51,283 nucleotides of DNA from Prevotella sp. (GTDB taxonomy: Bacteria; Bacteroidota; Bacteroidia; Bacteroidales; Bacteroidaceae). Under the pieces are notes generated by a model that searched no databases, was not told the origin of the DNA, and saw only the letters and a program-made list of their open reading frames with translations. The first letter of the stretch is position 1. The number at the start of each line of letters is the position of its first letter. Shown piece by piece: positions 1 to 51,283 of this stretch. The DNA lies in NCBI GenBank assembly GCA_017615355.1, contig JAGAAJ010000127.1:1-51283 (forward strand), given 5' to 3'. A program made the translations under genes and the position numbers.

Positions 1-23
1 CAGTAATTTTGTCCTCGGTAAAC

Positions 24-88
24 ATTAGCGATATTCTTTAGTTCAACTTTATGGGTGGTACTACAAAGTTACTAAAAATATCGCTAAT
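24..88. repeat. 12-bp perfect inverted repeat flanking a promoter
   Basis: ATTAGCGATATT at 24-35 is repeated as its exact reverse complement at 77-88, with 41 bp between the arms. The intervening segment contains the leftward TAACTTTG box. It could be an operator dyad, a large stem-loop, or a recombinase site pair; the sequence alone does not decide. Confidence 0.6.
64..71 (-). promoter_or_regulatory. Bacteroidota -7 box, leftward
   Basis: On the minus strand this reads TAACTTTG, a match to TAnnTTTG. It points out of the left edge of the window, so the gene it would serve is not visible. It lies between the two arms of the 12-bp inverted repeat. Confidence 0.5.
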
Positions 89-98
89 TACCTAATAA

Positions 99-152
99 TC
101 AGATGATTATTTTTTAAATGTTTTCATCGAACTCACGTTAAATATCATCTGA
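99..152. repeat. 9-bp inverted repeat
   Basis: TCAGATGAT at 99-107 is matched by its reverse complement ATCATCTGA at 144-152. It lies immediately right of the 12-bp inverted repeat, so the two dyads stand side by side. Confidence 0.4.
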
Positions 153-187
153 ACTGTGCGCAGCCGCTCCACTCCGCTCCCCACCCC

Positions 188-215
188 TTCTTGCGTCCCG
201 CTGGTAGCAAGCGTC
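188..215 (+). repeat. 28-bp dispersed repeat, copy 1
   Basis: By eye this 28-bp segment matches 25 of 28 positions with the reverse complement of 11018-11045, which lies inside the sensor-kinase gene. Both copies contain short complementary arms (CTTGC and GCAAG), so each could fold into a small hairpin. A further GCAAGCG follows directly on the right of this copy. Confidence 0.6.
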
Positions 216-305
216 CGCAAGCGGTCGAGCGGAGGGACGGGGTGGCCGATAGGCCAGGGCGGGGTAGATAGAGGGACATGGGCCGTTCTAAAGGCCTACC
301 CCCGA

Positions 306-348
306 CCCCTCCCAAAGGGAGGGGAGAGGGGGCCTCCCCAAGGGGAGG
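306..348. repeat. Two adjacent GC-rich hairpins
   Basis: CCCCTCCC at 306-313 pairs with GGGAGGGG at 317-324 across a 3-nt loop, and CCTCCCC at 333-339 pairs with GGGGAGG at 342-348 across a 2-nt loop. These look like a short dispersed palindromic element rather than a conventional terminator, because no T-run follows. Confidence 0.5.
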
Positions 349-372
349 ACTACCGCTTGCGCAGAATCGGCA

Positions 373-454
373 AAAATGGAGCGTGCAGAAATGAAAATGG
401 AGCGTGCGAAAATAAAAATGGAGCCTGCGGAAAAGATTCTGCAGGCTCCATTTT
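373..454. terminator. Terminator hairpin with two extra 5' arms
   Basis: The arms 415-428 and 441-454 form a perfect 14-bp stem (AAAATGGAGCCTGC and its complement) with a 12-nt loop, rich in A on one side and T on the other. It sits about 20 bp past the stop of the minus-strand TPR gene and could stop transcription from either side. Near-identical copies of the left arm occur at 373-386 and 394-407, giving three copies with an exact 21-bp period. Confidence 0.7.
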
Positions 455-475
455 GTTATGTGGTGAGTGACTTCT

Positions 476-1720
476 TTAGATGTCCTTCAGCTCGGGGTCG
501 ATGGCCTCAAGCTCGGCCATCTTGTCCTTCAAACCGAGGGTGTAGTAGATGCGGTAGAGGGGGTAGGGCCAGCGAGCCTGCTCGAACTTGGGGTCGAGCT
601 CCTTGGTCTTCTCCAGATACTTCTGGGCCTCGCGGAGCACGTCCTTCACCTTCTCGGCGTTCTCGTTGCTGATACGCATGGTCTTCTTGTCGGTGAGCTG
701 GTCGTTCATCACGATGGCCTTCGAGTTGTAGCAGATGCCGGTGTTGAAGATGACGGGCACCCAGGTGGGATCGAGTTCGGCTGCCTTCTTGAAGTGCTCG
801 ATAGCTGCGTCCCAATTCTCGCTGTTCATCTCGGCCTCGCCAAGCAGGGCCCAAGCCATCTTGTTGTTGGGATCAATCTGTATCTCCTCCTTCGTCCAGG
901 CAATCAGGGACTCGCTGTCATTGGCGCGTACGTAGTACTCTTGCAGCATATTGAAATAGAGGTCGCGCTTGGGGTTGGCCTTGTGGGCTTCCTTCACGCG
1001 TGCCAGGTAGACGAGCGAGTCGGCGTGGTTGGCGCACTTGTCCTTCATGGCGTAGAGGATGAGGTCGGTGCAGGCGTCTTCCTTGTCGGCGTTCAGGCTC
1101 TTGGCTTTCTCGGCGAGCTTGAGGGCGGTGTCGTAGTCCTTCTCCAGATAGCTCAGGTAGGCTGAGTTGTAGGCAGCGTCGTAGATGAGGGTGTCGGGAG
1201 CCATCTTTGATTCTTCATATAATGGTAATGAGGAGTCGCCTGTGGCGATATAGCTTTCCCAGGCCTTGATGGCACTCTTCATGTTCTGGTGCTGGTAGAA
1301 GCTGACTGCGATGTTGTACATCAGGTGACGCTCGTTCATGTAGCGGTTGGCATTGCCCTTGCGGTAGGGATTCTTCACCTTGCCCTTCTCGTTGGGCTGC
1401 TGGGCATATTTGTCGCACTCATTGGCAGCATTGAAACCATCAAGGAATGCCTTGACGGCCTTCAATGTGTCGGCAGGCTGGTTGAGAAGGATTTTCTGAT
1501 ACTCATCGCTGTAGATCTTGTATTGGATGTCGTTCATCAGGTTCCATGCGGCTGCCTTGTCGGCAGTCTCAGCTGACGTGAGAGCAGGCGTAAGCTTTTG
1601 AGCGGCCTCGGCCAGATTACCGGACGAGTACAGCTTCTTTGCTTCTTTCACCAGGGCTTCCTGGGCAAAGGCTGTGGTGGCAGCTGCTGCCATCATGGCC
1701 ATCATCAGAATCTTTTTCAT
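476..1720 (-). CDS. Secreted tetratricopeptide-repeat protein
   Basis: A 414-residue protein. The first 20 residues form a clear Sec signal peptide ending in AFAQ, so it is probably periplasmic or surface-associated. The rest is helical with TPR-like units; the clearest is near residues 285-320, with the pattern of an alpha-helical pair ending in a DP turn. TPR proteins act as scaffolds for other proteins; no catalytic motif is visible and the partner is unknown. It lies 36 bp downstream of gyrA in the same orientation and may be co-transcribed; the short gap contains only a near-match to a -7 box (TACCTTTA). Transcription probably ends at the hairpin at 415-454. Confidence 0.85.
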   Translation of the reverse strand: MKKILMMAMMAAAATTAFAQEALVKEAKKLYSSGNLAEAAQKLTPALTSAETADKAAAWNLMNDIQYKIYSDEYQKILLNQPADTLKAVKAFLDGFNAANECDKYAQQPNEKGKVKNPYRKGNANRYMNERHLMYNIAVSFYQHQNMKSAIKAWESYIATGDSSLPLYEESKMAPDTLIYDAAYNSAYLSYLEKDYDTALKLAEKAKSLNADKEDACTDLILYAMKDKCANHADSLVYLARVKEAHKANPKRDLYFNMLQEYYVRANDSESLIAWTKEEIQIDPNNKMAWALLGEAEMNSENWDAAIEHFKKAAELDPTWVPVIFNTGICYNSKAIVMNDQLTDKKTMRISNENAEKVKDVLREAQKYLEKTKELDPKFEQARWPYPLYRIYYTLGLKDKMAELEAIDPELKDI

Positions 1721-1756
1721 GTTGTAAAGGTATTAAATGGGTTAATTAATTACGAA

Positions 1757-4321
1757 TTATTCTTCTGGGGCTATCGGAGCCTCTGGAGTCTCTGGGTTTT
1801 CTGCCAGTTCCTCTGCCTCGGCGGCTTCCTCGGCCAGCTCCTCCTCGGTGGCTTTCTGCACCTTGCAGACGGAGGCGATGACGTCGTTCTTCTTCGTGAG
1901 GTTGATGAGGCGCACGCCCTGTGTGGCACGGCCCATGACTCGCACCTCGGAGACGTTGAGTCGGATGAGGATGCCGCTCTTGTTGATGATCATCAGGTCG
2001 TTCTCGTCGGTCACTACCTTGATGGCCACCAGTCGGCCGGTCTTCTCGGTGATGGCGAGGGTCTTCACACCCTTGGCACCACGGGCGGTCTTGCGATAGT
2101 CCTCGATGTCGGTGCGCTTGCCATAGCCATTCTCAGAGACGACCATGATGGTCTCTGTCAGCGGGTCGTTGACGCATACCATGCCTACCACCTCGTCGTC
2201 GCCGCCGTCGAGGCGCATGCCGATGACACCTGTCGAGACGCGGCCCATGGTGCGTACCTCGTCCTCATTGAAGCGAACGGCACGTCCGTTGCGGTTGGCA
2301 AGGATGATCTCGTTGCGTCCGTTGGTCAGACGTACGGCCACCACCTCGTCGCCCTCGTTGATATTCAGGGCACGCACGCCTGCGGCACGTACATTCTTAT
2401 AGGCATCGAGGCAGGTCTTCTTGACGATGCCCTGCTTGGTGGCGAAGACCACGTAGTGGGACTTGAGGAACTCCTCGTCGTTGAAGTTCTTGATGCGCAG
2501 CACGGCGTTGATGGCGTCGTCGGGCTCGATGTTGAGCATGTTCTGGATGGCGCGGCCCTTCGAGTTCTTGTCGCCCTCGGGTATCTCGTAGCACTTCTGC
2601 CAGTAGCAGCGTCCCTTCTGGGTGAAGAAGAGCAGCGTGTTGTGCATCGTGGCGGGATAGATATACTCGGTGAAGTCGTTGTCGCGATGGCGTGCGCCCT
2701 TGGCACCCATGCCGCCGCGTCCCTGTGCGTGGAAGTCGTTGAGCGGCGTGCGCTTGATATAGCCCATGTGGGAGATGGTGATGACCACGGGATCGTCGGG
2801 ATAGAAGTCCTCGGCGTTGAACTCATGGTCGAAGGGGATGATCTCCGTGCGGCGCTCGTCGCCGTACTTCTCCTTCACCTCGAGGAGGTCTTCCTTCATC
2901 ACCTGCTTGCAGCGCTCGGGATTGTCGAGGATCTCCTGCAGGTCGGCGATGAGCTTCATCAGGTCGTCGTACTCCTGGTGCAGCTGGTCGACACGCAGGC
3001 CTGTGAGCTGACTCAGACGCATGTCGACGATGGCCTTCGACTGCAGCTCGTCCAACTCGAAGCGCTTCTCCAGGTTGCGCTGGGCATCGGTGGGCGTAGC
3101 CGACTGGCGGATGATGTGCACCACCTCGTCGATGTTGTTGACGGCGATGATCAAGCCTTCGAGGATATGGGCGCGCTCCTGTGCCTTCTTCAGGTCGAAC
3201 TTCGTGCGACGGATGGTCACCTCATGACGGTGGTCGATGAAGTAGCGGATGCACTCCTTCAGCGTCAGGAGCTTCGGACGCAGCTTGCCGTGTGTGCCGG
3301 GAATGGGCACGAGGGCGATGCTGTTCACGGAGAAGGAGCTCTGCAGGGCGGTCATCTTGAAGAGCTTGTTCAGGATGACGTTGGCATTGGCGTCGCGCTT
3401 GCAGTCGACGACGATACGCATACCCTGACGGCCCGACTCGTCGTTGACGTTGGCAATGCCTTCCAACTTGTGCTGGTTGGCCAGCTCGGCGATGTAGGTC
3501 ACCAGCTCGGCCTTGTTCACGCCATAGGGCAGCTCTGTCACCACGATCTTGTCGTGCTGCTCGCCGGCCTCAATCTCGGCCTTGGCACGCATGACGATGC
3601 GTCCGCGTCCTGTCTCGTAGGCATCGCGCACACCCTGCAGGCCATAGATATAGGCTCCCGTGGGGAAGTCGGGGCCGGGGATGTATTGCATCAGTCCCTC
3701 GGTGTCGATGTCGGGATTGTCGATGAAGGCGCAGCAGCCGTCGATGACCTCGCCCAGATTATGCGTCGGCATGTTCGTGGCCATACCCACGGCGATGCCG
3801 TTGCCGCCGTTCACCAGCAGGTTGGGCACCTTCGTAGGCATCACGCTGGGTTCCTTCAGCGAGTCGTCGAAGTTGGGCTCCATATCGACGGTGTCCTTCT
3901 CCAGGTCGTCCATGATGTGCTCGCCCATCTTCGAGAGGCGGCACTCGGTGTATCGCATGGCAGCGGGAGAGTCGCCGTCGACCGATCCGAAGTTACCCTG
4001 TCCGTCGACGAGCATGTAGCGCATGTTCCAAGCCTGTCCCATGCGGACGAGTGCGCCGTAGACGGAGCTGTCGCCGTGGGGATGGTATTTACCTAATACC
4101 TCGCCCACAACGCGCGCGCATTTTTTATAAGGTTGTGTACTTACATTGTTGATGCCCATCATACCATAGAGGATACGACGGTGCACAGGTTTGAATCCGT
4201 CACGCACATCGGGTAGGGCACGAGCCACGATCACCGACATGGAATAGTCGATGTAGGAGCTCTTCATCTCCTCTTCGATGTTAATCTTCAGGATTCTGTC
4301 GTTGTCAAACGTTTGGTCCAT
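1757..4321 (-). CDS. gyrA: DNA gyrase subunit A
   Basis: An 854-residue GyrA, the DNA-cleaving and religating subunit of the type IIA topoisomerase that introduces negative supercoils. The N-terminal breakage-reunion domain carries the catalytic tyrosine at about Y124 in [10 protein letters not shown]. The quinolone-determining segment reads [10 protein letters not shown]; the residue matching E. coli S83 is serine (S85) and that matching D87 is glycine (G89). The C-terminal half has the beta-pinwheel repeats with a degenerate GyrA box (QGRGGMG), which favours gyrase over topoisomerase IV. The tail is strongly acidic (runs of E and A). The length is typical. A -7 box lies about 100 bp upstream. 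Confidence 0.96.
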
Positions 4322-4423
4322 TCTTTTTTATGTAGATTTAATGTGTATGCTTAGAGGTCGAAATCGCCGTAGAGGGCATTTAAATGGCCGTAGGCGCATT
4401 TTGTCCATTTTTCGTTGCGACTG

Positions 4424-4431
4424 CAAAGGTA
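4424..4431 (-). promoter_or_regulatory. Promoter -7 box for gyrA
   Basis: The minus strand reads TACCTTTG followed by CAG, matching the Bacteroidota TAnnTTTG element. It lies about 100 bp upstream of the gyrA start, so the messenger would have a leader of roughly 95 nt. Confidence 0.7.
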
Positions 4432-4548
4432 GTGTTTTTTATTTAAACTCGTGCCGTTTTAAGCAATTTTAATCTAAACATTTGTCATAAAACATAAAGT
4501 TTAGCAGAAATTTTGTGGAAATAATGATGGCGATGGTCTTTTTTTTTG

Positions 4549-4556
4549 TAACTTTG
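4549..4556 (+). promoter_or_regulatory. Promoter -7 box for the ThiE/TenI-like gene
   Basis: TAACTTTG follows a T-run and lies 22 bp before the ATG at 4579, giving a short leader. Confidence 0.75.
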
Positions 4557-4578
4557 CACCGCAAACAGCGACGTAAGG

Positions 4579-5190
4579 ATGAAACTCATCATTATGACAC
4601 GGTCCACGTTCTTCGTGGAAGAAGACAAGATTCTGACCGCCCTCTTCGAGGAAGGAATGGACAACCTGCACCTTTACAAACCCTTGTCGGAGCCTGTCTA
4701 TTCCGAGCGACTGCTTACGCTGCTTTCCGAAGACTACTATAAGCGCATCACCGTTCACGAGCATTTCTATCTGCGTGAGGAGTACGGCCTCAAGGGCATT
4801 CATCTGGAGAATCCTGACGACAGCCTGCCCTACGGCTATCGCGGTCATGTCAGCCGCACATGCACGGCGATCTCCCAATTGCGTGAAGCGAAGAAAAAAA
4901 GCAAGTACGTATTCTTAAAGTCTCTCTACGACAGTCATAGCAATCCTGCTGACAGACAGTCGTTTACCGATGCGGAGCTGAAAGATGCTTCACGGCACGG
5001 GCTCATCGACCGTCATGTCTATGCCCTTGGTGGCATTTGCCTTGAAAACATCCGCCAGATGGCCGACCTGGGCTTTGGCGGCGTGGTGGTGTGTGGCGAC
5101 CTGTGGAACCGATTCAACATTCATCAGGGGCAGGATTTCAAGGAGCTCATTGCCCATTTCAAGAAGCTACAGAGAGCTGTGGGGTGGTGA
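4579..5190 (+). CDS. Thiamine-phosphate-synthase-like (ThiE/TenI fold) protein
   Basis: A 203-residue protein resembling the ThiE/TenI TIM-barrel family. The recognisable parts are the GIHLENPD strand (compare GvHLGQ in ThiE), the GHVSRTC segment (compare hSvh in ThiE) and the C-terminal ALGGI...GFGGVVVCGDLW phosphate-binding strand and loop. ThiE joins the pyrimidine and thiazole phosphates of thiamine; TenI proteins are non-synthase relatives. The canonical ThiE catalytic stretches are only partly visible and no other thi gene is nearby, so the reaction is uncertain. The start at 4579 follows a -7 box closely. prs lies downstream after a tandem repeat. Confidence 0.75.
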   Translation: MKLIIMTRSTFFVEEDKILTALFEEGMDNLHLYKPLSEPVYSERLLTLLSEDYYKRITVHEHFYLREEYGLKGIHLENPDDSLPYGYRGHVSRTCTAISQLREAKKKSKYVFLKSLYDSHSNPADRQSFTDAELKDASRHGLIDRHVYALGGICLENIRQMADLGFGGVVVCGDLWNRFNIHQGQDFKELIAHFKKLQRAVGW

Positions 5191-5194
5191 GATA

Positions 5195-5230
5195 GATGTA
5201 TGATGTAAGATGTATGATGTAAGATGTATT
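5195..5230 (+). repeat. 14-bp tandem repeat
   Basis: The unit GATGTATGATGTAA occurs twice in full and then starts a third time, filling most of the gap between the ThiE-like gene and prs. It is low-complexity and shows no promoter box. Confidence 0.75.
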
Positions 5231-5256
5231 GAAAATATAAACAACTACTATAAACG

Positions 5257-6192
5257 ATGAACACACAAAATTATATGGTCTTCTCGGGTACCGCTACGAG
5301 ATACCTGGCTGAGAGAATCTGCCAAAGCCTGGGCTGTCCGCTGGGCAAGTTGCAAATCACGAAGTTCTCCGACGGAGAGTTTGCTGTGAGCTATGAAGAG
5401 AGCATTCGTGGTCGCGACATCTTCCTCGTGCAAAGCACCTTCCCTAACAGCGACAACCTGATGGAGCTGCTCCTGATGATCGACGCCGCCAAGCGTGCTT
5501 CAGCCCGTACCATCAACGCCGTCATCCCTTATTTCGGCTGGGCCCGTCAGGATCGCAAGGACAAGCCCCGTGTGTCGATAGGTGCCAAGCTGGTGGCCGA
5601 CCTGCTGAGCGTGGCCGGCGTGAACCGCGTCATCACGATGGACCTGCACGCCGACCAGATACAGGGATTCTTCGACGTGCCTGTCGACCATCTCTATGCC
5701 TCCGGCGTCATCATGCCCTATCTGAAGAACCTGAACCTCGACGAGCTGGTGATTGCATCGCCCGACGTAGGCGGCTCGAAGCGTGCCAACACCTACGCCA
5801 AGTATCTGGGCTGTCCGCTGGTGCTCTGCAACAAGACACGTGCTCGTGCCAATGTGGTGGCCACCATGCAGATTATCGGCGAGGTAGAGGGCAAGAACGT
5901 GGTCATTGTCGACGATATGGTCGATACCGCCGGCACCATTACCAAGGCTGCCGACCTGATGATGGAATCGGGAGCCAAGAGTGTGCGTGCCTGCGCCAGC
6001 CATTGTGTGATGAGCGGCCCTGCCAGCGAGCGTGTGCAGGAGTCGGCCCTCACCGAGATTGTCTTCACCGACAGCATTCCCTACACCCAGCGTTGTGCAA
6101 AGGTGAAGCAGCTCTCCGTCGCCGATATGTTTGCAGAGGCTATCCGCCGTGTCATCGACAATAAGAGTATCAGTGACTTGTACATTGTGTAA
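5257..6192 (+). CDS. prs: Ribose-phosphate pyrophosphokinase
   Basis: A 311-residue PRPP synthetase, normal length for class I enzymes. It transfers pyrophosphate from ATP to ribose 5-phosphate, making PRPP for purine, pyrimidine, histidine, tryptophan and NAD synthesis. The catalytic and metal site is seen as MDLHADQ (H131), and the PRPP-binding loop VVIVDDMVDTAGT begins at about residue 215. The early segment KFSDGE and the PYFGWARQDRK flexible ATP-loop motif are also present. It follows a tandem repeat without an obvious own promoter, so it may be read from the upstream gene. Confidence 0.96.
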   Translation: MNTQNYMVFSGTATRYLAERICQSLGCPLGKLQITKFSDGEFAVSYEESIRGRDIFLVQSTFPNSDNLMELLLMIDAAKRASARTINAVIPYFGWARQDRKDKPRVSIGAKLVADLLSVAGVNRVITMDLHADQIQGFFDVPVDHLYASGVIMPYLKNLNLDELVIASPDVGGSKRANTYAKYLGCPLVLCNKTRARANVVATMQIIGEVEGKNVVIVDDMVDTAGTITKAADLMMESGAKSVRACASHCVMSGPASERVQESALTEIVFTDSIPYTQRCAKVKQLSVADMFAEAIRRVIDNKSISDLYIV

Positions 6193-6211
6193 GATTTGAA
6201 GAATTGAAGAG

Positions 6212-7342
6212 TTGAAAAAACAGACGTTGAAATTGAAGCATTTACTTCTTGCGGCAGTATTGCTGCTGGCATTTTCGTGCTCTGAGAAGCCCAAGGTCGA
6301 TGATGGGAAGAATTTCCATCTGGAGGGTACTGTCGAGGGCCTGCCCGATGGCGAGCAACTGTTGGTGACTGATGGCGATGGCTTTCCCGTTGACACGCTG
6401 ACCGTGTCGCAGGGAAAGTTCAGCTACTCGGCAAAGACCGATACGGTGAGCTTCTACACCATCTTCGTGATGAACGACCCCTCGACCAATGTGAATTTCT
6501 TCACCGAGCCGGGCACCGTACAGATGAAAATCTCCACAAAGATGGCCGATTGCTCCGTAGGCGGCACAACAGCCAACGACGCCCTGCAGCAGCTGATGAC
6601 CGAGACGGCTCCCTACTATGAGAAAATCAACGAGATAGAGGCACTTGTCAGCTCCGACACCACACTCACCCCTGAAGGCGACTGGGTAATGGCTGAGCGC
6701 TATCTGCAGCTCTACAACGAGATAGAGCGGAAGATGAAGGATGCCGCCGAGAAGAACATCACCAACGAACTGGGATATATGCTTGTGGTGCGTTTCGTCG
6801 ACGAGCAGGCAGATGCCGATCTGCTTGAGCAACTCATTGCGAAGATGCCTGACAACTTCCGTCATCGCCGTCCTGTGGTCAAGCTGCAGGCCATACTCGA
6901 CAGCAGGGTCAATACAGATGAGGGACAGGTGATGCCCGACTTCACCCTCCTGACCCCTGACAGCACGCAGCTGTCTGTGATGGGCGAGGTGAAGCAGCAT
7001 AAATACACCATCATCGATTTCTGGGCCTCGTGGTGCAATCCCTGCCGTGCAGAGGTGCCGGCCATGCGCCAGCTCTATACCGATTTCAAGGAGAAAGGTC
7101 TTGGCATCGTGAGCATCTCGCTCGATGACAAGGCTGAGGACTGGCGTCAGGCCATCACCGACCTGAAGATGGAGTGGACGCAGCTCTCCGACCTGAAGGG
7201 TAGGGATGACGCTGCTGCCCGTGCCTTCCGTGTTTCCACCATTCCCTATATGGTGGTGGTCGACAGCGTGGGCACCATCATGAAGAAAGGACTTCGTGGC
7301 GATGACCTCCGCTTGTTCATCAGCGACCTCTTGCCAGAATAA
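6212..7342 (+). CDS. TlpA-type thioredoxin lipoprotein with DUF4369-like N-terminus
   Basis: A 376-residue predicted lipoprotein. The lipobox is LLAFSC, so the protein is probably anchored in the periplasm-facing or outer membrane. Residues about 30-125 match the Bacteroidota DUF4369-type beta domain, and the C-terminal 140 residues are a TlpA/ResA-like thioredoxin fold with a CNPC redox site at C275-C278 inside FWASWCNPCRAE. This family reduces or rearranges disulfides outside the cytoplasm. The start is a TTG at 6212; the codons around it are a decayed TTGAAGA-type repeat, so an in-frame TTG at 6227 is also possible. It lies 19 bp after prs. Confidence 0.9.
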   Translation: MKKQTLKLKHLLLAAVLLLAFSCSEKPKVDDGKNFHLEGTVEGLPDGEQLLVTDGDGFPVDTLTVSQGKFSYSAKTDTVSFYTIFVMNDPSTNVNFFTEPGTVQMKISTKMADCSVGGTTANDALQQLMTETAPYYEKINEIEALVSSDTTLTPEGDWVMAERYLQLYNEIERKMKDAAEKNITNELGYMLVVRFVDEQADADLLEQLIAKMPDNFRHRRPVVKLQAILDSRVNTDEGQVMPDFTLLTPDSTQLSVMGEVKQHKYTIIDFWASWCNPCRAEVPAMRQLYTDFKEKGLGIVSISLDDKAEDWRQAITDLKMEWTQLSDLKGRDDAAARAFRVSTIPYMVVVDSVGTIMKKGLRGDDLRLFISDLLPE

Positions 7343-7385
7343 TTCACATCATTAATAATCTATAAAAACAAACAAAAAAGTAACA

Positions 7386-8408
7386 ATGGCAAAAATTGTA
7401 ACATTGGGCGAGATTATGCTTCGCCTGTCGCCTCAGGGCAACGACCGTTTTATTCAGAGTGAATCATTTCGCATCATCCCCGGAGGCGGTGAGGCTAACG
7501 TCGCCATCTCTGTAGCCAACTATGGCCACGAGGCATATTTCGTGTCGAAGCTGCCGAAGCACGAGATTGGCCAGATTGCCGTCAATGCCCTTCGCCGCTA
7601 TGGTGTGAGCACCGAGTATGTGGCCCGCGGCGGTGACCGTGTAGGTCTCTACTATGCCGAGACAGGTGCCTCGATGCGTCCCTCGAAGGTCATCTACGAC
7701 CGTGCCCACAGCAGCATCGCCGAGGCCAATCCTGAGGACTTCGACTTTGATAAGATCATGGAGGGTGCTCAGTGGTTCCATTGGAGCGGTATCACTCCCG
7801 CCATCAGCGACAAGGCCGCTGAGCTGACACGTCTGGCTTGTGAGGCTGCCAAGCGTCACGGCGTTACAGTGTCGGTTGACCTGAACTTCCGTAAGAAGCT
7901 GTGGACCAGCGAGAAGGCCATCAGCATCATGCGCCCGTTGATGAAGTATGTCGACGTGTGCATCGGCAATGAGGAGGACGCTGAGCTGTGCCTCGGCTTC
8001 AAGCCCGATGCCGACGTCGAAGGTGGTCAGACCGACGCCAGCGGCTATGAGGGCATCTTCAAGCAGATGATGGCAGAGTTCGGCTTCAAGTATGTCGTCA
8101 GCACGCTTCGTGAGAGCTACAGCGCCACGTTCAACGGCTGGAAGGCCCTGATTTACGACGGTAAAGAGTTCTACCAGAGCAAGCGCTATGAAATCAATCC
8201 CATCATCGACCGTGTAGGTGGTGGTGACTCGTTCTCGGGCGGTCTTATCCACGGTCTGCTGACGAAGGCCACTCAGGGTGAGGCTCTGGAGTTTGCCGTA
8301 GCAGCCAGCGCCTTGAAGCATACCATCAATGGCGACTTCAACCTCGTCTCTGTTGAGGAAGTGGAAGCCTTGGCTGGTGGCAATGCCAATGGTAGAGTAC
8401 AGCGCTGA
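7386..8408 (+). CDS. kdgK: 2-keto-3-deoxygluconate kinase (PfkB family)
   Basis: A 340-residue PfkB-family sugar kinase. The N-terminal signature GGGEANVAIS and the C-terminal catalytic RVGGGDSFSGG with general base D281 are both present. KdgK phosphorylates 2-keto-3-deoxygluconate from hexuronates such as pectin sugars to KDPG. The assignment of substrate rests on the next gene, a KDPG aldolase 50 bp downstream, which would use the product. I see no -7 box in the 43 bp upstream, so it may be transcribed from further up. Confidence 0.9.
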   Translation: MAKIVTLGEIMLRLSPQGNDRFIQSESFRIIPGGGEANVAISVANYGHEAYFVSKLPKHEIGQIAVNALRRYGVSTEYVARGGDRVGLYYAETGASMRPSKVIYDRAHSSIAEANPEDFDFDKIMEGAQWFHWSGITPAISDKAAELTRLACEAAKRHGVTVSVDLNFRKKLWTSEKAISIMRPLMKYVDVCIGNEEDAELCLGFKPDADVEGGQTDASGYEGIFKQMMAEFGFKYVVSTLRESYSATFNGWKALIYDGKEFYQSKRYEINPIIDRVGGGDSFSGGLIHGLLTKATQGEALEFAVAASALKHTINGDFNLVSVEEVEALAGGNANGRVQR

Positions 8409-8417
8409 TTTGGTTGT

Positions 8418-8451
8418 CGTAATATCGTAATAACGTTATAACGTAATATCG
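8418..8451 (+). repeat. Short repeat between kdgK and kdgA
   Basis: CGTAATATCG occurs at 8418-8427 and again at 8442-8451, separated by an AT-rich palindromic segment (TAACGTTATAAC-like). It fills most of the kdgK-kdgA gap. Function unknown; it resembles the other low-complexity spacers in this window. Confidence 0.5.
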
Positions 8452-8458
8452 CTAAGAA

Positions 8459-9127
8459 ATGGCAAAATTCGATAAGCTGGCCGTGATGGCCAAGATAGGT
8501 GAGACAGGCATGGTGCCCGTCTTCTATCACAAGGATTTGGAAACCTGTAAGAATGTGGTGAAGGCCTGCTACGAAGGTGGCGTGCGTGCATTCGAGTTTA
8601 CGAACCGCGGTGACTTTGCCCAGGAGATCTTCGGTGAATTGGTGAAATGGGCCGATAAGGAGTGCCCCGAGCTGGCTCTGGGTATTGGCTCCATCGTTGA
8701 TGCCCCCACGGCTGCTATGTACATCCAACTGGGTGCCTGCTTTGTGGTCGGTCCGTTGCTGAATCCTGACATTGCTCCCGTCTGTAACCGTCGTCTCATT
8801 CCCTATTGCCCTGGCTGTATGACTGTCAGCGAGATTGGCAAGGCACAGGAGCTGGGATGTGACCTGACGAAGGTGTTCCCCGGCGACGTCGTTGGTCCCA
8901 ACATGGTGAAAGGCCTGAAGGCTCCGATGCCCTGGTCGAAGATTATGGTTACTGGCGGCGTGGCTCCCGAGGAGGAGAATCTCACGAAGTGGTTCAAGGC
9001 TGGCGTCTTCTGTGTGGGTATGGGCTCGAAGCTCTTCCCCAGCGACAAGGTGAAGGCCGGCGACTGGCAGTATGTCACCGACAAGTGCAAGGAGGCGCTT
9101 GGTTATGTGGCTAAGGCACGCGCTTAG
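8459..9127 (+). CDS. kdgA: KDPG/KHG aldolase
   Basis: A 222-residue class I aldolase of the Eda family. It cleaves 2-keto-3-deoxy-6-phosphogluconate to pyruvate and glyceraldehyde 3-phosphate. The Schiff-base lysine is K138 in LTKVFPGD, the equivalent of E. coli FKFFPAE; the IPYCPGCMT strand and the C-terminal VTGGV phosphate site are also present. Together with kdgK it completes uronate catabolism. Its last 23 bp overlap the start of the sensor-kinase gene, which implies translational coupling. Confidence 0.93.
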
Positions 9128-12100
9128 ACTGCTCGCCCCTTTATTCATTCTTTCAGCTTGTTCGCCGACAGATAGGCAAGCGGCGGACAAGCTGAATTCT
9201 CTTTCATACGCCTATCACTATTCTTCCCTTGATTCTACAGAACACAATGCTCAGAAGGCATTGGAAGCGTCGGCAAACTATGCAGACGGAAAGGCCGAGG
9301 CACTGAATAACCTGGCTTTTGTACGCATAGCACAGATGCGCTACGAGGAAGCAGAACAACTGCTGAATCAAATCCCCGACATCACCAACAATCAGATAGA
9401 GCTGCTGGTGAGCTACATCCAACAGATGCGCCTCTGCCAGCGCAGGTCACACAACCGCGACTTCTACGACTACCGTGAGTTGGCCAACAATGCCCTGCGG
9501 CGTATCAATGAGGAGCGTTCCACGCTGGATGAGCGACAGCTGGCCCGCATCGTCTATGCAGAGAGCGAGATGGCCATCGTCACCTCCACCTATTACTATT
9601 ATGTGGGTTTGGAGCGCCAGGCATCGCAGGCATTAGAGAACATGCCCGTAGAGCTGGAGCGTGACACGGCGCAGTTCCTCAACTATCTCTACAATGTGGG
9701 TGCCGGCGGCATCATCACACAGGGCACTCAGGAAGACATCAACCAAGCCGAGTTCGACTACCTGATGCGTTGCTTCCTGTTGTCGCAGCAGAATGGTGTC
9801 AGCTATTTCAAGGCCAACTCTCTGGAGGCACTCGCTGAACACTTGATCGTAGACGAGTTCCGCGAACAGATTGTGGCCGACAATCTGCCTGCGATGAAAT
9901 TCATCAATCCGGACAATGTGCCATACGACTCGCTGGCCCTCCAACTCGCCCAAGCTTCGCTCGACATCTTTTCCGACTATGGCGATGTATACCAGATAGC
10001 AGGTGCCCATCGTACGTTGGCCTCCTGCTACCTGGCACACAACGACTACGGACATGCGCTGGAGGAGCTGCACCTTGCCCTGAGCGACACCATCATTAAC
10101 CAGGCTCCCGACCTTGTGGCCAGTATCCACGAGCAACTCAGCGTGGCCTATGCCGCCATCGACGACAAATCAAACAGTGATTTGCACCGCAATATCTACC
10201 TCGATTTGCAGGAACAGACACGACAGGACCGCTCGTTGGAGGCACGTGCCGGACAGTTGGAGCAGGCCTCAAAGCAGCTTACCGTGCTTACCTGGTCAGT
10301 TGTGGCCGTCATCGTCTTCTTGGTGTTGCTGCTGGCATTATTCTACCTGCATCATCGCCATCGCAAGACACATAAGGAAGACCTGGAAATGCAACAGCAG
10401 GAAGACGAGCTGAATGAACAGTTGGCTATGGCCCGTCTGCGTGTGGAGAAGGGCGAGCGTCTGGCATTGGAGCAGCGGGCTCGCGTGTCATTGGTGAATG
10501 GCATCACGCCGCTTATCGATCGCATCATCCATGAGGTGAGCCGCCTCGAACAGAATCCTACACAAGAGCGACTGGACTATATTTCAGAGCTCACCGACAA
10601 CATCAATGAGCAGACACAGGTGCTGACCCATTGGATTCAGCTGCGGCAGGGTGAACTGAGCCTGCACATTGAGACTTTCGCCCTGCAGCCGCTCTTCGAC
10701 ATTGTAGCGATGGGACGTCGCAGCTTCGGCATGAAGGGCATCGACCTGCAAGTGGAACCCACTACGGCCAAGGTGAAAGCCGACAAGGTGCTCACGCTGT
10801 TTATGCTGAACACACTTGCCGACAATGCCCGTAAGTTCACACAGCAGGGCGGCAGCGTCAGCATCAGCGCTAACGAGGCTGAGGACTACGTTGAGCTCTC
10901 CGTCAAGGATACAGGCATCGGTATGTCAGAGGAGCAACTGGCGCATGTCTTTGACCATAAGAGTATTGTGGAAGATAAGTCTCCGGTTTCTAATAATCAA
11001 TCTCCGATGGGCCGAAAGACGCTTGCTTCCAACGGCACGCAAGAATCCTCACATGGCTTTGGCCTGCTCAACTGTAAGGGCATCATCGAGAAATATCGCA
11101 AGATGAGTCAGATATTCAGTGTCTGCCAGCTGTCGGCTGAGAGTAAACAAGGAGAGGGAAGCCGTTTCTTCTTCCGTCTGCCGAAGGGTGTGTCCAGAGT
11201 CATTGTTCTGCTCTTGATGATGACAGGCCTCAATGGCAAGGCACATGCTGCCGCCACTGATGTGTCCTCTTATCTTTCTGCAGCCAGTGCCTATGCTGAT
11301 TCTGCCTATTATTCCAACGTTAACGGAACTTACTGGCGTACCATCAACTTCTCCGACTCCTGTCGTCGAAATCTCAATGCCTATTATAGGCAGCAGTATC
11401 CTAATGGCACGGATACGCTCTGCCTGTTGGGAGATGCTTCTCTGACGCCTCCAGAGGTTATATGGCTGCACAACGGTATGCAGCTGAACTACGATATCCT
11501 GCTGACCATCCGCAATGAGAATGCCGTAGCGGCGCTGGCATTGCATCAGTGGCAGCTCTACCATTATAACAACCGCATCTATACGCTGCTGTTTAAGGAG
11601 CTATCAGCCGATGCCTCTCTCGATGACTACTGCCGCAAGATGCAACAGTCGCAGGCCAACAAGCAGGTGGCTATTATCCTGCTAGTCCTGCTGTTCCTTA
11701 TTATTCTCCTGGCTGTAGCCTGGCAAGTGATGGTTGCGCTTGGAAAAGCTGCACGTCGTCAGCAGGAACAACAGGAACAGATGGAGATGACGAGTGATGA
11801 GATAGCCCGTACGGAGCAGGAGGAAGCGGGGTTGCACGTGAGCAATGCCGTACTTGACAACTGTCTCTCGGCCTTGAAGCACGAGACGATGTACTATCCC
11901 AGCCGTATCCGACAACTTATTGACAGCAACGAAACGGAGGCATTGCCCGAGGTGGTGGCTTATTACCGCGAACTATATGGGCTGCTCAGCCTGCAGGCTA
12001 CACGGCAGACGGAGCATGCACGTCTGCATCTGCGTCGCCTGCCGCACGATATTCTGGGTGATGCGGTATTGGTGGACTATCTCTTCGAACTGTTGCGCAA

Positions 12101-12374
12101 GAAGTCAGGACAGAAGAAGTTGGAGGTGACCTATACACCACGACCCGACGGCAAATACATAGATTGCATTGTGCCCATGCCATCGCTGCATCTGAATGAA
12201 CATCAGGCCGCCACTCTCTTCACAGCCTCCGCTGTAGAAAACATTCCTTATTTACTCTGTCGCCAAATCGTGCGTGATCATGGTGAGGCCACCAACCGTC
12301 GTGGTTGTGCCATCAAAGCCGATGTGTCGGAAAGCGGCACCTCCATTGTCGTCACCCTTCCCTATAAACAATAA
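9105..12374 (+). CDS. Large membrane sensor kinase, DUF5112/DUF5113 type
   Basis: A 1089-residue protein that reads like two sensors in one chain. Part one has a lipobox (LSAC, C19), periplasmic TPR-like repeats, a membrane segment at about 391-414, a coiled coil, then a HATPase with N-box near N569, DTGIGMS near 602 and GFGLLNCKG near 652. Part two starts with an internal signal-like segment (about 698-716, ending KAHA), a periplasmic stretch, a membrane segment at about 854-876, a KHETMYYP H-box-like site (H926) and a degenerate ATPase domain. A hydrophilic insert in the first ATP lid carries a dispersed repeat. The start at 9105 is chosen because it opens the signal peptide; an earlier in-frame ATG at 9072 overlaps kdgA more. 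The response regulator follows directly. Confidence 0.85.
11018..11045 (-). repeat. 28-bp dispersed repeat, copy 2, inside the kinase gene
   Basis: The reverse complement of this segment matches 188-215 at 25 of 28 positions by eye. It encodes part of the serine- and asparagine-rich insert between the two glycine boxes of the kinase ATP lid, and leaves the reading frame open. Confidence 0.6.
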
Positions 12375-12395
12375 CCAATAAACAACAAACAAGAT

Positions 12396-13112
12396 ATGGA
12401 TAAGTTCAAAATCATCATCGTAGAGGATGTGCCCCTGGAGTTGAAGGGCACGCAAGGCATCATACGCAACGATATCCCAGAGGCAGAAGTCATCGGCACC
12501 GCCGACAACGAAACAGCCTATTGGCGACTCATCAAGCAGCAGCAACCGGACCTGCTCTTGCTCGACCTCGGTTTGGGCGGCTCAACAACCGTTGGCGTTG
12601 AGATTTGTCGCCAAACTAAGGAAATGTACCCGCAGGTGCGCGTACTTATTTTTACAGGTGAGATACTGAACGAGAAACTGTGGGTGGATGTGCTCGATGC
12701 CGGTGCCGACGGTATCATCCTGAAGACTGGCGAGCTGCTCACTCGTGGCGATGTGCTGGCAGTCATGTCGGGCAAGCAGCTGGTGTTCAATGAGCCCATC
12801 TTGAAGAAGATCGTCGACACCTTCAAGCGTAGTGTTGGCTCACAGCTGGCCAAGCAGGAGGCGCTGGTGAACTACGAGATTGACGAATATGATGAACGCT
12901 TCCTGCGCCATCTTGCGTTGGGCTATACGAAGGATCAGATTACACAACTGCGTGGGATGCCCTTTGGTGTGAAGAGTTTGGAGAAACGCCAGAACGAACT
13001 GGTGCAGAAACTCTTCCCCGATGGACGCAGCGTTAATGCTACACGTCTGGTGGTGCGTGCCTTAGAGCTGCACATTCTCGACCTCGACAACCTTGAACCG
13101 GATGAGGAATAA
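12396..13112 (+). CDS. Response regulator paired with the large kinase
   Basis: A 238-residue response regulator. The receiver domain (residues 1-120) has the acidic pair E10-D11, phospho-acceptor D57 in LLLLDLGLGG and the conserved lysine in IILKTGE. The C-terminal part (about 165-225) looks like a degenerate LuxR-type helix-turn-helix with the segment LALGYTKDQI followed by SLEKRQNELVQKLF. It is 21 bp downstream of the kinase and is its probable phosphorylation target. It overlaps the next gene by 11 bp. DNA targets are unknown. Confidence 0.88.
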   Translation: MDKFKIIIVEDVPLELKGTQGIIRNDIPEAEVIGTADNETAYWRLIKQQQPDLLLLDLGLGGSTTVGVEICRQTKEMYPQVRVLIFTGEILNEKLWVDVLDAGADGIILKTGELLTRGDVLAVMSGKQLVFNEPILKKIVDTFKRSVGSQLAKQEALVNYEIDEYDERFLRHLALGYTKDQITQLRGMPFGVKSLEKRQNELVQKLFPDGRSVNATRLVVRALELHILDLDNLEPDEE

Positions 13113-13737
13113 GAAAATTGTAGGATATTTGGCAGTGGCGCTGTTACTGGCACTTGTAGTGCTGGTGCTGGTGTCGTGGTTGCTGTCGGCGACAAAGGGC
13201 GAAGGAGTCCGTTCGCTATTGTCGTCCGAGGGCATCCGCTTCTTCTTTGGCGGATTCGCCGACATGTTGCTCAAGCCATTATTGGTATGGCTGTTATTGC
13301 TATCGATGGCGTGGGGATGCCTGCGACAAAGCGGACTGCTTCATTGCCTCCCCTTTAGCCCACACAGAAAACAAGAAAACTCCAGCCCACAAAACTATAG
13401 AAGCCCCCTTGGTGGCCGTAAGGGGGGCTTTCTCCTTTTACTTATTCTTGTAGTGTATGTGGGAATAGCGCTTTTGCTGACGATATCGCCGCAGGCTGTG
13501 CTTCTTTCCGCCACCGGCCAACTGTGGCCGTCGCCTTTCAGTCATGCTTTAGTGCCGATGATTGCCTTCGGCGTTTTGCTGCTGTCCATAACCTACGGGC
13601 TACTGACGCGTCGTTTCCTGTCGGTAGCCGACGTCTGTAAGTCGCTCATACAAGGCATCGTCAGTGCAGCACCCTTATTGCTGCTCTACGTCCTTGCCAT
13701 GCAGCTTTTTGGTGCTCTTCGCTTCGTCTTTGGTTGA
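13102..13737 (+). CDS. Half-size AbgT-like membrane protein
   Basis: A 211-residue integral membrane protein. Residues about 1-85 resemble the N-terminus of AbgT (p-aminobenzoyl-glutamate transporter) family proteins: a helix, then SLLSSEGIRFFFG, compare LLSVEGLHWF in E. coli AbgT, then a second helix. Residues about 112-205 resemble the second half of AbgT: PSPFSHALVPMI and ITYGLLTRRF, compare MPSPFIKGIVPLI and LAYGIATRTI. About 160 middle and 140 C-terminal residues of the usual 500 are missing, so transport activity is doubtful. The join is a hydrophilic stretch encoded by a hairpin (13401-13430). The ATG at 13102 overlaps the regulator by 11 bp; a TTG at 13093 is also possible. The 3' end overlaps mgtC by 63 bp. 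Confidence 0.7.
   Translation: MRNKKIVGYLAVALLLALVVLVLVSWLLSATKGEGVRSLLSSEGIRFFFGGFADMLLKPLLVWLLLLSMAWGCLRQSGLLHCLPFSPHRKQENSSPQNYRSPLGGRKGGFLLLLILVVYVGIALLLTISPQAVLLSATGQLWPSPFSHALVPMIAFGVLLLSITYGLLTRRFLSVADVCKSLIQGIVSAAPLLLLYVLAMQLFGALRFVFG
13401..13430 (+). repeat. Terminator-like hairpin inside the AbgT-like gene
   Basis: AAGCCCCCTT at 13401-13410 pairs with AAGGGGGGCTT at 13420-13430 (one bulge), followed by TCTCCTTTTA. It looks like an intrinsic terminator or palindromic element but is translated in frame as a hydrophilic loop. Confidence 0.6.
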
Positions 13738-14169
13738 CTCTTCGTGGAAGATTTTGTGGTGAATAAAGTCTGAGCCTTCCAAGCACATCAGCACCAGTGC
13801 CGTAGCCACCAAAGCCAAGAGATACATTCCTGCGCCAGCCGTCATGCCGATGGCTGAAGTCACCCACAGGCCTGCCGCTGTTGTGAGCCCCTTTACAGCG
13901 TTTTTCTGGAAAATGATACATCCGGCACCGATGAAACCCATGCCGCTCACCACCTGAGCCGCCATACGGCTGGGGTCGCGCTGGATACCCTGTATACCCA
14001 GGAAATCGTCAAAGCCATGCATCGATAATACCATCAGCAGTCCGCTGCCCAGTCCTACGAGGAAATGGGTGCGAAAGCCTGCCTCCTTCGACCGGTATTC
14101 GCGCTCCAGTCCAATGGCGCCACCCAGCAGGGCAGCCACCACGATACTCAATATGTAGTCTCCGGTCAT
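13675..14169 (-). CDS. MgtC/SapB family membrane protein
   Basis: A 164-residue protein with the N-terminal MgtC/SapB membrane domain: LLGGAIGLEREY, then the signature VSGMGFIGAGCI and GLTTAAGLWVTSAIG. The C-terminal ACT-like cytoplasmic domain of full-length MgtC is missing, as in many SapB-type members; a charged tail replaces it. The family is linked to magnesium limitation and membrane potential, but many members have no proven role. It lies 36 bp downstream of recJ in the same direction and probably shares its transcript. Its 3' end overlaps the convergent AbgT-like gene. Confidence 0.9.
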   Translation of the reverse strand: MTGDYILSIVVAALLGGAIGLEREYRSKEAGFRTHFLVGLGSGLLMVLSMHGFDDFLGIQGIQRDPSRMAAQVVSGMGFIGAGCIIFQKNAVKGLTTAAGLWVTSAIGMTAGAGMYLLALVATALVLMCLEGSDFIHHKIFHEESTKDEAKSTKKLHGKDVEQQ

Positions 14170-14205
14170 AGGTCAATCAATTACAAAGACTTACCGCCTA
14201 ATGAT

Positions 14206-15930
14206 TCAAGCTTCGTCAGAAGGTTTGATATCTTCTATTTGAAGCTGTACCTCACTACGCTTGTAGATATTTTCCTCAATCGTGTAGATAATGTCGAAGG
14301 AACGCTTTGACTTGATGTAGCGGGCGGCAGCACTTTGTCCGAAGGCTATGCCGTTCATCACATTACTGGAGCGTGAATCGACCAGTTCAAGCTTGATATG
14401 CTCCTGCTGACGGCCTACAACTTTCGATGTGCCGTAGTCATAGACATTACGCGTGCAGAAGAGAGGCTTGGGATTGTCGGGTCCGTGAGGAGCCAGCTTC
14501 TTCATGTCGTTGTGCAGCTTCTTCGTGATGTCCTTAAAGTCCACCTCAACCTCAATCTCCATAGCAGCCTCTGTCTGTTCGGGCATGATGTGGTTGCTGA
14601 CGTACTCCTGGAAACGGCGGCGGAACTCAGGAATATTCTCTGTCTTCAGCGTCAGGCCCACGGCGTAGGTATGTCCGCCGAAGTTTTCCAGGAGGTCACG
14701 GCAGCTCTTGATGGCGCTATAAATGTCATAGCCTGCCACAGAACGTGCAGAACCAGTAGCTATGCCGTCCTGACAAGAGAGAACGACGGTGGGACGGTAA
14801 TACATTTCAGTAAGTCGCGAGGCCACAATACCGACGACGCCTTTCTTCCATCCATCATTATAGAGCACGATGGCGGGCTGATGTTCCTGGCTCTCCAAAC
14901 GTTCCACAATCAGGTTGGCCTCTTCGCTCATCTGCTTGTCGATGTCCTTGCGCTGCTCGTTGTACTCGTTGATGTGCATCGCCTCCTGCAGGGCTTTCTT
15001 ATAGTCGCGCTCCACCAGTAGATCTACGGTCTCCGTGCCGTTCATCACACGTCCGCTAGCATTGATGCGCGGGCCAATCTTGAATACGATGTCACTCATG
15101 GTGATGTCGCGCCCTGCCAGTCCGCTGATTTCGATAATTGCCTTCAGGCCTGTGGAAGGACTTTGATTCAATTGCTTCAATCCGTGGAAGGCGAGGATAC
15201 GGTTTTCACCCATCACCGAAACCATGTCAGCAGCAATGCTGACGGCGCAGAAATCAAGCAGGGGGATGAGCTGCGAGAAGGGAATGCCATTGTTCTTGGC
15301 AAAGGCCTGCATGAACTTAAAGCCTACACCACAGCCGCAGAGATCCTTGAAGGGATAGGTGGAGTCCTGGCGCTTGGGGTTGAGGATGGCAACGGCGCAG
15401 GGCAGCACATCGTCGGGCACGTGATGGTCGCAGATGATGAAGTCGATGCCCATCTCCTTGGCCTGACGAATCTCGTCGATGGCCTTGATGCCACAGTCGA
15501 GTACAATGATTAGTTTCACGCCTGCCTCCTGAGCGTGTTCCAGTCCTTTCTGGCTGATACCATAGCCCTCTTCGTAGCGCGAGGGAATGTAATACTCGAT
15601 GTTTGAGTAGAACTGCTGGAGGAATCTGAAGACCAATGCCACCGCGGTACACCCGTCGACATCGTAGTCGCCATACACCATGATGCGCTCCTTGCGGCCC
15701 ATCGCATCGTTCAGGCGGTCTACGGCGATGTCCATGTCATTCATCAGGAACGGGTCGATGAGCTCGCTCAGCAATGGACGCAGAAAACGCTTCGCCGCCG
15801 ACTCTGTGCGTATACCGCGCTCAATGAGGAGGCTCGCCATCACAGGGCTGGTATTCAGCTTTTCGGCCAGTTCCTTAGCCTGCTGCTGTCGCTCGGGTGT
15901 AGGAGGTTGATAGTTCCATTTAGAATTCAT
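14206..15930 (-). CDS. recJ: Single-stranded-DNA-specific exonuclease RecJ
   Basis: A 574-residue RecJ, a 5'-to-3' single-strand exonuclease of recombination and mismatch repair. The DHH phosphoesterase motifs are clear: VYGDYDVDG with D88, D90 and D92, then CDHHVPDD with D168-H170. The DHHA1 and OB-like C-terminal parts follow (ATGSARS, then the GGHTYAVGLTL segment). The length is standard. A TACTTTTG box lies upstream at 15993-16000, divergent from the glnS promoter. Confidence 0.95.
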   Translation of the reverse strand: MNSKWNYQPPTPERQQQAKELAEKLNTSPVMASLLIERGIRTESAAKRFLRPLLSELIDPFLMNDMDIAVDRLNDAMGRKERIMVYGDYDVDGCTAVALVFRFLQQFYSNIEYYIPSRYEEGYGISQKGLEHAQEAGVKLIIVLDCGIKAIDEIRQAKEMGIDFIICDHHVPDDVLPCAVAILNPKRQDSTYPFKDLCGCGVGFKFMQAFAKNNGIPFSQLIPLLDFCAVSIAADMVSVMGENRILAFHGLKQLNQSPSTGLKAIIEISGLAGRDITMSDIVFKIGPRINASGRVMNGTETVDLLVERDYKKALQEAMHINEYNEQRKDIDKQMSEEANLIVERLESQEHQPAIVLYNDGWKKGVVGIVASRLTEMYYRPTVVLSCQDGIATGSARSVAGYDIYSAIKSCRDLLENFGGHTYAVGLTLKTENIPEFRRRFQEYVSNHIMPEQTEAAMEIEVEVDFKDITKKLHNDMKKLAPHGPDNPKPLFCTRNVYDYGTSKVVGRQQEHIKLELVDSRSSNVMNGIAFGQSAAARYIKSKRSFDIIYTIEENIYKRSEVQLQIEDIKPSDEA

Positions 15931-15992
15931 TATGCTGTTATTTTGTTATTTCTTTCCATGCAAAAAAAGCCTATGACGGCAATTTAAGCCTA

Positions 15993-16000
15993 CAAAAGTA
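15993..16000 (-). promoter_or_regulatory. Promoter -7 box for recJ
   Basis: The minus strand reads TACTTTTG, a TAnnTTTG match, about 63 bp upstream of the recJ ATG and divergent from the glnS promoter. Confidence 0.6.
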
Positions 16001-16043
16001 ACAATAAAAATTGAAACTGCGGCATGTTTTTATTTTTTTTTTG

Positions 16044-16051
16044 TACCTTTG
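16044..16051 (+). promoter_or_regulatory. Promoter -7 box for glnS
   Basis: TACCTTTG followed by CACC, after a long T-run. It lies 29 bp before the ATG at 16081. It decides the start: an in-frame ATG at 16024 lies upstream of this box and cannot be in the transcript. Confidence 0.8.
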
Positions 16052-16080
16052 CACCCAAATTTCAAAAAAAGTGCATCAAC

Positions 16081-17835
16081 ATGGCAGAGAATGTATTGAA
16101 TGAGAGCGAAGAAAGAAAGAGTGTAAGCTTCGTAGAACAGAAGGTAATTGACGACCTGGCAGCAGGCAAGAATGGCGGACGCCTCCAGACACGTTTCCCA
16201 CCGGAACCCAACGGATATCTGCACATTGGTCACGCCAAGGCCATCGCCATCGACTTCGGACTTGCTGAGAAATACGGCGGCGAGTGCAACCTGCGTTTCG
16301 ACGACACCAATCCGCAGAAGGAGGACACCGAATATATTGAGAGCATCGAGCAGGATATCAAATGGCTGGGCTTCAAGTGGGCACATATCTATTATGCCAG
16401 CGACTATTTCCAGCCGTTGTGGGACTTTGCTGTATGGCTCATCAAACAGGGCCGTGCCTACGTGGATGAGCAGAGTGCCGAGGTGATTGCCCAGCAGAAG
16501 GGCACCACCACCTCTCCTGGCACCAACTCGCCTTTCCGCGACCGCCCCATAGAGGAAAGCCTCAAACTCTTCGAATATATGAACAGCGGAAAGTGTGAGC
16601 CGGGCACGCTCACCCTGCGTGCCAAGATAGACATGGCCCATCCCAACATGCTCTTCCGCGACCCGCTCATCTATCGCGTCCTGAACATGCCCCATGTGAA
16701 GACGGGCGACAAGTGGAATGCCTACCCGATGTACGACTTTGCCCACGGGCAGAGCGACTACCTGGAGGGCGTCACCCACTCGTGGTGCACGCTGGAGTTT
16801 GTGGAGCATCGTCCCCTTTATGATCTCTTCGTCACATGGATGAAGGAATGGAAGGGCGAGACCGACAATATTGAAGACAACCGTCCGCGTCAGACAGAGT
16901 TCAACAAGCTCAACCTGAACTATACCCTTCTCTCAAAGCGCAACCTGCGCACGCTGGTCAGCGAGGGTGTGGTCAGCGGATGGGACGATCCCCGTATGCC
17001 GACTATTTGCGGTTTCCGTCGTCGTGGCTACTCGCCGGAGGGAATCAGGAACTTCATCGAGAAAATTGGCTATACCAAGATGGACGCCCTCAATCACATG
17101 GGACTCTTTGAGAGTGCCCTGCGTGAAGACCTGAACACCCGTGCCCTGCGTGTCAGCGCTGTGCTCGACCCTGTGAAGGTGGTCATCACCAACTATCCCG
17201 AAGACAAGACTGAGATGCTCACCGCCATTAACAATCCTGAGAACGAGGCCGATGGCACGCATGAGGTGGAGTTCAGCCGCGAGATATGGATTGAACGCGA
17301 TGACTTCATGGAGGAGGCCGACAAGAAATTTATGCGATTGGCTCCCGGCAAGGAGGTGCGCCTGAAGAACGCCTACATCATCAAGTGCGACGAGGAGCAT
17401 CCCTGCGACAAGGATGCCGAGGGACGCGTCACCACTATCTACTGCACCTACGACCCCGAAACACGCAGCGGACTGCCTGGTGCCGACCGCAAGATCAAGG
17501 GTAAGACGCTGCATTGGGTTTCCTGCCACAACGCCGTGAAGGCCGAGGTGCGTCTCTACGACCGTCTGTGGAAGGTGGAGAACCCCCGCGACGAACTGAA
17601 GCGTATCGAGGAGGAGGAAGGCCTGAAGGGTATCGACGCCATGCGAGTGATGATGAATCCCGACAACCTGCACATATTGACCGACTGCTACGTGGAGCCT
17701 TTCGCTGCCACGCTGCCCGCCCTGAGCTATCTGCAGTTCCAGCGCATCGGCTACTTCAACGTTGATCCCGACTCAAAGCCGGAAAAGCCTGTCTTCAATA
17801 AGACTGTCGGCCTGAGAGACACGAAGAACAAATAA
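16081..17835 (+). CDS. glnS: Glutaminyl-tRNA synthetase
   Basis: A 584-residue class I aminoacyl-tRNA synthetase that charges tRNA-Gln. The HIGH motif is YLHIGHAKA (H48-H51) after PPEPNG, and the KMSKS-like loop is LLSKRNL (K286). The C-terminal anticodon-binding beta-barrels are present. The segment RFDDTNP is typical of the GlnRS/GluRS family, and the eukaryote-like GlnRS features (HSWCTLEF, NLNYTLLSKR) support glutamine rather than glutamate. The start at 16081 is chosen because the upstream in-frame ATG lies before the promoter. A TPR gene follows 19 bp downstream. Confidence 0.96.
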   Translation: MAENVLNESEERKSVSFVEQKVIDDLAAGKNGGRLQTRFPPEPNGYLHIGHAKAIAIDFGLAEKYGGECNLRFDDTNPQKEDTEYIESIEQDIKWLGFKWAHIYYASDYFQPLWDFAVWLIKQGRAYVDEQSAEVIAQQKGTTTSPGTNSPFRDRPIEESLKLFEYMNSGKCEPGTLTLRAKIDMAHPNMLFRDPLIYRVLNMPHVKTGDKWNAYPMYDFAHGQSDYLEGVTHSWCTLEFVEHRPLYDLFVTWMKEWKGETDNIEDNRPRQTEFNKLNLNYTLLSKRNLRTLVSEGVVSGWDDPRMPTICGFRRRGYSPEGIRNFIEKIGYTKMDALNHMGLFESALREDLNTRALRVSAVLDPVKVVITNYPEDKTEMLTAINNPENEADGTHEVEFSREIWIERDDFMEEADKKFMRLAPGKEVRLKNAYIIKCDEEHPCDKDAEGRVTTIYCTYDPETRSGLPGADRKIKGKTLHWVSCHNAVKAEVRLYDRLWKVENPRDELKRIEEEEGLKGIDAMRVMMNPDNLHILTDCYVEPFAATLPALSYLQFQRIGYFNVDPDSKPEKPVFNKTVGLRDTKNK

Positions 17836-17854
17836 CCATCAACGTTTTTGAATT

Positions 17855-19273
17855 TTGAAAAAGACGGGCGACGAGTATTTCGACAGCGAGGAATTCCGCG
17901 AGTTGCTTGCGGAATATGAAGATGCCGTGAATATGGGAATGCCCGTGTTCATGGACGCCGATGAGCTGTCGGAGATTGCCGACTATTACCAGATGACGGA
18001 GCGCTTCGACGAAGCCGATGAGGCCATCAACCTCGCACTCAGCCTCTCGCCAGGCGCCATCGCCCCGTTGACATACAAGATTCACGAAGCCCTCTGGAAA
18101 GGCGACACAAAGGCGGCACACGAGTATTTCGACCAGATAACCGAGACCGACGAGCCCGACTATGTCTATGACAAAGCCGAGATCATGCTGGCCGAGGAGC
18201 GTGTGGAAGAGGCCGACCAATACCTGCGCAAGGAGTTCAAGAAGGTGCCGCCCGATGAGTATCAGGACTATGTAGTCGACGTGGCCAACATCTACGCCGA
18301 CTACAACTATCCCGAGAAGGCGATGCAATGGATGGCGCGTGCCCGTCAGGAGGACTCGCCCGAGTTCAAGGAACTGATGGCACGTACTCTCTTCGGTCTG
18401 GGCAAATATAAGGACAGCGAGAAGCTATGGGGTGAGCTCATCGATACCGACCCTTTCTCGAAGCACTACTGGAACGCGCTGGCCAACACGCAGTTTATGA
18501 GCGAGAATTACAGCGGCTCCGTGGAGAGCAGCGAGTATGCCATCGCCATCGACCCTGACGACCCAGAAGGCTTATTGTCGAAAGCCAACGGCCTCTACCG
18601 CTTAGGTAACTATGAGGAGGCACTCGACTATTTCCAGCGCTATTCTGAGCATGAGCCCGATGATGAGTTCGGCCTGATGAATCAGGGCACGTGTCTTATC
18701 AATATGGAACGCATCGACGAGGCCATTGTCATCCTGCACAAGGCTGCCGATACAGCTCCCCACGACTCTGTCTACCTCAGCGACATCTTTCAGGAGCTGG
18801 CCTTTGCCTATAGCGAGAAGAACGATGAGAAAAAGGCTCTGGAAATGCTCGACATGGCCGACCTCTACGACAGCGACAAGGTGCAGACCTTAGTGGTTCG
18901 TGGTCATATCCTGTTGTCTGCGGGCAACGTGAAGGAGGCGCAGCGTTATTTCCGTCAGGCGGTGGTAATGAGCGACGAACCAAACATGACGCTACTGCGC
19001 ATCATCGTCTCCGTCTATGACAATCACTACCTCGAGGCCGCCCACAACCTCTTCAAGAAATATTTCCGCATGGTCGACAAGGACTATCCCAACGGCTATG
19101 CCTATATGGCCCTCTGCTGCTACGACCTAAAGCACTACGACGAGTTCCTGAGCTATCTGAAGGAGGCCTGCCGCCGCAACCCGCAGGAGTGCAAGACTGC
19201 CCTTGGTCACATCTTCCCCGATGACATCGAGCCCAAGGATTACTATGACTACATCCACAGCAGGATGAAGTGA
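17855..19273 (+). CDS. Cytosolic tetratricopeptide-repeat protein
   Basis: A 472-residue protein without a signal peptide, made almost entirely of TPR-like helix pairs. Clear units are seen near residues 195-270 (AIDPDDPEGLLSKANGLYRLGNYEEAL) and 280-345. It is acidic. The start is TTG at 17855, 19 bp after glnS; the protein begins MKKTGDEYFDSEEF, and the next in-frame ATG would lose 26 residues of the first helix pair. No catalytic motif; probably a scaffold. It likely shares the glnS transcript. A DedA gene follows after 50 bp. Confidence 0.85.
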   Translation: MKKTGDEYFDSEEFRELLAEYEDAVNMGMPVFMDADELSEIADYYQMTERFDEADEAINLALSLSPGAIAPLTYKIHEALWKGDTKAAHEYFDQITETDEPDYVYDKAEIMLAEERVEEADQYLRKEFKKVPPDEYQDYVVDVANIYADYNYPEKAMQWMARARQEDSPEFKELMARTLFGLGKYKDSEKLWGELIDTDPFSKHYWNALANTQFMSENYSGSVESSEYAIAIDPDDPEGLLSKANGLYRLGNYEEALDYFQRYSEHEPDDEFGLMNQGTCLINMERIDEAIVILHKAADTAPHDSVYLSDIFQELAFAYSEKNDEKKALEMLDMADLYDSDKVQTLVVRGHILLSAGNVKEAQRYFRQAVVMSDEPNMTLLRIIVSVYDNHYLEAAHNLFKKYFRMVDKDYPNGYAYMALCCYDLKHYDEFLSYLKEACRRNPQECKTALGHIFPDDIEPKDYYDYIHSRMK

Positions 19274-19941
19274 ATAACGCAGTAAACTGTGAGACTAACA
19301 AAAACTCAAATTTCAACTCATAAATGATTTCCTCACTACTTGACAACTTGAACTATGGCACCATCCTGCTGCTGATGCTCTTGGAGAGTACGGTGATTCC
19401 TGTGCCCTCGGAGCTGGTGGTGGCGCCTGCTGCCTATAATGCCGCCTCAGGCGATTTGAACGTGTTCCTCGTGGTGCTCTTCGCCACTATCGGCGCTGCT
19501 ATCGGCGCGACCATCAACTATGTTGTGGCACTCTATGTAGGCCGTCCTGTAATCTATAAGTTTGCAAATAGCAAGTGGGGCAAGATGTGCCTGCTGAATC
19601 AGGAGAAGGTGGAGAAGAGCGAGAAGTATTTTGACAAGCATGGTGTGGCCGCTACTTTGACGGGGCGCCTCATCCCAGGCATCCGCCACCTGATTAGCAT
19701 CCCTGCCGGTTTGGCTCGTATGAACTATGGTAAGTTCCTGCTCTATACTACGCTGGGTGCCGGTGTATGGCACAGCATTCTAGCTGCATTGGGATGGTAT
19801 CTGGCTTCGGTGGTGCCTAAGGATGAGCTCAATGAAACCATTGAGAAATACAATTCTTACATCGTCATTGGCATTGTTGCCATAGTGGTGTTGGTCATAG
19901 GATTCTTTGTGGTAAAACACTACGCAAACAAGCGCAAGGCC

Positions 19942-23996
<4,055 letters not shown>

Positions 23997-24022
23997 TCAA
24001 CAATGAATGGCAAATTATTTTG

Positions 24023-24030
24023 TACCTTTG
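24023..24030 (+). promoter_or_regulatory. Promoter -7 box for the small lipoprotein
   Basis: TACCTTTG followed by CAAC, 29 bp before the ATG at 24060. An in-frame ATG at 24003 lies upstream of the box, so it is not the start. Confidence 0.8.
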
Positions 24031-24059
24031 CAACATCAACCAGCAAAATCAAAGATAAA

Positions 24060-24446
24060 ATGAAGAAAATACTATTGTTGTTGACAGCATTGCTGACACT
24101 GAGTGCCTGTCAGGAGTCGATGGAAGACCGTGCCGCTCGTGACGCTGAAGAGACTACTGCCAAGCGTTGTCCCATGCGGTTGAACGATGAGGGAACTCTT
24201 ATCCTGGAGCGCATCACCTTTGACAAGAGCACTCGCGTATGGAAGCAAGATTTTCTGCTTGATGCTGCACCTGAGACGCTGGAACAGATTGATATGCGCG
24301 ACATCCTTTTGAAGGACCTGAAGAATCAGCCAAGCTATAAGCCGTATATGGAGAGCAAGTTCATCTTCCAGTATGTCTATTGCAACATGAAGAATCCCAA
24401 GGACACGCTTGTAGACATCAAGCTCACGCCTAAGGATTACGAATAG
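24060..24446 (+). CDS. Small putative lipoprotein
   Basis: A 128-residue protein with a type II signal peptide; the lipobox is TLSAC, giving a lipidated cysteine near residue 18. The mature part is charged and has no motif I recognise; it contains two predicted beta-rich segments around residues 45-75. It has its own promoter box and stands alone between two minus-strand genes. Function unknown. Confidence 0.75.
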   Translation: MKKILLLLTALLTLSACQESMEDRAARDAEETTAKRCPMRLNDEGTLILERITFDKSTRVWKQDFLLDAAPETLEQIDMRDILLKDLKNQPSYKPYMESKFIFQYVYCNMKNPKDTLVDIKLTPKDYE

Positions 24447-24461
24447 TCAATTGATTATTCG
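24440..24461. terminator. Weak convergent dyad
   Basis: CGAATAGTCAA pairs with TTGATTATTCG (one G-U pair) and covers the stop codons of the lipoprotein and lipid-kinase genes. No long T-run follows, so it is at best a weak two-way terminator. Confidence 0.3.
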
Positions 24462-25384
24462 GGAATCAAAAAATTGATGACTTCCTGCTCCACCGTGATG
24501 GTGTAGGCTCCTGACGGGGTGGGGATGAGACGTCCGTCGATGCCTACGAGGGCATGGCGGGCCTCCTCTACCACTAGTTCACGGGTGCGGTAGGGGTGGA
24601 CGCTGCGGTGGTTGAGGAAGCGTCCGCTGATGAGCAGCCACAAGCCGCTAAACAGTTGCATGAGCTTTGGATCGTAGACCACGGTGAGGTCGAGCATCCC
24701 GTTGTAGGGCACGGCGCTGGGCGTCTGGCCGTATCCACGGGCATTGCCTACGCAAACGGTCATGATACGGCGGTCTACCGTCTCACTGTTGACGAGGAGA
24801 CGCATTTTATAGTCCTTGCGGTGGAAGATTTTCAGTATGACAGAGGAAATGAACGACAACGTCCGCGACCAAAGTATGCGGCGTGTTTGCTGTCGTAGGT
24901 TCATAATGTCAGCCGTAGTACCGATGTTGACACAGTTGAGGAAGTAACGGTGCTGCGGCATACCGTTTTTATCGTGATAGCGGATGCAACCCAGGTCTAC
25001 ACGCCGTGTGCGGTGCTTCGTCAGCCATTCCACGGTCTGTGCATCATTGTCATCGTCGAAGCCCCAGAAACGGGCAAAGTCGTTGAGTGAGCCATTTGGC
25101 ACAAGGCCTAATGCCACACTCTCGCGTACCTTCCGCTCTTCGTGCATCAGACAGTTGGCTGCATCATTCAATGCTGCGTCTCCACCTACCACGATAATGG
25201 TTTTGTAACCGTTGCGGATGAGCATTGTCACCAAGCGTTCTACGCTGTCGGTGTTCTCGCTCTGTACCATGTCATAGTGTACACCGTGCAGGTCCAGCTC
25301 CCTTTGCAGCCGTTCCCAGCGTTTGCGCTTGCTCTTGATGCCTTTGCGAGGACAGTAGAGGATTCCCCAGCGATTGTCTTCCAT
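24455..25384 (-). CDS. Diacylglycerol/lipid kinase family protein
   Basis: A 309-residue member of the DAGK-catalytic family. It would phosphorylate a lipid alcohol such as diacylglycerol. The nucleotide-binding loop reads VVGGDAALNDAANCL, where most members have GGDGTLNE, and the next motif is VPNGSLNDFARFWG, compare PLGTANDFAR. The missing glycine and threonine make activity less certain, although the rest of the fold, including the C-terminal LVGIDGRLIP strand, is intact. It starts 1 bp after the miaA stop and is the last gene of the trpB-miaA-kinase run. Confidence 0.85.
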   Translation of the reverse strand: MEDNRWGILYCPRKGIKSKRKRWERLQRELDLHGVHYDMVQSENTDSVERLVTMLIRNGYKTIIVVGGDAALNDAANCLMHEERKVRESVALGLVPNGSLNDFARFWGFDDDNDAQTVEWLTKHRTRRVDLGCIRYHDKNGMPQHRYFLNCVNIGTTADIMNLRQQTRRILWSRTLSFISSVILKIFHRKDYKMRLLVNSETVDRRIMTVCVGNARGYGQTPSAVPYNGMLDLTVVYDPKLMQLFSGLWLLISGRFLNHRSVHPYRTRELVVEEARHALVGIDGRLIPTPSGAYTITVEQEVINFLIPE

Positions 25385-25430
25385 GTTATAAGTGGTGAGT
25401 GGTATGAGGTGTGAGGTGAGAGTATTTCAA
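25385..25430 (+). repeat. Low-complexity GTGAG-type repeat at the miaA 3' end
   Basis: The plus strand runs through imperfect GGTGAGTGGTATGAGGTGTG-like units. On the minus strand this encodes the histidine- and threonine-rich tail of MiaA copy 1 and runs up to the lipid-kinase start. Confidence 0.5.
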
Positions 25431-26312
25431 GATTTGCGCCACCTTTTCTTCTGTGGGCAGTGTGGCGTCAATCCAGTGGATAGTAAGACCGCGGCGTTCC
25501 ATACCCCTGAACCACGTCATCTGCCGCTTGGCAAACTGATGGATGGCAATCTCCAGACGGCTGAACATCTCCTCGAAGCTCAGCACGTTGGTGACGTATT
25601 CCGTTACGTATTTGTATTCTAGGCCGTAGTAGGTCAGGTCTTCTGCAGGGATGCCCTCATCCAATAGGCTACGTACCTCGTCAACCATTCCTTCGTCCAA
25701 GCGAACTTTTAAACGCTGCGTAATACGCTCACGGCGTAGGTCGCGAGGAATGTCGAGACCGAAGATGGGGGAGGAGAGTGGGATGCTCTCACTTCTCATC
25801 TCACTCCTTTCTCCTCCCATCTCTATCTCTATCGCCCTGATGGCGCGCTGGGCGGTATCCACGTCGGTAGTGTTGTGCATGTGGGTGCCGTTGCGTTCCT
25901 TCAGTTGGCGTAGCATCGTGGTAAGCTCTTCCAAGGACTTTCCCTCCAGCTGACGGCGCAGTTCAGGATTCTGAGGAACGGGTGACAGCTGGTAGTTCTT
26001 CAGTATGGCCTCGATGTAAAGCCCTGTTCCCCCACATAGAATGGGCACAGCACCATGCTCTGTCACCAGTTGATAAGCTTTGCTGAAGTCCTGAAGATAT
26101 TGGAATAGGTTGTACTTCGTACCTGGTTCGCAGATGTCGATGAGGTGATAGGGCACGCCGTCATATTCGCTCAGGTCCTTACCCGTGCCGATGTCCATAC
26201 GTCGGTACACTTGACGGGAATCGGCGGAGAGTATCTCTCCGCCAATTCTCTTTGCCAAGGCGACTGCCAACGTAGTCTTGCCACAGGCTGTAGGACCTAA
26301 GATGGTAATCAT
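25386..26312 (-). CDS. miaA: tRNA dimethylallyltransferase, copy 1
   Basis: A 308-residue MiaA, which adds a dimethylallyl group to A37 of tRNAs reading UNN codons. The P-loop is GPTACGKT (residues 6-13), followed by SADSRQVYRRMDIGTGK and the C-terminal FAKRQMTWFRG. It differs from copy 2 at 31555 in the region after the second motif (YDGVPYHLIDICEPG). Residues about 165-185 and the last dozen are encoded by purine-rich low-complexity repeats. It overlaps trpB by 4 bp and is followed after 1 bp by the lipid kinase. Confidence 0.92.
   Translation of the reverse strand: MITILGPTACGKTTLAVALAKRIGGEILSADSRQVYRRMDIGTGKDLSEYDGVPYHLIDICEPGTKYNLFQYLQDFSKAYQLVTEHGAVPILCGGTGLYIEAILKNYQLSPVPQNPELRRQLEGKSLEELTTMLRQLKERNGTHMHNTTDVDTAQRAIRAIEIEMGGERSEMRSESIPLSSPIFGLDIPRDLRRERITQRLKVRLDEGMVDEVRSLLDEGIPAEDLTYYGLEYKYVTEYVTNVLSFEEMFSRLEIAIHQFAKRQMTWFRGMERRGLTIHWIDATLPTEEKVAQILKYSHLTPHTTHHL
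25769..25818. repeat. Low-complexity inverted repeat inside miaA copy 1
   Basis: GGGAGGAGA at 25769-25777 is mirrored by TCTCCTCCC at 25810-25818, with CTCACTTCTCATCTCAC-type units between them. The segment is translated as the loop GGERSEMRSESIPLSSP where other MiaA proteins have a short variable loop. Confidence 0.55.
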
Positions 26313-27676
26313 TTGATGATTTGCTCCAGTTCGCTCACGTTTTTCTCAATCATTTCGTCGGTGACTGTATAGTTCTGCAGGTCACCCTTGATGAACGATT
26401 CGTAAGACGGCATATCGATGAGACCGTGGCCTGAGAGGTTGAAGAGGATGACCTTCTCCTCGCCCGTCTCGATGCATTTCTTTGCTTCGCGAATGGTAGC
26501 AGCAATAGCGTGACAACTCTCCGGAGCGGGAATGATGCCCTCAGTACGGGCGAAAAGGAGTCCTGCGTCGAAGGTTTCCAGCTGCGGAATATCAACACCA
26601 CGCATCATACCGTCTTTGATGAGCTGCGACACAATCATACCGGCACCATGATAGCGCAGGCCACCGGCGTGGATGTTTGAAGGCTTGAACTGGTGGCCAA
26701 GGGTGAACATCGGAAGCAGCGGCGTATAGCCAGCCTCGTCGCCGAAGTCATACTGGAACTTGCCACGAGTCAGCTTCGGACAGCTGTCGGGCTCGGCAGC
26801 GATGAACTCGGTCTTCTTTCCATCAAGGATATTGTGGCGCATGAAGGGGAATGCAATACCGCCGAAATTAGAGCCGCCGCCGAAGCAGGCAATCACCATG
26901 TCGGGATATTCGCCAGCCATTGCCATCTGCTTCTCTGCCTCGAGGCCGATGATGGTCTGGTGCAGGCCCACGTGATTGAGCACCGAGCCGAGAGTGTACT
27001 TACAGTTGGGAGTAGTGGTGGCCAGCTCTACAGCCTCAGAGATGGCGGTGCCCAGCGAGCCGCTGTGCGTCGGATCCTTCGTGAGGATGTCCTTACCGGC
27101 ACGTGTCGACATCGAGGGCGAGCCCTCTACTACGGCGCCGAAAGCACGCATGATGCTGCTGCGGTAGGGCTTCTGCTGCATCGTGATCTTCACCTGATAG
27201 ACGGCGCAATCCAGACCGTAGATCTTGGCGGCATACGATAGGGCGGCACCCCATTGGCCGGCACCTGTCTCGGTAGTCACATTTGTCGTGCCCTCCTGCT
27301 TTGCGTAGTAGCACTGTGGCAGGGCGCTGTTAATCTTGTGCGAGCCCAGCGGGTTCGTCGACTCATTCTTAAAATAGATGTGAGCGGGAGTGCCGATGGC
27401 CTCTTCCAAGCCGTAGGCGCGTACCAGCGGTGTGCTGCGGTAGAACTTATACTTTTCCAGCACTTCCTCAGGAATGTCAATCCAACGGTGCTCCTGGTCC
27501 AGCTCCTGGACGCAGCACTCGCGAGGGAAGATGTGAGCTAGGTCGTCGACGCCTAAAGGCTGCTTCGTTGCCGGATGGATGGGCGGCAGCGGCTTGTTGG
27601 GCATGTCGGCCTGAATGTTGTACCACTGTGTAGGAATCTCACTCTCTAGAAGGATAAATTTCTTTTGTTTGCTCAT
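26309..27676 (-). CDS. trpB: TrpB2-type tryptophan synthase beta chain
   Basis: A 455-residue PLP enzyme of the long TrpB2 class rather than the roughly 400-residue TrpB1 that pairs with TrpA. The PLP lysine is K114 in GSHKINSAL, and the phosphate-binding loop CFGGGSNFGG and the C-terminal LSGHG are present. TrpB2 condenses indole with serine and can work without TrpA, or act as an indole-salvage enzyme. No trpA or other trp gene is nearby, which suits that role. The -7 box is 34 bp upstream; the 3' end overlaps miaA by 4 bp. Confidence 0.93.
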   Translation of the reverse strand: MSKQKKFILLESEIPTQWYNIQADMPNKPLPPIHPATKQPLGVDDLAHIFPRECCVQELDQEHRWIDIPEEVLEKYKFYRSTPLVRAYGLEEAIGTPAHIYFKNESTNPLGSHKINSALPQCYYAKQEGTTNVTTETGAGQWGAALSYAAKIYGLDCAVYQVKITMQQKPYRSSIMRAFGAVVEGSPSMSTRAGKDILTKDPTHSGSLGTAISEAVELATTTPNCKYTLGSVLNHVGLHQTIIGLEAEKQMAMAGEYPDMVIACFGGGSNFGGIAFPFMRHNILDGKKTEFIAAEPDSCPKLTRGKFQYDFGDEAGYTPLLPMFTLGHQFKPSNIHAGGLRYHGAGMIVSQLIKDGMMRGVDIPQLETFDAGLLFARTEGIIPAPESCHAIAATIREAKKCIETGEEKVILFNLSGHGLIDMPSYESFIKGDLQNYTVTDEMIEKNVSELEQIIK

Positions 27677-27709
27677 AACTTAAAAGGGTTAGTTTAGTTA
27701 TTGCGTGTG

Positions 27710-27717
27710 CAAAGTTA
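27710..27717 (-). promoter_or_regulatory. Promoter -7 box for trpB-miaA-kinase
   Basis: The minus strand reads TAACTTTG followed by CACAC, 34 bp upstream of the trpB ATG. Confidence 0.75.
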
Positions 27718-27732
27718 CACTATTTGTTTTTA

Positions 27733-28512
27733 TTATCCAAAGATTTCTCCATTTTTCTGCAATACCTGTCCGTCGAAAGCCAATTCGATTCCCTCAGGCA
27801 GGCGCTTGTTTACTTCGGCGTGTAGACCGACATCGTGGCACATATGTGTGAGCAAGGTACGGCGTGCTCCGATACGGCGAGCAAAGATAAGGGCATCGTC
27901 AACAAGTTGGTGGGAATGGTGGGGCTTGTCGAAACGCAGGGCGTTGACTATCAATGTGTCGACACCTCGCAGCAGGGCGGCTTGGTCGTCAGCAATACTC
28001 TTCATATCAGTGATATAGGCAAAGTTGCAGAAACGGTAACCGAGGATGGGCAGCTTACCGTGCATCACCTCCACGGGCAGGATGTCGATATCGCCAATGC
28101 GCATGGGCTGACCGGCGTGAATCTCGTGCAGTCCGATAGCTGGCACGCCTGGATAGCGGTTCTCGGCAAAGCAGTATGGCAGCATCTCCAGCATTCCCTT
28201 GCGTGCAATGGGGTCGGCGTAGACGTCAATCTGGCCGAACTGGCAGTAAGGGCGTATGTCGTCCATCCCGCCCACGTGGTCATAGTGCGAGTGGGTGACA
28301 AGGATTCCGTCGATGCGGCGGAAGGGTTGTGGCAGAATCTGCTGACGGAAGTCGGGGCCTGCATCCACGAGAATACGGGTGCTCTCTGTCTCCACCAGAA
28401 TGCTGCATCGCAACCGCTTGTCGCGCGGGTCTTCACTGCGGCACACCTCACACTGGCACCCGATGACGGGAACTCCACAAGACGTTCCTGTTCCAAGTAT
28501 CGTAATCTTCAT
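27733..28512 (-). CDS. MBL-fold metallohydrolase, PhnP-like
   Basis: A 259-residue metallo-beta-lactamase-fold hydrolase. The metal motif is THSHYDHVGG (H74, H76, D78, H79). An N-terminal CxCxxC cluster (C19, C21, C24) matches the extra zinc site of PhnP-like cyclic phosphodiesterases, and LLTHMCHD supplies the last ligands. PhnP relatives open cyclic phosphates; the substrate here is unknown and no phn operon is nearby. Its ATG overlaps the murB stop by 4 bp. Confidence 0.9.
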   Translation of the reverse strand: MKITILGTGTSCGVPVIGCQCEVCRSEDPRDKRLRCSILVETESTRILVDAGPDFRQQILPQPFRRIDGILVTHSHYDHVGGMDDIRPYCQFGQIDVYADPIARKGMLEMLPYCFAENRYPGVPAIGLHEIHAGQPMRIGDIDILPVEVMHGKLPILGYRFCNFAYITDMKSIADDQAALLRGVDTLIVNALRFDKPHHSHQLVDDALIFARRIGARRTLLTHMCHDVGLHAEVNKRLPEGIELAFDGQVLQKNGEIFG

Positions 28513-29504
28513 ATGATATTCACTTCTGGCTTTAGCAGAATACCGAATCGATGTTGCACGTCATCTTGGATGGCCTGACATAGTGTCACGACGTCCTGCC
28601 CCGTAGCACCACCGAGATTCACCAGTACCAGCGGCTGTTTGTGATGCACACCTGCACGTCCCAAAGTGCGGCCTTTCCATCCGCACTGGTCGATGAGCCA
28701 TGCAGCAGGAATCTTTTCGCTGTCCTCATTTATATAATAATGTGGCATCTGCGGATAAGCGGCAATCAGCTCCTCAAACTTCGCGCGACAGACGATAGGA
28801 TTCATGAAGAAACTGCCGGCATTACCCTGCTCGGCGGGATCGGGTAGCTTCGAGCGACGGATGTCAATGATAACCTGTCTGAGCTGTTGTGGAGAAGGAA
28901 TACTGTCGATACCCTGTCGCTCAAGTTCAGCGCGCAGGTTGCCATATTCCAGGTTTGGCTTATAATATCGATTCAGCTTGTAGCTGACGTGTGTGATGAG
29001 GAAACGATTTTTCCACTCGTGTTTGAACAAACTGTCGCGATAGCCATATTGACAATCCTGTTGTGGAATGATAACACATTGGCCCGTCTGGATGTCAATG
29101 GCTTGGATGTCATGGATGAACTGGCAAGCTTCGGCACCGTAGGCTCCGATGTTCTGTACGGCAGAGGCTCCCACCTCTCCTGGAATCAGCGAGAGGTTAG
29201 CTAGGTCGGCATAGCCTCTGTCAACGCTCCAAGCCACGACATCATCCCATGTCTCGCCACTTCCGCAACGCAACAATGCACTGCCATTGGGGGTCTCTGT
29301 GAGGCTGATACCGCGGATGGCGGAGTGAACCACCGTGCCATCGTAGTCGGCAGTAGGCAGCAGATTGCTTCCTGCGCCAATTATCATGTATGCTGTATGC
29401 TCGTGGCGCAGCTCCTCTGCCACGCCGATAGCCTCTTCAGTTGTGGCATACTCCAAATAGCGCCTGCACTGGGCTTCAATGCCAAAAGTATTCTGAATAT
29501 TCAT
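28509..29504 (-). CDS. murB: UDP-N-acetylenolpyruvoylglucosamine reductase
   Basis: A 331-residue type I MurB, the flavoprotein that reduces UDP-GlcNAc-enolpyruvate to UDP-MurNAc in peptidoglycan synthesis. FAD-binding IIGAGSNLL, IPGEVGASAVQNIGAYG and YGYRDSLFK are present, with the catalytic serine region NAGSFFMNPIV and the C-terminal glutamate region. I chose the ATG at 29504 because it starts the conserved NTFGI-like N-terminus; an in-frame ATG at 29516 adds four residues. It sits between the DUF4348 lipoprotein and the MBL hydrolase. Confidence 0.95.
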   Translation of the reverse strand: MNIQNTFGIEAQCRRYLEYATTEEAIGVAEELRHEHTAYMIIGAGSNLLPTADYDGTVVHSAIRGISLTETPNGSALLRCGSGETWDDVVAWSVDRGYADLANLSLIPGEVGASAVQNIGAYGAEACQFIHDIQAIDIQTGQCVIIPQQDCQYGYRDSLFKHEWKNRFLITHVSYKLNRYYKPNLEYGNLRAELERQGIDSIPSPQQLRQVIIDIRRSKLPDPAEQGNAGSFFMNPIVCRAKFEELIAAYPQMPHYYINEDSEKIPAAWLIDQCGWKGRTLGRAGVHHKQPLVLVNLGGATGQDVVTLCQAIQDDVQHRFGILLKPEVNII

Positions 29505-29525
29505 TCTTAAATACAAAACGAATTC

Positions 29526-30338
29526 TCAGTTTTCTATTTTTATTAGCTTCCATTTCCCCCGCTTTTGCTTGAAGGTGAGTCCAGTCTCCAAGCCGTTGGC
29601 AATGCCACATATGACAATGGTCTTCTCCTTCGACCATGTGTTTTGCGGTCCATACACAATATTATATATACTGTCTTGGGGCAGTTCAGGCGCAAAGGCC
29701 TCCCATGAGTCGGGCGTGATAAAGCCCTCCATTGTGGCAAAGTCGTCATCGGGGTCGGGACCGGTGAAAGCAATCTCGTTGCTCAAACTCTTTTGCTGGA
29801 AGACGGAATCAGTGGCAAATTCATGATAGAAATGCAGAAACTGTGCGTTGGGATTGTTTCGCAATGCCTGATGGCTGATGTCTGTGAGCTGCCAGCGACC
29901 CTCATTGCGTAGAAAAAGATATTGTCTGACTGAGTCGTTCTCAAAGAATACCTGTTCCACAATAACACGCTCAACCGCTGTGTCGCCAGGCAAGGCAGCT
30001 TGTTCCTGAGTGTCGAAGATTCGCACATACAGTCCCTGATCCATAAAGAATCGATTGGGCGACCATATGGAGTCCTCCACTTGGCTTTTCTTCCCGTCGG
30101 CACCCTTCACAGGCAAGGGGAAGACTGTGCGACGATGCTGAAGCGAGGCATTGCTGGCGTAATAGTAGAAGAAGTCGTCGAACAGCTCATCGGCTGCTTT
30201 CGGCAGGTCATCGTTTTCGAAGCGTTCGGGTAGCGGTTCATCTTCATCATCAAGCTCTGCTACGACCACCGGCTCCTTCTTGCCTGTGCAGGCTGCTGTC
30301 AGCAGCAATAACATCAGTGTAGGTATCGTTTTCTTCAT
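29526..30338 (-). CDS. DUF4348-type lipoprotein
   Basis: A 270-residue predicted lipoprotein; the lipobox is LTAAC, near residue 17. The pattern of a helical AADELFDDFFYYYASN segment followed by FPLPVKG and repeated WQLTDI and GKWKLIKIEN beta strands matches the Bacteroidota DUF4348 family, whose function is not known. It is the first gene of an operon with murB 21 bp downstream. A TAATTTTG box lies about 33 bp upstream. Confidence 0.85.
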   Translation of the reverse strand: MKKTIPTLMLLLLTAACTGKKEPVVVAELDDEDEPLPERFENDDLPKAADELFDDFFYYYASNASLQHRRTVFPLPVKGADGKKSQVEDSIWSPNRFFMDQGLYVRIFDTQEQAALPGDTAVERVIVEQVFFENDSVRQYLFLRNEGRWQLTDISHQALRNNPNAQFLHFYHEFATDSVFQQKSLSNEIAFTGPDPDDDFATMEGFITPDSWEAFAPELPQDSIYNIVYGPQNTWSKEKTIVICGIANGLETGLTFKQKRGKWKLIKIEN

Positions 30339-30370
30339 TTACGTGTTCACTCAGATGTTCAAATTTCGTG

Positions 30371-30378
30371 CAAAATTA
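30371..30378 (-). promoter_or_regulatory. Promoter -7 box for DUF4348-murB-MBL
   Basis: The minus strand reads TAATTTTG followed by CAC, 33 bp upstream of the lipoprotein ATG. Confidence 0.65.
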
Positions 30379-30441
30379 CTAATAATTCTCTAATCGACGA
30401 AAAAAGTAGTAAAAAAACTTGCGGGAAAGAAAAAAAGTGTC

Positions 30442-30449
30442 TACCTTTG
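30442..30449 (+). promoter_or_regulatory. Promoter -7 box for the tRNA pair
   Basis: TACCTTTG followed by CACCC lies 42 bp before the first tRNA. Both tRNAs are probably made from one transcript starting here. Confidence 0.7.
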
Positions 30450-30490
30450 CACCCGCTTAGTTGAACAAGCCGCAGGGAAGAAAACAGAAT

Positions 30491-30564
30491 GGACCCGTAG
30501 CTTAGCTGAATAGAGCGTCAGATTCCGGTTCTGAAGGTCTTGGGTTTGAATCCCAACGGGTTCA
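30491..30564 (+). tRNA. tRNA-Arg (anticodon CCG)
   Basis: A 74-nt cloverleaf. The acceptor GGACCCG pairs with CGGGTTC (one G-U), the D stem GCTT pairs with GAGC, and the anticodon stem TCAGA/TCTGA encloses TTCCGGT with anticodon CCG for CGG codons. The T stem is TTGGG/CCCAA, and the discriminator is A. CCA is not encoded. Confidence 0.93.
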
Positions 30565-30579
30565 CAAAGAGCAAGAGAT

Positions 30580-30654
30580 AGGAGCATAGCTCAGTTGGTT
30601 TAGAGCGCTTCAGTCACATTGAAGAGGTCTTGGGTTCGAGTCCCAATGTTCCTA
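30580..30654 (+). tRNA. tRNA-Val (anticodon CAC)
   Basis: A 75-nt cloverleaf 15 bp after tRNA-Arg. The acceptor AGGAGCA pairs with TGTTCCT, the D stem is GCTC/GAGC, and the anticodon stem CTTCA/TGAAG encloses GTCACAT with anticodon CAC for GUG. Positions 32 and 38 are G and T instead of the usual pyrimidine and A. The T stem is TTGGG/CCCAA. Confidence 0.9.
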
Positions 30655-30755
30655 CAAAGAGAAAGCATATCATTGGCAGCAGTGATATGCTTTTTATTAT
30701 ATTGCATTCATTTGAGAAAAGTCGAATATTATTTGGTTTTCTTCTCGCTTATTTG

Positions 30756-30763
30756 TACCTTTG
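30756..30763 (+). promoter_or_regulatory. Promoter -7 box for lpxA-miaA
   Basis: TACCTTTG followed by CACC lies 20 bp before the lpxA ATG at 30784. It shows that in-frame codons back to 30619, which run through the tRNA-Val gene, are not part of lpxA. Confidence 0.8.
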
Positions 30764-30783
30764 CACCGTCAAAACAAAAAGGT

Positions 30784-31554
30784 ATGAATCAGATACATCC
30801 TTTAGCCGTCGTCTCGCCTGAGGCTCAGCTGGGCGACAATAACGTGATAGGCCCGTTCTGTGTGGTCGACGCCAATGTGGTGATGGGCGACAACAATCAC
30901 CTGCTGAACAGCGTTACCATCCACACGGGAGCACGCATTGGCAACGGTAATGAGTTCTTCCCGGGTGCCAGCATCTCGACAAAGCCGCAAGACTTGAAGT
31001 TCAAGGGAGAAGAGTCGCTTTGCATCATTGGCGACAATAACAGCATCCGTGAGAATGTGACCATCAGCCGAGGAACGGCTTCACGCGGCAAGACCGTGGT
31101 AGGCAGCGGTAATCTGCTGATGGAGAATATGCATATTGCACACGATTGTGTCATCGGCAACGGCTGCATCATCGGCAACTCTACGAAGTTTGCCGGCGAG
31201 GTGGAGGTGGACGACAATGCCATCATCTCGGCTGAGGTGCTGTTCCACCAGTTCATTCGCATTGGTAGCTATGTGATGATACAAGGCGGATGCCGCACCA
31301 GTCAGGACATCCCGCCGTATATCATTGCCGGCAAGGAGCCTATACGCTATGCAGGTGTGAACCTCATTGGTCTGCGTCGTCGCGGTTTCTCGAATGAGAC
31401 TATCGAGATGATTCACGACACCTACCGCACCATCTATTCGAAGGGCATCATCAAGGACGGCATCGCCGAGGCACGCGCGAAGTATCCCGACTCGAAGGAA
31501 GTGGAGTATATATGCTCGTTTGTTGAGAGTTCGAAGAGGGGAATCATCCGATAG
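30784..31554 (+). CDS. lpxA: UDP-N-acetylglucosamine acyltransferase
   Basis: A 256-residue LpxA, the first enzyme of lipid A synthesis, moving a 3-hydroxyacyl chain from ACP to UDP-GlcNAc. It is a left-handed beta-helix of hexapeptide repeats; the catalytic histidine is H120 in ENMHIAHDC, and KPQDLKFKGE, NSTKFAGEVEV and LIGLRRRGFS are family signatures. The start at 30784 is fixed by the promoter box 20 bp upstream. In many Bacteroidales lpxA follows lpxD and the lpxC/fabZ fusion; here it follows tRNAs instead. The miaA copy 2 ATG comes directly after the stop. Confidence 0.95.
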   Translation: MNQIHPLAVVSPEAQLGDNNVIGPFCVVDANVVMGDNNHLLNSVTIHTGARIGNGNEFFPGASISTKPQDLKFKGEESLCIIGDNNSIRENVTISRGTASRGKTVVGSGNLLMENMHIAHDCVIGNGCIIGNSTKFAGEVEVDDNAIISAEVLFHQFIRIGSYVMIQGGCRTSQDIPPYIIAGKEPIRYAGVNLIGLRRRGFSNETIEMIHDTYRTIYSKGIIKDGIAEARAKYPDSKEVEYICSFVESSKRGIIR

Positions 31555-32481
31555 ATGAAGACGTTGATAGTGATTACCGGCCCTACGGCTGTGGGCAAGA
31601 CGGCACTATGCCTAAACCTGGCCCGCCACTTCAACATCCCTATCATTAATGCCGACTCGCGACAGATCTTCCGCGAACTGAAGATTGGCACTGCCGCACC
31701 TACCGAGGAACAGCTCAGGCAGGTGCGGCATTACTTTGTAGGCACGCTTGGGCTGGAGGACTACTACAGCGCCTCGATGTATGAGCAGCAGGTGATGGCC
31801 TTGCTCGACGAACTGTTCCAACAGTCGGACTATGCCCTGCTATCAGGTGGATCTATGATGTATATCGATGCGGTGTGCAACGGCATTGATGACATCCCCA
31901 CCGTTGACGATGAGACACGTGTTACGATGAAGCGCCGCTTGCAGGAAGAAGGCCTGGAAGCGCTGTGCGAGGAGTTGCGACGCCTTGACCCTGAGCATTG
32001 GGCCATCGTAGACCGCAAGAACCCACGTCGTGTGGTGCACGCACTCGAAATTTGCCACATGACGGGCCGCACGTATACATCCTTCAGGAAGAGGGAGCTT
32101 GGTGATACCTCTCGCCTTTACCCCTCATCCCGTCCCTTCCGCATTGTGAAGATAGCGCTGACACGACCACGTGAGGAACTCTACAATCGCATCAATGCCC
32201 GTGTGGACTTGATGATGCAGCAGGGATTGCTCGACGAGGCACGCCGACTGTTGCCTCATCGTCATCTGAACGCGTTGAACACGGTGGGCTATAAAGAGAT
32301 GTTCGCGTACTTTGACAACACATGGTCGCTGGACGAGGCTGTGGAACGTATGAAAGGCAACACGCGGCGCTATGCCCGCAAACAGCTGACGTGGTTTAAA
32401 AAGGACAACGAAGTGACGTGGTTCTCACCCGACGACGAACAGCAAATCATTGAGCATATTCATGAGTCCGTCGAACAGTGA
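31555..32481 (+). CDS. miaA: tRNA dimethylallyltransferase, copy 2
   Basis: A 308-residue MiaA of the common bacterial type: P-loop GPTAVGKT (residues 9-16), [30 protein letters not shown], and the tail [16 protein letters not shown]. It begins at the base after the lpxA stop, so the two genes are translationally linked. It is the second miaA in the window; copy 1 at 25386 differs clearly in the middle region. The two may act on different tRNAs or donors, or one may be redundant. Confidence 0.95.
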
Positions 32482-32612
32482 AAAAGTACGAAAACAATCG
32501 TTTGCAAGCCCTTTTAACGCTTTTTTAGCATACATCAAGAAATTGTGCTCCCGCACAACAATTTTTTCTAATTTTTTTTTAAGAAAAGTTTGCAACATTC
32601 AAAATCTTTGCT

Positions 32613-32620
32613 TACCTTTG
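32613..32620 (+). promoter_or_regulatory. Promoter -7 box before the symporter leader
   Basis: TACCTTTG followed by CAACG. It lies about 130 bp before the symporter ATG and about 60 bp before a terminator-like hairpin. Confidence 0.7.
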
Positions 32621-32679
32621 CAACGTTATCCTGAAAACAATCTTTTTACCTTAAAAGAACTAATACCTATTGAAGATAG

Positions 32680-32715
32680 AAGCGATCGGCTGTGAAGTCC
32701 GTCGCTTTTGTTTTT
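32680..32715 (+). terminator. Terminator-like hairpin in the symporter leader
   Basis: AAGCGA-T-CGG at 32680-32689 pairs with CCGTCGCTT at 32699-32707 (nine pairs, one bulged T, 9-nt loop), then a T-rich run to 32715. It stands between the promoter at 32613 and the ATG at 32752, so it may attenuate the symporter gene or end a short RNA. Confidence 0.65.
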
Positions 32716-32751
32716 ATAAATAGTATATGAACTGATTGCTTAACTGAAACG

Positions 32752-34149
32752 ATGAATGAATTTATAACCCAATTGAATGATGTTTTATGGAGCTATGTGC
32801 TCATAGTGGCCTTGGTGGGCTGCGGCATATGGTTTACGTGCAGAACGCGCTTTGTGCAATTCCGCATGGTAGGCGAGATGTTGCGGTTGCTGACCGAGTC
32901 GGCTGTTGATACTGTGAAAGGCACGAAGCACATTTCTTCGTTTCAGGCTTTCGCTGTCAGTGTGGCTACGCGTGTGGGCACTGGCAATCTGGCAGGTGTG
33001 GCTACAGCTATCGCTATAGGCGGTCCTGGAGCTGTGTTCTGGATGTGGCTGATAGCGCTCATTGGCTCTGCCACCGCTTTCGTGGAGTCTACGCTGGCCC
33101 AACTATTCAAGAAGAGACACAAGGATTCGTTCATTGGCGGTCCTGCCTACTATATTCAGCAGGGCTTGCACAAGCGTTGGATGGCCGTGCTCTTTGCCGT
33201 GCTCATCACACTACAGTTCGGCCTGTCGAACAATTCCATCCAGGCGAACACTATTTGTGGGGCCATGCAGGAGGCATTTGGTTTTTCGCCTGTATGGGTG
33301 GGTGTTGCGTTGGCAGCAATGGCGCTGTTCATCGTCTTCGGCGGCATCCAGCGAATCGCCCGCGTCAGTTCGGTGCTGGTGCCTATCATGGCTGTGGGCT
33401 ATGTGGTGCTGGCAATTGTTGTCATTGCGACGAACATCGAGCATATTCCGCATGTGCTGAAGGTCATTGTGCAGGATGCTTTCGGCTTTGGGCAGATAGC
33501 AGGTGGCGGTATCGGCGCCGCTATGATGAATGGCATCAAGCGCGGACTCTTCAGCAACGAAGCTGGTGAGGGCAGTGCTCCTAATGTGGCTGCTACGGCT
33601 ACGACGACGCATCCTGTGAAGCAAGGACTGATTCAGGCACTTGGCGTCTTCACCGATACGCTGCTGGTCTGTTCCTGCACAGCATTTATCATCCTCATCA
33701 GCGGTCTCTATCAGCATCCAGAGCTGAACGGCATTGCCCTGACGCAGTCGGCCCTGCAGTCGGAAGTAGGCGCTGCAGGTCCCGTGTTTGTGGCAGTAGC
33801 TATCTTTCTCTTCGCATTCTCCAGCATAATCGGCAACTATTATTATGGTGAGGCGAATATTCGTTTCATCACGCCCAGTCAGAAGGTGATGACCGTCTAT
33901 CGCATCTGCTCGGCAGGTGTGATGGTGATGTTCGGTGCCTTAGCCAGTTTTGAGTTAGCGTGGAACATCGTTGATTTCTTCATGGCCTTCCTTACAGCCT
34001 GCAACCTCGTGGCCATCGTGCTGTTGGGTCGCTATGCCTTCCGCTTGCTTGACGATTATAGAAAGCAGAAGAAACAAGGGATTAAAGAGCCCGTCTTCCA
34101 TCGCAGCCAATTGCCTGAGCTGGAAGACGAGATAGAGTGCTGGGAGTGA
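32752..34149 (+). CDS. Sodium:alanine/glycine symporter (AGCS family)
   Basis: A 465-residue membrane transporter of the AGCS family (AlsT/DagA type), which brings alanine or glycine in with sodium. Family signatures are TRVGTGNLAGVATAI, FIGGPAYYIQQG, the NGIKRGLFSNEAGEGSAPN consensus near residue 262, and IIGNYYYGEANI. About ten to eleven membrane helices are evident. It is monocistronic: gluQ is convergent 9 bp downstream. The leader contains a terminator-like hairpin, so expression may be controlled by attenuation. Confidence 0.94.
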   Translation: MNEFITQLNDVLWSYVLIVALVGCGIWFTCRTRFVQFRMVGEMLRLLTESAVDTVKGTKHISSFQAFAVSVATRVGTGNLAGVATAIAIGGPGAVFWMWLIALIGSATAFVESTLAQLFKKRHKDSFIGGPAYYIQQGLHKRWMAVLFAVLITLQFGLSNNSIQANTICGAMQEAFGFSPVWVGVALAAMALFIVFGGIQRIARVSSVLVPIMAVGYVVLAIVVIATNIEHIPHVLKVIVQDAFGFGQIAGGGIGAAMMNGIKRGLFSNEAGEGSAPNVAATATTTHPVKQGLIQALGVFTDTLLVCSCTAFIILISGLYQHPELNGIALTQSALQSEVGAAGPVFVAVAIFLFAFSSIIGNYYYGEANIRFITPSQKVMTVYRICSAGVMVMFGALASFELAWNIVDFFMAFLTACNLVAIVLLGRYAFRLLDDYRKQKKQGIKEPVFHRSQLPELEDEIECWE

Positions 34150-34158
34150 GCGTTTTCA

Positions 34159-35094
34159 CTATGAACCCGCTATGACGGTGATGTCGTTGTGAGGAACCTT
34201 GTCCCAAGAGAAGACCTTTAGTAGCTGGCAGGGCATGATGGGTTGAGGATCTGGCAGCAATCCTGCATAGTAAGCTAATTGTCCAATTATTTCAGAAGCG
34301 GTGTATTTCTGTCGCAGGACGCCCATGTCAAGGCTCTTGTCACGTTTCGACAGCCGCTGTCCTGCCTCGTTGATAAGCAATGGCAGGTGGATGAACTGTG
34401 GTGGAGTGAAACCGAGAATACGTGATAGGGAAATCTGCTGTGGAGAAGACAGCAGTAGGTCGCGTCCACGCACCACTTCGTTGATTCCCATCAGCCCGTC
34501 GTCGACAACTACCGCCAGCTGGTAGGCCCATGCCCCGTCCTTGCGGCGGATAATGTAGTCGCCCACCTGTTGCGCCATATTAACGCTTTGGATGCCATAG
34601 TGGCCGTCGACGAAGGAAACATCCTCGTCAGCAACCATCAGACGAGTGGCTGCAGCACGTCCACCTTCCACTTTCAATTCTCCACCTTCAACCATCAACC
34701 TTTCACCTTCTACCTTCTTTGGTCTGCACGTCCCAGGATACACCACGCGGCCATCACTCTCATGTGGAGCCTGTGTGGCCAGCAGATCGGCGCGTGTGCA
34801 GTAGCAAGGATAGGTAAGGCCCTGCTGCTGCAATAGCTGATAATAATGTTCGTAGATATCGGAACGCTGACTCTGGAATACCGGTTCACCGTCCCATTTC
34901 AGACCCAGCCATTGCAGGTCGTCCATCAGCAGTTTGGCATATTCCATGTGTGAGCGTTGCGGGTCAATATCCTCAATGCGTAGCAGCCAACGTCCTTCTT
35001 TGCTCTTAGCTGAGAGCCACGACAGTAGCGCGCTGAACACATTTCCAAGGTGCATACGGCCTGTCGGCGACGGAGCAAAGCGTCCTGTAATCAT
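34159..35094 (-). CDS. gluQ: Glutamyl-Q tRNA(Asp) synthetase
   Basis: A 311-residue truncated GluRS paralogue (GluQRS) that attaches glutamate to queuosine in the wobble position of tRNA-Asp. The ATP motif is GRFAPSPTGRMHLGN, the KMSKS-like loop is RLSKRDKSL, and there is a CYCTR zinc-type segment; the anticodon-binding domain is absent as expected. Residues about 126-145 are an unusual lysine-, glutamate- and glycine-rich insert encoded by an imperfect DNA repeat. I chose the ATG at 35094; the in-frame ATG at 35160 lies upstream of the promoter box. Confidence 0.92.
   Translation of the reverse strand: MITGRFAPSPTGRMHLGNVFSALLSWLSAKSKEGRWLLRIEDIDPQRSHMEYAKLLMDDLQWLGLKWDGEPVFQSQRSDIYEHYYQLLQQQGLTYPCYCTRADLLATQAPHESDGRVVYPGTCRPKKVEGERLMVEGGELKVEGGRAAATRLMVADEDVSFVDGHYGIQSVNMAQQVGDYIIRRKDGAWAYQLAVVVDDGLMGINEVVRGRDLLLSSPQQISLSRILGFTPPQFIHLPLLINEAGQRLSKRDKSLDMGVLRQKYTASEIIGQLAYYAGLLPDPQPIMPCQLLKVFSWDKVPHNDITVIAGS
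34661..34719 (+). repeat. Imperfect repeat inside gluQ
   Basis: The plus strand alternates CCACCTTCCACTTTCAA-like and TTCAACCATCAACCTTTC-like units. It is in frame and encodes KKVEGERLMVEGGELKVEGG in GluQ. Confidence 0.65.
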
Positions 35095-35126
35095 TCTATT
35101 GTTTTCGTTTTTCGTTTTTGTTGTCG

Positions 35127-35134
35127 CAAAGTTA
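35127..35134 (-). promoter_or_regulatory. Promoter -7 box for gluQ
   Basis: The minus strand reads TAACTTTG followed by CG, 33 bp upstream of the ATG at 35094. Confidence 0.7.
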
Positions 35135-35229
35135 CACATAATCTTTGATTTTTGATTCAACTTACTTGATTTTTTGATGAATTGTCAGACTTTTTTTTGT
35201 GAAGAGTGCGCTTTTTGAAAAACTTTTAT

Positions 35230-35237
35230 TATCTTTG
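35230..35237 (+). promoter_or_regulatory. Promoter -7 box for aldA-lutABC
   Basis: TATCTTTG followed by CGG, 42 bp before the ATG at 35280. Earlier in-frame codons back to 35199 lie before this box. Confidence 0.7.
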
Positions 35238-35279
35238 CGGATGATTTTTGACAAACATAACCTAATAACAACCACACGT

Positions 35280-36722
35280 ATGAAAGACTTACAGATGTAC
35301 ATTAACGGTCAGTTCTGCGCAAGCTCGAACGGCCAGTGGATTAATGTGTTGAACCCGTCGACTGAGGAGGTCATCTCGCGCCAGCCGGAAGGCACCATCG
35401 AGGATGTGAACCGTGCATTGGATGCTGCCCGTGCTGCCCAGAAGGCTTGGGCCAAGACGCCTGCCATCGAGCGTGCCGGCTACTTGCTGAAGATTGCAGC
35501 AGGCATCAAGGCACGTGAGAATGAGTTCACCGAGATTATTATGCGCGAGCAGGGTAAGACCCGCACGTGGGCTGCCATCGAGGTAGGTGCCACCATTGCC
35601 TATTTCGAGTATATGGCCACCTTCGCACGCCACATTGAGGGTGAAATCATTCCCTCTGACCGTCCCAATGAGACTATTCTGCTGACGAAGAAACCAATCG
35701 GTGTCGTTGCAGGCATTCTCCCCTGGAACTTCCCGTTCTTCCTCATCGCCCGCAAGGCCGGTGCTGCGCTGATTGCCGGATGTACCATCGTCATCAAGCC
35801 GAGCCAGCTCACTCCTGAGAACTGTACTGAGTTTGCAAAGGTCGTCGCTGAGACTGGCCTGCCCGCAGGCGTCATCAATATCGTGACGGGTAAGGGTAGC
35901 GTCATCGGCAATGAGATGGCAGGAAGCCCGAAGATTGACATTGTCTCTGTGACAGGCTCTGTGGCTGCAGGCGAGAGTATCATGGCTGCCGCCTCGAAGA
36001 ATATCACCAAGGTCAGCCTCGAATTGGGAGGCAAGGCTCCTGCTATCGTGATGAAGGACGCCGACCTGGAGCGTGCTGCTCAGTGGATTGTTGATTCGCG
36101 TATAGGCAACAATGGTCAGATCTGCAACAATGCCGAGCGTGTCTATGTACAGAAGGAGGTGAAGGAAGCCTTCACGAAGATTCTCGTAGAGAAGATGAAA
36201 GCCGTGAAGGTGGGCGATCCCTGCAAGGACGAGAGCGTCGACATGGGTCCGCTGGTAGAGCAGCGTGCCTTGGAGAGTGTTACCGAGAAAGTGGAGCGTG
36301 CCATCAAACAGGGTGCCAAGCTGCTGTGTGGCGGACATAGGGTAGGGGAGAAAGGCTACTTCTACGCCGCTACCGTGCTTGACGACTGCCGTCAGGATAT
36401 GGACATCATCCATGAGGAAACCTTTGGCCCCGTCATCCCGCTCATCGAGTTCAACACCATTGACGACGCCATCGCTATGGCCAACGACTGCGAATATGGC
36501 CTGGCTTCGAGCATCTTCACCAAGGATTTGAACATTGCTGTGAAGGCCTGCCGCGAGCTTGAGTTTGGCGAGACCTACATCAACCGCGAGCACTTCGAGG
36601 CCATACAGGGCTTCCACGCCGGCATGAAGAAGTCGGGCATCGGTGGTGCCGACGGCAAGCATGGCGTTGACGAGTATCTCGTTACACACGTCACATATCT
36701 TGATACTTACGAAGACATGTAG
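35280..36722 (+). CDS. aldA: Lactaldehyde dehydrogenase (AldA type)
   Basis: A 480-residue NAD-dependent aldehyde dehydrogenase, very close to E. coli AldA in its second half (GETYINREHFEAIQGFHAG, KKSGIGGADGKHG). The catalytic cysteine is C282 in GQICNNAERV and the general base is E248 in LELGGKAP. AldA oxidises L-lactaldehyde, from fucose or rhamnose, or related aldehydes, to L-lactate. The start at 35280 follows the promoter box. The lutABC genes for lactate oxidation follow at once (3-bp gap), which strongly supports lactaldehyde as substrate. Confidence 0.92.
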   Translation: MKDLQMYINGQFCASSNGQWINVLNPSTEEVISRQPEGTIEDVNRALDAARAAQKAWAKTPAIERAGYLLKIAAGIKARENEFTEIIMREQGKTRTWAAIEVGATIAYFEYMATFARHIEGEIIPSDRPNETILLTKKPIGVVAGILPWNFPFFLIARKAGAALIAGCTIVIKPSQLTPENCTEFAKVVAETGLPAGVINIVTGKGSVIGNEMAGSPKIDIVSVTGSVAAGESIMAAASKNITKVSLELGGKAPAIVMKDADLERAAQWIVDSRIGNNGQICNNAERVYVQKEVKEAFTKILVEKMKAVKVGDPCKDESVDMGPLVEQRALESVTEKVERAIKQGAKLLCGGHRVGEKGYFYAATVLDDCRQDMDIIHEETFGPVIPLIEFNTIDDAIAMANDCEYGLASSIFTKDLNIAVKACRELEFGETYINREHFEAIQGFHAGMKKSGIGGADGKHGVDEYLVTHVTYLDTYEDM

Positions 36723-36725
36723 TCT

Positions 36726-37484
36726 ATGAAAATAGGACTATTTATTCCCTGCTATGTCGATGCGCTCTACCCTGAGGTGGGCGTATCGACATTGCGCTTA
36801 TTGCGCTCATTGGGACTGGATGTAGACTATCCCGAGAAGCAGACCTGTTGCGGACAGCCGATGGGCAACGCTGGCTTTGAGCGGATGGCCGTGCCCCTGG
36901 CCAGAAAGTTTGACGAGCTGTTCAAAGGCTACGATTACGTGGTGGCGCCCAGCGCCAGTTGTGCCGCATACGTGAGGCTTTTTCACCCGAGGCTCCTATC
37001 CAATGAGGCCGTGGGGACCCATAAGCCCCATGAGTGTGAGGCTGCTGGAAAGACGATGGACTTGGTAGAGTTTCTGCACGATGTTGTCAAGGTGGAGAGC
37101 CTGCCCGCCAAGTTCCCTCACAAGGTGAGCGTACACAACTCTTGTCACGGTGTGCGCGAGCTGGGCCTCTCGTCGCCTTCAGAGCGCAACATCCCCAGGT
37201 TCAACAAGATGATCGACTTGCTGAAACTGGTGGAGGGCATTGAGATTGTGGAGCCTGAGCGCCCTGATGAGTGTTGCGGCTTCGGCGGTATGTTTGCCGT
37301 CGAGGAGCAGGCCGTCTCTGCCCGCATGGGACTGGAGAAGGTTCGCCGTCACATGGCCACGGGTGCCGAATACATCACCGGCCCTGATTCCTCCTGCCTC
37401 ATGCATATGCAGGGTGTGGCTCAGAAGCAAGGCTTAGACATCAAGTTCATACATGTTGCACAAATTCTATCCGCAGGACTATGA
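36726..37484 (+). CDS. lutA: Lactate utilization protein A, iron-sulfur subunit
   Basis: A 252-residue LutA (YkgE) protein with two CCG-type cysteine motifs: CCGQPMGN (C41-C42) and CCGFGGMF (C183-C184). Such CCG domains carry electrons in heterodisulfide-reductase-like enzymes. LutA works with LutB and LutC to oxidise L-lactate to pyruvate. It starts 3 bp after aldA, and its stop overlaps the lutB ATG by 4 bp. Confidence 0.94.
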   Translation: MKIGLFIPCYVDALYPEVGVSTLRLLRSLGLDVDYPEKQTCCGQPMGNAGFERMAVPLARKFDELFKGYDYVVAPSASCAAYVRLFHPRLLSNEAVGTHKPHECEAAGKTMDLVEFLHDVVKVESLPAKFPHKVSVHNSCHGVRELGLSSPSERNIPRFNKMIDLLKLVEGIEIVEPERPDECCGFGGMFAVEEQAVSARMGLEKVRRHMATGAEYITGPDSSCLMHMQGVAQKQGLDIKFIHVAQILSAGL

Positions 37485-38887
37485 GCACGAAACATTCAAA
37501 AGCAGCTGAAGCCTATCTGAAGGATGATGCCGTAGTGACACGCCACGATCAGACCTTCTTTGGGGTGCGGCAGAAACGCGACCGCATGGCACAGGCTTTG
37601 CCAGAGTGGGAAGACCTGCGCGAGGCGGCCAGCCAGATCAAGAAACATACGGAGACGCACTTGGCCGACTATTTGGAGCAGTTTGAGCAGAACGCTCTCC
37701 AGAATGGCGTTCATGTGCATTGGGCTCAGGATGCCGACGAATACAATCGCATCGTCTTCGACATCCTCTCGCAGCACAACGTGAAAAAGGTGGTGAAGAG
37801 CAAGAGCATGCTGACCGAGGAGTGCCATCTGAACGAGAATCTGGAGGCAAAGGGCATCGAGGTTGTAGAGACCGATTTGGGCGAGCGCATCCTGCAGATG
37901 ATGAAGCTGGCGCCGAGTCATATCGTGATGCCCGCCCTGCATGTGCATCGTGAGGAGATTGGCGACACCTTCCGCCGCCTCATCCCCGATTTCAACGAGA
38001 TTGCCGCCACTTACAGCGCTGTCGGCGGTTCACCCGCCGACAAAAACGACCCGACCTTCCTCACCTACGTGGCCCGTATGCATTTGCGCCAGCAGTTTGC
38101 CGAGGCCGACTGCGGTATGACGGGCGCCAACTTCGGCATTGCCGCCACAGGCGACGTGGTAGTGTGCACCAACGAAGGCAACGCCGACATGTCGACATCG
38201 ATTCCCAAGCTGCATATCGTGTCGATGGGCATTGAGAAACTGATTCCCGACTATCAGGCGATGGGCGTCTTCCAGCGCCTGCTTGCCCGCTGCGGCACAG
38301 GACAGGAGACGACGGTCTACACCAGTCATTTTCGTGGCCCGCGACCTGGTGGCGAGATGCATATCGTGCTGGTAGACAATGGGCGCAGCGAGATCATCGG
38401 CAATCCCGAGCATTGGCAGACGCTGAAGTGTATGCGCTGTGGCGCCTGCATGAACACGTGTCCCGTCTATCGCCGCTCGGCTGGCTACAGCTACACCTAT
38501 TTCATTCCAGGCCCCGTCGGCGTGAATCTCGGCATGTTGCGCGACCCGCATCAGTATTACGACAACGTCTCTGCCTGTTCGCTCTGCTGCTCATGCGACA
38601 ATGTCTGTCCCGTGAAGGTCGACCTCTCGACGCAGATCTATCGTTGGCGACAGCAGCTGGAGTCGCTGGGTCATGCCAATAAGATGAAGAAGATGATGTC
38701 GAAAGGCATGAGCTGTATGTTCAACCATCCAAAGGTCTATAAGGGCGCGTTGTGGATGTCGCCCGTAGCCAACTGGGTGCCAGGCCCGCTGATGAACCTG
38801 AAGCTGAATCCTTGGGCCTACGGCCATAAGATGATGAAGTTCCCCAAGAAGTCGTTCCACCAACTTTGGAAAAAAGAAAAGCTATGA
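37481..38887 (+). CDS. lutB: Lactate utilization protein B, iron-sulfur protein
   Basis: A 468-residue LutB (YkgF). The N-terminal LUD domain (about 60-290) is followed by two 4Fe-4S motifs: CMRCGACMNTCP (C317, C320, C323, C327) and CSLCCSCDNVCP (C366 to C376). It forms the electron-transfer core of the LutABC L-lactate oxidase system. It overlaps lutA by 4 bp and lutC by 4 bp. Confidence 0.95.
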   Translation: MSTKHSKAAEAYLKDDAVVTRHDQTFFGVRQKRDRMAQALPEWEDLREAASQIKKHTETHLADYLEQFEQNALQNGVHVHWAQDADEYNRIVFDILSQHNVKKVVKSKSMLTEECHLNENLEAKGIEVVETDLGERILQMMKLAPSHIVMPALHVHREEIGDTFRRLIPDFNEIAATYSAVGGSPADKNDPTFLTYVARMHLRQQFAEADCGMTGANFGIAATGDVVVCTNEGNADMSTSIPKLHIVSMGIEKLIPDYQAMGVFQRLLARCGTGQETTVYTSHFRGPRPGGEMHIVLVDNGRSEIIGNPEHWQTLKCMRCGACMNTCPVYRRSAGYSYTYFIPGPVGVNLGMLRDPHQYYDNVSACSLCCSCDNVCPVKVDLSTQIYRWRQQLESLGHANKMKKMMSKGMSCMFNHPKVYKGALWMSPVANWVPGPLMNLKLNPWAYGHKMMKFPKKSFHQLWKKEKL

Positions 38888-39477
38888 GCTCAAGAGAAGA
38901 TATATTGCAGAGGCTTCGCAAGAACACCCGCGAGACCTACGACATGCCCGACCTGTCGCAGCTGAAGCCCATCACCTATGCCGACCCTGTGGCTGAGTTC
39001 ATCACGAAAACCACGACGACGGCAGGTGCAAAGCTGATAGAGATGAAGGCTGGTGACAACCTGAACGACATCGTGCATCAGGCTTATCCTGACGCCAAGG
39101 TGGTGGCCGGCAATATGCCTGGCGTCGAGGCCGACATCAATCCCGACACAGCTAGTGCCCAGGAGTTGATGAAGGTTGATGTGGGCGTCATTGAGGGATG
39201 TATCGGCGTGGCCGAGAACGCTTGTATCTGGATTCCGCAGCAGATGAAGGAGAAGGCTGTTTGCTTTGCCTCGCAGCAATTGGTCATCGTGCTCAGCCGC
39301 GATGCCATCATCAATAATATGCATGAGGCCTACGAGCGCATTGCCGCCTCAAAAGAGTATTTCCAGGAGTACAAGTTCGGCACGTTCATCAGCGGCCCCA
39401 GCAAGACTGCCGACATTGAGTCGGCCCTTGTCTATGGCGCACAGGCTGCACGTGGCGTCACTGTCGTGCTAAGATAA
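38884..39477 (+). CDS. lutC: Lactate utilization protein C
   Basis: A 197-residue LUD-domain protein (LutC/YkgG), the third part of the L-lactate oxidation complex. Typical features are the N-terminal SREDILQRLRKN helix, VDVGVIEGCIGVAENACIWIP and SGPSKTADIES near the end. The ATG at 38884 overlaps the lutB stop (ATGA), the usual coupling in this operon; an in-frame ATG at 38866 is less likely. A strong terminator follows the stop. Confidence 0.93.
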   Translation: MSSREDILQRLRKNTRETYDMPDLSQLKPITYADPVAEFITKTTTTAGAKLIEMKAGDNLNDIVHQAYPDAKVVAGNMPGVEADINPDTASAQELMKVDVGVIEGCIGVAENACIWIPQQMKEKAVCFASQQLVIVLSRDAIINNMHEAYERIAASKEYFQEYKFGTFISGPSKTADIESALVYGAQAARGVTVVLR

Positions 39478-39520
39478 AAGAAGCCCGCGCTCCCTTCTAT
39501 AAGGTAGCCGGGCTTTTTTT
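39478..39520. terminator. Bidirectional terminator after lutC
   Basis: AAGCCCG at 39481-39487 pairs with CGGGCTT at 39509-39515, followed by a T7 run on the plus strand and preceded by AAAAG, so it also reads as a terminator from the other side. It separates lutC from the convergent ECF sigma gene. Confidence 0.85.
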
Positions 39521-39525
39521 ATAAG

Positions 39526-40125
39526 TTATGCCGAGAGGGCAAGCTCTATCTGATAGTCCTTGGCCATACGTCGCATGTTGATGAGTGCGTAGCGCATGCG
39601 TCCAAGGGCTGTGTTAATGCTGACATTGGTCAGTTCGGCAATCTCCTTGAACGACAGTTGCTGATAGAAACGCATATAGACCACCTCACGCTGTGGGGCT
39701 GGCAGGGCTTCCATCATCTTCTTCACGTCGCGCAGCACCTGCTCGTTCACCAGCTCCGACTCGCGGAAGGTGTCGAGCACCGAGGCCATGCTCAGGTTCT
39801 GCAGGTCGTTGTCGGCGTTGGGCTCCATGATATGACGGCTCTGCTGCTGGCGATACCAGTCCATGATAGCATTGTGGGCGATGCGGGTGAGCCAGAATTG
39901 GAATTTGCCCGAATCGGTGTACTCGCCTTTCTGCAACTTGGTGATGGCCTTCACAAAAGTCTCTTGGAAGATGTCATCAGCCAAGTCATGATCGTGTACT
40001 ACGAACATGATATAAGTGAACAACTTGCTTTGAGTGCGGGATAAAAGCTCATCAAAAGCACTGTTATTGCCTTTTACATAAAGCATGGCCAACTGCTCGT
40101 CGGTCAGCTCGTTGAAATTCTTCAT
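39526..40125 (-). CDS. ECF-type RNA polymerase sigma factor
   Basis: A 199-residue sigma-70 family protein. Region 2 has DLADDIFQETFVKAI and the RNA-polymerase and -10 recognition segment FQFWLTRIAHNAIMDWYR; region 4 has the helix-turn-helix LSFKEIAELTNVSINTALGRMRYAL. No anti-sigma factor lies next to it; its downstream neighbour is convergent and its upstream neighbour is divergent. The regulon is unknown. A TACTTTTG box is about 87 bp upstream. Confidence 0.93.
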   Translation of the reverse strand: MKNFNELTDEQLAMLYVKGNNSAFDELLSRTQSKLFTYIMFVVHDHDLADDIFQETFVKAITKLQKGEYTDSGKFQFWLTRIAHNAIMDWYRQQQSRHIMEPNADNDLQNLSMASVLDTFRESELVNEQVLRDVKKMMEALPAPQREVVYMRFYQQLSFKEIAELTNVSINTALGRMRYALINMRRMAKDYQIELALSA

Positions 40126-40211
40126 ATACTTTAAATTTTGTTATGAAGTAAATTTCTTTCTATAGGCAATAAAAGTTTGTTATGTGAGTTAATAATATGA
40201 TTTATCGTGTG

Positions 40212-40219
40212 CAAAAGTA
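40212..40219 (-). promoter_or_regulatory. Promoter -7 box for the ECF sigma gene
   Basis: The minus strand reads TACTTTTG followed by CAC, giving a leader of about 85 nt. Confidence 0.55.
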
Positions 40220-40282
40220 TGTAAATTATTCGTAACGACAAAATTTCTTGTCACTTTTTTTGATTTCAACGTAAAAAAATGT

Positions 40283-40290
40283 TATCTTTG
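40283..40290 (+). promoter_or_regulatory. Promoter -7 box for the C1 peptidase and asparaginase
   Basis: TATCTTTG followed by CAC, 24 bp before the peptidase ATG. Confidence 0.75.
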
Positions 40291-40314
40291 CACAATAATG
40301 TATAGAAAAGAGAT

Positions 40315-41712
40315 ATGAAAAGAATCATTTTGCTTACGGCTGCCTGTCTGACAATGACGGTGGCTGCACAAAAGAGTGGGGGCATCAGCAGCAAGATGCT
40401 CAACGATATTCAGAAGGAGCAGCAGCTGACAACAGCCGACCGTGCGCTGATGAATGCCATTGCCGGTAATGCCATCGACAATCTGGCGAAGAATCACGAC
40501 AACGATGCTGCCTTCGACACCCACTTTAGTATAGAGACACGTTTACAGTCGATCACCGACCAAAAGTCGAGCGGACGCTGCTGGATGTTCAGTGGCATGA
40601 ATGTGCTGCGAGGTGACTTCAATCTGCGCACCGACTCGTTGCAGGTCACGTTCTCGCAAGCCTACCTCTTCTTCTGGGATCAGTTGGAGAAGGCCAACCT
40701 GATGCTGCAGGGATGCATCGACACAGGTGACAAACCCATCGACGACGTGCGTGTGCAGTTCTTCTTCCGCTCGCCCATCGGCGACGGCGGCACGTTCTGC
40801 GGTGTGGCCGATCTGGCTGATAAATACGGACTGGTGCCTGCTGAGGTGATGCCCGAGTCCTTCTCTACCGACAATACCTCGAAGGCCCGCGCCCTCATCG
40901 CTTCGAAACTGCGTGAGTACGGCCTGCAGCTGCGTGAGATGGTGCAGAAAGGCAAGAAGCCTGCCGCTATGGAGAAGGCTAAGGTGCGTATGCTGAGCCA
41001 GATCTATCACATGCTGCAATATACCATTGGCTGTCCGCCTGAGAAGTTCACCTACGCCTTCAAGAACAGCAAGGGCAAGACTGTTGGTGAGCCGCGTGAG
41101 TACACACCGATGTCGTTCTACAAGGAGGTGGTGGGCCAGCCATTGAACGGCTCCTTCATCATGGTGATGAACGATCCGCGCCGTCCCTATTATATGACCT
41201 ATGAGGTGGAATATGACCGCCACACCTACGACGGACACAACTGGAAGTACGTCAACCTGCCGATGGACGACATCGAACAGATGGCTATCGATGCCCTCCG
41301 TGCAGGCCATAAACTTTACAGCAGTTACGATGTCGGTAAGATGCTCGACCGCAAGCGCGGCTATGCCGATACCGAGAACTTCGATTACGGCTCGCTCTTC
41401 GGCACCAACTTCCCCATGACCAAGGCTGAGCGCATCTCTACTTTCGACAGTGGCTCCACCCACGCTATGACCCTTTGTGCCGTTGACCTCGACAAGAAAG
41501 GCAAGGCTGTGAAGTGGAAGGTGGAGAACTCATGGGGTGCCGACTGGGGACAGAAGGGCTGCCTCATCATGACCGACCGCTGGCTGCGCGAATATATGTT
41601 CCGTTTGGTGGTGCCCAACGAGTTTGTGCCTGAGAAGGTGATGACCGCCTATCAGCAGGCACCCACGATGGTGATGCCAGAAGACCCGCTTTTCCTGCCC
41701 GACGAAGATTGA
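40315..41712 (+). CDS. Secreted C1 cysteine peptidase (bleomycin hydrolase/PepC family)
   Basis: A 465-residue papain-fold peptidase. The catalytic triad is C89 in SSGRCWMFSG, H383 in GSTHAMTL and N405 in VENSWGADWG, all in the order expected for bleomycin hydrolase or aminopeptidase C. Unlike classical PepC it has a signal peptide (about 19 residues, ending VAAQ), so it acts outside the cytoplasm and may process peptides in the periplasm. It is followed 11 bp downstream by an asparaginase, so the pair may supply amino acids and ammonia. Confidence 0.93.
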   Translation: MKRIILLTAACLTMTVAAQKSGGISSKMLNDIQKEQQLTTADRALMNAIAGNAIDNLAKNHDNDAAFDTHFSIETRLQSITDQKSSGRCWMFSGMNVLRGDFNLRTDSLQVTFSQAYLFFWDQLEKANLMLQGCIDTGDKPIDDVRVQFFFRSPIGDGGTFCGVADLADKYGLVPAEVMPESFSTDNTSKARALIASKLREYGLQLREMVQKGKKPAAMEKAKVRMLSQIYHMLQYTIGCPPEKFTYAFKNSKGKTVGEPREYTPMSFYKEVVGQPLNGSFIMVMNDPRRPYYMTYEVEYDRHTYDGHNWKYVNLPMDDIEQMAIDALRAGHKLYSSYDVGKMLDRKRGYADTENFDYGSLFGTNFPMTKAERISTFDSGSTHAMTLCAVDLDKKGKAVKWKVENSWGADWGQKGCLIMTDRWLREYMFRLVVPNEFVPEKVMTAYQQAPTMVMPEDPLFLPDED

Positions 41713-41723
41713 CCTGTTGAGTG

Positions 41724-42752
41724 ATGAAGAGTAGTGTATTGCTGATATACACGGGCGGTACGATCGGTATGCACCGCAATCCGCTGACAAGTGCTTTGGA
41801 ACCCTTCGATTTCGAGCACTTGCGTAGCTGCGTTCCCGAGTTGGATCAGTTGCAGACGCATATCGACACCTACCAGTTCAATCCGCCTATCGACAGCAGC
41901 GACATGACGCCAGCCTTGTGGACGGAACTGGTGCATATCATCACAGACCGATATGGCGAGTTTGACGGCTTCGTTATCCTGCATGGCACCGACACAATGG
42001 CCTATACCGCCTCGGCGCTTTCGTTTATGTTGCAGAACCTCACCAAGCCTGTCATCCTCACTGGTAGCCAGCTGCCCATTGGCCAGTTGCGCACCGATGG
42101 CAAGGAGAACCTCATCACCAGCATTGAGATAGCCGCAGCCCGCCACGAGGACGGCACGGCCGTCGTGCCCGAGGTGTGCATCTATTTCAGCGGTCATCTT
42201 ATGCGCGGCAACCGTACTACGAAGCAGAGTGCAGAGGAGTTCAACGCCTTTGAGTCGTTCAACTATCCACATCTGGCTGACGCCGGCGTACACATTACCT
42301 ATCATGAGGAGCGTATTCACCGGCCTGACTTCAGCAAGCCTATGACGCCGCAGTTTCGTTTGGACACCAATGTCATCATCTTCTCACTCTTCCCAGGTGT
42401 GAGGGAAGACCTCATCCGCCACATCATCGCTACGCCGAATTTGCGCAGTATCGTGATGCGAACCTTTGGTAGCGGCAATGCCCCTCAGAATCCTTGGCTC
42501 ATCAATGCCCTCAAACAGGGCACTGCCCAGGGGAAGATTATCGTCAACGTCAGCCAATGTATGCAGGGTGCCGTCGAGATGTCACGCTACGACACGGGCC
42601 ATCAGCTCATCGAGGCAGGCGTGGTCAGCGGTCGCAATACCACCGTCGAGGCTGCCGTCACCAAGCTTATGTATCTGCAGGGCAAGTACGATGACAACGA
42701 CACCGTCCGCCACCTGATGACTCAGAGCCTCTGCGGAGAAATCACCATGTAG
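41724..42752 (+). CDS. ansA: L-asparaginase, type I
   Basis: A 342-residue asparaginase that hydrolyses asparagine to aspartate and ammonia. The first threonine motif is YTGGTIG (candidate nucleophile T13) and the second is LHGTDTMAYTASAL; the C-terminal GSGNAP and GRNTTVEAAVTKLMYL segments fit cytoplasmic type I enzymes. There is no signal peptide. The ATG at 41724 is preferred over the GTG one codon upstream. A T-run follows the stop, and the PEGA gene converges 5 bp away; here the base composition changes. Confidence 0.93.
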   Translation: MKSSVLLIYTGGTIGMHRNPLTSALEPFDFEHLRSCVPELDQLQTHIDTYQFNPPIDSSDMTPALWTELVHIITDRYGEFDGFVILHGTDTMAYTASALSFMLQNLTKPVILTGSQLPIGQLRTDGKENLITSIEIAAARHEDGTAVVPEVCIYFSGHLMRGNRTTKQSAEEFNAFESFNYPHLADAGVHITYHEERIHRPDFSKPMTPQFRLDTNVIIFSLFPGVREDLIRHIIATPNLRSIVMRTFGSGNAPQNPWLINALKQGTAQGKIIVNVSQCMQGAVEMSRYDTGHQLIEAGVVSGRNTTVEAAVTKLMYLQGKYDDNDTVRHLMTQSLCGEITM

Positions 42753-42757
42753 TTTTT

Positions 42758-44311
42758 TTAATACCCCAAATCCTTTAATTTCTTTTCGACACTTTTCTTG
42801 TCAAGTCCATATACATCTGTATTCAAGCTTTTTCTGTAAAATATTGCAGCCTTCTGTTTATCACCTTTGGCTGCGTAACAGTCGCCAAGACCCTCATAGC
42901 CATGTTCACCTGCTTTTTGGTAGCATGATATAGCTTTGTCATAATTCTTTTTCTTATAGAATGCATCGCCAATATAACTCATTACCAGCATATCTTTTGA
43001 GTCATTTTGTATATAAGGAAATAATTCCAAAGCTTTTTCAGGATTTCCAATCTCACAATATGCAGAAATCCAATCACATTTCCAATAAGCACCACTTGAT
43101 TGTTCCCCATATCTTTCATTCCAGTAACAAATCACCTTCTCCTTATCGGGATGTCTGTTAATCCAAAAGATAGCTTCTTCGTAGTTTCCTATTACGCATG
43201 CTTGACATGCAAGTGATAAGATTGCGTCGGTATTTCCATTATATCCTTTTTGATAATCCTCTTTAAGCCAGCCATCTTCATATTCTATCTTTATTCTTGC
43301 TATTTCTGTTCTTCCGCTATTTACTTCAACATCTGTACGACAGTTTTTCATTCCATAGTGTTTACTACTTGCATAGTGCTTTCCCGTTTCAATATCTATA
43401 GTACATGGGCTAAGACCAACTGATTTGCCATCAACATTTACTGGTAAATTGGAAGGTTCCGTTTCTATACGAAGTTTCCCCATTGTACGCTTTAGTGTAG
43501 GCATAACAAAGGTCCTGCTTTCTTTCTCAGCAAGCGTGACTGTTTGAGTGCAGGATTCAAAGTTATTCTGCCGTGCTTCAATCTGATAGTTACCAGCAAG
43601 CATTTCTCCTTTCCATGTCCCATTGCCTTTTAGCTTGCCGTCAATGTATATTTCTGCTGTCTCGGTCTTACATTTCACTTCCAACTCTGCCATCACAGAC
43701 TCTAACTCCACATTAATATTCTGTGAGGTTTTTCCTGTTTTGACAATTTGCGAATTCGGACGGTAGCCCTCTTTCGATAGTATGCAGATATACTCTCCTT
43801 TTGGAAGATAAAGCTGATAGAATCCATGTCCACTTAAATTGTCAACAATCTTACTGGCAATCATTAATTGTGCATCTTCTGGCTTTACGACTATAGTCAA
43901 ACCCGTCTTCTCCTTTTTGAATTTTGTTTCTGCCAATGTCAAAATATAAGTTGCCTTGGGAGAGATTTCAATGCCATAATTGGCAAATGTGACCGAAAGG
44001 GGCATAAAATTGGGATGGTTGATTTTTAGCGACTGGCTACCTTGGGGCATATACACCCAATATTCGTTCATTTTGTTTTCAACATCTCCTACGATATCTC
44101 CAACAAAATGCAAATCTGGACTATCAGTACGAACTTTTATCAATCCACACGAATGTCCCATAGAATCCATAGGAGCATTAAATGCTGAGCCATCATTGAT
44201 GTTCGGCTTAAACTCTTTCACTTTGAATCCTTGAGAAAAAGAGTTTGAGAAAATAAAGAGAGCAAAAGCTGTCATCAACAACCGTTCCCAAATATCAATT
44301 TTATTTTTCAT
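42758..44311 (-). CDS. PEGA-domain and TPR-like exported protein
   Basis: A 517-residue protein with a signal peptide (about residues 1-27, ending SFSQ). The middle holds PEGA-like beta repeats, which are carbohydrate- or surface-associated modules: VEVKCKTETAEIYIDG with LKGNGTW, and MGKLRIETEPSNLPVNVDG with KSVGLSPC. The C-terminal third has helical TPR/Sel1-type repeats (NYDKAISCYQKAGEHGYEGLGDCYAAKG). The gene is AT-rich throughout. It lies 1 bp downstream of its frameshifted paralogue, so the two form a tandem duplication that has since diverged. Confidence 0.8.
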   Translation of the reverse strand: MKNKIDIWERLLMTAFALFIFSNSFSQGFKVKEFKPNINDGSAFNAPMDSMGHSCGLIKVRTDSPDLHFVGDIVGDVENKMNEYWVYMPQGSQSLKINHPNFMPLSVTFANYGIEISPKATYILTLAETKFKKEKTGLTIVVKPEDAQLMIASKIVDNLSGHGFYQLYLPKGEYICILSKEGYRPNSQIVKTGKTSQNINVELESVMAELEVKCKTETAEIYIDGKLKGNGTWKGEMLAGNYQIEARQNNFESCTQTVTLAEKESRTFVMPTLKRTMGKLRIETEPSNLPVNVDGKSVGLSPCTIDIETGKHYASSKHYGMKNCRTDVEVNSGRTEIARIKIEYEDGWLKEDYQKGYNGNTDAILSLACQACVIGNYEEAIFWINRHPDKEKVICYWNERYGEQSSGAYWKCDWISAYCEIGNPEKALELFPYIQNDSKDMLVMSYIGDAFYKKKNYDKAISCYQKAGEHGYEGLGDCYAAKGDKQKAAIFYRKSLNTDVYGLDKKSVEKKLKDLGY

Positions 44312-44312
44312 A

Positions 44313-45891
44313 TTAATATCCTTTCTTGTATTTTAGTTCGGCATCAAGCCCCATTTCTTTAATCAGTTCCGTAAATGCAGGATACCTATATGTCCCATCC
44401 TCATTGCATGCCCACCTCATCATTTGTTTTGCCTTTTCTAAATCCTTTCCACATCCAACTCCATAAAAGTAATGCCATGCTAATGGAGCATAAGGATTTC
44501 CCTGCCACATAGCAGATAGATTATATTTGAAATAATTATTCTCCCAAGTTTCGATCTCGTCAACCGCTGCTTTTGCCCATGCAAATGATAATGCCTCATC
44601 ATCATTAGAGGACGGATATAAAGGACCTAAAGCTTTAATTGCCTCTTCAATTAAGTAAGACCCTTCCTCATCACACCGTTTCTTATACTTCTTATACCAA
44701 TAGATTGCCCTAACAGGATTAAACGGTACATAAGTAGTATCTTGTGAACAAGTGTAAGCATCACCATACCCTCCCGAACAAGAACCATATCTGTAATAGT
44801 CTGCCACCATAAGAGGATATCCTTCATTAGCATATTCTACGAGATGGCCAAACTCAGTTTCTTTCAATTTTCCGCTCTCTCTCCACTCCTTATCCTCTTG
44901 TATCTTAATAGTATAGAACTCCTTTATATAATACTCCTTCCATATCTCCAATTGATAATCACCAACAGGCAATTCTTTCAGCACTAATGGAGAGACACCT
45001 ACTTTCTTACCATTGAGCAGCACGTCTGCTCCGGCTGGCTCATAGTCCACGCGCAGGCTACCCGTAATGGTTTTTAAAGTGGTAAAGTCAACCCTCGCCG
45101 TTTCATTATCACGGAGCTGTATAAATCTCGTCTGTGAATGGCAACCATCCTTCGATGCTTCTATCGTGTAACTACCAGGAGCTACCATACTGCTCCAGCT
45201 GCCGATACCCTTCTGTTCTCCGTTGACAGTTATCTCGGCATCCGCCGTTTTGCACGACACATCCACCTTGGCGAAGAATTCCGTCAGGTCTACATTGATG
45301 GTCTTGGCATCTTTATCGATGTGTACGATTTGGTTGTTCAGGCTGAAGTCCTTTATCTTCACCGTATAGTAATGCGTACCACATGGGAGTTGGAGGGTGT
45401 AAACACCACCAGAGCCATCGGCAATCTGACCATCTATTAGCAGCATCGCATTTGAGGGCTTGATGTTGAACACGGCCATACCCTTTTTGCTATTATCTAC
45501 TTTCGCCCTCTTCTTATTGGCTTTCACCTTCAGCTGATAGGTGGTGCCAGAAGCAACGGTTTTCGTGCCATAGTCGGCAAATACGATGGTTGTTGGCAGG
45601 TAGTCAGGATGCTTGATGCCTAGGCGTTTCGTCCCATTAGGAAGATACACCAGATACTCATTGCCCGTAAACTGCACATCGCCCATCACGCTACCCTCGA
45701 ACTCTGCCCCCAGGCTCCTTTAGCAGCACCTTCACCAGTCCGCAGGTGTTACCGTTGAGGTCCTTCCTCGCACTCAACACCGCCGTCTGGTCTTTTTCCA
45801 ACGGCTCGAACTTCTTCACCTCAATGTCCTGGGCAAAAAGATTATTTACCGTAATAACAAGGTATCCTAATATAGCATAAATCTTCTTCAT
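44313..45891 (-). pseudogene. PEGA-domain exported protein, frameshifted
   Basis: A paralogue of the next gene, split in two frames. The first 66 residues (45691-45891) give a signal peptide (ending LFAQ) and the start of the conserved region, ending after KEPGGRVRG. The remaining 458 residues continue in another frame from 45689. The break is at a run of five C on the plus strand (45707-45711): with four, the protein reads KEPGAEFEGSVMGDV and aligns through the intact paralogue (compare VGDIVGDV). PEGA repeats fill the middle and a Sel1-like tail the end. It could be a real pseudogene, a sequencing or assembly error, or a switch by slippage. Confidence 0.8.
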
Positions 45892-45903
45892 TTTTTCAAA
45901 TAT

Positions 45904-46539
45904 CTAAATTATGTCTTTGAGCCTCTTACAAATAATATTATAGTCATTGTTCTTTTCGTCTACAATTTCAACACAAACACATATTGTATCTTTATAGATA
46001 TCATCAACAGACAGTTCACTCTCATTATATTTTCTTTTTAATTCTGCATCATTCCCACCCATAAACAGGAAAATATAATCATCAAACTTTAGTCTTAAAG
46101 ATTTATTCTTTATTTTCTTTAAATCATCAGTTACATTAGGGTTGCTACACATTTTAATTTCACACAACCATTTCTGTGTAAATCCGTTATAATCCGGTTT
46201 GTCAATTTTTCCGTGCAATACCATGTCTGGTGTTTGCCTGTTTAACCCTTTCCAAACTTGGGAACTCTTTTGTTGCTCTCCATTAAGATATAAGCCTTCG
46301 TATTTTTTCTTCTTACGTCTCATAATAAGTCTATACTGATGATAAAACTCATAAGCAAATACTCGTTCCACATATTTATAATAATTTTTTTTACCTCGGT
46401 TTAATACAGGACGACAGTATCGAATGTATTCTGATTTTACATTTATCAGAGCTTGTATTATGTCATCAAGATACTTACAATTTTTTACTTCATTTTTTAT
46501 CATAAAAGACAGTTTACTTTTCGTTAATTCTTTTTGCAT
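45904..46539 (-). CDS. Hypothetical protein with PD-(D/E)XK-like signature
   Basis: A 211-residue, AT-rich, lysine-rich gene product with no named family that I recognise. It contains a possible PD-(D/E)XK nuclease core: a helix with E64 (FAYEFYHQYR), then PD at 104-105 (TPDMVLHG), then WLCEIKM with E127 and K129, and a following FDDYIFLFMGG strand. These are the order and spacing of that superfamily, which includes restriction and defence nucleases. It lies 12 bp upstream of the frameshifted PEGA gene and 21 bp downstream of the LRR fragment in one orientation. No promoter box is visible. Confidence 0.55.
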   Translation of the reverse strand: MQKELTKSKLSFMIKNEVKNCKYLDDIIQALINVKSEYIRYCRPVLNRGKKNYYKYVERVFAYEFYHQYRLIMRRKKKKYEGLYLNGEQQKSSQVWKGLNRQTPDMVLHGKIDKPDYNGFTQKWLCEIKMCSNPNVTDDLKKIKNKSLRLKFDDYIFLFMGGNDAELKRKYNESELSVDDIYKDTICVCVEIVDEKNNDYNIICKRLKDII

Positions 46540-46560
46540 TTCTTGTAAATCCAGATTAAA

Positions 46561-47052
46561 TTATTTCCTTATTATTTTCAAATCTGGACAACCATAAAAT
46601 ACATCTTGCCATAATTTGGTGTTATGTGGTATTTGGATTAATCTCAAGTTAGTACAGTTTCTAAAGGCCCAATCTTCTATTAATGTTACGCTTTTAGGTA
46701 TCATGATTGAATTCAAGCTAGAACAACCAAAAAAAGCACGCTCTTCTATTTTCTTCACACTATTTGGAATGTTGATTGATAATAAACCTGAACAGTTTCT
46801 AAATGCATCACAACCAATTTCTGTCAAACCAGCAGGAAGGCTGATTGATGTCAAACCTTGACAATTCTCGAAAGCAGACCGACCTATTCTTGTCACATTA
46901 TTTGGTATAACTGTTGTTTTGCATCCTACAACTAATTCGTTTGTTTCAGATTTAATGATTGCATTACAGTTATTTCTTGAATCATAGGTCTTGTTTCCTT
47001 CCTCGACAACAATCGACGTCAAGCCAATACATCCTTCGTATTTGCAAGTTGT
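46561..47052 (-). pseudogene. BspA-type leucine-rich-repeat gene fragment
   Basis: About 160 codons of LRR_5/BspA-type repeats (units like FRNCSGLLSINIPNSVKKIEERAF), a family of surface adhesins in Bacteroidales. There is no signal peptide and no good start: the frame can be followed upstream as YEGCIGL to a stop near 47060, where a hairpin lies (47044-47070), and the only initiator is a TTG within the conserved GLTSI repeat. It is therefore probably the 3' remainder of a longer gene whose 5' end was lost. The 3' end is intact with a stop. Confidence 0.65.
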
Positions 47053-47070
47053 TTTATATCAATAACTTGC
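47044..47070. repeat. Hairpin at the broken end of the LRR fragment
   Basis: GCAAGTTGTT at 47044-47053 pairs with AATAACTTGC at 47061-47070 (one G-U pair, 7-nt loop). It coincides with the place where the LRR reading frame ends, so it may mark the deletion or recombination point. Confidence 0.5.
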
Positions 47071-47168
47071 GCTTTAAACGGTAGAAAAGTGCCTACGTAG
47101 ATTCTGTGAATGACAAAAAGGATGAAGATTTAACGTATTTAACTTTTTTAAAGGCAAAAAATGTAGTC

Positions 47169-48467
47169 CTACATTTCATTATCTGGTTTAGGGAACTGCA
47201 TCATATAGTCATGAAAAGCTTCAATAGAAATAGTGCCATCCAACAGCCCTTTAAAATAGTCTCCCGATGTTCTGTCAAATACAGCATTGTTAAAAGCAGA
47301 CCCTTTGGCTGCGATGATAAAATTGTAGTCCGTTAGGAATCGACACCTAGTCTCAACATGTTCCCTTTTCATTTTTATAAGCCTACCACAAATCTTAGTA
47401 GAACCATCATCTTCTTCTTGTTTAGTTATCTTCTTGCGAATAAACGCACAAGGCTTATATATTGCGTACTCTTCATCTACAAAACCACCAAGGTCTTCTT
47501 TGAGTTCATTAATTCTTTCTGATGTATAATGGTCATAAAGTCCTGTTGGTTTCTCACCTTGTGCTTCCACATACACATAGCTCGAATAGTAACGCCCATT
47601 ATCAATAAAGGCCACGATTCTACGAATCACCAATTCATCCCATCCTATTAGGAACTTTCGCCTATTCAAATGCCTATAAGTGGTAATGTTTAACGCACTT
47701 CCTGCTCTGAACCACCAAATGGGATCTTTTACCCCAATAATGCTTTTCTTAAATTTCATGGGAGGTTCCAATAACTTGGACAAGTGACGGTGAATGTCTC
47801 TTGCCTTCTTAAATTCAACCAGACCTCTGTAGCCAGGAAATGCCTCTGCCATTCTTCTTCTGAAAAACACTGTTGATTCCTCAGAAATAACGGGCTCTAT
47901 GACTGTTTTTGAATTTCTTAGCTTTTCATATTTACTCTCTATCCAATTGATCAGATATGGTTTGTCTAAATGTCTATGGCTACCATTCTTTTTGATATAC
48001 TCAATAACTTCAAGTATGCGTGAGGTTAAGTCACAATTAGAGGATGTAAAACTATAGATTGTACGATGATTAATGTCAAAGGGCATATTTTCAGGAAGCC
48101 AATTACCCTGATGAGCCACAATAATAACATATCCTACTCCCAGAGCGCTCATAGCATACCCTAATTCTAATAGAACATTAGGATTAGGAACATCCTTACT
48201 GACTTGCATCCCGTTCCCAGACGACTTCTGATAGATTGTCACGGGGGTCACATCTGCAAGAAATATATCACAAGCATCTATTTTCCTTAAAATCGTCTGG
48301 TCTATAGAAGGCATACCAGACTCACCTAAAGTGGAATGGTCAATCTCAAGCCCTATGCCTCTATCATCTAACGCGTCCACCGCATTTTGTAGAGCGACAT
48401 CTAACGTCTTTCTGCTCTTCTTATCCTCAGACTGCCAAGAAAAGAACAATTTGTATTGACGGTTCAT
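47169..48467 (-). CDS. TIR/deoxyribosyltransferase-like protein
   Basis: A 432-residue protein. The N-terminal 140 residues form a Rossmann-like domain of the TIR/nucleoside-deoxyribosyltransferase group: KLFFSWQSED at 6-15, FLADVTP (D72) and NPNVLLELGYA with E101, the equivalent of the catalytic glutamate of those enzymes, then IIVAHQGNWLPENMPFD. In bacterial defence, TIR-like domains cleave NAD or make signals. The C-terminal 290 residues (WWFRAGSALN, RKFLIGWDELV, charged region) match nothing I know. The gene starts 4 bp after the AlbA-type gene and is surely co-transcribed. No signal peptide or membrane segment. Confidence 0.7.
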   Translation of the reverse strand: MNRQYKLFFSWQSEDKKSRKTLDVALQNAVDALDDRGIGLEIDHSTLGESGMPSIDQTILRKIDACDIFLADVTPVTIYQKSSGNGMQVSKDVPNPNVLLELGYAMSALGVGYVIIVAHQGNWLPENMPFDINHRTIYSFTSSNCDLTSRILEVIEYIKKNGSHRHLDKPYLINWIESKYEKLRNSKTVIEPVISEESTVFFRRRMAEAFPGYRGLVEFKKARDIHRHLSKLLEPPMKFKKSIIGVKDPIWWFRAGSALNITTYRHLNRRKFLIGWDELVIRRIVAFIDNGRYYSSYVYVEAQGEKPTGLYDHYTSERINELKEDLGGFVDEEYAIYKPCAFIRKKITKQEEDDGSTKICGRLIKMKREHVETRCRFLTDYNFIIAAKGSAFNNAVFDRTSGDYFKGLLDGTISIEAFHDYMMQFPKPDNEM

Positions 48468-48471
48468 AATA

Positions 48472-49857
48472 TCAGTTGACGTTATTCTTCACAATTACCC
48501 ACATTCCGTCATTGTCCTTGCCTTCATGCTTCAAAATCCCGAACTTTTGCATAGCAGAAAGGTCGCGTTCAATGGTGCGTTGGCTCACCGACAATGTCTC
48601 CGACATTTGTTTGCCCGTAATTGTCGGAGACTCTTTGATGAGATTGAGTATTTTCTGCTGACGATCAGTGAGTTTCGTCTCCGACATGTCTCCGACATTA
48701 TCTCCGACATTCGGGGTGTCGGTGGAAGCGAAAATGATAGTCTGGAATTGGGTCGGAGTAGATTTGAACACAGGCTTCAGTTCGTCTTTATAACCTTCCA
48801 ATGCTTTGGTCTCATTGCAGATGCGTGTTAGTCCACTACCTCGCTTTTCCATATAGTCAAGTTGAGCCATTACGTTTGCAAGTATGGGATTGCGCCTTTC
48901 GGAAGACACGTCTTTGATGTCTAAATCCTGTATCAACATACCATTGTACATTCCACCAGGAGAGGTGACGGTTAGACGGTCATCGTATATGTCAAGATGT
49001 ACCTCGCCACCCATCACTGTATAATCACGATGGATGAAATGGTTTACCATCGCTTCAAGAACGGCACGTTCAGCATACTCAGGTTTGTTCTTTCGTCCAT
49101 TAGGCAGTTTCTCCCAGCCTTTCTTTGTATTTGACTTAACAAAGTTCATGGCCTCGCGAAGAAGCATGAGGACATTGCCTGTAAACTCAGCGTCGTTTAT
49201 GGCATCGCCTTTTTCCTTTCCATCCCATCGGGTACAATAAAGGCGAGATTGCCACAATGGGCAGTCATCGGCAAACAATGCACCCGCATTCGTAAGGTTC
49301 CCTGTACCTGTTACAAGCCCAAACGATAAGAGATATTTCTTGTCCCATTCTTGTTTGGTGCGGTCTTTGAAGGTATTCGCTAATATCGTGAAAGCATAGT
49401 CTTCGACCTTATAGTCAGTATGAAGAGAATCGTAGGTTTTATTAGAACCTTTCAGCACCAAGCGTACCATTTGCTCTGCCGTGGCAGGAAGACTCTCATC
49501 ACCAACACGAACAAAGGCAATGCGCTGACCATCGCCAACGTAGTAATATGGTGTATAATGCCCAATATTGACTTTGAGCTGCAAGATGCGCAAGCCATCC
49601 ATATCATGAGGAATCATTTCCACCTCTGGCAGGGGATCCATGTAATCGCGAATCTTACTACTGATAGCTTCGCAAACATGCTGTACATCATCGAGACCTT
49701 TGACGAGGCCATCATTATCTACGCCAAAGAAAAGGGAGCCACCCAAGCCATTAGCATAAGCACTCACGCTTTTCAGCCAACTCTTAGGTTTCTTCTCTTC
49801 AAGCATCACCTTGAAGTCGTATGCAGTACATTCTGCTATCAAAGTATTTAATTCCAT
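48472..49857 (-). CDS. AlbA_2/Schlafen-type protein with winged helix
   Basis: A 461-residue protein. The N-terminal part is a Schlafen-AlbA_2 domain (FKVMLEEKKPKSWLKSVSAYANGLGGSLFFGV, then a VGDESLPAT segment). The middle is the RecG-C-like ATP-binding domain (HATPase_c_4 type): ERAVLEAMVNHFIHRDY and LTVTSPGGM. After a VGDNVGDMSET linker encoded by a DNA repeat comes a winged helix (ILNLIKESPTITGKQMSETL, then VSQRTIERDL). Such proteins are usually regulators or parts of toxin and defence modules. It has its own -7 box 40 bp upstream. The TIR-like gene follows after 4 bp. Confidence 0.85.
   Translation of the reverse strand: MELNTLIAECTAYDFKVMLEEKKPKSWLKSVSAYANGLGGSLFFGVDNDGLVKGLDDVQHVCEAISSKIRDYMDPLPEVEMIPHDMDGLRILQLKVNIGHYTPYYYVGDGQRIAFVRVGDESLPATAEQMVRLVLKGSNKTYDSLHTDYKVEDYAFTILANTFKDRTKQEWDKKYLLSFGLVTGTGNLTNAGALFADDCPLWQSRLYCTRWDGKEKGDAINDAEFTGNVLMLLREAMNFVKSNTKKGWEKLPNGRKNKPEYAERAVLEAMVNHFIHRDYTVMGGEVHLDIYDDRLTVTSPGGMYNGMLIQDLDIKDVSSERRNPILANVMAQLDYMEKRGSGLTRICNETKALEGYKDELKPVFKSTPTQFQTIIFASTDTPNVGDNVGDMSETKLTDRQQKILNLIKESPTITGKQMSETLSVSQRTIERDLSAMQKFGILKHEGKDNDGMWVIVKNNVN
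48678..48710 (+). repeat. Tandem TCTCCGACAT repeats in the AlbA_2 gene
   Basis: Exact copies lie at 48678-48687, 48689-48698 and 48701-48710; a further copy is at 48597-48606 and an inverted partial copy at about 48622-48630. The array encodes the VGDNVGDMSET linker before the winged helix. Confidence 0.7.
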
Positions 49858-49897
49858 TCCTTATGACTTGCCAATATGGTTTCTATACATTATCTTG

Positions 49898-49905
49898 CAA
49901 AGGTA
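49898..49905 (-). promoter_or_regulatory. Promoter -7 box for the AlbA_2/TIR-like cassette
   Basis: The minus strand reads TACCTTTG followed by CAAG, 40 bp upstream of the AlbA_2 ATG. It is the only clear promoter for the two genes. Confidence 0.75.
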
Positions 49906-50021
49906 CACATTTTTATTGAGAAGAAGGCATAAAATCATTGTTTCGCGCGTAATTTAAGCAAATTTTATCTAAAATCGCACCTGAATAACACTAAAAGTTG
50001 CGATAATTGAGGAATTATGAG

Positions 50022-50029
50022 TACCTTTG
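50022..50029 (+). promoter_or_regulatory. Promoter -7 box for the Sel1-like gene
   Basis: TACCTTTG followed by CC, 17 bp before the ATG at 50047. It overlaps an in-frame ATG at 50017, which is therefore not the start. Confidence 0.75.
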
Positions 50030-50046
50030 CCAATAAAAGGTGTGAT

Positions 50047-51138
50047 ATGAACAGGTTTCCTACATCATATGAGATATTTGGATTGGACTGCTTAGGAGAA
50101 GAAGCAAGTGAATCTTTGAAAATGGAATTCATATTCCATTGTGTAGACGATTGTATTTCAGAAACACTTAATCCATACAAAGAAATCTTCAACAGCAAAT
50201 CATTTCGATTCGAAGAGGGAGAAATGGAGTTGTTGTCTGGACCTACTGGATTTATCTTTGGTGAAGATGAATCTATTGCTCCTGTGAATAGTTTTATGCG
50301 ATGTGATTCATTCATGAAACTTAAAGGATCAAAGTACGAACATCTATTATACCCAGACCACATTATCAAGCCATCTTCAGATGACGAAAGAGATTATTTG
50401 GAGCCAATTGGAGTTGAATTAGATTATGCTGAAAATCACATAGATGCCAATTGTGATTATTATTCCGACATTGATGAAGAGTCATATCAAAGAGTTGTCT
50501 GTACCTATAGAGAAGCTGCTGAAGATGGCAATTTAAATGCCCTATGGTGTCTTGGCTGCGCCTTAAATCTTCGGAATAGTATCTTCAAAGAAAAATATGA
50601 CGTATTCGGTTTAACTTATTATTATCTGTCTTTAGCTATACAAAATGGACATCTTGCTTGTATTCCTTCATTATGTGAATTACTTATGCAAGATGGAATG
50701 CATAATGAAGCATTCATGTTCACATATATTGGTGCTCAGAAAAAAGAAATCTACTGTATGTGGAATCTCGCAATGTATTATTTATGTGGAATCACAGTTC
50801 CAAAGTCGGAAGATAGGGCTGTGGAATTATTTGAATCCATTTTGAATATTATAAACACAAAAGATAGCGACAAGACTGCATTCTATTATTCTCACTATGA
50901 TGGTATAAACAAAGACGAGATTTTAGAGCTAAAAGAATGTACAGAACACAATCTCAAAATCATCAAGTCTCATAGTGACTCGTGGAGAAAATATTTTGAT
51001 ATTGAGGTTTGTAGAAAATATCAAAAAATACTAGATATGCTAATAAAAGAACATTGTTTAGATCCATCGTTTACTGACAAGATGTTTGCAGAAAAGGTTA
51101 AGGAATTCTTGAATCAAGAACTATCTAAAAATAATTAG
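50047..51138 (+). CDS. Sel1-like repeat protein
   Basis: A 363-residue, AT-rich gene product without signal peptide. The N-terminal 120 residues are unrecognised. Residues about 145-270 have Sel1/TPR-type helix pairs (YREAAEDGNLNALWCLG, then YLSLAIQNGHLACIPSL and MWNLAMYYLCGITVPKSEDRAVELF). Such repeats bind proteins; in accessory regions they accompany defence or secretion-effector genes, but nothing here shows a specific role. It is divergent from the AlbA_2/TIR cassette and ends before a hairpin and another promoter. Confidence 0.7.
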   Translation: MNRFPTSYEIFGLDCLGEEASESLKMEFIFHCVDDCISETLNPYKEIFNSKSFRFEEGEMELLSGPTGFIFGEDESIAPVNSFMRCDSFMKLKGSKYEHLLYPDHIIKPSSDDERDYLEPIGVELDYAENHIDANCDYYSDIDEESYQRVVCTYREAAEDGNLNALWCLGCALNLRNSIFKEKYDVFGLTYYYLSLAIQNGHLACIPSLCELLMQDGMHNEAFMFTYIGAQKKEIYCMWNLAMYYLCGITVPKSEDRAVELFESILNIINTKDSDKTAFYYSHYDGINKDEILELKECTEHNLKIIKSHSDSWRKYFDIEVCRKYQKILDMLIKEHCLDPSFTDKMFAEKVKEFLNQELSKNN

Positions 51139-51195
51139 TTACTTCCGAGTAACGAATTGGGCAACACACAAAATGAAGCCCCGAATAACAAGATA

Positions 51196-51221
51196 AGGAT
51201 GTGTCAGTTTGGACACATCCT
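51196..51221 (+). terminator. Hairpin after the Sel1-like gene
   Basis: AGGATGTGTC at 51196-51205 pairs perfectly with GACACATCCT at 51212-51221 across a 6-nt loop. No long T-run follows, so termination efficiency is uncertain. Confidence 0.6.
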
Positions 51222-51245
51222 CTTGCAATCTTGTGAAAAATGAGT

Positions 51246-51253
51246 TACCTTTG
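51246..51253 (+). promoter_or_regulatory. Promoter -7 box at the right edge
   Basis: TACCTTTG followed by CAGG points right, toward a gene that begins beyond the window. Confidence 0.65.
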
Positions 51254-51283
51254 CAGGCACAAGCAAGTAAATCATCTGCGCTC

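What the first reader, a model, noticed from the sequence alone, without database searches (positions are those of the whole stretch)
47169..49857. Two-gene AlbA_2-winged-helix plus TIR/deoxyribosyltransferase-like cassette
An AlbA_2/Schlafen-type protein with an ATP-binding middle domain and a winged helix is followed after 4 bp by a protein with a TIR/NDT-like N-terminus (E101 in NPNVLLELGYA) and a large unrecognised C-terminus. One promoter serves both. They lie in an AT-rich accessory region with a possible nuclease gene and a truncated adhesin. Known biology: TIR-like domains are common effectors in prokaryotic defence, and AlbA_2 proteins often regulate or accompany such genes. Inference: this may be a defence or toxin module in which the AlbA_2 protein is sensor or repressor and the TIR-like protein the effector.
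Basis: partly seen in the sequence, partly recalled or inferred. Interest (0 to 1): 0.72.

Follow-up and report, generated by a model that had tools for sequence, protein, structure and literature searches.

The report
TIR effector with unnamed sensor-like domain
Two neighbouring bacterial genes look like an anti-virus cassette: a travelling DNA-binding gene that sits in front of many different defence genes in related bacteria, here followed by a probable NAD-destroying protein whose second half is an unnamed domain that other bacteria attach to quite different killing parts.

Summary
On the minus strand lie an AlbA_2/Schlafen–GHKL ATPase–HTH protein (48472-49857) and, 4 bp on, a 432-aa protein with a CAP12/Pycsar-type TIR N-terminus; E101 is conserved in 12 of 12 aligned sequences. 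Two things go beyond the finding. (1) The 'unrecognised C-terminus' is a rare, widely scattered domain ('X') for which the sequence searches made found no named relative. Elsewhere it is fused to a canonical TIR/SEFIR, to a two-helix membrane module, or to the 'NTase-conflict' nucleotidyltransferase. One constant domain with exchangeable effectors is the pattern of a sensor. (2) The AlbA_2 gene is no private partner. At 83-94% identity it recurs in 16 other genomes of the family sample and one viral contig, in 13 of 17 loci close upstream of a co-directional gene; cargo includes DRT3, GmrSD-type, Kiwa-like, Septu-like and DUF1848 genes, and a partial copy precedes SIR2-HerA. In Xylanibacter muris the pair lies beside a Cas9 CRISPR array. 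Best reading: a mobile head gene (regulator, or Schlafen RNase) plus interchangeable defence cargo, here a self-contained sensor-effector predicted to deplete NAD+.

The parts
48472..49857 (-). AlbA_2/Schlafen - HATPase_c_4 - HTH protein, 461 aa ('head' gene). AlbA_2 aa 11-125, ATPase aa 283-374, HTH aa 399-441
   Evidence: close copies
47169..48467 (-). TIR-X protein, 432 aa, starts 4 bp after the AlbA_2 stop
47982..48449 (-). CAP12/PCTIR-type TIR region (about aa 7-162); E101 codon at 48165-48167
   Evidence: PF10137, sub-threshold; E101 in 12 of 12
47199..47873 (-). Domain X (about aa 199-423), un-named, fused elsewhere to TIR_2/SEFIR, 2TM or NTase-conflict modules
49898..49905 (-). Predicted -7 promoter element TACCTTTG upstream of the AlbA_2 gene
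   Evidence: motif recalled, no start site mapped
49858..50033 (-). 5' block shared with other AlbA_2 loci: in 8 of 17 compared loci (L075-L082) the nucleotide match reaches to -73 to -176 before the start codon
47038..47156 (-). About 120-bp conserved 3' element ('tail'), also found after different cargo in other AlbA_2 loci
46561..47022 (-). BspA-type LRR fragment without a normal N-terminus, directly after the tail

Best explanation
A two-gene anti-phage cassette. Gene 1 is a horizontally moving 'head' gene: an AlbA_2/Schlafen-ATPase-winged-helix protein that, with its own promoter, stands in front of exchangeable defence cargo in Prevotella-type bacteria and most likely controls it (DNA-binding regulator with an ATP-dependent switch). 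Gene 2 is this locus's cargo: a single-polypeptide sensor-effector. The C-terminal domain X recognises an infection cue (phage product or nucleotide, unknown); this makes the N-terminal PCTIR-type TIR assemble and hydrolyse NAD+ through E101, stopping the infected cell. Shown: domain make-up, recurrence of the pair, exchange of effector modules on X, exchange of cargo behind the AlbA_2 gene, conserved E101. Inferred: that X senses, that the TIR is an active NADase, that the AlbA_2 protein regulates, and that the outcome is phage defence.
For: Effector exchange on X: same domain joined to PCTIR (4 proteins), TIR_2/SEFIR (5 of 5 scanned), NTase-conflict PF20697 (2 of 2 scanned, E 1e-71 and 1e-50) and a 2TM-type N-terminus (11, by hydropathy); on a tree of 20 X domains the four labels need 4 changes, least possible 3. 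Defence company: X. muris pair 522 bp from the last repeat of a CRISPR array with cas9 (scanned) and cas1/cas2-like genes (by sequence and place); 2TM-X after bSEFIR (L028), TIR-X 35 bp after an OLD/GajA-like ATPase by longest ORF (L030), TIR-X of L022 next to a ThsB/SAVED_TIR-like gene. Cargo exchange behind AlbA_2: 13 of 17 loci have a co-directional ORF within 300 bp; PADLOC hits at E<=0.001 in 8 of 11 loci whose cargo was scanned (11 of 15 proteins), including Drt3a+Drt3b (E 4e-113, 5e-176) and HEC-06 with GmrSD domains (E 7e-57); SIR2+HerA after a contig-cut copy. Regulator role: in-frame internal deletions in L146 and L157 keep the start and the HTH. No SMODS CD-NTase match in the window's genome.
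Against: No structure could be predicted, so the fold of X is unknown. The TIR match is below Pfam's cut-off, and the TIR-X protein itself reaches only E 0.01 in PADLOC, so by the threshold used for cargo it would not count as a hit. The upstream-gene control was hit in 3 of 10 (two strong), so part of the cargo signal is that these loci lie in defence islands (one-sided Fisher about 0.06, my arithmetic). 3 of 11 scanned cargo loci gave no PADLOC hit; the hits in L076 (KwaB), L077 (AbiP) and L075 (PtuA, an AAA ATPase in the fifth ORF) are weak or general. Four of 17 AlbA_2 loci have no co-directional ORF within 300 bp, and L089's looks like a transporter. Five of ten neighbours of X genes gave no PADLOC hit at 1e-5. 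Schlafen-mini-HK-wHTH proteins are read as RNases in print (PMC12839542, passages), not as regulators. The genome is 89.7% complete.
Confidence: 0.5

Rival explanations
1. The AlbA_2 protein is itself an effector: a Schlafen-type RNase that cleaves tRNA on infection, stacked as a second layer in front of an independent TIR-X system. The two genes share a promoter but not a pathway.
For: [quoted passage not shown] Each gene occurs without the other.
Against: In-frame deletion derivatives keep the start and the HTH and lose most of the remainder (L146, L157). The gene stands first, with its own predicted promoter, before many cargos. Catalytic residues were not tested.
Confidence: 0.25
2. A toxin-antitoxin-like pair: the TIR-X protein is toxic and the AlbA_2 protein neutralises or represses it.
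For: Two-gene operon with a 4-bp gap; DNA-binding first gene.
Against: 18 of 21 other X loci show no AlbA_2 match upstream in the sequence held, including L022; the AlbA_2 gene precedes unrelated cargo.
Confidence: 0.12
3. A CBASS/Pycsar/Thoeris-like branch in which X binds a nucleotide made by a separate enzyme (X would be a divergent STING, SAVED or cyclic-nucleotide-binding domain).
For: PF10137 is named for the TIR of Cap12 and Pycsar effectors; TIR and 2TM modules are used with nucleotide sensors in such systems (general knowledge).
Against: No SMODS match in the own genome; X gave no convincing Pfam match and hhalign probability 1.3% against eight prok_STING proteins. SAVED was not compared by profile (only 2 loci found). 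Other cyclases were not searched for, and X neighbourhoods were only looked over by eye.
Confidence: 0.08
4. Degraded accessory DNA without function, kept by hitch-hiking.
For: LRR fragment next door, AlbA_2 remnant in L021, rare distribution (whole TIR-X protein in 2 of 301 genomes).
Against: Both ORFs are intact; 87% nucleotide identity over the two genes and no further in another species; conserved E101 and X motifs.
Confidence: 0.05

Closest known systems
TIR-STING (Cap12) and Pycsar PycTIR / PycTM effectors
   Same: PCTIR-type TIR (or a membrane module) N-terminal, constant sensor domain C-terminal (arrangement of the known systems recalled)
   Different: X is not detectably STING (hhalign 1.3%) and gave no convincing Pfam match; no SMODS cyclase match in the genome
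BrxR-family WYL regulators co-localised with diverse defence systems (PMC9122601, abstract and outline seen)
   Same: One regulator-like gene recurring with many unrelated defence systems
   Different: Here AlbA_2-ATPase-HTH instead of WYL; repression and ligand untested
Schlafen-mini-HK-wHTH proteins of BREX loci (PMC12839542, passages seen)
   Same: Same domain order as protein 1 by description; associated with defence
   Different: There read as auxiliary RNases of BREX; here upstream of TIR-X, DRT3, GmrSD-type and other cargo in Prevotella-type bacteria
Bacterial TRADD-N proteins (PMC8195603, passages seen)
   Same: Varying N-terminal effectors, including TIR and a novel pol-beta NTase, on a constant partner domain
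   Different: No TRADD-N match reported for the X proteins scanned

Membership tests
CAP12/Pycsar TIR (PF10137) | Profile match over the curated cut-off | tested here: not met
   21.8 bits against 24.7, E 2e-4; 4 of 4 full-length TIR-X proteins, window included, match at E<=1, best 9e-5
CAP12/Pycsar TIR (PF10137) | Conserved catalytic glutamate | tested here: met
   E101 in NPNVLLELGYA, invariant in 12 of 12; that it is the catalytic residue is inferred from the motif
CAP12/Pycsar TIR (PF10137) | NAD+ hydrolysis | not testable with these tools
   needs an assay
Schlafen AlbA_2 proteins | AlbA_2 domain | tested here: met
   PF04326, 64.7 bits against 25.3
Schlafen AlbA_2 proteins | RNase activity and catalytic residues | not tested
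   no catalytic alignment was made
CBASS | CD-NTase (SMODS) in the system | tested here: not met
   0 matches in the own genome, 89.7% complete
Bacterial STING effectors | STING domain C-terminal to TIR | tested here: not met
   no PF20300 match at E<=1; hhalign probability 1.3%
Thoeris | ThsA beside a TIR ThsB | tested here: inconclusive
   Of the ORFs near the pair, seven were scanned with Pfam and four with PADLOC, no ThsA match; the rest of the genome was not searched
SAVED effectors | SAVED domain | tested here: inconclusive
   no Pfam SAVED match; profile comparison not made, only two SAVED loci found

The most novel reading that the evidence does not exclude
A cargo-exchange platform for immunity: in Prevotella-type bacteria a constant promoter-plus-AlbA_2 head and a constant roughly 120-bp 3' element bracket a slot in which whole defence systems (GmrSD-type, Kiwa-like, TIR-X and others; DRT3 and SIR2-HerA behind the same head) are swapped, the slot lying next to BspA-type LRR sequence; the head supplies common control to whatever system lands there. 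TIR-X adds a new sensor family that plugs into at least four effector types.
Probability: 0.3. Interest if true: 0.8.

Novelty: new variant of a known kind. Interest (0 to 1): 0.66.

Why it matters
If right, domain X is a new infection sensor that bacteria combine with at least four killing modules, and its ligand can be sought directly by comparing them. The AlbA_2 head gives a simple tag for finding new defence systems: genes behind it that PADLOC did not recognise (L078, L081, L083, L160) become concrete candidates. It would also show non-WYL shared control of interchangeable immune systems in gut and rumen Bacteroidota.

Tried and rejected
NDT reading of the N-terminus: dropped, PCTIR fits better. 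pAgo, SIR2-Ago and CARF matches of the AlbA_2 protein in PADLOC: shared AlbA_2/ATPase/HTH parts, not evidence of Ago or CRISPR. X as divergent STING: hhalign 1.3%. X in PDB by profile: best E 0.19. TIR-X, or a 2TM-X protein, in phages: no match; viral contigs: none for TIR-X or X. Megablast of the window end to phages: none. The tail as a dispersed repeat: single copy in the own genome; tail pattern in viral contigs: 0. The tail as a strong hairpin: z -0.82. Insertion of the cassette into an LRR gene with split halves on either side: not shown; in L081 the upstream LRR gene is complete with its own C-terminus, so the LRR fragment may belong with the tail. Literature on a BspA insertion site: 0 papers with 5 of 6 terms; on an interchangeable defence cassette: nothing relevant among the 10 listed of 18.

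Rows dropped before counts: L002 (same contig as L023); L017, L020, L029 and L008 left out of alignment A4 and the tree (partial, frameshifted or broken); L084 left out of downstream counts (contig end); less similar or partial AlbA_2 copies (L091-L095, L146, L157-L167) left out of the 17-locus count; L018 and L019 (weak matches with stops) not counted as X. Not all cargo genes were scanned with PADLOC (for example the first genes of L077, L078 and L083), and 4 of 14 upstream neighbours (L076, L077, L081, L087) were left out of the control.

Full report
Observation. The two genes are present as described. Protein 1 (461 aa) is AlbA_2 (aa 11-125), HATPase_c_4 (283-374) and HTH (399-441), each above its Pfam cut-off. 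Protein 2 (432 aa) has one Pfam match, CAP12-PCTIR_TIR, at E 2e-4 and just under the cut-off, and weak PADLOC 'Effector TIR' matches (E 0.01). Its last 250 residues matched nothing meaningful in Pfam, NCBIfam or PADLOC (for NCBIfam and PADLOC only the window protein was scanned).

Recurrence of the pair. The whole TIR-X protein is found in 2 of 301 genomes of the family sample (own and G033, 88% identity); five more match in the TIR part only. The nucleotide match between window and G033 runs from -9 to +2691 relative to the AlbA_2 start, i.e. over the two genes and no further. Including the near-copy L021, whose AlbA_2 end is frameshifted, three of four full TIR-X loci carry AlbA_2 sequence directly upstream; L022 has none in 7.4 kb.

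Domain X. One genome-collection scan with the C-terminal alignment found 18 loci among 173 pattern matches (two patterns, so a lower bound). The genome search found it in 6 of 395 class genomes, two of these weak with stop codons; in the order of G432 only in G432 itself, the centre of that search (1 of 296); in 2 of 200 of the genus, own included, the other over 34 residues only. Plasmid records gave 3 of 72,556 (two Bradyrhizobium, one Roseibium). N-terminal partners: PCTIR in the window, L021, L022 and L023 (4 of 4 matched PF10137 at E<=1); TIR_2 and SEFIR in L009, L030, L032, L033 and L035 (5 of 5); NTase-conflict PF20697 in L031 and L034 (2 of 2), and a pol-beta-like ORF next to the broken L008 copy, not scanned; a hydrophobic 2TM-type module in L016, L017, L024-L029, L036, L037 and L038 (11; two or more segments in 10, one in L038; no Pfam match for the two scanned, L026 and L038). 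A tree of 20 X domains needs 4 label changes where 3 are the least possible, shuffles as low 0 of 200; support on deep branches is weak, and near-copies help to cluster labels. A4 (20 rows) has 11 invariant columns, among them R, YY, Y, E, D and two N. No convincing relative was found by hmmscan of the members against Pfam (18 rows) and PHROGs (20 rows), by a PDB profile search (best E 0.19), or by hhalign to eight prok_STING proteins (1.3%).

TIR residue. E101 is invariant in 12 of 12 PCTIR-type sequences aligned; eight of these come from proteins found by the TIR part only.

Neighbourhoods of X. X. muris: cas9-, cas1- and cas2-like genes and a repeat array at about 77-bp spacing (6622-7259 of L013); the array ends 522 bp from the TIR-X stop (only Cas9 was scanned, cas1/cas2 are named from sequence and place). 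L028: bSEFIR (E 1e-72) upstream; L030: OLD/GajA-like ATPase 35 bp upstream by longest ORF; L022: ThsB/SAVED_TIR-like (E 1e-6) and DrmC-like (8e-11) genes; five of the ten neighbours scanned gave no PADLOC hit at 1e-5. Looking for AlbA_2 with two query proteins in 21 X loci other than the window gave 3: L021, L023, and L027, whose AlbA_2 protein is only 24% identical to the window's (for its domains).

The AlbA_2 head. In the 251-genome family sample 83 genomes match at E<=1e-20, many of them by distant paralogues or fragments; 16 besides the own genome have a copy at 83-93% identity over aa 1-382 or more, and a 59.5-kb viral contig has one (L075). The own genome has three PF04326 matches. In the 17 loci with downstream sequence (window, L013, L075-L083, L085-L090), 13 have a co-directional ORF of 60 aa or more within 300 bp; L077 has one at 459 bp; L079, L086 and L087 have an opposite-strand ORF next; L089's looks like a transporter by eye. 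In 15 of the 16 loci L075-L090 the nucleotide match to the window stops 22-40 bases before the AlbA_2 stop; it begins between -176 and +16. L090 has a different C-terminus.

Cargo. 15 cargo proteins from 11 loci were scanned with PADLOC at E<=0.001; 11 of 15 proteins and 8 of 11 loci gave a hit: L088 Drt3a/Drt3b, L085 HEC-06/Orf5 with GmrSD domains, L082 NsnA with GmrSD_N plus an AAA ATPase, L080 RTasDUF1848 (and a weak methyltransferase), L090 PDC-S31, L076 KwaB (E 1.7e-7), L077 AbiP (putAbiC in Pfam), L075 PtuA-like (fifth ORF). L078, L081 and L083 gave none. Pfam on 20 cargo proteins from the same 11 loci recognised 9. Of the partial AlbA_2 copies, L161 precedes SIR2 (E 2e-53) and HerA (6e-183), L146 has the L077-type cargo (AbiP), L160 gave no hit. 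Control: the nearest upstream gene in 10 of the 14 loci that have one was scanned; 3 of 10 hit, two strongly. So the islands are defence-rich on both sides; the downstream excess is suggestive (one-sided Fisher about 0.06, my arithmetic), while the variety and tight spacing are the stronger argument. By the same threshold the TIR-X protein itself is not a PADLOC hit.

Regulator or RNase. L146 (about aa 1-52 joined in frame to about 374) and L157 (1-122 to 341) are natural deletion forms that keep the start and the HTH; L163 starts likewise but loses the HTH end; other fragments keep only one end. This favours a DNA-binding role but is weak. In print, Schlafen-mini-HK-wHTH proteins are described as widely linked to BREX and read as RNases (PMC12839542, passages), and BrxR-family WYL regulators as co-localised with diverse defence systems (PMC9122601, abstract). 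AlbA_2 domains also occur with some pAgos (PMC6299218, passages).

The 3' element. About 120 bp after the TIR-X stop (47038-47156) recur after other cargo: in the window and L076, L078, L080-L083 (7 of 17 loci in the sequence held), in L077 farther on (L134), and in L021 and L160; not in X. muris. A 30-base pattern of it is in 53 of 251 genomes with up to two mismatches; the reversed control pattern in none of the rows listed. Of 20 stretches fetched around it, chosen mostly for lacking a known AlbA_2 copy and several short, 18 had no AlbA_2 match; other accessory genes lie upstream. BspA-type LRR-like codons follow it in 19 of 31 copies by a motif test, against 0 of 27 stretches upstream of it; the alignment shows the same repeat phase by eye. 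Its role is unknown; recombination by flanking homology would explain cargo exchange but is not shown.

Conclusion. The pair is a probable defence cassette; the TIR protein carries its own sensor-like domain X, and the AlbA_2 gene is a shared, mobile head gene. I found no paper describing X or this head-and-cargo arrangement in the searches made (listings, and passages of five papers); the library lacks most subscription papers and bioRxiv, including the Schlafen defence preprint cited in PMC12839542.

Noticed in passing
window 47038-47156 (-); L096-L126: About 120-bp conserved non-coding element, in 53 of 251 family genomes, followed by BspA-type LRR-like codons in 19 of 31 copies.
   Followed up: partly
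L013 953-7259: X. muris: cas9-, cas1-, cas2-like genes and a CRISPR array directly beside the AlbA_2/TIR-X pair.
   Followed up: partly
L146 2212-2733; L157 1743-2453 (coordinates with the AlbA_2 strand forward): Natural in-frame deletion forms of the AlbA_2 protein that keep the N-terminus and the HTH.
   Followed up: partly
L161 1-3611: Contig-cut AlbA_2 copy directly upstream of SIR2-HerA, LRR sequence after it.
   Followed up: partly
L036 4714-8534: A 2TM-X gene split by an insertion-sequence-like pair of ORFs in Aquimarina.
   Followed up: no
L139: The 3' element lies near RteA/RteB/TetQ-like genes, named from their N-terminal sequence only.
   Followed up: no
L008 4120-5719: The Bradyrhizobium X copy is broken and has a pol-beta-like NTase ORF overlapping its start.
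   Followed up: partly
window 42758-45689 (-): Two PEGA-domain proteins, one with TPRs, near the pair.
   Followed up: no
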